DNA of 36,381 nucleotides from Hyphobacterium sp. (GTDB lineage Bacteria > Pseudomonadota > Alphaproteobacteria > Caulobacterales > Maricaulaceae), in NCBI GenBank assembly GCA_021604625.1, contig BQJI01000005.1:1-36381 (forward strand), written 5' to 3'. Positions 1 to 36,381 of this stretch are shown one piece after another. Below the pieces are notes generated by a model. That model saw nothing but the letters and a program-made list of their open reading frames with translations, did not search any database and was not told where the DNA came from. A program made the position numbers and the translations under genes. The first letter of the stretch is position 1; the number at the start of each line of letters is the position of its first letter.

Positions 1-1
1 G

Positions 2-685
2 TTTTACAAGACGACCGCTGTCGAAGCAGCCGATAATGGTTGGACGGTCGAGCTGGATGGTCGCCGCATCCGCACACCGATGAAAAATGCACTTGTCGTG
101 CCGACAGAAAAATTGGCGCGCCTGATGGCCGATGAATGGGCCGGGCAGGGCGAACGGATCGACCCCATGACCATGCCGCTGACGCGACTGGCGCATGGTG
201 TGATTGATGCGACGTCTGCACACCGCGATGAAATCCTGTCGGAGATCGTCAAGTATGCCGGTACGGATTTGTTGCGCCATCGTGCAGAAGAATCCGCTCT
301 CGCCGATCTTCAGGCGGCCGCTTGGGACGATCATTTGCGCTGGGCAGAAACAGAATTGAATTCGCATTTGCCGGCGGTCATCGGGATCATGCCCGCAGAT
401 ACTTATCCACAGGCTCTTGACGCCTTGCGTGCGCGCGCAGCGAAATATGACGACTGGAAACTCACCGCCCTGATGCAAATGACGGCACTGACCACATCGG
501 CCGTGCTTGGCTTTGCTCTGATCGAGGGCCGGATCACGGCAGACGAGGCATTTGCCGCCAGCCGTATTGACGAAAATTATCAGATCGAGCAATGGGGTTT
601 CGATGCCGAGGCGGACAAGCGCGCCCGGCATCTGAAATCCGAATGTCTGGCAATCGGTGCGATGTTGGCGGCGTTGGCCTCCTAA
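2..685 (+). CDS. ATP12 family F1-ATPase assembly chaperone (5' partial)
   Basis: The frame is open from the window's left edge, so the true start lies upstream; the tracked ATG at 80 is internal. The first residues (FYKTTAV, then GWTVELDGRRIRTP) are the typical beginning of alphaproteobacterial and mitochondrial ATP12 proteins, which bind the F1 alpha subunit and assist ATP synthase assembly. The family's acidic/aromatic C-terminal half is present (LRWAETELN, then TSAVLGFAL and IDENYQIEQWG). About 227 codons are visible and the family is usually 230-260 residues, so only a short N-terminus is missing. It ends just before a palindromic repeat that separates it from pccB. Identification rests on remembered family motifs and is fairly secure. 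Confidence 0.85.
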   Translation, partial: FYKTTAVEAADNGWTVELDGRRIRTPMKNALVVPTEKLARLMADEWAGQGERIDPMTMPLTRLAHGVIDATSAHRDEILSEIVKYAGTDLLRHRAEESALADLQAAAWDDHLRWAETELNSHLPAVIGIMPADTYPQALDALRARAAKYDDWKLTALMQMTALTTSAVLGFALIEGRITADEAFAASRIDENYQIEQWGFDAEADKRARHLKSECLAIGAMLAALAS

Positions 686-690
686 CCCTC

Positions 691-804
691 CTTCGAGGCT
701 CTCCCGGACATTGTCCGGGATCGCACCTCAGGATGAGGTGTTTTGGAATTTCGGGCGCTAACCAACCTCATGCTGAGGTGCTTTTCGAAAGAAAAGCCTC
801 GAAG
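691..804. repeat. Palindromic intergenic repeat, alphaproteobacterial REP-like
   Basis: A 10-bp outer stem (cttcgaggct at 691-700, agcctcgaag at 795-804) is perfectly complementary. It encloses small hairpins: tcccggac/gtccggga, acctca-gga-tgaggt and acctca-tgc-tgaggt; cttttc-gaaa-gaaaag partly competes with the outer stem. The CCTCAGGATGAGG core is the kind found in interspersed palindromic elements of many alphaproteobacteria. It fills the gap between the ATP12 gene and pccB and could act as a transcript 3' end or processing element. There is no T tract, so it is not a classical intrinsic terminator. Copy number elsewhere cannot be seen here. Confidence 0.75.
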
Positions 805-895
805 CACGCAAGGCCAGAACCGCCCCAATAAATTGCCCTTCCCATCCGGACAGTGCTAACTGACGATCAGACGAAACACGCCAAGAGGGGCATCC

Positions 896-2428
896 ATGCA
901 GGACATTCTTGAAGAGCTGGAAAACCGGCGCGAGCGCGCGCGTCAGGGTGGCGGCAAAGCCCGGATCGAAAAGCAGCACGAGAAGGGAAAATTGTCCGCG
1001 CGCGAGCGAATCGAATTGCTGCTGGACGAAGGCTCGTTCGAAGAATGGGACATGTTTGTCGAACATCGCTGCAGTGATTTCGGCATGGACGACAAGAAAA
1101 TCCCGGGCGATGGGGTCGTCACCGGTCACGGCACGATTAATGGCCGTCTAGTTTATCTCTTTTCCAAGGATTTCACGGTTTTCGGCGGATCACTGTCATC
1201 GACGCATGCCGAGAAAATCGTCAAAATTCAGAAAGCTGCCCTGCAAAACGGTGCGCCGGTGATCGGTATTTTCGATGCCGGTGGCGCCCGTATCCAGGAG
1301 GGCGTGGCATCGCTCGCCGGCTATGCCGATATCTTCCTGCAGAACACGCTGGCGTCGGGTGTGGTGCCGCAAATTTCCGTCATCATGGGCCCGTGCGCCG
1401 GCGGGGATGTCTATTCTCCGGCGATCACCGATTTCATCTTCATGGTGCGTGATACCTCCTACATGTATGTGACCGGGCCGGACGTCGTGAAAACCGTCAC
1501 CAATGAGGAAGTGAGCCACGAGGATCTTGGCGGGGCTTCGGTTCACGCGAAGAAATCCGGCGTTGCCGATGGTGCCTTCAACAATGATCTCGAAGCCCTC
1601 GTCCAGATGCGTCGACTGATCGATTTTCTGCCGCTGTCCAACCGCGAAAAACCGCCGACGCGCCCCTCCTATGACCGGGCGGACCGGTCAGAGCCCAGCC
1701 TTGATACGCTGGTGCCGCCGAACCCGAACAAGCCTTACGACATTGTCGAACTGATCGAGAAAACCGCCGATGAAGGCGATTTTTTCGAGATCGCGCCGGA
1801 CTATGGCAAGAATATCGTCATTGGTTTTGGTCGTCTGGACGGCCAGCCGGTCGGCTTTGTCGCCAATCAGCCGATGAGCCTTGCCGGGGTTCTGGATATT
1901 GATGCGAGCCGCAAGGGCGCGCGTTTTGTGCGCTTCTGCGATGCCTTCAACATTCCGATCGTGACTTTCGTGGACGTGCCCGGCTTCCTGCCTGGCACCA
2001 AGCAGGAATATGGCGGGCTGATCAAACATGGCGCGAAATTGCTCTTTGCCTATGCCGAAGCCACTGTGCCGAAACTGACGGTGATTACCCGCAAGGCCTA
2101 TGGCGGGGCGTATGATGTGATGAGTTCGAAACATCTGCGCGGCGACGTCAATTATGCCTGGCCGACGGCGGAAATTGCGGTGATGGGGGCCAAGGGCGCG
2201 GCGGAAATTATTCACCGGGCGGATCTGGGCGATGCGGACAAAATGGCGGAGCATGTGAAGGAATATGAGGACCGCTTCGCCAATCCGTTTGTGGCGGCCG
2301 GGCGCGGCTATATCGATGATGTTATCCAGCCGCGCAATACGCGCCGCCGCCTGATCAAGGCGTTACGAACGCTGAAGAACAAGAAGGTCGAAAACCCCTG
2401 GAAGAAACACGATAATATTCCGCTTTAA
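896..2428 (+). CDS. pccB: Propionyl-CoA carboxylase beta subunit (carboxyltransferase)
   Basis: This 510-residue biotin-dependent carboxyltransferase moves CO2 from carboxybiotin to propionyl-CoA, giving methylmalonyl-CoA from odd-chain fatty acids, isoleucine and valine. The N-terminal half carries [13 protein letters not shown] and [13 protein letters not shown]. The C-terminal half carries [15 protein letters not shown] and [17 protein letters not shown]. Asp407 in AYGGAYD sits where actinobacterial PccB has its specificity Asp422, which favours propionyl-CoA over longer acyl groups. Length and the close NNPW-type ending fit PccB rather than the methylcrotonyl enzyme, which is present separately at 23953. 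The ATG at 896 follows an agaggggc Shine-Dalgarno. Its partner pccA lies 4 kb downstream, not adjacent. Confidence 0.95.
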
Positions 2429-2431
2429 AGG

Positions 2432-2698
2432 CTAGTAGTGCTTCCGACACTGGATGATCTGGATGCGTTGAGCCGCACCATTACCGACGACCCGATAAAC
2501 GAGGCGGTGTTCGCGGTCGATGCGGCGCGACCACCAGCCGGACAACTCACCCTTCAGTGGTTCGGGCTTGCCTATGCCGTCGAAGGGCGAGCGGCGGGTA
2601 TCTTCAATGATCTGGAGGATGCGTTTCAGCAGACGCGGTTCGCGTTTGGCGAACCATGTAAGGTCTTCCAGCGCCGACGACTGCAATTCGACATTCAT
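2432..2698 (-). CDS. yoeB: YoeB/Txe family mRNA interferase toxin
   Basis: This 88-residue protein matches the YoeB toxin, a ribosome-dependent endoribonuclease of the RelE fold. Family landmarks are clear: KPEPLKGELSGWWSRRI, then EHRLVY, and the C-terminal RKHY with the His-Tyr pair required for cleavage. The Glu in KPEPLK and the Arg in HRLVY correspond to E. coli YoeB E46 and R65, so the toxin looks intact. Its ATG overlaps the antitoxin TGA (ATGA), which couples translation and places the toxin second, the usual yefM-yoeB order. It ends three bases from the pccB stop in convergent orientation. Confidence 0.93.
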   Translation of the reverse strand: MNVELQSSALEDLTWFAKREPRLLKRILQIIEDTRRSPFDGIGKPEPLKGELSGWWSRRIDREHRLVYRVVGNGAAQRIQIIQCRKHY

Positions 2699-3009
2699 GC
2701 CTGATCGTTGAGAAATTTTGCCGGATCTTCGGCAAAAGCCACCATTTTTTCGTCATCCAGCATCAGGCCTTCTGAATCACTATTTGCGTCTTCGATTGCC
2801 GCTCGCAAGCGTTTGGCATTCGCCGGTGAGTCAAGGAGATGCAATGTTTCCTGAATGCTGGCCCATTCAGACAGTGAGACCATAACGACAGGCTCTCCGC
2901 CGCGCCGGGTTATGATGGCGGGCGTAGAATCCGCAGTGACGTGCTCGATCAAATTCTTGAGATTGGCTCGCGCCTCACTCACAGACAGTATGTTTTGATG
3001 CTTGGTCAT
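2695..3009 (-). CDS. yefM: YefM/Phd family antitoxin
   Basis: This 104-residue protein begins with the Phd/YefM DNA-binding and dimerisation fold (ILSVSEARANLKNLIEHV, then ITRRGGEPVVMVSLSEW) and ends in an acidic tail (LMLDDEKMVAFAEDP) of the type that wraps the toxin. It should neutralise the YoeB encoded just downstream and repress its own promoter. It is slightly longer than the usual 80-90 residues. The ATG at 3009 lacks a Shine-Dalgarno and lies 6 nt after a good -10 box, suggesting a leaderless transcript. An operator with two TGTACA-type hexamers covers the promoter. The upstream desaturase ends only 35 bp away on the same strand. Confidence 0.93.
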   Translation of the reverse strand: MTKHQNILSVSEARANLKNLIEHVTADSTPAIITRRGGEPVVMVSLSEWASIQETLHLLDSPANAKRLRAAIEDANSDSEGLMLDDEKMVAFAEDPAKFLNDQA

Positions 3010-3015
3010 GCTTCA

Positions 3016-3044
3016 ATTGTACAACAAAACGTACAGAAAGGCAA
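3016..3044 (-). promoter_or_regulatory. Predicted yefM-yoeB promoter, probably leaderless
   Basis: On the reverse strand, TTGCCT (3044-3039) and TACAAT (3021-3016) are separated by exactly 17 nt. The last base of the -10 is six nt before the yefM ATG, which would put the transcription start on or next to the A of ATG. No Shine-Dalgarno is present. The pair fits in the 35-bp gap behind the desaturase stop, so the toxin-antitoxin unit has its own promoter. Confidence 0.6.
3018..3035. promoter_or_regulatory. Predicted YefM-YoeB operator (paired TGTACA-type hexamers)
   Basis: A perfect TGTACA (3018-3023) and a one-mismatch CGTACA (3030-3035) lie 12 bp apart centre to centre, overlapping the predicted -10 and spacer. 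The E. coli yefM operator has long and short repeats with TGTACA cores at the same 12-bp spacing. Position and spacing together make autoregulation by the YefM-YoeB complex very likely. Confidence 0.7.
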
Positions 3045-3929
3045 TCAAGCAGCCCGCACTGCTTTCCTTATCACCGTTCCATACCCCGGGCTTACGCAAT
3101 CGAAGCCGTCGAAATAGCCCCTGCTGGCCAGCGTGCGGTGCAGGCGGGGCAGGTGATAGGGCGGGACGGCGGCGAAGATGTGATGTTCCAGATGATAATG
3201 AACGTGGTTGGGCGCAACGGTCAGGCGTTCGAGCCAGTTGGCTTTCGTCGTGTGGGTATTGCGCCGGGGTTCGGGATCATAGCGATCGAGCGCGACGCCA
3301 TGTTCGCCGATATTGCGCAAGCGCATGATCGCCGGAAAGACGAAGATACGCGCCGCCCACCAGAGTGAAATCGCCCAGACCGCGCCAGCGAGCCAAAGCG
3401 CCGCGATCATCACCGCCTGAAAGACGAGGAAGGGGAGTTTTCCGGCGAAAGTCGCACCTTTCCATGAAAAGGCGAGCTCTTTCATGAATGTCTGACCAGT
3501 GAAATCGCGCAAGAATTTTCGGCGCAGACTGTCTTTGGTGACGGGGTAGCCTTCGACCAGAACGTGGTCGGGATCATCCGGCGTGCCGGCATATTTGTGG
3601 TGTTTCAGGTGATAGTCGCGATAGGCGAGGAAAGGGGCGTCAATCGCCGCGCCGCCGATCCATTTGCCCACGACTTCATTCATCCAGCCGGTGCGGAAGA
3701 GCGATTTGTGCGCGCAATCATGCATGACGATGGCAAAGGCGAGCTGCCGCCCGGCCAGCAGCGCGATGGAAACCGGGATCAGCCACACGGAGATGATCGA
3801 CAGTGCAAAGGCGATGGCGACCAGCGCGAAATCGCCCGTCAACATAAGCAAGCCGCGCCAGTTCGATGGTTTCGACAGCGTGCGCAATTCCTCGCGGGAG
3901 AGGGCATCGGAAATCGTGATTGTGGCCAT
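3045..3929 (-). CDS. Membrane fatty acid desaturase
   Basis: This 294-residue integral membrane desaturase has the three histidine boxes of the non-haem di-iron family: HDCAH near residue 70, HLKHH near 107, and HYHLEHH near 245. Four hydrophobic stretches flank them (around 28-60 and 165-195). The family introduces double bonds into acyl chains or hydroxylates lipid or carotenoid substrates; the actual substrate is not evident. The spacing of boxes resembles the bacterial desaturase group that includes sphingolipid- and acyl-lipid-type enzymes. The ATG at 3929 has no Shine-Dalgarno and sits six nt from a candidate -10. The gene is divergent from the beta-propeller gene and is followed by yefM-yoeB. 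Confidence 0.9.
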   Translation of the reverse strand: MATITISDALSREELRTLSKPSNWRGLLMLTGDFALVAIAFALSIISVWLIPVSIALLAGRQLAFAIVMHDCAHKSLFRTGWMNEVVGKWIGGAAIDAPFLAYRDYHLKHHKYAGTPDDPDHVLVEGYPVTKDSLRRKFLRDFTGQTFMKELAFSWKGATFAGKLPFLVFQAVMIAALWLAGAVWAISLWWAARIFVFPAIMRLRNIGEHGVALDRYDPEPRRNTHTTKANWLERLTVAPNHVHYHLEHHIFAAVPPYHLPRLHRTLASRGYFDGFDCVSPGYGTVIRKAVRAA

Positions 3930-3935
3930 GTGACG

Positions 3936-3963
3936 AATTTACACCGCGTCGGCGTGATCGCAA
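3936..3963 (-). promoter_or_regulatory. Candidate leaderless promoter of the desaturase
   Basis: On the reverse strand, TTGCGA and TAAATT are spaced 16 nt apart, and six nt separate the -10 from the ATG at 3929. No ribosome binding site precedes that ATG. The arrangement mirrors the yefM promoter downstream. The -10 matches consensus at four of six positions, so this is only a candidate. Confidence 0.4.
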
Positions 3964-3973
3964 AGCCGTGATC

Positions 3974-4001
3974 TGCCCGCCTCTTGTAAATCGTGCGGGC
4001 A
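3974..4001. promoter_or_regulatory. Inverted repeat between divergent genes
   Basis: Perfect 7-bp arms TGCCCGC (3974-3980) and GCGGGCA (3995-4001), 21 bp centre to centre, lie in the 112-bp divergent region between the desaturase and the beta-propeller gene. Spacing of two helical turns suits a dimeric regulator. It could equally be an RNA hairpin in the leader of the rightward gene. No regulator is identified. Confidence 0.35.
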
Positions 4002-4041
4002 ATCAACATTTCGAATTCAGACATTGACGGGGAGTATCAAG

Positions 4042-5001
4042 ATGAAACTGACCTATGCAGGCCTTGCGGCCATTCTTGCGGCGACCGGCGCTATTGCGGA
4101 TGACCAGATTGTGGTCGTCAACAAGGGCGATGACACCATCTCCATTCTGGACGCCGCCAGCTATGAGGCGGCCGGCCAGGTGTCCGTCGGTGCCAATCCG
4201 CATGAAGTCTATGTCTCCCCGGATGGGCGAACCGCCTATGTGTCGGATTATGGCGGGGCTCAAGGCACGACGATATCGGTCGTGGATCTGAACAGCGCCG
4301 TGCGCACCGATGTCTGGGATCTTGGCAGCAATCGCGGCCCTCATGGTGTCTGGGTATCACCCGATGGCGAACATGTCTGGGCGACGACCGAGACCAGCGG
4401 CACGGTTATAGAAATGTCGAGCGAAACCGGGGAAATCACCCATGTCTGGGAGACCGGACAGCGCGTATCGCACCAGCTTGTGCCGACGCCAGACGGGGCA
4501 AAACTCTATATTGCCAATATCGGGTCGGGATCCGTCACGGTAATTAACCGGACCACAGGTGATGTGACGACGCTGCCAACCGGTGCCGGCGCTGAAGGCA
4601 TTGATGTTTCGCCGGATGGCCGCGAAGTCTGGGTGACCAATCGCGCCGCGAATACGATTTCAGTCATTGATGTGGCCACAGATACGGTGCTTGAGACGTT
4701 TTCCTCTGGCGGCACATTGCCAATCCGGGCGAAATTCACACCGGACGGGTCTGAAGTCTGGATTTCCAACGGCACGTCCAATCAGGTCGCCGTGTTTCAT
4801 GCTGAAAGCCGTGAATTGCGCGCGACAATCGATGTCGGTGCCATTCCCATCGGATTATTGATGTCGCCAGACGGCGACCGGGTTTTTATAGCCAACACGC
4901 AGGATGATCTGATCACGGTGATTGATACGGAATCGCGCGTTGTGATCGATCAGATTTCAACCGGCGATGAGCCGGACGGATTGGCCTGGGCTAATCGCTA
5001 G
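4042..5001 (+). CDS. Secreted YVTN/YncE-type beta-propeller protein
   Basis: This 319-residue protein starts with a Sec signal peptide (MKLTYAGLAAILAATGAIA, cleavage near residue 19) followed by a repeated blade motif of about 42 residues. Seven-blade YVTN propellers carry repeated SPDG / VWVTN / ISVID elements; here there are at least six (VSPDGRTAYVSDYGG, VSPDGREVWVTN, TPDGSEVWISN, MSPDGDRVFIAN). YncE-like proteins are periplasmic and some bind DNA or partner proteins; no enzyme activity can be assigned. The ATG at 4042 is preferred over the tracked TTG at 4024 because ggggag lies correctly upstream and the signal peptide begins there. It converges on the next gene with a 4-bp overlap. Confidence 0.88.
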   Translation: MKLTYAGLAAILAATGAIADDQIVVVNKGDDTISILDAASYEAAGQVSVGANPHEVYVSPDGRTAYVSDYGGAQGTTISVVDLNSAVRTDVWDLGSNRGPHGVWVSPDGEHVWATTETSGTVIEMSSETGEITHVWETGQRVSHQLVPTPDGAKLYIANIGSGSVTVINRTTGDVTTLPTGAGAEGIDVSPDGREVWVTNRAANTISVIDVATDTVLETFSSGGTLPIRAKFTPDGSEVWISNGTSNQVAVFHAESRELRATIDVGAIPIGLLMSPDGDRVFIANTQDDLITVIDTESRVVIDQISTGDEPDGLAWANR

Positions 5002-5873
5002 GGTTCGACTGATGTTGGTGTGTCATTCTTGTCATCATCGGCAATAATGACGTTTCGACCGGCAATGCTTGCGGCCAGGACCGACCAGATAGCAAGATTT
5101 CCCGCGAGGGAGTCCTGTCCTCCCAGAAGACTCGCCAATCCGCCCAGCAGGATCAAAACCATACCGGCCCGAATGCGTCGTCGGTCGCAGGGCGTTTGCT
5201 GCACATCCATCACCGAACGCAGATCCGGCAGGTTCCAGATTGCGCCGCCGACCATGATGGTGATCACAATCACGGTGACGACCCAACCGCGCACCAGGCT
5301 GTCGGTCACGGACAAGGCAATTCCGTCGCCGGTGAAAAAAGCTTGCGCGCCGATGATGATCAGAGCCGGAATGGCGAGGCGCTGGGGCAAATTGCTGTGT
5401 TCCTGCGTCTCGTCAAAAACTAGCGCGATCACAGAAATGAACGGCATCCACCAGGCACCGTCGACCAGCACCGCGCCGAGGTTCAGCGAGACCAGCGTGA
5501 TGATATCGCCGACTCTTGCTTGCGGACCAACGGTTCGATTTGCCAGTCGTACCGCGAATAACAAAGCGCCGATCGTCAACAAATCAAAGCCGTAACCAAG
5601 CGCCGCAAGCATGACCGACAATGCCATTGCAATGAAGGCAGTGGCATTGTGGTCGGGGTCCATTTCACGACCGAGCGCCCATGTCAGGAAAGCCGTGAGC
5701 GCACCGAAAAGACCGATATGAGCCGCAAGCGCTATTCCATTTTCGTTGATCAGATTCCAGCCGAACAGCGCTATTGCTATGACCGGCAAAAGGATGATGA
5801 CCGCAAAATTCGTCGGGCATTTTGGTTCGACCGGACGGGCGAGGGCGGAAAATTTGTGAATCGGATGGCTCAT
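4998..5873 (-). CDS. Multi-pass membrane protein, function unknown
   Basis: This 291-residue protein is strongly hydrophobic, with roughly nine predicted membrane segments (for example NFAVIILLPVIAIALFGW, WVVTVIVITIMVGGAIW and AGMVLILLGGLASLLGG) and a short acidic tail ending DDDKNDTPTSVEP. I do not recognise the family with confidence. The tracked start at 5981 would extend into the divergent channel gene's leader; the ATG at 5873 has a good gggaaga Shine-Dalgarno and begins MSHPIHKF, so I use it. It is divergently transcribed from the channel-like gene with a 58-bp shared upstream region, so common regulation is possible. Confidence 0.75.
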   Translation of the reverse strand: MSHPIHKFSALARPVEPKCPTNFAVIILLPVIAIALFGWNLINENGIALAAHIGLFGALTAFLTWALGREMDPDHNATAFIAMALSVMLAALGYGFDLLTIGALLFAVRLANRTVGPQARVGDIITLVSLNLGAVLVDGAWWMPFISVIALVFDETQEHSNLPQRLAIPALIIIGAQAFFTGDGIALSVTDSLVRGWVVTVIVITIMVGGAIWNLPDLRSVMDVQQTPCDRRRIRAGMVLILLGGLASLLGGQDSLAGNLAIWSVLAASIAGRNVIIADDDKNDTPTSVEP

Positions 5874-5931
5874 CTGTCTTCCCTGAGTGAAGTGGCAACT
5901 TATCGCTATCGACCCTGATGGGAAGCGGGGT

Positions 5932-6399
5932 ATGCTGCGATCCATGCTGGAATCACTGTTCGTCGCTGCCATCCTCATCACACTGACTGTGATTATTCAC
6001 ATGGTTGGTCTGGTTACGTTGATGGGATTCCTGCGGGCGCGATCATCGCGATTGCGACCGTTTCATTCAAGTTTTCGCCAAGGGGCGTTCATCGTGCTGA
6101 TCGTGCTTGGGTTGGTGGTGATCCATTTCCTTGAAATTCTTGTATATGCCGGCGCCTATCGCCTGATCGGCCTTTTCGAATTCATGGATGCTGCCCTCTA
6201 TTATTCGACATCAGCCTTCACTACGCTCGGTTTTGGCGATGTCGAGATCAACAGTCACTGGCGGCTTCTGGGCGCAATGGAAGGGTTGAACGGTTTTCTG
6301 TTGATCGGTTGGTCGACGGCTTTCATGATTTCGGTTATCGGACGCATGCGCACGATGGAAACGGACTGGCTGGACCAATTGAGGAACAGTCCCGACTAG
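5932..6399 (+). CDS. Two-helix potassium channel-like protein
   Basis: This 155-residue protein has an N-terminal membrane helix (LFVAAILITLTVIIHMVGLV), a second at FIVLIVLGLVVIHFLEI, a re-entrant pore loop with TTLGFGD (residues about 98-104), and a final helix (GLNGFLLIGWSTAFMISVI). TTLGFGD is a recognisable variant of the K+ selectivity filter TVGYGD; GFGD filters do occur in functional channels. No RCK or cyclic-nucleotide domain follows, so it is a minimal pore. Start choice is between ATGs at 5932 (ggaag six nt upstream) and 5944; the tracked 5887 start lacks a ribosome binding site. Cation selectivity cannot be judged from sequence alone. Confidence 0.78.
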   Translation: MLRSMLESLFVAAILITLTVIIHMVGLVTLMGFLRARSSRLRPFHSSFRQGAFIVLIVLGLVVIHFLEILVYAGAYRLIGLFEFMDAALYYSTSAFTTLGFGDVEINSHWRLLGAMEGLNGFLLIGWSTAFMISVIGRMRTMETDWLDQLRNSPD

Positions 6400-6407
6400 C
6401 CTGCTTA

Positions 6408-6420
6408 CTTGCCCCGCAAG
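6408..6420. promoter_or_regulatory. CTTGC-CCC-GCAAG palindrome upstream of pccA
   Basis: A perfect 5-bp-arm palindrome with a 3-bp spacer lies 58 bp before the pccA start, immediately followed by a second GGCAAG copy that can also pair with the first arm. Short-chain acyl-CoA regulators of the PccR/RamB type recognise TTTGC-GCAAA-like sites, so this is a plausible but unproven operator. Confidence 0.3.
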
Positions 6421-6477
6421 CGGCAAGCGCGGTAAACGGTTGGGAACCTTTCATCCGGGGCGAAGAAAAGGGCCTTC

Positions 6478-8502
6478 ATGTTCGAGAAAATTCTGATCGC
6501 CAATCGTGGCGAAATTGCCGTGCGTGTGATCAAGACCTGTCAACGGTTGGGAATTCAGACGGTCGCTGTCTATTCCGAAGCCGATGTCGGCTCCAAAGCT
6601 GTGGAAATGGCTGATGAGGCCGTTTTCATTGGCCCACCGGCCCCCGGTGAAAGCTATTTGCAGATCGAGAAAATTATTGCAGCGGCCAAAGCCACTGGCG
6701 CGGATGCGGTGCATCCGGGATTCGGGTTTTTGTCAGAAAATCCGAAATTCGCCATCGCTTTGAAATCGGCGGGAATCGAATGGATTGGGCCGAATGTGCA
6801 CGCCATTGAGGCGATGGGTGACAAGATCACCTCCAAGAAATGCGCAGCCGAAGCCGATGTCAGCACCGTTCCAGGCCATATGGGATTGATCGAGAATGCT
6901 GAAGAAGCTGCGCGAATTGCAGCAGAGGTTGGTTATCCGGTGATGATCAAAGCATCTGCGGGTGGCGGCGGCAAAGGTATGCGTATTGCCTATTCGGATG
7001 CCGAGGCTCGGGAAGGCTTCCAGTCTGCCCGCAATGAAGCCAAATCATCCTTTGGTGACGAACGGATATTTATCGAGAAATTCATTGAGCGTCCGCGCCA
7101 TATTGAAATTCAGGTATTGGGTGACCGGCATGGCCGTGTCGTGCATCTCAATGAACGCGAATGTTCCGTGCAGCGGCGAAATCAGAAAGTTCTCGAAGAG
7201 GCGCCGTCGCCTTTCCTCGACAAAGCGACACGTGAGGCAATGGGCACGCAAGCGGTCGCTTTGGCCAAGGCGGTAGATTATGACAGCGCCGGAACGGTCG
7301 AATTCATTGTCGATGAAGACCGGAATTTCTATTTTCTGGAAATGAATACACGGCTTCAGGTGGAGCACCCGGTGACCGAGATGACGCATGGCGTCGATCT
7401 GGTTGAACAGATGATCCGCGTTGCGGCCGGTGAAAAACTGGAGTTGCGGCAAAAAGATATCAAGATCAATGGCTGGGCGGTGGAAGCTCGCCTCTATGCC
7501 GAAGATCCCTATCGCGGATTTCTACCTTCCATCGGGCGATTGAAGCGATATTCGGAACCGACCGAAGGGGCGTTGGGTGAAGGAACTTTGCGAATTGATT
7601 CTGGCGTCCGGGAAGGGGATGAAATCTCTCTGTTTTATGACCCCATGATCGCGAAGGTCGTGGCCCATGGGAAAACCCGCGAAATTGCCATTGATACACT
7701 TCTGGAGGGGCTGGACTGCTACCAGATTGAAGGCCTGCAATCGAATGCGCCTTTCCTGGCGGCATGTCTTGAAGAAGACGATTTTCGTTCCGGCGAAATA
7801 CACACCGGCTATATTGCCGAGAAATTCCCCGACGGGTTTACCGGAACCGAGCCATCTGAATTCCAGACCCGCATCGTTGCGACGACGGCAGCCTTTATCC
7901 ACACCGTTTACATGCGGCGTGCCGCCCGCACGACGGGGCGACTGACCCCCACTCCGCGACTTCACGTCGAAGAATGGGATGTGCTGATGGGGGGCGAGCG
8001 TATTCTGGTCGAGATTGATTTGCCGGATGAAGCCGTCGGCGGCGGAACACCCGCGAAAGTCTGGCTGCCGGAGATGGGCGGCAAGCCGGTCGAGCTTGAA
8101 AGCGCATGGCTACCCGGAGAGCACGTATTTGATGCGACTCTGGATGGCGTTCACTTTGCGGTCGCCTTCAAGAATCTCACCGAAGGTTTGCAGCTGCGTC
8201 ATCGCGGGTTTTCAACGACGGCAATCGTGGCATCACACCGGTCGGCAGATCTGCACGCGATATTGCCGGAAAAAGATGTCAGCGCCTCCGCCAAGCAGGT
8301 CACAAGCCCGATGCCGGGCCTGATCGTGAAGCTGGAAGTTGAGCCAGGCAAAGACGTTAAAGCCGGTGAACCGCTATTGGTGGTGGAAGCCATGAAAATG
8401 GAAAATGTCATTCGCGCCGAGATGGACGGTGTGATCAAGGCGATATCCGTGAAGGCCGGGCAATCCGTTTCAGCGGATGAATTGCTGGTAGAATTTGAAT
8501 AG
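6478..8502 (+). CDS. pccA: Propionyl-CoA carboxylase alpha subunit (biotin carboxylase/BCCP)
   Basis: This 674-residue protein contains an N-terminal biotin carboxylase (ILIANRGEIAVRV at the start; ATP-grasp loop KASAGGGGKGMRI; FLEMNTRLQVEHPVTE; residues 1-450), a BT-type linker (about 480-590), and a C-terminal biotinyl domain with VEAMKMEN, Lys640 being the biotin site. With PccB it carboxylates propionyl-CoA. The extended HRGFSTT-containing linker and length fit PCC alpha rather than acetyl-CoA carboxylase AccC. The Shine-Dalgarno is aagaaaaggg before the ATG. It is monocistronic as far as visible: an intrinsic terminator overlaps its stop codon. Its partner pccB is separated from it by six genes. 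Confidence 0.95.
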   Translation: MFEKILIANRGEIAVRVIKTCQRLGIQTVAVYSEADVGSKAVEMADEAVFIGPPAPGESYLQIEKIIAAAKATGADAVHPGFGFLSENPKFAIALKSAGIEWIGPNVHAIEAMGDKITSKKCAAEADVSTVPGHMGLIENAEEAARIAAEVGYPVMIKASAGGGGKGMRIAYSDAEAREGFQSARNEAKSSFGDERIFIEKFIERPRHIEIQVLGDRHGRVVHLNERECSVQRRNQKVLEEAPSPFLDKATREAMGTQAVALAKAVDYDSAGTVEFIVDEDRNFYFLEMNTRLQVEHPVTEMTHGVDLVEQMIRVAAGEKLELRQKDIKINGWAVEARLYAEDPYRGFLPSIGRLKRYSEPTEGALGEGTLRIDSGVREGDEISLFYDPMIAKVVAHGKTREIAIDTLLEGLDCYQIEGLQSNAPFLAACLEEDDFRSGEIHTGYIAEKFPDGFTGTEPSEFQTRIVATTAAFIHTVYMRRAARTTGRLTPTPRLHVEEWDVLMGGERILVEIDLPDEAVGGGTPAKVWLPEMGGKPVELESAWLPGEHVFDATLDGVHFAVAFKNLTEGLQLRHRGFSTTAIVASHRSADLHAILPEKDVSASAKQVTSPMPGLIVKLEVEPGKDVKAGEPLLVVEAMKMENVIRAEMDGVIKAISVKAGQSVSADELLVEFE

Positions 8503-8536
8503 CGGGACGGAGCGTCAATCCATCCCGCTAGTTTTT
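8500..8536 (+). terminator. Intrinsic terminator of pccA
   Basis: tagcgggacgg and ccatcccgcta form an 11-bp stem with one mismatch around a 9-nt loop (agcgtcaat), followed by g and five Ts. The first three stem bases are the pccA stop codon itself. Confidence 0.85.
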
Positions 8537-8587
8537 CTCAATCGGGCGACCTATCGGTCGATGACATGAATCTGACAGGGGCAAATC

Positions 8588-9133
8588 ATGAATCCACTCG
8601 CAATAATTCTTCCGAATCAAAGGGCAACGCCGATGGCGTTTTTGATCGGACTCATTCTCGTTGCCGTACTTGATGCGGTTAAAACCTGGTACGGGCTATC
8701 GCTGGCGATTTCCGGCAATGGCGACGGTTTCGGAATGATTTCGATGGCGCTGTACGGGTTGATGATTCTCTTCGTGTCCTTTTTGTTTATCAATCGTCGG
8801 CGTGATGCCGGCGAAGGCGCGATGTTGTTCCTTCTACCGGTTATTCTGGCTGTCGTGATCTCGCTCATTGCGGCTGGTGGCATGGCCGCGGTCGCCTCCT
8901 TTGGCTTGATGGAGCAATATGCGGAGAGCGTTGGTCGCGACGTCATGACCGTGGCACAGGACCCTGGCTTTCAGGCCGAATTCCAGGCCTGGATAGAAGA
9001 GCGCCCGGAACTGGCCATGCAATTGGCCCAGCCGGCGGCCTGGGGTGGATTTGCCGGATTCTGGGGTGTGACATTCATTTTTGCGCTCTGGTTCATGGCG
9101 ATGAAACAGGACGCGAGCGACGACGTCGCCTGA
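8588..9133 (+). CDS. DUF805-like membrane protein (first of three)
   Basis: This 181-residue protein has four predicted membrane helices, at about residues 17-35, 48-68, 79-105 and 145-165. The short cytoplasmic motif INRRRDAGEG takes the place of the KRLHDxG signature seen in the next two proteins, so I regard it as a divergent DUF805 relative rather than a firm member. A long periplasmic or cytoplasmic segment between helices three and four (YAESVGRDVMTVAQDPGFQ) is specific to this copy. The Shine-Dalgarno caggggc precedes the ATG. It heads a run of three similar genes and follows the pccA terminator, so it probably has its own promoter. Function is unknown. Confidence 0.75.
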   Translation: MNPLAIILPNQRATPMAFLIGLILVAVLDAVKTWYGLSLAISGNGDGFGMISMALYGLMILFVSFLFINRRRDAGEGAMLFLLPVILAVVISLIAAGGMAAVASFGLMEQYAESVGRDVMTVAQDPGFQAEFQAWIEERPELAMQLAQPAAWGGFAGFWGVTFIFALWFMAMKQDASDDVA

Positions 9134-9154
9134 TAAGCGATTGACAAGGGCCAT

Positions 9155-9198
9155 CCTCCCCTCGCAGGTTAAGCCATCAACTTAGCTGGCAGGGGAGG
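9155..9198 (+). promoter_or_regulatory. Shine-Dalgarno-sequestering hairpin before second DUF805 gene
   Basis: CCTCCCCT (9155-9162) pairs perfectly with AGGGGAGG (9191-9198), which is the Shine-Dalgarno located 8 nt before the ATG at 9207. After a single bulged C, the stem continues as GCAGGTTAAG against CTTAGCTGGC with two G-U pairs and one A-G mismatch, closing on a 7-nt loop. No T tract follows, so it is not an intrinsic terminator. It may limit translation of the downstream gene. Confidence 0.6.
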
Positions 9199-9206
9199 CC
9201 ACGCCC

Positions 9207-9707
9207 ATGGATACCGCAAATCTGCAGACGCTTTTATTGAAGTTTGAAGGTCGTATCGGTCCCAACTCATTGATGCAGGGGACAGTCGCCGTTTTTGCAC
9301 TCGCCGTCATTATTCAGCTCTTGAGCCTTGTATTGCCGTTTATCGGAATAATCGGCCTGGCACTGCTCTTCCCATTATTCTGCCTGTACGCAAAACGTCT
9401 CCATGATGGCGGCAAGCCTGCTATCTGGACGCTTGCCGTGCTGGGCGGTGTGTTTGTAGGCGGCATGGTGTTGTCGGCCGTTCTGACGCCGATCGTTGTT
9501 GGCGATGTTGTCGCCGCGGCGTTGCGTGGGGAGAATATGACCGGCATGGGCTTCCGAATCAAAGTGGTGCTGCTCGGAATTGTGAATGCGGCAATCATCT
9601 ATTTTGGCGCGGCGTTCATCGTCAATCAGCTGGTCAAGAGCGATGCCGGCGAAAATGCCTATGGTCCGCCACCTGCCGATGCGACGTCGATTAATCCAAT
9701 GGGCTAA
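9207..9707 (+). CDS. DUF805 family membrane protein (second of three)
   Basis: This 166-residue protein opens with the soluble segment LLLKFEGRIGPNSL, which corresponds to the GRIGRxxFW start typical of DUF805. Membrane helices follow, with the signature YAKRLHDGGKP at about residues 60-70, and it ends with GENAYGPPP, the usual DUF805 terminal motif. DUF805 proteins are small inner-membrane proteins of unknown function, often present in several copies per genome. The aggggagg ribosome binding site is strong but buried in the hairpin described at 9155. It is 26 bp upstream of the third copy. Confidence 0.85.
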   Translation: MDTANLQTLLLKFEGRIGPNSLMQGTVAVFALAVIIQLLSLVLPFIGIIGLALLFPLFCLYAKRLHDGGKPAIWTLAVLGGVFVGGMVLSAVLTPIVVGDVVAAALRGENMTGMGFRIKVVLLGIVNAAIIYFGAAFIVNQLVKSDAGENAYGPPPADATSINPMG

Positions 9708-9733
9708 CCGACGGTGCTGAGGGAGCAGAAGTC

Positions 9734-10270
9734 ATGAATCTCGGACATGTATTATTCAGCCCGAACGGGCGAATTGGCCAGCAGGAATACTGGATTGGCA
9801 TTCTGATACTTGTGGGGTCCAATGTTTTTCTGACTTGGATACCCCTGCTCGGAATACTGATCTGGGCAGCCTTGATCTATATGGGCATCTGCATCTACGG
9901 AAAACGACTGCACGATATCGGCAAAAGCGCCTGGATTCATGGCCTGGTCTGGGCAATTCAGCTTGCGATCGGAATGGTCGGTTTCGCCATGGCTGGTGGG
10001 GCGATCATGGCCGCACTGGCAAGCGGAAGCGGAGAGCAGGCCGGCCTTGCAGCTGTCATGGGCGCGTCGGGTAGTCTGTTCCTGATCGGTGGCCTCGGAT
10101 TTCTCATCTGGATTGTCTACACGATCTGGCTAGGCGTAGCGGCAGCAGAGGCGGGCGAGAATCGCTTCGGGCCTGTCGCTGGCTCGCAAGCAGAGCCCGC
10201 GCCTGTTGCGGCACCTGTGCCAACTGTGGAACCAGCATCGGACCCGGCGGAGACCAAACCGCCGTCCTAG
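9734..10270 (+). CDS. DUF805 family membrane protein (third of three)
   Basis: This 178-residue protein shows the complete DUF805 pattern: [15 protein letters not shown] at the N-terminus, [13 protein letters not shown] near residue 56, several helices, and AGENRFGP before the tail. Unlike its neighbours it carries a 30-residue Pro/Ala-rich C-terminal extension ([17 protein letters not shown]) that is probably disordered and cytoplasmic. A gagggagc Shine-Dalgarno precedes the ATG. Its stop overlaps the lipB stop by 4 bp in convergent orientation. It is likely cotranscribed with the preceding DUF805 gene. Confidence 0.88.
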
Positions 10271-10947
10271 ATTTCGGGCGCGTTCACGGCTTTCACTGGC
10301 CCGAAGACGTTTTCGAATGATTTGAGAAAGGCCTCGTCGGTTTCGGCGAGGCTTTTTTCTATTCCGAGGTTAGCGAGGCTTGTGACTCCGAATTTCGGTT
10401 CCGCGATGCCGCATGGCGTGATGCCATTAAAGTGGGAAAGGTCCGGCGCAACATTTATGGCAATGCCATGAAATGAGACCCAGCGCCTGAGCCGAACGCC
10501 GATGGCCGCAATCTTGTCCTCATAGCCATCGCCTTTATCGGGGCGGTTGACCCAGACACCGACCCGTCCGCACCGCCGATCTGCCTTGACATCGAATTGC
10601 GCCAAAGCGCCGATGATCCAGTCCTCAAGTCCTTTTACAAATTTGCGGGCATCCCGACCGCGCTGCGTCAGGTCCAGCATGACATAGCCAACGCGTTGGC
10701 CGGGACCGTGATAGGTGTATTCGCCGCCTCTGCCGGTTTCATAGACCGGAAAACGTTCCGGATCCTTCAGGTCTTCGGATTTGGCACTGGTTCCGCCAGT
10801 GTAGAGGGGAGGATGTTCGAGCATCCAAACCATTTCGGCGGCCTCGCCGGCAGCAATTGCTGCTGCTCGGGTTTCCATGAAGGCGACGGCCGCGGGATAC
10901 GGCACAAAACCGTCGGAAACCGCCCATTCTGTGTGTTTTATGCTCAT
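10267..10947 (-). CDS. lipB: Octanoyl-[ACP]:protein N-octanoyltransferase LipB
   Basis: This 226-residue enzyme transfers the octanoyl group from acyl carrier protein to lipoyl domains of 2-oxoacid dehydrogenases and the glycine cleavage H protein, the first step of lipoate synthesis. Diagnostic motifs are [16 protein letters not shown] (residues 73-88), the catalytic Lys145 in [24 protein letters not shown], and the catalytic Cys179 in ITPCGI. The ATG at 10947 (MSIKHTEW) is preferred over the tracked 10983 start because aaggaaa lies upstream. It is divergent from the SpoA-like gene. Confidence 0.96.
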
Positions 10948-11002
10948 CGTTCCGTATTTCCTTAACCCGCCGGAAAGGCGCATGACTCAACATCGCGACG
11001 CA

Positions 11003-11019
11003 GCTTGAATGTTTCAAGC
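11003..11019. promoter_or_regulatory. Perfect palindrome before the SpoA-like gene
   Basis: GCTTGAA-TGT-TTCAAGC is a perfect 7-bp inverted repeat with a 3-bp spacer, located in the 90-bp lipB/SpoA divergent region and ending 5 nt before the Shine-Dalgarno of the SpoA-like gene. It may be an operator or an RNA hairpin next to the ribosome binding site. Confidence 0.45.
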
Positions 11020-11037
11020 GCCAAAAGGAGTTCGGCA

Positions 11038-11289
11038 TTGAGTCAGTTGGGGTCGGTCAAAGTTGAATTGTCGGTTGTGCTTGGCCAATCGTCCATGCCT
11101 ATCGCGCAATTTTTGCGGATGGGACGCGGTGCGGTGATTCCGCTTGATTGCAATGAAGATGAACCGATCTGGATTCTGGCCAATGGCCATCCGATTGCAC
11201 GGGGCGAAATTGTTATTCAGGGTGATTGCGTGACGGTCCAGATCCTGGGTCCGGCCGATGCGAATGACTTCCAGCCGGTCGCTGCCTGA
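11038..11289 (+). CDS. Orphan FliN/SpoA-domain protein
   Basis: The 83 residues form essentially one SpoA (FliN/FliM C-terminal) domain: VKVELSVVLGQSSMPIAQFL, GRGAVIPLD, then NGHPIARGEIVIQGDCVTVQIL. In FliN this fold forms the C-ring of the flagellar motor switch; in YscQ/HrcQ it forms the type III secretion sorting platform. No flagellar or secretion genes are nearby, so the role of this copy is open. The TTG at 11038 is chosen because aaaaggag ends 7 nt before it; the tracked TTG at 11005 has no ribosome binding site and lies in the palindrome. It could be the main FliN of the cell or an accessory paralogue. Confidence 0.82.
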   Translation: MSQLGSVKVELSVVLGQSSMPIAQFLRMGRGAVIPLDCNEDEPIWILANGHPIARGEIVIQGDCVTVQILGPADANDFQPVAA

Positions 11290-11308
11290 TATTTGCAGAT
11301 AATCATGC

Positions 11309-11337
11309 TTCACAATTGGATCGAGGGCTGCTATCCC
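11309..11337 (+). promoter_or_regulatory. Candidate promoter of tRNA-Leu
   Basis: TTCACA and TATCCC are 17 nt apart, 17 nt before the mature tRNA 5' end. The sequence after the -10 is GC-rich (gcgcgcc), as expected for a growth-rate-controlled stable RNA promoter. The -10 is only a partial match. Confidence 0.4.
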
Positions 11338-11354
11338 GCGCGCCTTCTGGGGAT

Positions 11355-11441
11355 GCGGCCGTGGCGGAACTGGTAGACGCGCAGCGTTGAGGTCGCTGTG
11401 GGGTAAAACCCGTGGAAGTTCGAGTCTTCTCGGCCGCACCA
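11355..11441 (+). tRNA. tRNA-Leu (anticodon GAG)
   Basis: This 87-nt class II tRNA has acceptor arms GCGGCCG/CGGCCGC, a D-arm in gcggaactggtagacgc, an anticodon stem CAGCG/CGCTG around loop TTGAGGT (anticodon GAG, reading CUC/CUU), and a long variable arm (tggggtaaaacccgt). The T-arm is GGAAG-TTCGAGT-CTTCT. The discriminator is A, as required for leucine, and CCA is encoded. The 5' flank (cttctggggat) and 3' flank (tcccagaag) are complementary, so the precursor probably extends the acceptor stem. Confidence 0.97.
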
Positions 11442-11602
11442 TCCCAGAAGATGGGTCATACTCGCTGCCAGCGTTCACAAGCGCTCAGCGCATCCGATTT
11501 CAAACATAACCCGCCATAAATCCGACGGAATTTCTTCGATAATCCGGGTGGTCTCCGCGCTGGCAATCACTATGGTGTGCGGAAGAGTATCGCGGGGAAG
11601 TT

Positions 11603-12994
11603 TTGAGCGAAATTTCATCTGAAATCGAATTCGAAGACGACGTGCAGAGCACCGTCGATACCGACATCGTTGCCGTCGCGCGTCTTGCTGCGGCCATTGC
11701 TGACGATGATGCCGCAAGTGTGCGCGAGCAAATCGAGGATATGCATCCGGCCGACGCAGCAGACGTGCTGGAACAATTATCGACTGATCAGGTTCGCCAG
11801 GCTGCGCGACTTGCGCCAGAAGCTTTTACCGGAGAATTGCTGGCTGAACTGCAATGGGATTTGCGCGAAGATGTCACCGATCTGCTGGAGCCATCGCAGC
11901 TCGCTGATGCCATCAGGGATCTTGAGTCTGATGATGCGGCGCTGGTTCTTGAAGAATTGGACGACGATGTTCGCGAGCAGGTCCTGTCGGAAGTTTCGGC
12001 CGAAGACCGGACAATGCTCGAATCGCATTTCGAGCATGAAGAGGATACGGCCGGTCGGCTCATGCAGCGCGATTTCGTGGCGGCGCCGGATTTCTGGACC
12101 GTAGGCGATGCGATTGATCACATGCGTCAGGCTGGAGAAGATCTGCCGGACATTTTCTTTGATGTTTACATCGTTGACGCTGTTTTCCACCCGATGGGTG
12201 CCGTAACCGTCAGTCAGATCATGAGGTCCCCGCGAGAGAAAAAACTGACCGATCTGATGGGCGATCTCCGCGTGCGAATTGCGCCGGATGTTGATCAGGA
12301 AGAAGTGGCGTATCTATTCGAAAAATATCGGCTGTTTTCGGCGCCTGTGGTCGATGAAGATGGCCGTCTTACAGGTATGCTGACCATCGATGACATGGTC
12401 GATGTTATTCAGGAAGAGAACAAGGAAGACATGCTGGCTCTGGCGGGGGTGAATGATGCGGGTCTGTCGGACGGCGTGATCGACTCTGTGCGTTCACGCG
12501 CGCCGTGGCTGCTCGTAAATCTGATGACGGCTATTCTCGCATCAGGTGTGATTGCGCTGTTTGAAAACGCCTTGGCGACCGTTGTTGCGCTGGCCGTTCT
12601 GATGCCGATTGTGGCGTCGATGGGTGGAAATGCCGGCACTCAATCACTGGCCGTTGCTGTTCGTGCGATAGCCGCCCGCGATCTGACCTCGGCAAATGCC
12701 CGCCGCGTCATAATACGCGAAATTCTGACGGGCGTTGTGAATGGTCTGATCTTCGCTGTCGTCATGGGGCTGGTGGCGCTGATGTGGTTCCAGAACGTTC
12801 AACTCGCCGGGGTTATCGCAATGGCGATGGTGATCAATCTGGCCGTTGCCGGTCTTGCTGGAATTGCCGTGCCTCTGGTCTTGCGAAAATCTGGCGCTGA
12901 TCCGGCAGTGTCCTCATCGGTGTTCGTGACGACTGTTACCGATGTGATCGGGTTCTTTGCGTTTCTGGGATTGGCTGCCATCATCCTGCTGTAA
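11603..12994 (+). CDS. mgtE: MgtE family magnesium transporter
   Basis: This 463-residue protein has the standard MgtE architecture. The superhelical N domain (about 25-130) contains EDMHPADAADVLEQL. A CBS pair follows (about 135-260, with APVVDEDGRLTGMLTIDDMVDVI). Five membrane helices (about 285-463) carry the pore signature MPIVASMGGNAGTQSLA. Cytoplasmic Mg2+ bound between the N and CBS domains gates this Mg2+ channel, so regulation is largely post-translational. The only start that fits is TTG at 11603, behind ggggaag; no in-frame ATG lies nearby. I see no recognisable Mg2+ riboswitch in the 160-bp gap after the tRNA. The gene appears complete. Confidence 0.95.
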   Translation: MSEISSEIEFEDDVQSTVDTDIVAVARLAAAIADDDAASVREQIEDMHPADAADVLEQLSTDQVRQAARLAPEAFTGELLAELQWDLREDVTDLLEPSQLADAIRDLESDDAALVLEELDDDVREQVLSEVSAEDRTMLESHFEHEEDTAGRLMQRDFVAAPDFWTVGDAIDHMRQAGEDLPDIFFDVYIVDAVFHPMGAVTVSQIMRSPREKKLTDLMGDLRVRIAPDVDQEEVAYLFEKYRLFSAPVVDEDGRLTGMLTIDDMVDVIQEENKEDMLALAGVNDAGLSDGVIDSVRSRAPWLLVNLMTAILASGVIALFENALATVVALAVLMPIVASMGGNAGTQSLAVAVRAIAARDLTSANARRVIIREILTGVVNGLIFAVVMGLVALMWFQNVQLAGVIAMAMVINLAVAGLAGIAVPLVLRKSGADPAVSSSVFVTTVTDVIGFFAFLGLAAIILL

Positions 12995-13036
12995 TCATGT
13001 CTATTGTGTTGAATGCGGGGGAAGGAGCAAATCACC

Positions 13037-14038
13037 ATGAAGTTCTCACATTTATTGAGCGCCGCTTTCCTGTCCGTTGTCGCCACCGGCGCTGTTCTGG
13101 CAGACGGCTATTGGCGTCAGGCGACCGAATTGCTGGATGCGCGGGCAGGCCTTGCCGCCATTGAGCTCGACGGGCGTGTTTATGCGGCTGGCGGATCGGG
13201 GCTGACCCAGCCCAATGATACCGTCGAGGTCTATGACCCTTCGACCCTGCAATGGCGCGATAATACGGCATTGCCACGCGGACTGGAGCGGTTCGGTTTT
13301 GCGGCTGTTGACGGTCGTCTTTACGCGGCTGGCGGCTATGCAGCCTCTGAAGCCTCGCGGATGAACTCGAATGATCTGGGTGAGTATCAACGTCCAGAAT
13401 TTGAACCCTTGCGGCCCAGTGCGTCGGTCTGGTCGCTCGACCCTGATGAGGGAATCTGGCAGCGCGAAACCGCCATGCCCGGGCCCAAGGCGTCGTTTCA
13501 ACTCGTGTCGCTTTCCGGGCAACTCTACGCGATTGGCGGCGAAGATGGAGCGGAAGGCGTATTTGTGTTCGACCCGACCGTACGAAACTGGACGGTGATG
13601 TCCGCACCGGCTGAAATTTCAAGGCGCGGCGCTGCTGCCGTCGTGCTGAACGATCATATCTATTTCATGGGCGGCGTTGACGATGGCGCGGTGACAGGCC
13701 GCGTTGATATTTTTGATCCCGCAACAGAGAGCTGGACGATTGGCCCGGCGCTTCCCGGGCCACGCGCCGGCCATGCCGCAGCAGTCCTGAATGGCGAAAT
13801 CCATGTTTTGGGCGGTCGTGGTGAGCGTTTGTCCACAACCCTGTCCAGTCATGTCCGCCTGGATGGTGCGACCGGTGAGTGGGTCGAAGAGCCTGCTTTA
13901 CAATCGCCGCGGACGGATGCGGCAGCCGTCGCCGTCAATGGTGAATTGATGGTGATTGGTGGCGGCGCAGGCGGCGGGTTTTTCGCCCCCTTCACCGCCA
14001 TTGGCGCGACCGACATCTTTACGCCGGACGCTGATTAG
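13037..14038 (+). CDS. Secreted Kelch-repeat beta-propeller protein
   Basis: A signal peptide (MKFSHLLSAAFLSVVATGAVLA) is followed by six Kelch motifs of about 48 residues, each with the GG pair and a later aromatic. Examples are VYAAGGSG with VEVYDPSTLQW, LYAIGGEDG with VFVFDPTVRNW, IYFMGGVDDG with VDIFDPATESW, and LMVIGGG at the end. This predicts a six-bladed propeller in the periplasm or outside the cell. Bacterial relatives include NanM-type mutarotases and uncharacterised proteins; the Kelch core alone does not give a function. The ATG at 13037 is used rather than the tracked 13013 because ggaaggag and the signal peptide agree with it. It follows mgtE by 42 bp. Confidence 0.88.
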   Translation: MKFSHLLSAAFLSVVATGAVLADGYWRQATELLDARAGLAAIELDGRVYAAGGSGLTQPNDTVEVYDPSTLQWRDNTALPRGLERFGFAAVDGRLYAAGGYAASEASRMNSNDLGEYQRPEFEPLRPSASVWSLDPDEGIWQRETAMPGPKASFQLVSLSGQLYAIGGEDGAEGVFVFDPTVRNWTVMSAPAEISRRGAAAVVLNDHIYFMGGVDDGAVTGRVDIFDPATESWTIGPALPGPRAGHAAAVLNGEIHVLGGRGERLSTTLSSHVRLDGATGEWVEEPALQSPRTDAAAVAVNGELMVIGGGAGGGFFAPFTAIGATDIFTPDAD

Positions 14039-14106
14039 GCGGTTCGGTTCTGTATTTGCAGAGGGTTCGCTATAGCAATTGCGGACCGTCTCGAAATGGA
14101 ACAGTC

Positions 14107-15378
14107 ATGAAACCGCGTTTGAAGTCCTCGCCTGCAGCGCGTGCGTTGATAAAGGCGCACGAGCCTTTCCTCGCCAGTGCCCGTCAGACGAGCGATGGGG
14201 GGTGGAGCGTTGGTTATGGGCATCGCGCATCAGCCAAGGCTGGCGTGTCGGTCTCACAGGATGAAGCCGACCTGCTGCTGGTTTATGACGTATTGCAGGC
14301 CGAGCAGGCCATTGATGAAGCTCTTGGAAAAAAACTTGGCGCGCCGCAGCGCGATGCTCTGGTGTCATTTGCGCTCGGCATCGGCTTGGCCGCATTTCGG
14401 CGCAGCGCTGTTGTCCGACTTATTCGAAAAGACCGCTGGAATGATGCCGCGGATGCGATTGCGGCGTGGAATGGCGGCGGAATGCCGCGCCATGATGCGG
14501 AACGCGATTTGTTCCTGAAAGACCTGCCGGTTGATGCCGAACGCGCGCCCGTAGAGCTGGTCATTGAATTTGATCACCCGTCCGAGGACGTCGCGCTGCC
14601 CGTTGCCGCGAATGAAGAACCGGAATTGCCGGTTGAACCTGCCGACCCAGAGACGCCGACGCCGGTCGTTGAAGATGTAGTGGTCGCCGAAACGGCAGTG
14701 GCGACAGCCGCCGTGGCAGTTTCAAGTCGCCGATCAGAGCTCGCCGAGCGCGTCATTTTGCGGATGCGCACCCAATTGTCCGGGCCAGTGCGTGAGACGC
14801 AATACGCTACCGAGGATGATCCAGTTGACCAGGCAGTCGACCCGGAAATCGCTGCGGGCGTTTCTGATTATGAAGGCGTGGGGAAACATGGTTTCGTATT
14901 CACGCAGTCGGTTTCAACGGACGATGATTCTGATACTGACATCCAATCAGATTCAGAAAGCCTTCCGCCGATCGTTGGGGCAGGCGCTGTGTCGAATGGC
15001 GGGGTTTCGGGTGACGTTGCGGGCACCGGTGATGCAGCCGACTGCGAGGATAGAGAAATTGTGGATCCCGATGATCCGTTGACGCCATCGGACATCGATT
15101 CAGAATTCGCAGCTACTGAAGATTCGGCCAAAGCGATGAATGGCTGGTCAAATGGCGATACCGAACCGGCACCTGGAAAAAATGGTGGCCATCTCGGCGA
15201 GATCGTATTGATGGGGCTCGGCCTGATGCTTATTGCAGGCGGCGCATTTAACACCTTTACAAATCTGGATACCTATCTGGAGACACGAAACCTGTTCTGG
15301 GGTCCCGCAGCGCTGGCACTGGGCGTCATATTCACACTCGCCGTTGGCATCTATTTATTCGGCCTGAAAAAGAAATAG
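14107..15378 (+). CDS. GH24 lysozyme-like protein on a C-terminal membrane hairpin
   Basis: The first ~150 of 423 residues resemble phage-type lysozymes of family GH24: [21 protein letters not shown], then [20 protein letters not shown] and [10 protein letters not shown]. Glu19 matches the T4 Glu11 catalytic acid, but the position of T4 Asp20 is Thr28 (an Asp lies two residues later) and T4 Thr26 is Ser34. A long acidic, low-complexity region (about 155-360) leads to two membrane helices ([14 protein letters not shown] and [17 protein letters not shown]) and a GLKKK tail. No signal peptide is present. The tracked TTG start at 14056 is upstream; I use the ATG at 14107. No other phage genes occur, so it looks like a host gene. 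Confidence 0.78.
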
Positions 15379-15427
15379 CGCTTCCGGCGAACTTGACCTT
15401 ACTGGGGGTTTGCGCCAAATCCCAAAC

Positions 15428-16600
15428 ATGATCCCGAACCAATATCCTTCCATGAGTTTCGACCTTGGCGACATGGCCGAAATGATCCGTGACACCGTTC
15501 GCAGTTTTGCATCGGATGAGCTGGCTCCGCGTGCCGCCGAAATTGATGCGACCGATACTTTTCCGGCCGATATCTGGCGGAAAATGGGCGATCTCGGCCT
15601 TCTGGGCATTACCGTGGCCGAAGAGGATGGCGGGTCCGGACTGGGTTATGTCGAACATTGCATCGCGATGGAAGAAATTTCCCGCGCCTCCGCGTCGGTC
15701 GGTCTGTCCTATGGCGCGCATTCAAATCTGTGCGTCAATCAGGTCCGTCGCTGGGCCAATGACGATCAGAAAACCCGCTATTTGCCAAAACTGATTTCCG
15801 GAGAACATGTCGGCGCGCTCGCAATGTCGGAACCTGGCGCAGGTTCCGATGTCGTCTCCATGCGTCTGAAAGCGGTCAAAAAAGGCGATCATTACGTTCT
15901 CAATGGCTCGAAAATGTGGATCACAAACGGGCCATCAGCGGACGTCGTCGTCGTTTATGCAAAAACCGATGCGGAAGCGGGCTCAAAGGGCATTACGGCC
16001 TTCATCATCGAAAAAGGCATGAAAGGTTTTTCCGTCGCCCAGAAGCTGGACAAGCTGGGGATGCGCGGGTCGGAAACCGGAGAGCTGGTTTTTGAAGATT
16101 GCGAAGTGCCGGAAGAAAATGTCATGGGTCCGCTGAATGGCGGCGTGTCGGTGCTGATGAGTGGGCTTGATTATGAACGCACGGTGCTGGCGGCAGGTCC
16201 GATTGGCATCATGCAGGCGTGCATGGATACGGTTTTGCCGTATGTGCATGAACGAAAACAGTTTGATCGTGAAATCGGATCCTTCCAACTCGTACAAGGC
16301 AAAATGGCGGACATGTATGTGCGCATGAATGCAGCGCGGGCCTATGTCTATCAGGTCGCCAAAATCTGTGACCGGGGTGAAAAAGCGCGTAAGGACGCGG
16401 CCGGGGCCATTTTGTTTGCTGCCGAGGCGGCGACCCAGTCGGCATTGGACGCCATCCAGTTGCTGGGCGGAAATGGTTATATAAACGAGTATCCAACCGG
16501 GCGATTGCTCCGTGATGCGAAACTGTATGAAATCGGCGCGGGTACGAGCGAAATTCGCCGCTGGTTGATTGGCCGCGAATTATTCGAGGAAAGCGCCTAG
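15428..16600 (+). CDS. liuA: Isovaleryl-CoA dehydrogenase
   Basis: This 390-residue FAD-dependent acyl-CoA dehydrogenase converts isovaleryl-CoA to 3-methylcrotonyl-CoA in leucine breakdown and passes electrons to ETF. FAD and substrate-binding motifs are [25 protein letters not shown], and [13 protein letters not shown] with [17 protein letters not shown]. The catalytic base in isovaleryl-CoA dehydrogenases sits in a GLDxER loop; here Glu250 in [13 protein letters not shown]. That placement separates it from short/medium-chain enzymes, whose Glu lies in the C-terminal part. The ATG at 15428 gives the family's usual MIPN...FDLG start, although its ribosome binding site is weak. The remaining leucine pathway genes start 8 kb downstream. 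Confidence 0.93.
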
Positions 16601-16652
16601 ATTTTCATTCTTGCCTGTCCGGTGTAGATTTATCGGGCGAGAGGAAAACCAA

Positions 16653-17021
16653 ATGGCAAAGATAACCGGATTGGGCGGCGTGTTTCACGTTGTGAAGGAC
16701 CCTGCGGCGACGCGGGCGTGGTATAAAGAATTCCTTGGGCTGGAAGGTGAATACGGCCCGATGCTGCGGTGGTCGGAAGAGACCGGCGATCAGCCCTACA
16801 GTCTGGTCAGCCATTTTACCGATGCTGAATATCTGAAACCCAGCGACAAGCAATTCATGATCAATTTCCGGGTCGATGACCTCGATGCATTTGTAGATGA
16901 ATTGAAGGCCAAAGGGCTCGAAATCCTGGGCCATGTCGACGAAGGCTACAGCAAGTTCGCCTGGATCATGGATTGTGATGGCATAAAAATAGAACTCTGG
17001 CAGCAGGTGGACGCGCCCTGA
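16653..17021 (+). CDS. VOC superfamily (glyoxalase/dioxygenase-like) protein
   Basis: This 122-residue single-domain protein has paired beta-alpha-beta-beta-beta modules: GVFHVVKDPAATRAWYKEFLGL in the first and FRVDDLDAFVDELKAKG ... WIMDCDGIKIELWQQ in the second. Candidate metal ligands are the His in VFHVV and the Glu in IELWQ. Such proteins range from glyoxalase I to antibiotic-binding proteins, and the substrate cannot be deduced. The ATG at 16653 is chosen because gagaggaaaa precedes it; the tracked start lies inside the liuA end. It probably shares a transcript with liuA, and the terminator at 17009 closes that unit. Confidence 0.85.
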   Translation: MAKITGLGGVFHVVKDPAATRAWYKEFLGLEGEYGPMLRWSEETGDQPYSLVSHFTDAEYLKPSDKQFMINFRVDDLDAFVDELKAKGLEILGHVDEGYSKFAWIMDCDGIKIELWQQVDAP

Positions 17022-17036
17022 CGGCGTCCGATTTTT
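17009..17036 (+). terminator. Intrinsic terminator after the VOC gene
   Basis: GGACGC and GCGTCC pair across a 9-nt loop that contains the VOC stop codon (TGA 17019-17021), followed by ga and five Ts. The stem begins inside the coding region. Confidence 0.75.
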
Positions 17037-17062
17037 CTGGCTCACGACGGCTGTGATGTTAG

Positions 17063-17089
17063 TCTTTCTCCGAAAACCGGGGAGAGAGA
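17063..17089 (+). promoter_or_regulatory. Hairpin covering the lipoprotein Shine-Dalgarno
   Basis: TCTTTCTCC (17063-17071) pairs with GGAGAGAGA (17081-17089) over nine base pairs with one G-U, closing on a 9-nt loop. The right arm is the Shine-Dalgarno of the lipoprotein gene that starts at 17091. Translation should be restrained when the stem forms. Confidence 0.5.
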
Positions 17090-17090
17090 A

Positions 17091-17561
17091 ATGAGAATCC
17101 ATTATTTCGTTACTGCAAGCGCGTTGTTGCTGGCGGCTTGCTCCGGTGAACCGTCCGGGTCCAGCGCTGATGTCGCATTGACGGAAGATGGCTCCGCCAT
17201 TGAGCAGGCCCGTGCAGCAAACGAAACATATAGCGAAGACGAGGCGATTGACGGTCGTTCTATCGATGGGCGCTGGGGTATCCAGTACGAGGCGTGTTCG
17301 CCTGATAACGAGCTCGGTGACGGTGTGGTCCTCATCTCTCGGTATGACGTCATCATAGGCCTCGATGCCTGTTCGATCACGGGAAGCTCGGAGACAGGCG
17401 ACGGATATGCTCTACGAGCCATGTGTAATGGCTCGGAAGGCGGCCAGTACGAACAGACTTTCTATTTCTCGACGCCGCAAGACGGCGTGATGCGTTGGGA
17501 TAATCGCGAATTCAATCGATTAGAAGATTACATTTCGTGCGACGGTGGAGCGATGCATTGA
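17091..17561 (+). CDS. Small lipoprotein, function unknown
   Basis: This 156-residue precursor has a signal sequence ending in the lipobox LLAAC (Cys at residue 17), predicting lipid anchoring after SPase II processing. The mature region begins with a flexible Ser/Gly/Glu segment and then a compact part with several cysteines (YEACSPDN, LDACSITG, RAMCNGSE, YISCDGG), possibly forming disulfides in the periplasm. I do not recognise a family. The Shine-Dalgarno ggggagagag is strong but lies in a hairpin (17063-17089). The stop codon overlaps the TTG start of the flavodoxin-like gene, suggesting translational coupling. Confidence 0.8.
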   Translation: MRIHYFVTASALLLAACSGEPSGSSADVALTEDGSAIEQARAANETYSEDEAIDGRSIDGRWGIQYEACSPDNELGDGVVLISRYDVIIGLDACSITGSSETGDGYALRAMCNGSEGGQYEQTFYFSTPQDGVMRWDNREFNRLEDYISCDGGAMH

Positions 17562-18262
17562 CCGGTTATGCAGATATCAAGGCGCTCTTCGTCAATTGCA
17601 CACTCAAGCGTTCGCCCGAAGCGTCCCATACGGACGCCTTAATGGATGTGTCACGCGCCATCATGGCCAAACAAGGCGTAGCGGTGAATTCCTTGCGACT
17701 GTCAGACCATGACATTGCGCTGGGTGTGTATCCCGATATGCGCGAGCATGGTTGGGAATGCGATGCCTGGCCTGACCTCTGGCCCGAAGTCGAGGCTGCT
17801 GACATTCTGGTCGTCGGAACGCCCATCTGGCTGGGGGAGGAAAGCTCGGCCTGCCGCATTCTCATTGAACGTCTTTACGCCATGTCGGGCCTGCAAAATG
17901 AAAAGGGCCAATATATCTATTATGGCAAGACTGCCGGGTGCGTGGTGACCGGCAATGAAGATGGCATCAAGCACGTTGCCATGAGTGTTTTATATGCCTT
18001 GCAGCACGTGGGGTATGCGATTCCGCCGCAAGCGGATTGCGGCTGGATCGGCGAGGCCGGACCGGGGCTGTCTTATGCAGATGATGGATCAGGCGGTCCC
18101 GAAAACGATTTCACCCAGCGCAATACGACGTTCATGACGTGGAATTTGTTGCACATGGCGCGGTTGCTGAAAGATGCCGGTGGGTGGCCTGCACACGGCA
18201 ATTCCCGCAAGGACTGGGATTGCGGGAATGATTTCGATCATCCCAATCCGGAATACCGGTGA
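17558..18262 (+). CDS. Flavodoxin-fold NAD(P)H-dependent FMN reductase-like protein
   Basis: This 234-residue protein has a flavodoxin-like fold. IKALFVNCTLKRSPEASHTDAL forms the FMN phosphate-binding first strand and loop; ADILVVGTPIWLGEESSACRILIERL is the second FMN loop; and GKTAGCVVTGNEDG the third. These match multimeric flavodoxin/WrbA-type and FMN-reductase proteins. The physiological electron acceptor is unknown. The TTG at 17558 is preferred because ggtggag lies 8 nt upstream and its bases overlap the previous stop (TTGA); a GTG at 17537 is the alternative. It converges with the patatin gene, stop codons touching. Confidence 0.8.
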   Translation: MTGYADIKALFVNCTLKRSPEASHTDALMDVSRAIMAKQGVAVNSLRLSDHDIALGVYPDMREHGWECDAWPDLWPEVEAADILVVGTPIWLGEESSACRILIERLYAMSGLQNEKGQYIYYGKTAGCVVTGNEDGIKHVAMSVLYALQHVGYAIPPQADCGWIGEAGPGLSYADDGSGGPENDFTQRNTTFMTWNLLHMARLLKDAGGWPAHGNSRKDWDCGNDFDHPNPEYR

Positions 18263-19999
18263 TCACACAGTAAGACCGAATGCGCCGCGTTCATCGCGGC
18301 TGAGTTCGGAAATGGCGAATTCAGCCGAGCGGCGACCGGCATCGACGGTCTCCTCGTATTTTTTCCATTGCCGCAAATCGGTATCTGTTTCTGGCAGGAC
18401 CAGCAAATCCACGGCTTCCTGATAGGCTTCATGTTTTCCCACCATGACGCCAGCCGTCGCTGAACGCATCAACAATGACGCGATGGGCGGCAATTCATTG
18501 AATCCATGCTGGCGGATCCAGCCGAAAAAACCCGGCGCATTTCTGAAATCATCCGGATTCACGCCTTTGGCCCGGGTGACATCGCTGCCGGCGCTGACCC
18601 CGCGGTGAAACGCCTTCATCTGTTCAGACGGAAAGTTTGTGAAGACTGCGCCATCGACCAGGACGTTTTCATTCTGGATGACTGGTGGGAGAATGCCCGG
18701 AATGGCAATGGTTGCCCGTAGCGCATCGCGTAGACGCCCGCGTCGGTGCACAAAGGGTCGGCCATTCGACAGGTTTGACGAGACACAGAAGAAAGGGCGC
18801 GCGAGATCCGGAATTTCCACATCGCCGAAATGTTCTTCCAGTCTTTCATCGACGCGGTTTCCTCGTGCCAGGGAGATCACTGGAAGCTGCCAGTCGCCTA
18901 GCGGATTGGATTTTACAAACGCATCGTGAACCCGGTCCACCAATTCGTCCTGGCTCCATTCGAGAGCGACGCCGGCCGCGATTATGGCGCCCATTGAGGC
19001 GCCGCCGATGAAATCAAATTCGATTCCGGCTTTCCTGAAGGCATCTACGGCCCCGATATGGGCATAGGCGCGTGCGCCTCCACCCGACAAAACCAGGCCG
19101 ATGGACTTGCCAGCCAGGGTGCGGGCGAGCCGTTTCAAATCATTCTGTTGCTCTTCCCGCCAGTGAAATACGCGCGCGGCATCTGCGGCATCTGCCCACT
19201 CTTCTGGGCGAGTTGCACGGCGGTCACCGCCATCGTGTACGAGAATTACGTCCAACAACTTCAGCCGGGCTGCGGGTGAGGGGTCGTCGGGCAATAATGG
19301 CAATGACGGGCGTGCGTCACCGCGTGCGAGTAGCCAAACACGATCTGCCCGCCCCATCGCCCGCCGCGCCCAGTTCGGATCGCCCAGACTCGCCGTGAGC
19401 AACACAATCTGATGATCGTGTTCATATTGTTCGAGCCTCGGGCCCTGCCAGTCTGCGGCTTCATCGCCAACAATGGCCGATGTGACGCCAATACGCGCCA
19501 AAGCTGTTTGCAGCTTGCGGGCGCGGTAATCGAGGTCGATCGTGGGCGAGCAGGCGACCAGCGCAAAGACTTTGGGTTCCGACCCGTTCCGTTGGGGACC
19601 CGCCCTTAATCGCCGCAGCATCATCTTTGACAATTCGCGCATGAGGGACGGATGTTTGTCCGCCAGCCGTTCGAATGACGCTGTCGGGAGGCGCACGACT
19701 TCGCTGTCGCGCATGGCATATACGCTGGCCGAATGCGGGCGCTCCTCCAGCATGGACATCTCGCCCACTGGTTCGCCCGCCCGGATATATCCCAGAAGAT
19801 TCGGACGCCCCATGGCGCCATCCCGGAATGCTGCAAGCGCTCCGGATCTCAGCAAATAGAGCGCGTCTGATGGTTCGCCTTCGGCAAACAACATTTGCCC
19901 GGCTGGCAAACAGAACCATTCGACCTCGTGTTCAACCGCCTTCAGTGCGGCTTTGCCCACGCTATCAAAAAAGTCGAGAAATGAGAGATTCAGCGCCAT
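18263..19999 (-). CDS. NTE-type patatin phospholipase with N-terminal cyclic-nucleotide-like domain
   Basis: Residues 10-125 form a cyclic-nucleotide-binding-like domain (LPAGQMLFAEGEPSDALYLL, then GEMSMLEERPHSASV). Residues 140-290 resemble the linker domain of bacterial NTE/PNPLA6 relatives. The patatin domain follows: glycine-rich LSGGGARAYAHIG (305-315), nucleophile Ser335 in GGASMG, and Asp449 in VDGAVFTNFP. The predicted activity is lysophospholipase or phospholipase at the inner membrane. In the nucleotide pocket the Glu of GEMS is kept, but the usual Arg of the PRSA motif is His89, so cAMP binding is doubtful. The gene is complete at 578 residues and sits apart from the fatty-acid genes around it. 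Confidence 0.88.
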   Translation of the reverse strand: MALNLSFLDFFDSVGKAALKAVEHEVEWFCLPAGQMLFAEGEPSDALYLLRSGALAAFRDGAMGRPNLLGYIRAGEPVGEMSMLEERPHSASVYAMRDSEVVRLPTASFERLADKHPSLMRELSKMMLRRLRAGPQRNGSEPKVFALVACSPTIDLDYRARKLQTALARIGVTSAIVGDEAADWQGPRLEQYEHDHQIVLLTASLGDPNWARRAMGRADRVWLLARGDARPSLPLLPDDPSPAARLKLLDVILVHDGGDRRATRPEEWADAADAARVFHWREEQQNDLKRLARTLAGKSIGLVLSGGGARAYAHIGAVDAFRKAGIEFDFIGGASMGAIIAAGVALEWSQDELVDRVHDAFVKSNPLGDWQLPVISLARGNRVDERLEEHFGDVEIPDLARPFFCVSSNLSNGRPFVHRRGRLRDALRATIAIPGILPPVIQNENVLVDGAVFTNFPSEQMKAFHRGVSAGSDVTRAKGVNPDDFRNAPGFFGWIRQHGFNELPPIASLLMRSATAGVMVGKHEAYQEAVDLLVLPETDTDLRQWKKYEETVDAGRRSAEFAISELSRDERGAFGLTV

Positions 20000-20052
20000 G
20001 CGCCTTTATTGCGCTGCCCGTTCCATTGGCACAAGACCCTGACAGCGCGACG

Positions 20053-21669
20053 TTATGCCTTTACGAACAGGAAGGAGAAGCCAGAAGGTGTGCCACCCTC
20101 AGTATCCGCAAGAAAGGCTGGCATTCTGGAGCCAGCTGGCGTGATGCCTTCATCCGCGACGTCTATCGTTGTAAAGCCGCGAAAGCTCGTGCCGTTGAAG
20201 GGCTGTCCGCAATTGGCTGCGGCTGTGTCGAATTGTAGTTCGAGATCGAGAATATTCAGCGATGGATCTTGCTGTGTGAGCTGTCCGGAGAAAAAGCAAT
20301 TGGTGAACCCCGCCACCAGAAATGTTCCGAAACTGATACCGCCGCCATCAACGACATCAAATTGTCCCACAACCGAATTCCCAGATACTACAAGCCAACG
20401 GCCCAGCGCGTCATTCACCGACGTCGGGCGACGATTTAACTGACCAAGCCATGCTCCGCGAAATCGACCGGCCTGTTCAATGGTCGGAATGGGTTCGCCC
20501 GGCTGGGTTTGACTGGGCCGATAGCGCCCTGCAATGGCGCTTTCGGGTGTTATGCCGGAAACCCAGTCGAGAATTGAAAAGCCGCCGGTCGAATCAAGAT
20601 GGAGATATGAACCCGGTGCATCCATTCGGCTGGATTGAGTTTCGCGCGTACCGTGCGATACCCATTCACTGTGATTACCGCCAAAAATATTGCCGGCTCC
20701 CCAGACGTAAAAGCTGCCATCCGGCAAAATTCCAAGAACGCCTCGGTCTATCCGTTGAATTGACCCGCCGCGTGTGGTGACAGGTTCTTCGAGCAACAAA
20801 TTATAGACGCCAGCTGTTTCGCTTGCTCCATCGACGTCGGGCGCTGTGAATGCAGCACTGGTAGAGCCAACCGTTAATCCGGTTCCATTGTGAATTACTT
20901 GCAGTCTGACGCGCAAAAAGTCCGGATAAAACGGAATGCCAGCGCCTGTTTGACCGCGCGCGAAAACCGCAAATGTACGAACCTGGTCAGCCGCAAAATT
21001 GACAACCAGCTCTGCCGTTGGATCGGCGAGGCATTGGGATGCCGCATCAGTCTCACACACGGTAAATTGTGCGAGGCCGGTCATGTATTGAGCATCCAGC
21101 GGACGGACCACGACTTCGCCTGCCGCGCCGATATTCACGGCGGCTACCGCCATAACGCCCCGACCACCGACGCGATTGATGCGGATGACACCATCCTGGC
21201 TGGGTGTTGCGCTGATGGCGACGACGTCAGGAAGTTGCCCAGCTGATGGAATAACCAATGTTCCGGATAGATAGGGAACATACTCGGAATCTCGCTCATC
21301 GCATTCAATCCGGGCGTCGATCACGCCCTGCCAACCGTTGGCGGGCGGGGCATAGGCGATCAGGAATCCCTGCGTGGCGCCTGCCGCTATGGTGACAGGC
21401 GTATCCGGCGTGCCCGTGAGTTGATTGTTGGCGTCGACGGTTTGATAGCTGAACTGGGCTTGCGGGAAGGTACCCGCTGAAGGTCGGCAGTTCGCCAATG
21501 CCGTCGCACCGGAATTGATGGCAGATGCGAAAAAAGTGGCTGACGTTCCGCCGACTGACGCGGTGCGCGCTTCAGGAGCCATCGACGTAAACAATTGTGC
21601 CTCAGCAATGGGTGTCGTGGCAGCAACCAGCGGAAGGGCTGCAAAAACAGCGCGGACAAACGATTTCAT
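20053..21669 (-). CDS. Large secreted protein, function unknown
   Basis: The 538-residue precursor starts with a clear signal peptide (MKSFVRAVFAALPLVAATTPIAEA). Roughly residues 30-275 look like two beta-sandwich modules with repeated strand patterns and paired cysteines (ALANCRPSAG with RIECDERD; TVCETDAASQCLAD). The C-terminal half is Gly/Phe-rich (GVLGILPDGSFYVWGAG, GRFRGAWLGQL, TNCFFSGQLT), resembling a beta-barrel or lipocalin-like substrate-binding part. I cannot name a family. It has no anchor or autotransporter barrel, so it is likely periplasmic or released. It lies 53 bp upstream of nothing on its strand except the patatin gene, with which it could be cotranscribed. Confidence 0.75.
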   Translation of the reverse strand: MKSFVRAVFAALPLVAATTPIAEAQLFTSMAPEARTASVGGTSATFFASAINSGATALANCRPSAGTFPQAQFSYQTVDANNQLTGTPDTPVTIAAGATQGFLIAYAPPANGWQGVIDARIECDERDSEYVPYLSGTLVIPSAGQLPDVVAISATPSQDGVIRINRVGGRGVMAVAAVNIGAAGEVVVRPLDAQYMTGLAQFTVCETDAASQCLADPTAELVVNFAADQVRTFAVFARGQTGAGIPFYPDFLRVRLQVIHNGTGLTVGSTSAAFTAPDVDGASETAGVYNLLLEEPVTTRGGSIQRIDRGVLGILPDGSFYVWGAGNIFGGNHSEWVSHGTRETQSSRMDAPGSYLHLDSTGGFSILDWVSGITPESAIAGRYRPSQTQPGEPIPTIEQAGRFRGAWLGQLNRRPTSVNDALGRWLVVSGNSVVGQFDVVDGGGISFGTFLVAGFTNCFFSGQLTQQDPSLNILDLELQFDTAAANCGQPFNGTSFRGFTTIDVADEGITPAGSRMPAFLADTEGGTPSGFSFLFVKA

Positions 21670-21758
21670 GGCTAATTCCCGAACGGATCAATTATTGGCC
21701 AGAGGCCGTAGCATGTTGCATGCCAACGTCCAATATTGTCCGCAGCAGCGCGCGTAAA

Positions 21759-22121
21759 TCACTCGTCCAGATACTGCCATGTGTCTGCGCCATCAAATAA
21801 ACGGCTGGGAATGTCGTCGGGCCACTCAAAATCTGACGTTACGAAATTCAGTTTCATTCTTTGTGTTGCCTGCGGATCGAGGCTTTCCCAATGAGTGGTG
21901 CAACCGCATTTTCCGCAGGACACAAAGGCCAAAGTTCTATCGCCATGAACATAACGAACCACGGCATGCTCGTCGTAGAAAATTGTTGTATTTTCAAAAT
22001 CGACGTGCCCCCAGCTTGCCGCGCTTTTACGGCAAAATGAGCATGTGCATCGGGTCAGCCATCCGGGAAGTGTTGCCGTCTCCCATTTGATATTTCCGCA
22101 ATGGCAGCTGCCCTTGAACAT
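21759..22121 (-). CDS. GFA/CENP-V family zinc-binding protein
   Basis: This 120-residue protein has the GFA cysteine set: Cys6 and Cys8 in GSCHCGNI, Cys25/27/30 in RCTCSFCRKS, and the SCGKCGCTTHW cluster, which bind two zinc ions. The founding member was described as a glutathione-formaldehyde adduct activating enzyme, but most members are uncharacterised, so a formaldehyde role should not be assumed. The ATG at 22121 shares its A with the stop of the upstream crotonase gene (TGATG), so translation is probably coupled. The tracked start at 22223 would lie within that gene. Confidence 0.88.
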   Translation of the reverse strand: MFKGSCHCGNIKWETATLPGWLTRCTCSFCRKSAASWGHVDFENTTIFYDEHAVVRYVHGDRTLAFVSCGKCGCTTHWESLDPQATQRMKLNFVTSDFEWPDDIPSRLFDGADTWQYLDE

Positions 22122-22957
22122 CAGCCCCGCCCCATTCTTTTTATGGGTGTGAGCGGCGTGAAAATCCCATCGCGCTTCTCGGCGCGGGCGGTCATGGCTT
22201 CCTGGATGTCGTCGGTGTTCCACAAGGCGGATTGTAACGTCATGGCTTGTTCGAGGCTGTCAGCGACGGAATGATCGCGCGCATACAAAAAGGACTTCTT
22301 GGAACCGGAAATCGTGAGCGGCGCTTTTGATGCGATACTTGAAGCAATGCGATCCACATGTTCGCGAAGAGAGTCGGCATCATCAAGTACGGCATTGTAA
22401 AGGCCCAGCTTTTCGGCTCTTTCTGTAGTCAGATTTGAGCCCGTATAGGCCAGCTCACGAGCGATGCCTTCGGGGATCAGTTTCGGAAGCCGCTGGAGCG
22501 TGCCGACATCTGCGAACATACCAATATTGGTTTCCTCGATCCGGAGCCAGGCGTCTTTCGTTCCAAATCGAAGATCGCAGGCGCAGATCATGTCGACACC
22601 GCCGCCGACGCACGGCCCCTGAATACTGGCGATTACGGGAAAGCGGGCGCGCTCGAATGCAGTGAAACTGTCCTGTAAAGCCAGGGCGGCTGTCATGAAG
22701 GCTTCCCGGTGCGCGGCGGTATCAGTGGCCAACGCATTCGGATTGGTGAAAACCGAAATATCCATGCCGGCGGTAAATACAGGCCCATCCGCTTCGAGAA
22801 TGAGGACGCGGGTGGTGCCGTCGTCGGATAATTTATCGATGCAGGCCGGGAGTTCTGACCAGAATTCAGGGGTCATGGAATTTCGTTTGTCCGGCCGGTT
22901 CAGGCGGATGCGCGCAATGGCATCGATTTCGACGAGATCGAAACTTGAAAATGACAT
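22121..22957 (-). CDS. Crotonase, dienoyl-CoA isomerase (ECH1)-like
   Basis: This 278-residue crotonase has the oxyanion-hole segments FTAGMDISVF and GPCVGGGVDM. It carries ADVGTLQRLPKLI, characteristic of delta3,5-delta2,4-dienoyl-CoA isomerases. Asp122, Glu142 and Asp150 have exactly the spacing of the rat enzyme's catalytic residues D176, E196 and D204. The likely role is rearranging double bonds when unsaturated fatty acids with odd-numbered double bonds are degraded. It could still be annotated generically as enoyl-CoA hydratase. A gggggag Shine-Dalgarno precedes the ATG. It is coupled to the GFA gene downstream. Confidence 0.85.
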   Translation of the reverse strand: MSFSSFDLVEIDAIARIRLNRPDKRNSMTPEFWSELPACIDKLSDDGTTRVLILEADGPVFTAGMDISVFTNPNALATDTAAHREAFMTAALALQDSFTAFERARFPVIASIQGPCVGGGVDMICACDLRFGTKDAWLRIEETNIGMFADVGTLQRLPKLIPEGIARELAYTGSNLTTERAEKLGLYNAVLDDADSLREHVDRIASSIASKAPLTISGSKKSFLYARDHSVADSLEQAMTLQSALWNTDDIQEAMTARAEKRDGIFTPLTPIKRMGRG

Positions 22958-22959
22958 GA

Positions 22960-22990
22960 AAGGCTCCCCCTGTAAGTGCCGGAGAGCCTT
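22960..22990 (-). promoter_or_regulatory. Possible hairpin over the crotonase Shine-Dalgarno
   Basis: On the reverse strand, AAGGCTCTCC (22990-22981) can pair with GGAGCCTT (22967-22960), leaving a two-base bulge and a 13-nt loop. The right arm includes part of the gggggag ribosome binding site. It is weaker than the hairpins at 9155 and 17063. Confidence 0.3.
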
Positions 22991-23015
22991 CCTTTAAGTT
23001 ACGGTGAGTGCAAGC

Positions 23016-23831
23016 CTAATCTGCGGAATGATCAGCCGGCAGATAGTCCAGCGTGTCGACCCACTCGAATTCAATGGCGTCCTGGAAGAACTGGTCAAAC
23101 AGAAATTTGTGACCCGACCCATAGATGACGAGAATGCGGTCGCCCGGTTCGCTTATTTGAGCGATTTGCGAAAATATCTGGAGATTGCGGCCCCACCAGT
23201 TCGTCATCTCGGTTGCGCCGACCGGGTTCTCGACCGACCCCATCTGAGCCAGGGTGAGATAAACATTGTGCTCTGCGAGAAATTCCGGCGTGTTGTAGAC
23301 GCGCAGCCGCTCCATCACTGATACGTCCGCGCGGTTCAGCTCGGCATCGAGTGTTTCGATATAGGCCTGAAGTTGCGGCAGGCGCGCCAGTAAATCGTTT
23401 TGTTGGTTTTCCTGTGCAGCGCCCATCATCGCGTCGAAGTCCATGCCGGACGAATAGTCTGCGGCGTAAAGTCGCTCATGGCCCAGACGTGCGGCCAGCC
23501 GCATGCCGATCTGCTGACGTTCATTGACGCTCAGTTCGTAATCGCCTGCCAGATAACGCTGGTAGGACGCGTTGAATCGAGCCTCGCCATCGGGCGTTAG
23601 CTCGACGACGATTTTGGTGGGGTTGAACTCCGCCAATTGGTCAACCAGCGCAACAATTTCGACTTGTCGCTGTGACGAAAGGTAATCGTCGACGGCCGAG
23701 TTTATGTAATCCGCGTTTCCACCGGTGAAGTGGAATGTGCCGAGGATCATGACGTCCGGGCGGTCGCCCTGAGCCGTGGAGACGAACGGAATAGCGGCGG
23801 CGAAGAATATGGCAGCGAATAGTCGTTTCAT
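23016..23831 (-). CDS. DUF5694-type periplasmic protein
   Basis: The 271-residue product has a signal peptide (MKRLFAAIFFAAAIPFVSTA) followed by VMILGTFHFTGG, ELTPDGEARFN, and near the end DRILVIYGSGHKFLFDQF. These are hallmarks of DUF5694 proteins, distantly reminiscent of TraB/GumN (EreA-like) folds in which conserved Glu and His residues may form a metal or catalytic site. Function is unknown. The ATG at 23831 is used because ggagaaa lies upstream and the signal peptide starts there; the tracked start at 23954 overlaps the mccB start. It is divergent from mccB with a 121-bp shared region. Confidence 0.8.
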   Translation of the reverse strand: MKRLFAAIFFAAAIPFVSTAQGDRPDVMILGTFHFTGGNADYINSAVDDYLSSQRQVEIVALVDQLAEFNPTKIVVELTPDGEARFNASYQRYLAGDYELSVNERQQIGMRLAARLGHERLYAADYSSGMDFDAMMGAAQENQQNDLLARLPQLQAYIETLDAELNRADVSVMERLRVYNTPEFLAEHNVYLTLAQMGSVENPVGATEMTNWWGRNLQIFSQIAQISEPGDRILVIYGSGHKFLFDQFFQDAIEFEWVDTLDYLPADHSAD

Positions 23832-23843
23832 TGCGTTTCTCCC

Positions 23844-23936
23844 GATTGGTTCATTGCCTTGATGCTGAAATGCGGCGAATTGGATGCACGCGCGCCATTG
23901 CGCCAAACGCTGTGCCCGGCATAATTGAAACCAATC
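23844..23936. promoter_or_regulatory. AACCAATC element shared by two divergent leaders
   Basis: GATTGGTT at 23844-23851 and AACCAATC at 23929-23936 are perfect inverted copies. Read in each gene's own direction, AACCAATC lies 12 nt before the DUF5694 ATG and 16 nt before the mccB ATG. This symmetry suggests a common regulatory site, but two 8-mers could coincide by chance. Confidence 0.3.
23898..23925 (+). promoter_or_regulatory. Candidate mccB promoter
   Basis: TTGCGC and CATAAT are spaced 16 nt apart, with the -10 matching consensus at five of six bases and ending 27 nt before the mccB ATG. It lies in the divergent region shared with the DUF5694 gene. Confidence 0.5.
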
Positions 23937-23952
23937 AAAGCGGGGCATTTCC

Positions 23953-25560
23953 ATGAGCCGACTGACATCCTCAGCCGATACCCATTCCGACGCCTATGCG
24001 GCCAATCGTTCCTCGATGTTGGCACTTGTCGACCAATTGCGCGGCAAAACCGCCGAGGCGGCGGAGGGTGGCTCCGAGCGCTCTCGTGAAAAACACCTGT
24101 CTCGCGGCAAGTTATTGCCCAGGGATCGGGTAGAGCGCCTCCTGGATCCCGGCTCACCCTTTCTGGAAATCGGCGCTCTGGCCGCCAATGGCATGTATGA
24201 GGGAAATGTTCACGGTGCCGGCATGATCGCCGGTATTGGCCGTGTGTCCGGTCGCGAAGTGATGATCGTCTGCAATGATCCGACCATCAAGGGCGGCGCC
24301 TATTATCCAATGACGGTGAAAAAGCATCTCCGAGCGCAAGAAATCGCGATGCAGAACCATCTGCCGTGCGTCTATCTGGTGGATAGCGGCGGCGCGAATT
24401 TACCGCATCAGTCCGACGTTTTTCCCGATCGCGAACATTTCGGGCGCATTTTCTACAATCAGGCGCAAATGTCGGCTGCCGGAATTCCTCAAATTGCTTC
24501 GGTTATGGGAAGCTGCACGGCGGGCGGGGCTTATGTTCCGGCGATGTCCGACGAAACGATCATTGTACGCAAGCAGGGCACGATTTTTCTGGGCGGTCCG
24601 CCGCTGGTGAAGGCGGCGACAGGCGAAGTGATTTCAGCAGAAGATCTGGGCGGAGCTGACGTACATGCGCGCCAATCGGGTGTGGCAGATCACTATGCGA
24701 CCGACGATGAGCATGCGCTTTTTCTCGCCCGCCGAATTGTCGGTACGCTGAACACGACCAAGGCATCTTCACATGATATCGCTGAACCAGAAGACCCTCG
24801 CTACAACCCCGATGAACTGAATGGTGTCGTGCCGACGGATCTGCGTACACCTTATGATGTACGAGAAGTCATTGCGCGGATTGTCGACGGTTCGGAGTTC
24901 GACGAATTCAAGAAGCTTTATGGTGAAACGCTGGTTTGCGGGTTTGCACGGCTGCACGGCATGCCAGTCGGGATTATTGCAAATAATGGCATCCTGTTTT
25001 CAGAGAGCGCCCAGAAAGGTGCGCACTTCATCGAGCTGTGCGCGCAACGGAAAATTCCGCTGATATTCCTGCAGAATATCACCGGTTTCATGGTCGGTTC
25101 GAAATACGAGGCCGGCGGCATCGCCAAGGATGGTGCCAAGCTTGTGACAGCGGTGTCGTGTTTTGCCGGACCGAAAGTCACCATCATCATCGGTGGCTCC
25201 TATGGTGCCGGGAATTACGGCATGTGCGGACGCGCCTATTCACCCCGTTTTTTGTTCATGTGGCCGAATGCCCGCATTTCTGTGATGGGTGGAGAACAGG
25301 CAGCCAGCGTGCTGGCGACCGTGAAACGTGACGGCATGGAGGCGAGGGGTGATAGCTGGTCCGCAGAGGAAGAGGACAGCTTCAAACAACCTATCCGTGA
25401 CCTCTATGAAGCCGAAGGTTCACCCTATTTCTCGACCGCGCGATTGTGGGATGATGGCATTATAGCACCGGCAGATACGCGTCGGGTTCTCGCGCTTTCA
25501 TTGTCCGCCGCCATGAATTCACCTTTCCCCGATACGAAATTTGGCGTCTTCAGGATGTAA
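23953..25560 (+). CDS. mccB: 3-Methylcrotonyl-CoA carboxylase beta subunit (carboxyltransferase)
   Basis: This 535-residue carboxyltransferase converts 3-methylcrotonyl-CoA to 3-methylglutaconyl-CoA with its biotin-carrying partner at 28246. Motifs typical of the MCC branch are [68 protein letters not shown], and [16 protein letters not shown]. The last one has the Ala/Asn-Tyr pattern of MCC rather than the GGAYD of PccB. Length matches human and Pseudomonas beta subunits. It begins a rightward run that includes liuC and the alpha subunit, although unrelated genes and a terminator intervene. Confidence 0.95.
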
Positions 25561-25646
25561 TTCCGTCCAATTTATAACGATTTTGTAATAATTCCTCGCC
25601 TGTGACGCGAGTTAACTTGCCAGCGGCGCGTTTTCCTAAGATTGTT

Positions 25647-25675
25647 TTAACAAAGCGCCCTTTCTGGGGTAGAGT
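25647..25675 (+). promoter_or_regulatory. Candidate promoter of the small membrane protein gene
   Basis: TTAACA and TAGAGT lie 17 nt apart, 35 nt before the ATG at 25711. Perfect arms GCGCCC (25655-25660) and GGGCGC (25678-25683) bracket the -10, so a regulator or an early RNA hairpin might act here. The rest of the 150-bp gap after mccB holds nothing else that I recognise. Confidence 0.5.
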
Positions 25676-25710
25676 GTGGGCGCGTGGGCGAAACTGAGGG
25701 GAACAACGCC

Positions 25711-26103
25711 ATGGAATTTCTTGACACCGCGCGAGGCTGGTTTGACCAGGGCTACGCGTTTTTCGAGCCAGGCCTTTTGATGTATAGGGGTGACGGCGAA
25801 ATGGTAAGCTGGATGCCTTTGCTGATCCAGTTCGGCGTCATTGCCTTAGTGATGGCCATCTTGCTCCGCTCTGCTGGCGCAATCCTGATTTTCACCGTTG
25901 TCGCTGTGATAATTCATGCGATCGTCGATTATGTCATGCCCATGGTGCGGGGTGGTGGCATGGACGGCTTTGATTTCGGTGCCGTCACGGCGAGCTTCAC
26001 CGATATGAATTATTGGCTGTATCTTGGCGCGCTGGCGGTCATGTATTTTGTTGGCATTCTGGTCCTGGGTGGGATCAAGGGAATGCTTTTCCGCGGCGAC
26101 TGA
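25711..26103 (+). CDS. Small three-helix membrane protein, function unknown
   Basis: This 130-residue protein starts with a soluble amphipathic segment (FLDTARGWFDQGYAFFEPG) followed by three membrane helices: MPLLIQFGVIALVMAILL, GAILIFTVVAVIIHAIVDYVM, and YWLYLGALAVMYFVGILVLGG. I do not recognise a family. The ATG at 25711 follows gagggg; the tracked GTG at 25684 would sit close to the predicted transcription start. It is probably a single-gene unit with its own promoter and the strong terminator at 26128. It separates mccB from liuC without an obvious link to leucine degradation. Confidence 0.75.
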   Translation: MEFLDTARGWFDQGYAFFEPGLLMYRGDGEMVSWMPLLIQFGVIALVMAILLRSAGAILIFTVVAVIIHAIVDYVMPMVRGGGMDGFDFGAVTASFTDMNYWLYLGALAVMYFVGILVLGGIKGMLFRGD

Positions 26104-26127
26104 TCGCTCGGAAAATTATGTGATAAG

Positions 26128-26161
26128 AAAGCCGCTGGCCCCCCGGGCCGGCGGCTTTTTT
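26128..26161 (+). terminator. Strong intrinsic terminator
   Basis: GCCGCTGGCC (26131-26140) and GGCCGGCGGC (26146-26155) form a 10-bp stem with one G-U pair and a 5-nt loop, flanked by AAA on the left and six Ts on the right. It lies 27 nt after the membrane protein stop and 15 nt before the next start. Confidence 0.92.
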
Positions 26162-26175
26162 ATTGCGGAGGTATC

Positions 26176-26544
26176 ATGATCGAAACCTATGCCATTCACC
26201 CGGTCCTGCCAGTGACGGACATGAAACGTGCTCTCAAATTCTGGCAAAAACTCGGCTTTCGCCTGACTTTCGCCGATGCTTCGCCGACCGATGAAGCAAG
26301 TTATGTGGGGGTCTCGCGCGGCGATCTGATATTTCATCTCCAGACTTTTACCGCGGAGCAGCGTGGCTACACGCAGACCATGGCGTTGCGGATCGAGACC
26401 GATGCTGTTGACGCGCTGTATTCGGAGTGGAGAGATATGGGTTTCATCACGACTCCGTTGGAAGAAAAGCCATGGGGCAATTACGAGTTCGGATTCTATG
26501 ATCCCGACAACACACCCTTTTTCTTCTACCGCGAAGTGGGCTAG
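26176..26544 (+). CDS. VOC family protein, bleomycin-resistance-like
   Basis: This 122-residue single-domain VOC protein has IHPVLPVTDMKRALKFWQKLGF at the start and FGFYDPDNTPFFFYREVG at the end, closest in style to the bleomycin-binding (BRP/Shble) branch. It has no obvious complete metal site: the usual N-terminal His is in YAIHPVLP, but the terminal Glu in FFFYRE is one candidate only. A strong gcggagg Shine-Dalgarno precedes the ATG. It is only 29 bp upstream of liuC and is likely cotranscribed with it. Drug resistance should not be assumed. Confidence 0.83.
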   Translation: MIETYAIHPVLPVTDMKRALKFWQKLGFRLTFADASPTDEASYVGVSRGDLIFHLQTFTAEQRGYTQTMALRIETDAVDALYSEWRDMGFITTPLEEKPWGNYEFGFYDPDNTPFFFYREVG

Positions 26545-26573
26545 ATGAAGAAAACCCCGAAATGGAGCCTCCC

Positions 26574-27371
26574 ATGTCAGACACGCAACCCGTCTTGCTC
26601 GACGTAACCCCCGGCGAACTCGCCGTTGTGACAATAAATCGGCCTGAAAAGAAAAATGCGTTTGATCGGGAGACGATCAATCAATTGGCCGAAACATTAG
26701 ATCTGCTGGCCAAAAACACTGATGAAGTGCGCATTGTGATGTTGCGTGGTGCGGGTGATATTTTCTGCGCAGGCGGCGATCTCAACTGGATGAAAAATGC
26801 GGCCGGATATACGCGCGAGCAAAATATCGAGGATGCCGAGGCTTTGGCGGGCATGCTCTATAAACTCTTCCATTTGCCGCAATTGACGATCGCTCTCGTT
26901 ACCGGTGCTGCGATGGGCGGTGGATCGGGTCTGGTGGCAGCTTGTGATGTCGCGATTGCCGTCAAGAATACGAAGTTCAGTTTTTCCGAAGTGAAGCTGG
27001 GCCTGACGCCTGCCACGATTTCCCCCTTCGTTGTTCGCGCAATCGGGCCAAGATGGGCCAAGGCATTGTTTGCGACGGCAGAGAGTTTTGATGCGCAATT
27101 CGCGCATTTGATCGGCCTTGTTCAATACGTTGTTTCGGATACCGCAGAGCTGGACGAAATGGCAGAATATGTTGCCAAGCTTGGGTTTGGCGCCGCACCT
27201 GGCGCCATCGCGGATGCCAAAAAACTGGTCGATGATGTGTTCGAGCACGACATCAGCCATGGTCTCATGGGTGATCTTGCCAAAAGGATTGCAAACCGCC
27301 GCGCCAGCGAAGAGGGCCAGGAAGGCCTGAGTGCCTTCCTTGAAAAACGCAAGCCAGATTGGGTGGGATAG
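26574..27371 (+). CDS. liuC: Methylglutaconyl-CoA hydratase
   Basis: This 265-residue crotonase fits LiuC, which hydrates 3-methylglutaconyl-CoA to HMG-CoA. It has FCAGGDLNWMK, GAAMGGGSGLVAACD, and FSEVKLGLTPATISPFVVRAIG, the last being typical of LiuC/AtuE-type hydratases. The first catalytic Glu of classical enoyl-CoA hydratases is Gly119 here (GGGSG), while the second, Glu139 in FSEVKLG, is retained; related LiuC-like proteins share this. The ATG at 26574 (MSDTQPV) is preferred because ggag lies 7 nt upstream. Its amber stop is followed in the same frame by the DUF817 coding region. Confidence 0.92.
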   Translation: MSDTQPVLLDVTPGELAVVTINRPEKKNAFDRETINQLAETLDLLAKNTDEVRIVMLRGAGDIFCAGGDLNWMKNAAGYTREQNIEDAEALAGMLYKLFHLPQLTIALVTGAAMGGGSGLVAACDVAIAVKNTKFSFSEVKLGLTPATISPFVVRAIGPRWAKALFATAESFDAQFAHLIGLVQYVVSDTAELDEMAEYVAKLGFGAAPGAIADAKKLVDDVFEHDISHGLMGDLAKRIANRRASEEGQEGLSAFLEKRKPDWVG

Positions 27372-27527
27372 GTCGCGCTGGAAGCGTTACGAAACCCGCG
27401 CACCTGGCTCCATACGCGCCGGGAAGCCTGGCGCACGACATTCGTCCGCGGTTGGCTCACCCGATTCCTATTCGAGTTTGTATCATTCGGGGTCAAACAG
27501 GCTTGGGCTTGCCTGTTTGGCGGCGCG
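27372..27527 (+). other. In-frame N-terminal extension of DUF817 without canonical start
   Basis: From the base after the liuC TAG to the first ATG at 27528, the DUF817 frame is open for 52 codons and encodes LTRFLFEFVSFGVKQAWACLFGG near its end. EFxxFGxKQAWACLFG is conserved at the start of DUF817 proteins, so translation should begin in or before this stretch. None of the 52 codons is ATG, GTG or TTG; a CTG at 27378 (agg six nt upstream) is the nearest possibility. Amber readthrough from liuC or a CTG start are the competing explanations. Confidence 0.6.
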
Positions 27528-28244
27528 ATGGTGGCGCTGCTGCTCGGCACTTTCCTGTTTTATCCCGATGATGCCATTCTGCCGCGTTATGATTTTCTGA
27601 CGCTGTCAGCCATCGCCATTCAGGCCGGCTTTCTGATGTCGCGTTTGGAAACATGGGAGGAGGCGAGGGTCATACTTGTCTTCCACATTGTCGGCACGGT
27701 GATGGAAATCTTCAAAACGTCCGCAGGATCGTGGATCTATCCGGAAGAGGCGTATTTGCGGATTGCCGGAGTGCCGCTGTTTTCCGGTTTCATGTATGCC
27801 GCCGTTGGCAGCTATATCGCGCGGGGCTGGCGCATATTCGAGTTCAAATTTGATCGGTTTCCGCCACTTTGGCTACAGTGTTTTCTGGCGCTCGCCATCT
27901 ACATCAATTTCTTCAGCCATCATTACGTGATGGATATACGCTGGGGTCTCTATCTGGCGTCACTGGCGATCTATGGGCCGTGCATCATCTGGTTCAGGCC
28001 GGACGAGAAGCACCGATTCATGCCGCTGGTTGTCGGTCTGGTTCTGGTGGCGCTGTTTATCTGGTTCGCGGAAAATATCGGAACCTATGCCCGGGCGTGG
28101 TCGTATCCGCATCAGGACGGCGTCAACTGGAGCCCGGTCTCTATCCAAAAGCTCGGATCGTGGTATCTCCTGATGATTATCAGTTTTGTACTTGTCGCAA
28201 TGGTGCATCGCCGGTCCGACAATTCCAAACCCGAGGATGGCTAG
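27528..28244 (+). CDS. DUF817 family membrane protein
   Basis: From the first ATG, 238 residues are encoded with seven or more membrane helices and clear DUF817 landmarks: YDFLTLSAIAIQAGFL, RLETWEEARVILVFHIVGTVMEIFKT, SGFMYAAVGSYIARGWR, and WGLYLASLAIYGPCIIWF. His and Glu residues inside predicted helices suggest a metal or catalytic site, but the family function is not known. The gene is two bases from mccA's start (its stop at 28244, ATG at 28246), so it is translationally close to mccA. The real N-terminus is probably upstream, as described for 27372-27527; this entry marks the conservative start only. Confidence 0.85.
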   Translation: MVALLLGTFLFYPDDAILPRYDFLTLSAIAIQAGFLMSRLETWEEARVILVFHIVGTVMEIFKTSAGSWIYPEEAYLRIAGVPLFSGFMYAAVGSYIARGWRIFEFKFDRFPPLWLQCFLALAIYINFFSHHYVMDIRWGLYLASLAIYGPCIIWFRPDEKHRFMPLVVGLVLVALFIWFAENIGTYARAWSYPHQDGVNWSPVSIQKLGSWYLLMIISFVLVAMVHRRSDNSKPEDG

Positions 28245-28245
28245 C

Positions 28246-30201
28246 ATGTTCAAGACACTCCTGATTGCCAATCGCGGCGAAATTGCCCGGCGCGTCATGC
28301 GGACCGCCCGGCGCATGGGTATACGAACCGTCGCTGTCTATTCCGAAGCCGACGCCGATGCGCCTCACGTGCGCGAAGCGGACGAAGCGGTTCTGCTGGG
28401 ACCGGCTCCGAGTGCAGAAAGCTATCTTCGCGCGGATAAAATTCTCGAGGCGGCGAAGCAGACCGGTGCTGAAGCCATTCACCCCGGCTATGGATTTCTG
28501 TCGGAAAATGCCGAGTTCGCACAGGCTTGCGCCGATGCGGGGATCAAATTTGTTGGCCCGTCTCCTGAATCCATTCGTGCCATGGGGCTTAAAGACCGCG
28601 CCAAAAAACTGATGGAAGAGGCTAATGTGCCGGTTACGCCCGGCTATCACGGCGAGAACCAGGATCCCGACCATCTGAAAAATGCCGCCGATGCTATCGG
28701 TTATCCGGTTCTGATCAAAGCGGTGGCTGGCGGCGGTGGCAAAGGCATGCGCAAGGTTGATGCGTCCGCTGAATTTTTGGACTTGCTTGATAGCTGCAAG
28801 CGGGAGGCGAAATCCTCCTTCGGCAATGACGAGGTTCTGATCGAGAAATTCATCGAAAATCCGCGCCATATTGAAGTGCAGGTTTTTGGAGACAGCCGGG
28901 GCCGGGTGATTCACCTGTTCGAGCGCGATTGTTCCCTGCAACGGCGGCATCAGAAAGTTATCGAGGAAGCGCCGGCCCCGGGCATGACGCCAAATGTGCG
29001 TATGGCCATGTGCTCGGCCGCCGTTCAGGCCGCAAAGGCGGTGAATTATGAGGGTGCCGGGACGATCGAGTTTATCGTCGATGCTTCGGGCCCGCTACGC
29101 GAAGACGGTTTCTTCTTCATGGAAATGAATACCCGCCTTCAGGTGGAGCACCCGGTCACAGAAATGGTGACAGGTCTGGATCTGGTGGAGTTGCAGCTGA
29201 AAGTGGCTGCTGGCGGATCGGTGCCGGAGCAGGACGAAATATCGCTTAACGGTCATGCCATTGAAGCGCGGCTCTACGCCGAAGATCCGACCAACGGTTT
29301 CCTGCCCAGTATCGGGCGGTTGAATGTGCTGGACTTGCCGCGCGGTATTGACGGGGTTCGCGTCGATAGTGGTGTCGAACAAGGCGGTGAAGTCTCTCTC
29401 CATTATGATCCGATGATATCCAAGATTATTACCTTCGGACCGAATCGGGAGGCGGCGATCGAGCGATCGTTGATTGCTCTTGCCGCAACACGGGTTTATC
29501 CGGTCAAGACAAATGGCGGCTTTTTGGGCAATTGTTTGCGCGATGCTGATTTTCAGGCCGCGCGTTTATCAACCGGACTGATTGCCGAAAAGTCAGAGAC
29601 GCTCATTCCTTCGGGCGCGCCAAAACGCGATGCCGCAATCGCCGCAAGAACGCTTTTGGAGCGTGAACAGGGTGCTCAATCCAAAGACCCTTGGGCTATT
29701 CAGGATGGTTTTCGGGCCAATGCGGATTCCAAAATTCTTGTCCGGCTGGAATTCGACGATGAACGCCTCGATGTGGCGCTCGGTGCCGCACCGTCGAAGG
29801 GTTGCACAATCAGCGCTCGGATTGGCGAAGAGACGTTCATACTTGATGGCATGGCCACGTCGGGACGTGTTGTTATGGAGCCCGACGCTGTCATTGTATT
29901 TTCGGATGGCCGGGCCAGCCGGTTCAGTACACCGCGCCCCGACGCTGCTGCAGATGGCGCGGAAGCTGGCGGGCTTGTGAAAGCTCCCATGCCCGGCAAG
30001 GTCTTGTCGCTGAACGTTGCTGAAGGCGATGCCGTCACCAAAGGTCAGAAACTGCTTGTGCTTGAAGCGATGAAAATGGAACATGCCCTGACGGCCCCGC
30101 GCGATGGTGTGATCGCATTTGTCTCCATTTCGACCGGCGATCAGGTCGGTGAGGGCGATGCACTTGTGACCCTGGTCGAGGACGAAGACGTCGCAGCCTA
30201 A
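28246..30201 (+). CDS. mccA: 3-Methylcrotonyl-CoA carboxylase alpha subunit (biotin carboxylase/BCCP)
   Basis: This 651-residue protein has an N-terminal biotin carboxylase (LLIANRGEIARRVMRT; KAVAGGGGKGMRKV; FMEMNTRLQVEHPVTEMVTG) and a C-terminal biotinyl domain with LEAMKMEH, Lys610 being the biotin site. It carries the CO2 used by MccB at 23953. VNYEGAGTIEFIVD and GVRVDSGVEQGGEVSLHYDPMISKI are typical of MCC alpha, distinguishing it from PccA. The ATG at 28246 follows gagg by 9 nt; an ATG at 28237 is an alternative with poor spacing. The tracked start at 28186 lies inside the DUF817 gene. A palindromic repeat follows the stop. Confidence 0.95.
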   Translation: MFKTLLIANRGEIARRVMRTARRMGIRTVAVYSEADADAPHVREADEAVLLGPAPSAESYLRADKILEAAKQTGAEAIHPGYGFLSENAEFAQACADAGIKFVGPSPESIRAMGLKDRAKKLMEEANVPVTPGYHGENQDPDHLKNAADAIGYPVLIKAVAGGGGKGMRKVDASAEFLDLLDSCKREAKSSFGNDEVLIEKFIENPRHIEVQVFGDSRGRVIHLFERDCSLQRRHQKVIEEAPAPGMTPNVRMAMCSAAVQAAKAVNYEGAGTIEFIVDASGPLREDGFFFMEMNTRLQVEHPVTEMVTGLDLVELQLKVAAGGSVPEQDEISLNGHAIEARLYAEDPTNGFLPSIGRLNVLDLPRGIDGVRVDSGVEQGGEVSLHYDPMISKIITFGPNREAAIERSLIALAATRVYPVKTNGGFLGNCLRDADFQAARLSTGLIAEKSETLIPSGAPKRDAAIAARTLLEREQGAQSKDPWAIQDGFRANADSKILVRLEFDDERLDVALGAAPSKGCTISARIGEETFILDGMATSGRVVMEPDAVIVFSDGRASRFSTPRPDAAADGAEAGGLVKAPMPGKVLSLNVAEGDAVTKGQKLLVLEAMKMEHALTAPRDGVIAFVSISTGDQVGEGDALVTLVEDEDVAA

Positions 30202-30209
30202 AATTACCG

Positions 30210-30314
30210 CGTCATTCCGGCGCGAGCGTCGCAAGAACCCGGGACCCATGCTGGAACAATCAAGTCACGGAATAGGTTCCGGATCGCGCGCTGTCGCGCG
30301 TGTCCGGGATGACG
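30210..30314. repeat. Palindromic repeat of a second family
   Basis: CGTCATTCCGG (30210-30220) and CCGGGATGACG (30304-30314) form an outer stem with one G-U pair. Inside are cgcgcg-ctgt-cgcgcg and ggaac/gttcc stems and the string aacccgggacccatgctgg. The CGTCATTCCGG...ACCCGGGACCCA...CCGGGATGACG pattern is familiar from interspersed repeats of many alphaproteobacteria. It differs from the element at 691. It sits between mccA and the cupin-like gene and could stabilise or process the mccA 3' end. Confidence 0.72.
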
Positions 30315-30356
30315 AGGTGGATTTGGCCCAATCCTTGCTCTCCTCATGGGGGAATA

Positions 30357-31319
30357 ATGGAGATGGCCATGAACGGGACAGGCGAAACCACCAAAACAGC
30401 GAATGTTGTTTCGGATTGGAGCAATGAGGCGCAGTCCGGCTTTCGGAAGAAGGTTGTGGTTGGCCAACATGATTTGCATACACGCGACGCATTTAGCGAC
30501 GAAGCTCTGGCGGCTCTGATCGAGCGCCATCCGCGAGACTTGACCGATTTCTGCACGATGGGAGATCTGGACGAGGGCGCGGATAGCTGGCGGGCAGGCG
30601 ATCCGGGTGATTTATCCGGAATGGAGATGCTGGATGCTGTGCGCGCCGGCAAGCTCTGGATCAATCTGCGTGAAGCGATGACGGAAGATGCGGTCTATCG
30701 CCCCCTGTTTGATCAGATGATGGCCGACATGAAGCGGCTCAACCCGGGCTACAAGGCGATGAATGCCGAAAGTGGCATTCTGATCTCCTCGCCCACGGCT
30801 CAGGTTTTCATTCACTCGGATGTATCCGAAACAATTCTGTGGCATGTGCGCGGCAAGAAACGCATTCGTGTCTACCCCGCGGAAGCGCCGTTTGTGACGG
30901 ACGAGCGGATGGAAGCGATACTTCATCTTGAACAAACCGAAGATCTGCCGTTCGAGCCTGAATGGGATGATGAGTGCGAAGCTGTCGATCTTGTGCCGGG
31001 CATGTTCACATCCTGGCCGCTGCATGGGCCGCACCGGGTCCAGAATCTGTCAGGCATGAATGTGTCGGTCACAATGGAAATTGTGACTCCGGAATCGATG
31101 CTTAAAAACGGCGTTCTGCATGCCAATGGCGTTCTGCGTCGCCGGTTCGGTGTGACTCCAAAATCCTCTACTGCGGAAGGTGCCGGTGCATATCTGAAAC
31201 TGGCATTCTCCAAGATGGCCAAAAAAATGTGGCGGAATACAAAGCCGATGCCAAAAAGCGAAAAGACATTCGACATCGACACAGCGTCAGAAAGCGGCTT
31301 TCGCGACAAGGCCGCCTGA
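30357..31319 (+). CDS. Cupin/JmjC-like putative Fe(II)/2-oxoglutarate oxygenase
   Basis: This 320-residue protein has a central double-stranded beta-helix. A metal-binding facial triad can be proposed: His153 and Asp155 in FIHSDVSE (HxD) and His223 or His226 in PLHGPHRV. KKRIRVYPAE after the first strand gives the basic residues expected for 2-oxoglutarate binding. Cupin_8/JmjC proteins hydroxylate amino acids or ribosomal proteins, among other activities; the substrate here is unknown. The ATG at 30357 follows gggggaa; the tracked start at 30300 lies inside the repeat. The C-terminal basic stretch (KLAFSKMAKKMWRNTK) may contact membranes or nucleic acid. Confidence 0.75.
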   Translation: MEMAMNGTGETTKTANVVSDWSNEAQSGFRKKVVVGQHDLHTRDAFSDEALAALIERHPRDLTDFCTMGDLDEGADSWRAGDPGDLSGMEMLDAVRAGKLWINLREAMTEDAVYRPLFDQMMADMKRLNPGYKAMNAESGILISSPTAQVFIHSDVSETILWHVRGKKRIRVYPAEAPFVTDERMEAILHLEQTEDLPFEPEWDDECEAVDLVPGMFTSWPLHGPHRVQNLSGMNVSVTMEIVTPESMLKNGVLHANGVLRRRFGVTPKSSTAEGAGAYLKLAFSKMAKKMWRNTKPMPKSEKTFDIDTASESGFRDKAA

Positions 31320-31392
31320 GGCGCTGGATTCCTGACCTGATTCCCGTTATCCCTGCTTTCGGCGGGGCGTTTGACGGGCAAAGGGATTTTGC

Positions 31393-32124
31393 ATGAAAGC
31401 TATTGCTGCCATCGCGGCTGCGCTGATGTGTTCAGCCGCCGCTTTTTCCGATTCATCGATTTATCCGCAACCGGTATCTGATGCGCTTGCGATGACGCAT
31501 GACGCTTCCGACGAGGCTGTTTGGCGATTTACCATGCGCGTTTCCATGAACGATAACAGTATGGACGTCGGCTATGACGGAGCGCAGGACGATGGCGCAC
31601 AATGGACGTTGTTGTCGCCCGCCAGCCCTGAAACCCTGACTGAAGACCTGTCCGACATGTGGATGGATATGATTACTCCGGATGACACCGAAAACGCGGA
31701 AGATGGTGAAGGTGTCGGATTGTCGGTTGGTAGCGATGGCGGGCTGTTTTTTACCGCTGAGACGGCGTCGATGATCGCTGGAAATGTACAGCGTGTGTCT
31801 GGCGGTCAGTATTCGTTCGATCCGGATATTGATCCTGAATCCGATGAAAACGATTCCATGGCGGAGCATCTCGATGGAGAATTGGCGCTGGCGTCAGCCG
31901 GACATGTCGAACAAATCCGGATATTTGCGCCGGAGAGTTTCAAGCCAAACCCGGCGGCGCGAATCCATGAATTTGAATTGATCATGGACTTTCGGCAATT
32001 AGACGGAATGCCTGCACCGATCATGACATCGATGTCCACGGTGGTTGATGTAAGCGCATTGTTTCAGCGACAGCAACAATCCGTCCGATTCGAGTTTTCA
32101 GATGTGGAATACGTCGAGCCCTGA
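31393..32124 (+). CDS. Secreted acidic protein, function unknown
   Basis: The 243-residue precursor has a short signal peptide (MKAIAAIAAALMCSAAAFS) and an unusually acidic mature part with DDTENAEDGEG and FDPDIDPESDENDS. The C-terminal half alternates hydrophobic and polar residues in beta-strand fashion (HEFELIMDFRQLDG, SVRFEFSDVEYVEP). No family is recognised; cysteines are absent from the mature part. The Shine-Dalgarno caaaggga precedes the ATG. It is separated by 36 bp from the DUF1489 gene and may be cotranscribed with it. Confidence 0.75.
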   Translation: MKAIAAIAAALMCSAAAFSDSSIYPQPVSDALAMTHDASDEAVWRFTMRVSMNDNSMDVGYDGAQDDGAQWTLLSPASPETLTEDLSDMWMDMITPDDTENAEDGEGVGLSVGSDGGLFFTAETASMIAGNVQRVSGGQYSFDPDIDPESDENDSMAEHLDGELALASAGHVEQIRIFAPESFKPNPAARIHEFELIMDFRQLDGMPAPIMTSMSTVVDVSALFQRQQQSVRFEFSDVEYVEP

Positions 32125-32160
32125 CTTGGCCTTGCTGATGAAACACCCTAGCTCTGGGGC

Positions 32161-32598
32161 ATGACGGTTCATCTGATCAAATTATGTGTTGGTATCGACA
32201 CTGTTGAGGAATTGGAGGCGCACCGCCGACAGCGGTCTGCCGAACAGACCGCGCGAAATGAGCCTGTCCAATCGGTACATGTGACACGCATGTCCCCGAA
32301 GCGAGCCGTGGAGTTGCTGGACGGTGGAAGCCTTTACTGGGTGATCAAGCGGGTCATCCGGTGCCGCCAACAGATCATATCGCTTGATGAAGTGGTCGGT
32401 GAAGACGGCATTAAACGTTGCGCCATTGTCATGGACCCCGAAATCATTCGAACGGCTCCGGCCGCGCGGCGACCGTTTCAGGGGTGGCGTTATCTGAAAA
32501 TTGAAGATGCGCCTATGGATATCACTGCCCCGGCGGGTGGCGGCGAAAACCTGCCGCCGGAATTACGGAGCAAGCTGATCGAAATCGGCGCCTGGTAA
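32161..32598 (+). CDS. DUF1489 family protein
   Basis: This 145-residue cytoplasmic protein matches the DUF1489 pattern restricted largely to Alphaproteobacteria: MTVHLIKLCVGIDTVEEL at the start, GGSLYWVIKRVIRCRQQI in the middle, and RRPFQGWRYLKIEDAP with a C-terminal LPPELRSKLIEIG. No function is established. Its 3' end overlaps the panC 3' end by 36 bp in convergent orientation, so both coding regions are under shared constraint there. Confidence 0.9.
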   Translation: MTVHLIKLCVGIDTVEELEAHRRQRSAEQTARNEPVQSVHVTRMSPKRAVELLDGGSLYWVIKRVIRCRQQIISLDEVVGEDGIKRCAIVMDPEIIRTAPAARRPFQGWRYLKIEDAPMDITAPAGGGENLPPELRSKLIEIGAW

Positions 32599-33462
32599 AC
32601 TTACGGCAACATTGTCGATCAGTCGGGTGTCGCCAAGCCAGACCGCCGCCAATACCCGCGTTGGCTGCCTCGCTGGTCCCCCGGGCAAATGGGCGAGCGT
32701 ATTTGCGCAACGCGCTTCTATGTAGTCGACCCGATCAAATGCATTTGCTGCCTTGGCTAGCGCTTTTCCCTGTGCGGTTTCCCAATCAAATCCACGCGAC
32801 AGATCGGTCGCGAAGCCGGTCAGGATGTGGTTGAGGCTGGCCGCTATTCCACGGTCTGACTCAGACAAGTAGGCGTTTCGCGATGACAGAGCGAGACCAT
32901 CTGCTCCACGAAGCGTTTCACCGGCAACGATCTGGATCGGGAGGTCGAGGTCGGTTACCATTTGCCGGATTACCAGAAGCTGCTGGTAGTCCTTCTCTCC
33001 GAACAGGGCGATGTCCGGTTGAACCCGATTGAAGAATTTGGCGACGACAATCGCCACGCCGCCAAAAAAATGTGGTCGGAAATCAGACTCCAAACCTGAC
33101 GCTGGTCCTTCAAGGATCAAACGCGCTGAGAAACCTTGCGGATACATGTCCGAGGCGCGCGGCGCGTACAAGAGATCGCAATTTGCTTCGGCGAGATATT
33201 GCGCGTCCGTGCTCAGCGTGCGCGGGTAAGCATCGAAATCTTCACCGGGTGCGAACTGGGCCGGATTTACGAAAATGCTGACGACGACCCGGTCGGCAAC
33301 TTTCTGAGCTTTTGAGATGAGTGATAGATGTCCCTGGTGGAGCGCACCCATCGTTGGAACAAAGGCGATTTTTAGCCCCTGGCTTCGCCAGTCAGCGACG
33401 GTTTCCCGTAGTCTGAGCGTGTCGGCCGTGGCCGGCAGGGGCAGGGACAATAATTCACTCAT
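32563..33462 (-). CDS. panC: Pantothenate synthetase
   Basis: This 299-residue enzyme condenses pantoate with beta-alanine using ATP, the last step of pantothenate (CoA precursor) synthesis. Motifs are PTMGALHQGHLSLI (the HxGH adenylate site), VSIFVNPAQFAPGEDF, LFGEKDYQQLLVIRQM, and LALSSRNAYL in the KMSKS-like loop. The ATG at 33462 (MSELLSLPLP) is taken because the upstream tracked region reads through the divergent lipoprotein leader. The last 12 residues after RLIDNVAV extend into the DUF1489 overlap. PanB is not adjacent in this window. Confidence 0.96.
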   Translation of the reverse strand: MSELLSLPLPATADTLRLRETVADWRSQGLKIAFVPTMGALHQGHLSLISKAQKVADRVVVSIFVNPAQFAPGEDFDAYPRTLSTDAQYLAEANCDLLYAPRASDMYPQGFSARLILEGPASGLESDFRPHFFGGVAIVVAKFFNRVQPDIALFGEKDYQQLLVIRQMVTDLDLPIQIVAGETLRGADGLALSSRNAYLSESDRGIAASLNHILTGFATDLSRGFDWETAQGKALAKAANAFDRVDYIEARCANTLAHLPGGPARQPTRVLAAVWLGDTRLIDNVAVSLPGADFDQLAP

Positions 33463-33525
33463 ATGCGGCGGATAATGCGACTTGGCTCTGGACGCAAGCC
33501 ATGCGACTCGCGCTACACACGAAAC

Positions 33526-34080
33526 ATGATCCGTTCTGGCCTCCTTATTCTCCTGGGACTTTCGCTGACCGCATGTGCGAGTATCGGTCGCGATCCGGCA
33601 TTGCGGGCTCCGACACCTGTCGCATCGTCGACTGCGGCGCAAATGGCGGCGCGACTGGCGACCGATCTGGATAATCGATCCAGACAGTCACCGGCCTCGC
33701 TTGAAGCTGTTGAAGATGAAATGCGAAGATTGGCGCTGCGATTGGCTGCACCTGTGGAGCCTTTGCCTGATCCTGACCCTGTCGCGCCTGACCCTGTGGG
33801 CGGTACCAGCCTGTTTCACGCCATTCACCTCGCGTCATACCGGGTTGAAGGCAATGCGATAGCGGGCTGGGAATCCTTGCAGTTGTTATTCCCCGACCTC
33901 CTGGCATCACGCCATGCGCGGCTGGAAGCGGTTGAACTGGGTTCGCGGGGAGAATTCCTGCGTTTGAAAGCCGGACCCTTCGATACGCGAGCCGATGCTC
34001 GCACTGCCTGTGTAACAATCGAAGCGGCGGGTGGATGGTGTGCCGTGACAGATTTTACCGGTCGCGACCTGCCGCGTTAA
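33526..34080 (+). CDS. SPOR-domain lipoprotein
   Basis: A signal sequence ending in the lipobox LTAC (Cys near residue 16) precedes a helical, Arg-rich linker (LATDLDNRSRQ; VEDEMRRLALRL) and a C-terminal SPOR-like domain of about 80 residues (FHAIHLASYRVEGNAIAGWESL through LKAGPFDTRADARTACVTIEAAGGWC). SPOR domains bind denuded glycan strands and gather at the division site. The start at 33526 is chosen for the signal peptide; its ribosome binding site is weak, and the tracked 33463 start is unlikely. It is divergent from panC and lies 88 bp upstream of mipZ. Confidence 0.8.
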   Translation: MIRSGLLILLGLSLTACASIGRDPALRAPTPVASSTAAQMAARLATDLDNRSRQSPASLEAVEDEMRRLALRLAAPVEPLPDPDPVAPDPVGGTSLFHAIHLASYRVEGNAIAGWESLQLLFPDLLASRHARLEAVELGSRGEFLRLKAGPFDTRADARTACVTIEAAGGWCAVTDFTGRDLPR

Positions 34081-34105
34081 TATTCATCACAATTCGCCTC
34101 GCGCG

Positions 34106-34135
34106 TTGGCGGTGGCATCGGACTTGCTCTATAAG
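34106..34135 (+). promoter_or_regulatory. Candidate mipZ promoter
   Basis: TTGGCG and TATAAG are separated by 18 nt, with the -10 ending 33 nt before the mipZ ATG. I looked for CcrM sites (GANTC) in the 88-bp gap and found none. Confidence 0.45.
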
Positions 34136-34168
34136 GCCTATGCAATTTGACCCTTATTCGGTGTTCCA

Positions 34169-35050
34169 ATGAATTTCTCGATGCGCGCGGATACGCTCGA
34201 CCGGTTTCGCAATATTGGCAAAACAAATGGTGCCCATCTCATCGTGGTCGGCAACGAGAAGGGCGGGGCCGGGAAATCAACGGTTGCGATGCACCTGTCC
34301 ATCGCGCTCATGCGCATGGACAAAAGCGTCGGTGTGATCGATCTCGATCTGCGACAGCGCACCTTTGGTCGCTATTTGCAGAACCGCCGCGATTGGGCAG
34401 AGCGTTACGGTGTCGAACTGCCGATCCCAACAGAGGGGCGTGTATCTGCCAGTGAATTGCGAAATCTGGATGAATCTGAAGTCGAAGAGAATGCCCGGTT
34501 TCAGGCAGTTCTCAGCGAGTTGAAAACCAGGCACGATTTCATCATCGTTGATGCTCCCGGATCAGACACCCACTATTCGCGCCTTGCGCACGCTGTTGCC
34601 GACACCATCATCACACCCGTAAATGACAGCTTTATAGATTTTGACTTGTTGGCGGAAATCGATGCGGAAACCTTTGAGGTCGGCAAACCCAGCGTTTACT
34701 CGGAAATGGTCTGGGACTGCCGTAAAAAACGAGCAGGCCGCGATCGTAAATCCATCGACTGGGTCGTAATGCGCAATCGTATGTCTCAGCTTGATGCCCG
34801 CAATAAACGGCGGGTTGGCGACGGGTTGCAAAAACTATCAGAGCGAATTGGTTTCCGATTGGCGCCGGGATTTGCCGAGCGGGTCATTTACCGCGAACTT
34901 TTCCCTCTTGGCCTTACCTTGCTCGATTTGACAGAAGACGGCTCCAGCGTTGCCTTTTCAATGAGCCATGTGGCCGCTCGCCAGGAATTGCGCGATTTGC
35001 TGGGCATGCTTAAATTGCCTCAGCTGGCGGACACAAAGATTTCCTTCTGA
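34169..35050 (+). CDS. mipZ: MipZ, division-plane positioning ATPase
   Basis: This 293-residue ParA-family ATPase matches Caulobacter MipZ, which forms a gradient from polar ParB and inhibits FtsZ polymerisation so that division occurs near midcell. The deviant Walker A (GNEKGGAGKST), IDLDLRQRTFGRYLQNRR, DAPGSD switch, and MNDSF-equivalent PVNDSFIDFDLL are strongly MipZ-like, as is the tail VIYRELFPLGLTLLDL. The N-terminus is about 20 residues longer than C. crescentus MipZ; the ATG at 34169 or 34181 could be used. Its TGA overlaps the downstream J-domain ATG (TGATG). Confidence 0.95.
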   Translation: MNFSMRADTLDRFRNIGKTNGAHLIVVGNEKGGAGKSTVAMHLSIALMRMDKSVGVIDLDLRQRTFGRYLQNRRDWAERYGVELPIPTEGRVSASELRNLDESEVEENARFQAVLSELKTRHDFIIVDAPGSDTHYSRLAHAVADTIITPVNDSFIDFDLLAEIDAETFEVGKPSVYSEMVWDCRKKRAGRDRKSIDWVVMRNRMSQLDARNKRRVGDGLQKLSERIGFRLAPGFAERVIYRELFPLGLTLLDLTEDGSSVAFSMSHVAARQELRDLLGMLKLPQLADTKISF

Positions 35051-35496
35051 TGCCTTTTCTCCTGCTGGGCTTTGCCGCCCTTGTCATTCTTGTGTTGGTG
35101 TCGCGGGCATTTGCACGCATGAAAACCGTCGAAGCTGCGCGATGGTCGAGAATTACGCTCGGACTGGCGGCAGCAATGTTCGGTGGATTGCTGACATTGC
35201 GTGGTCTCGCGATGATCGGTGCCCCACTGGCCACTTTCGGCGTGGGCCTGATGGCGGTCGGGGCCGGATTTCGTCCCAAACCCGGCAGCAAGCAAAAATC
35301 GACCACAGGCGGCGTTGCGACACGCATGACCCGCGACGAGGCGCTTGACGTGCTGGGACTGGATGCCGATCCAACCGAAGAAGATATCCGAGCTGCATAC
35401 CGGACATTGATGAAGCGGGTTCACCCGGATGCGGGTGGGACGGATGGATTGTCGCGACGCATAACGGATGCCCGCGATCTGCTCTTAAAGAACTAG
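35050..35496 (+). CDS. Membrane-anchored J-domain protein
   Basis: This 148-residue protein has an N-terminal membrane helix (FLLLGFAALVILVLVSRAF), a hydrophobic pair around residues 36-73, and a C-terminal J domain (about 93-147) with HPD at 125-127 in LMKRVHPDAGGTDGL. The arrangement resembles mitochondrial Pam18/TIM14 and bacterial DjlA-like short co-chaperones, which stimulate DnaK/Hsp70 at membranes. Its ATG overlaps the mipZ stop, so it is very likely translated from the same transcript. The 3' end overlaps the carboxypeptidase stop in convergent orientation. The Hsp70 partner is not in the window. Confidence 0.85.
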   Translation: MPFLLLGFAALVILVLVSRAFARMKTVEAARWSRITLGLAAAMFGGLLTLRGLAMIGAPLATFGVGLMAVGAGFRPKPGSKQKSTTGGVATRMTRDEALDVLGLDADPTEEDIRAAYRTLMKRVHPDAGGTDGLSRRITDARDLLLKN

Positions 35497-36381
35497 CTGC
35501 CTGGCGCGACGGCGAAACAGGGTTCGTCCCGCGTTGCAAGTCGTGCACAGATGGATCGTGCAGAGCTGGCACTCATATTTATAAAGCGGGCGCGAAAGAG
35601 GGTTCGCCCGTTTGATTCAAACTGCGGCGTGTGCATGTCGGCCGCGACGATTTCCTCGGAAATTTCTCTGATGGTTTCAAGCCGCGCCCGCGCCGCTGCC
35701 TCATCCGCATATGCGCCGACCTGCACCGACCAGCCGGATGGCACGCCCGGTAGCTCCGGTGTACGTTGGACGGACGATGGAGGCGGGCCCAGATCTTCCG
35801 ACATTTCAATTCTAAGCGCGGGCAGGGTCTCCCCGTCGCCCTGAGCAACAGGCAGGGCCAGATCCAGAGCCGCGATCTGCGTAGCGATAATGTCCTGCTC
35901 GCGGATCGGGTTCAAACGCGGTGTCAGATCGCGTGCGGCCACGATCAGCGCCTGGCGATTATCCAGCGATCTATAGGCCGCATTGATCAATTGCTCGGCG
36001 TGGGCATCGCGATACGCTGCCGTCGGGCCGCCCATGACCACCGCGACAAGACGCCGACCGTCCCGATTGGCGGTCGTGGCAATATTAAAACCTGATGCGC
36101 GGATATAGCCGGTTTTCATTCCGTCGACGCCTTCAACGCGACCGATCAGATTGTTGTGAGACCGATAGGTCCGACCGCCATAGGAGAAACTGCGTTCGGA
36201 GAAGTAGTGCATGTATTGCGGAAAATCCCGTCGCAGAGCGAGTGTTAGTCGCGCCATATCCCGGGCTGTTGTGACTTGCCTTGAATTTGGCAGTCCGGAG
36301 GCATTCCGGAATGTTGTGTTCGACAGTCCAAGCTCTCTGGCACGGGCGGTCATTTCGACGGCAAAAGCGCGCTCGGTCCTG
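35493..36381 (-). CDS. D-alanyl-D-alanine carboxypeptidase with SPOR domain (5' partial)
   Basis: The frame is open through the right edge (RTERAFAVEMTARARELGLSNTTF), so the start and the SxxK/SxN motifs lie outside the window. Peptidase S11 features visible are FRNASGLPNSRQVTTARDMARL and the KTG box in GMKTGYIRASGFN, followed by the DAC beta domain and, after about residue 200 of the visible part, a SPOR domain (GWSVQVGAYADEAAARARLETI). The enzyme trims stem pentapeptides in the periplasm; the SPOR domain would place it at the septum. Pairing with a SPOR lipoprotein and mipZ close by fits a division/envelope neighbourhood. Confidence 0.92.
   Translation of the reverse strand, partial: RTERAFAVEMTARARELGLSNTTFRNASGLPNSRQVTTARDMARLTLALRRDFPQYMHYFSERSFSYGGRTYRSHNNLIGRVEGVDGMKTGYIRASGFNIATTANRDGRRLVAVVMGGPTAAYRDAHAEQLINAAYRSLDNRQALIVAARDLTPRLNPIREQDIIATQIAALDLALPVAQGDGETLPALRIEMSEDLGPPPSSVQRTPELPGVPSGWSVQVGAYADEAAARARLETIREISEEIVAADMHTPQFESNGRTLFRARFINMSASSARSICARLATRDEPCFAVAPGS

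Follow-up and report, generated by a model that had tools for sequence, protein, structure and literature searches.

The DUF817 gene downstream of liuC in the Hyphobacterium-like genome studied here (Maricaulaceae, Caulobacterales; genus-mates include H. indicum 2ED5) is very likely translated from a conserved non-AUG start codon, the CTG at position 27378, probably mainly by ribosomes that have just left liuC. All positions refer to the window, i.e. the whole analysed stretch of 36 381 nt of DNA. Judged by its relatives, this CTG seems to be a genuine, if uncommon, initiation signal; a sequencing error or a defective gene seems not to be the cause. Comparison of related sequences supports where the start lies, that it is conserved and that the codons following it are under purifying selection, as detailed below.

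The junction between liuC and DUF817

The window contains a leucine-degradation (liu) operon in the order liuB, an unmatched ORF, a glyoxalase-fold ORF, liuC, DUF817 and liuD (Table 1). By operon context, the liuC product is the 3-methylglutaconyl-CoA hydratase; the gene has an alternative start at ATG 26574 and ends with the TAG at 27369–27371. Counted from the CTG, DUF817 has 288 codons followed by a TAG at 28242–28244, with the ATG of liuD positioned 1 nt beyond that stop.

A sequence-only reading of this region had stated that DUF817 shares the frame of liuC, with 52 codons open from the liuC TAG to ATG 27528 and with no ATG, GTG or TTG among these codons, all of which we could reproduce; the interval measures 156 nt. 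The codons ATT, ATC and ATA were also absent from the 52 DUF817-frame codons of the interval, in which the only starts of translation table 11 were CTG 27378 and CTG 27513. Taken alone, 52 codons lacking ATG, GTG and TTG could be due to chance. The product belongs to Pfam family PF05675 (347 bits versus a gathering cut-off of 25.9, covering profile positions 1–237 of 237), and the match begins at codon 35 after the TAG, upstream of ATG 27528.

Table 1. Features of the liu operon and of the liuC–DUF817 junction in the window
Feature	Position	Strand	Basis or remark
liuB, carboxyltransferase (MCC beta) subunit	23953..25560	+	Carboxyl_trans, E 8e-157
ORF without Pfam match	25684–26103		liu operon
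Glyoxalase-fold ORF	26176–26544		liu operon
liuC, enoyl-CoA hydratase family	26562..27371	+	Pfam ECH_1, E 3.5e-45; ORF
Probable CTG start codon of DUF817	27378..27380	+	6 nt past liuC stop; CTG column among homologues
DUF817 gene, polytopic membrane protein	27378..28244	+	PF05675, E 7.4e-104; AlphaFold model
ATG, internal Met codon (residue 51 counted from the CTG), not start	27528..27530	+	middle of helix 46–61
liuD, methylcrotonyl-CoA carboxylase alpha subunit	28246..30201	+	biotin carboxylase, biotinyl and BT_MCC_alpha domains

Start codons of DUF817 homologues

DUF817 loci were gathered from whole genomes and from GTDB contigs, and the 49 non-identical loci having liuC directly upstream were kept, with exclusion of one fragmentary row (L169). 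Twenty of these 49 homologues had no ATG, GTG or TTG in the stretch that runs from the liuC stop to residue 13, which is conserved. All 20 carried a CTG, located exactly at the column of 27378 in 18 cases and shifted off that column by alignment gaps in the other two (L015 and L123). None of the 29 homologues having a standard start had CTG at this column, which in 12 other homologues was occupied by ATG (eight), TTG (three) or GTG (one). The TG of the column was thus constant and its first base variable, which is the behaviour expected of a start codon. A plain leucine codon would also be expected to show CTC, CTT or TTG, but no synonymous leucine replacement was seen in any of the 18 aligned start-less homologues; since none of 16 other invariant-leucine columns was wholly CTG, with CTG making up 62.5% of the leucine codons in these genes, the invariant CTG is unlike an ordinary leucine codon. 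For 17 of the 20 start-less homologues, the frame was also free of standard starts upstream, as far as the preceding in-frame stop, whereas L007, L015 and L036 each had one TTG in that stretch.

Seven of the eight Hyphobacterium species had the CTG (TTG stood in this column in the eighth), as did 12 of the 15 Maricaulis-clade members. Such conservation of the arrangement, in Hyphobacterium and in the greater part of the Maricaulis clade, lay beyond the view of the sequence-only reading, which had suggested that homologues be aligned and related genomes inspected; when this was done, the column of 27378 held the standard starts of 12 homologues, a start of homologues at the equivalent of ATG 27528 was not borne out, and the start-less junction with CTG recurred in relatives. 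A pattern of 20 start-less junctions among 49, with CTG in all 20 and in one column in 18, would not easily arise by chance. The tree requires about five changes, and simple significance values overstate the case because the sequences are related.

Coding constraint and predicted structure

Codons 4–52 were found to be under purifying selection, with a pN/pS of 0.25 (pooled over six Hyphobacterium) compared to 0.17 for codons 54–280. The two codons separating the liuC stop from the CTG were not conserved. The confident AlphaFold model of DUF817 (mean pLDDT 92.7, pTM 0.86) had predicted helices at residues 7–22, 26–44 and 46–61, numbered from the CTG. Residues preceding ATG 27528 were invariant in 66 homologues, and this ATG itself is found inside a conserved motif.

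The sole high-probability structure match of the model was the bacterial Insig homologue MvINS (4xu6 and 4xu4; Foldseek probability 1.00, E 5e-3), with a TM-score by target of 0.66–0.68 at 12% identity, and Scap/Insig complexes appeared lower in the match list. DUF817 may hence be an Insig-like membrane protein, as judged from the predicted fold; a search for support of this likeness at the level of sequence found none, and no solved relative by sequence.

Stop-to-start distance and alternative explanations

The CTG follows the liuC stop by 6 nt in the window and by 4–6 nt in 16 of the 20 CTG species. Over the 49 loci, this distance was 4–20 nt for CTG (median 6), 4–10 nt for TTG, 7–16 nt for GTG and 9–174 nt for ATG, where start assignment favoured ATG if there were several candidates, which could lengthen some of the ATG distances. 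Weaker start codons were located closer to the liuC stop (Spearman 0.75 over the 49 loci, kinship ignored); on the tree, about four supported independent contrasts gave a mean of 3.1 in the expected direction with none against, too few for significance. The DUF817 start lies on the same strand as liuC and within a few nucleotides of its stop, as in termination–reinitiation. Since the efficiency of reinitiation drops steeply with distance and short spacing is required (PMC10666635), it is plausible that ribosomes terminating on liuC use the CTG. Such ribosomes would reinitiate at the nearby codon, a proposal confounded by phylogeny, and the CTG would presumably be read as fMet by the initiator tRNA. 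Reinitiation of this kind would hold the output of DUF817 low and tied to that of LiuC. More tentatively, the CTG might be kept by selection as a start serving chiefly ribosomes fresh from liuC, with start strength tuned to the stop-to-start distance and DUF817 made only alongside LiuC, a possibility that we regard as rather doubtful.

It is somewhat unlikely that the CTG is used through ordinary independent initiation instead of by reinitiation after liuC. Pairing with the anti-Shine–Dalgarno sequence could be offered by a purine-rich stretch in the last part of liuC (−5.4 to −9.5 kcal/mol for the native sequences of the CTG genes), and most Caulobacter starts function without a Shine–Dalgarno-type site (PMC4117421), but the spacing of 4–6 nt and the grading of start strength by distance speak against this route. 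The sequence-only reading had listed three ways of making the protein, namely a start at CTG 27378, amber readthrough of the liuC TAG and a late start, of which the comparison supported the first and spoke against the other two. That readthrough should yield a LiuC–DUF817 fusion protein fits with the two genes lying in one frame without any other stop between them in the window and in nine other compared CTG species. Yet six species bearing the CTG (L006, L007, L036, L038, L069 and L123) have liuC ending out of frame with DUF817, the single-contig genome G007 has TAA in place of TAG (locus L003), and the two codons that separate the liuC stop from the CTG vary freely. Frame continuity across the liuC stop is accordingly not conserved among relatives, and because six CTG species change frame and G007 carries TAA, readthrough is excluded as a shared mechanism and is, also for the window, most improbable.

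We judge it very unlikely that the protein is a shortened one made by a late start from ATG 27528 (in relatives, from GTG codon 25). This ATG is the first in-frame ATG, GTG or TTG, and its methionine is conserved in most homologues, but the same methionine is internal in those homologues whose ATG start sits at the column of 27378. A start there would also delete the residues invariant in the 66 homologues, the first two helices and some of the third. Codons 4–52 are under purifying selection, and codon 25 in the window is GTC, not GTG. The assembly of the window is fragmented (271 contigs, 88% complete), so that a sequencing error, or else decay into a pseudogene, might be thought to have erased a normal start. 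The same start-less CTG junction was nonetheless found in seven of the eight species of the genus, among them the independently assembled congeners H. indicum 2ED5 (L031/L002) and G007, and in 13 further genomes, and DUF817 is an intact, full-length gene on which purifying selection acts. A base-call error is very unlikely because independent relatives share the junction, and error or decay taken together is scarcely conceivable. Late-starting homologues and a base-call error had been named beforehand as findings that would overturn the unusual start; both were looked for, and neither holds.

Genomic context and other candidates considered

Outside the lineages with a liu operon, DUF817 was found (L060, L091, L093, L097, L101 and L045) beside unrelated neighbours, including an IclR regulator, folE2, gyrB and a gene of the isocitrate/isopropylmalate dehydrogenase family, and its link to leucine degradation is therefore lineage-specific. 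In Hyphomonas (L060), DUF817 lies between enoyl-CoA hydratase and biotin carboxylase genes. In one family member, the DUF817 copy is interrupted by several stops and seems to be a pseudogene (G013:C17:31638-32400).

A 972-aa open frame at three Maricaulis-like loci suggested a DUF817–LiuD fusion, which was dismissed because DUF817 has its own stop at these loci. In E. coli, the anticodon stem of the initiator tRNA has three G:C pairs, one of which is here replaced by A29:U41 (AGG/CCT) in L205–L208 (G000, G031, G020 and G007), in CTG users and an ATG user alike; an unusual initiator tRNA was hence rejected as the cause of CTG use, the anticodon stem being the same in the ATG-using relative. Genus-wide use of CTG was likewise not upheld when about 320 kb of the H. 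indicum genome G003 was compared with 800 kb of G007: among 184 coding-like ORF pairs, only two, one of them DUF817, had more than 20 aligned codons with clear third-position bias ahead of all standard starts, with the loose coding filter making this a rough control only. The second case, 147 codons long and lacking any Pfam match, is an open frame in G007 (L227:14022-14462); it may have a non-canonical start too, or the frame may simply be the wrong one.

Comparison with known systems

Gene finders that accept only ATG, GTG and TTG would cut DUF817 short, beginning it at ATG 27528 (for relatives, at GTG codon 25) and thereby losing conserved helices. Among the relatives of this gene each of the four NTG codons occurs as a start, at distances from the upstream stop that are graded, and they form a natural series for asking if weaker start codons are tolerated during reinitiation. 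Compared with its own family, PF05675, the protein is a full-length match, with the start codon as the only unusual feature. Like known termination–reinitiation pairs (PMC10666635, PMC2268962), liuC and DUF817 are co-directional, with the start a few nucleotides from the upstream stop; typical coupled pairs, however, share 4 or 1 nt and start with ATG, GTG or TTG, whereas liuC and DUF817 are spaced by +4 to +6 nt and the start is CTG. In E. coli systems CTG initiates weakly (PMC11497404), which counts against the main reading. Start switches to CUG are very rare in prokaryotes, with two found for 61 358 ancestral AUG starts (PMC5622118); such switches do occur, and the CTG of DUF817 has persisted over many speciations. 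In Caulobacter crescentus, of the same order, CTG also serves as a start, in 0.7% of 3235 genes mapped by ribosome profiling (PMC4117421); those starts were mapped experimentally in one strain, whereas that of DUF817 is deduced from conservation across two genera beside an upstream stop. With CTG starts thus established in Caulobacterales, the DUF817 case is a conserved instance of something already known, an unusually well-conserved example and no new mechanism.
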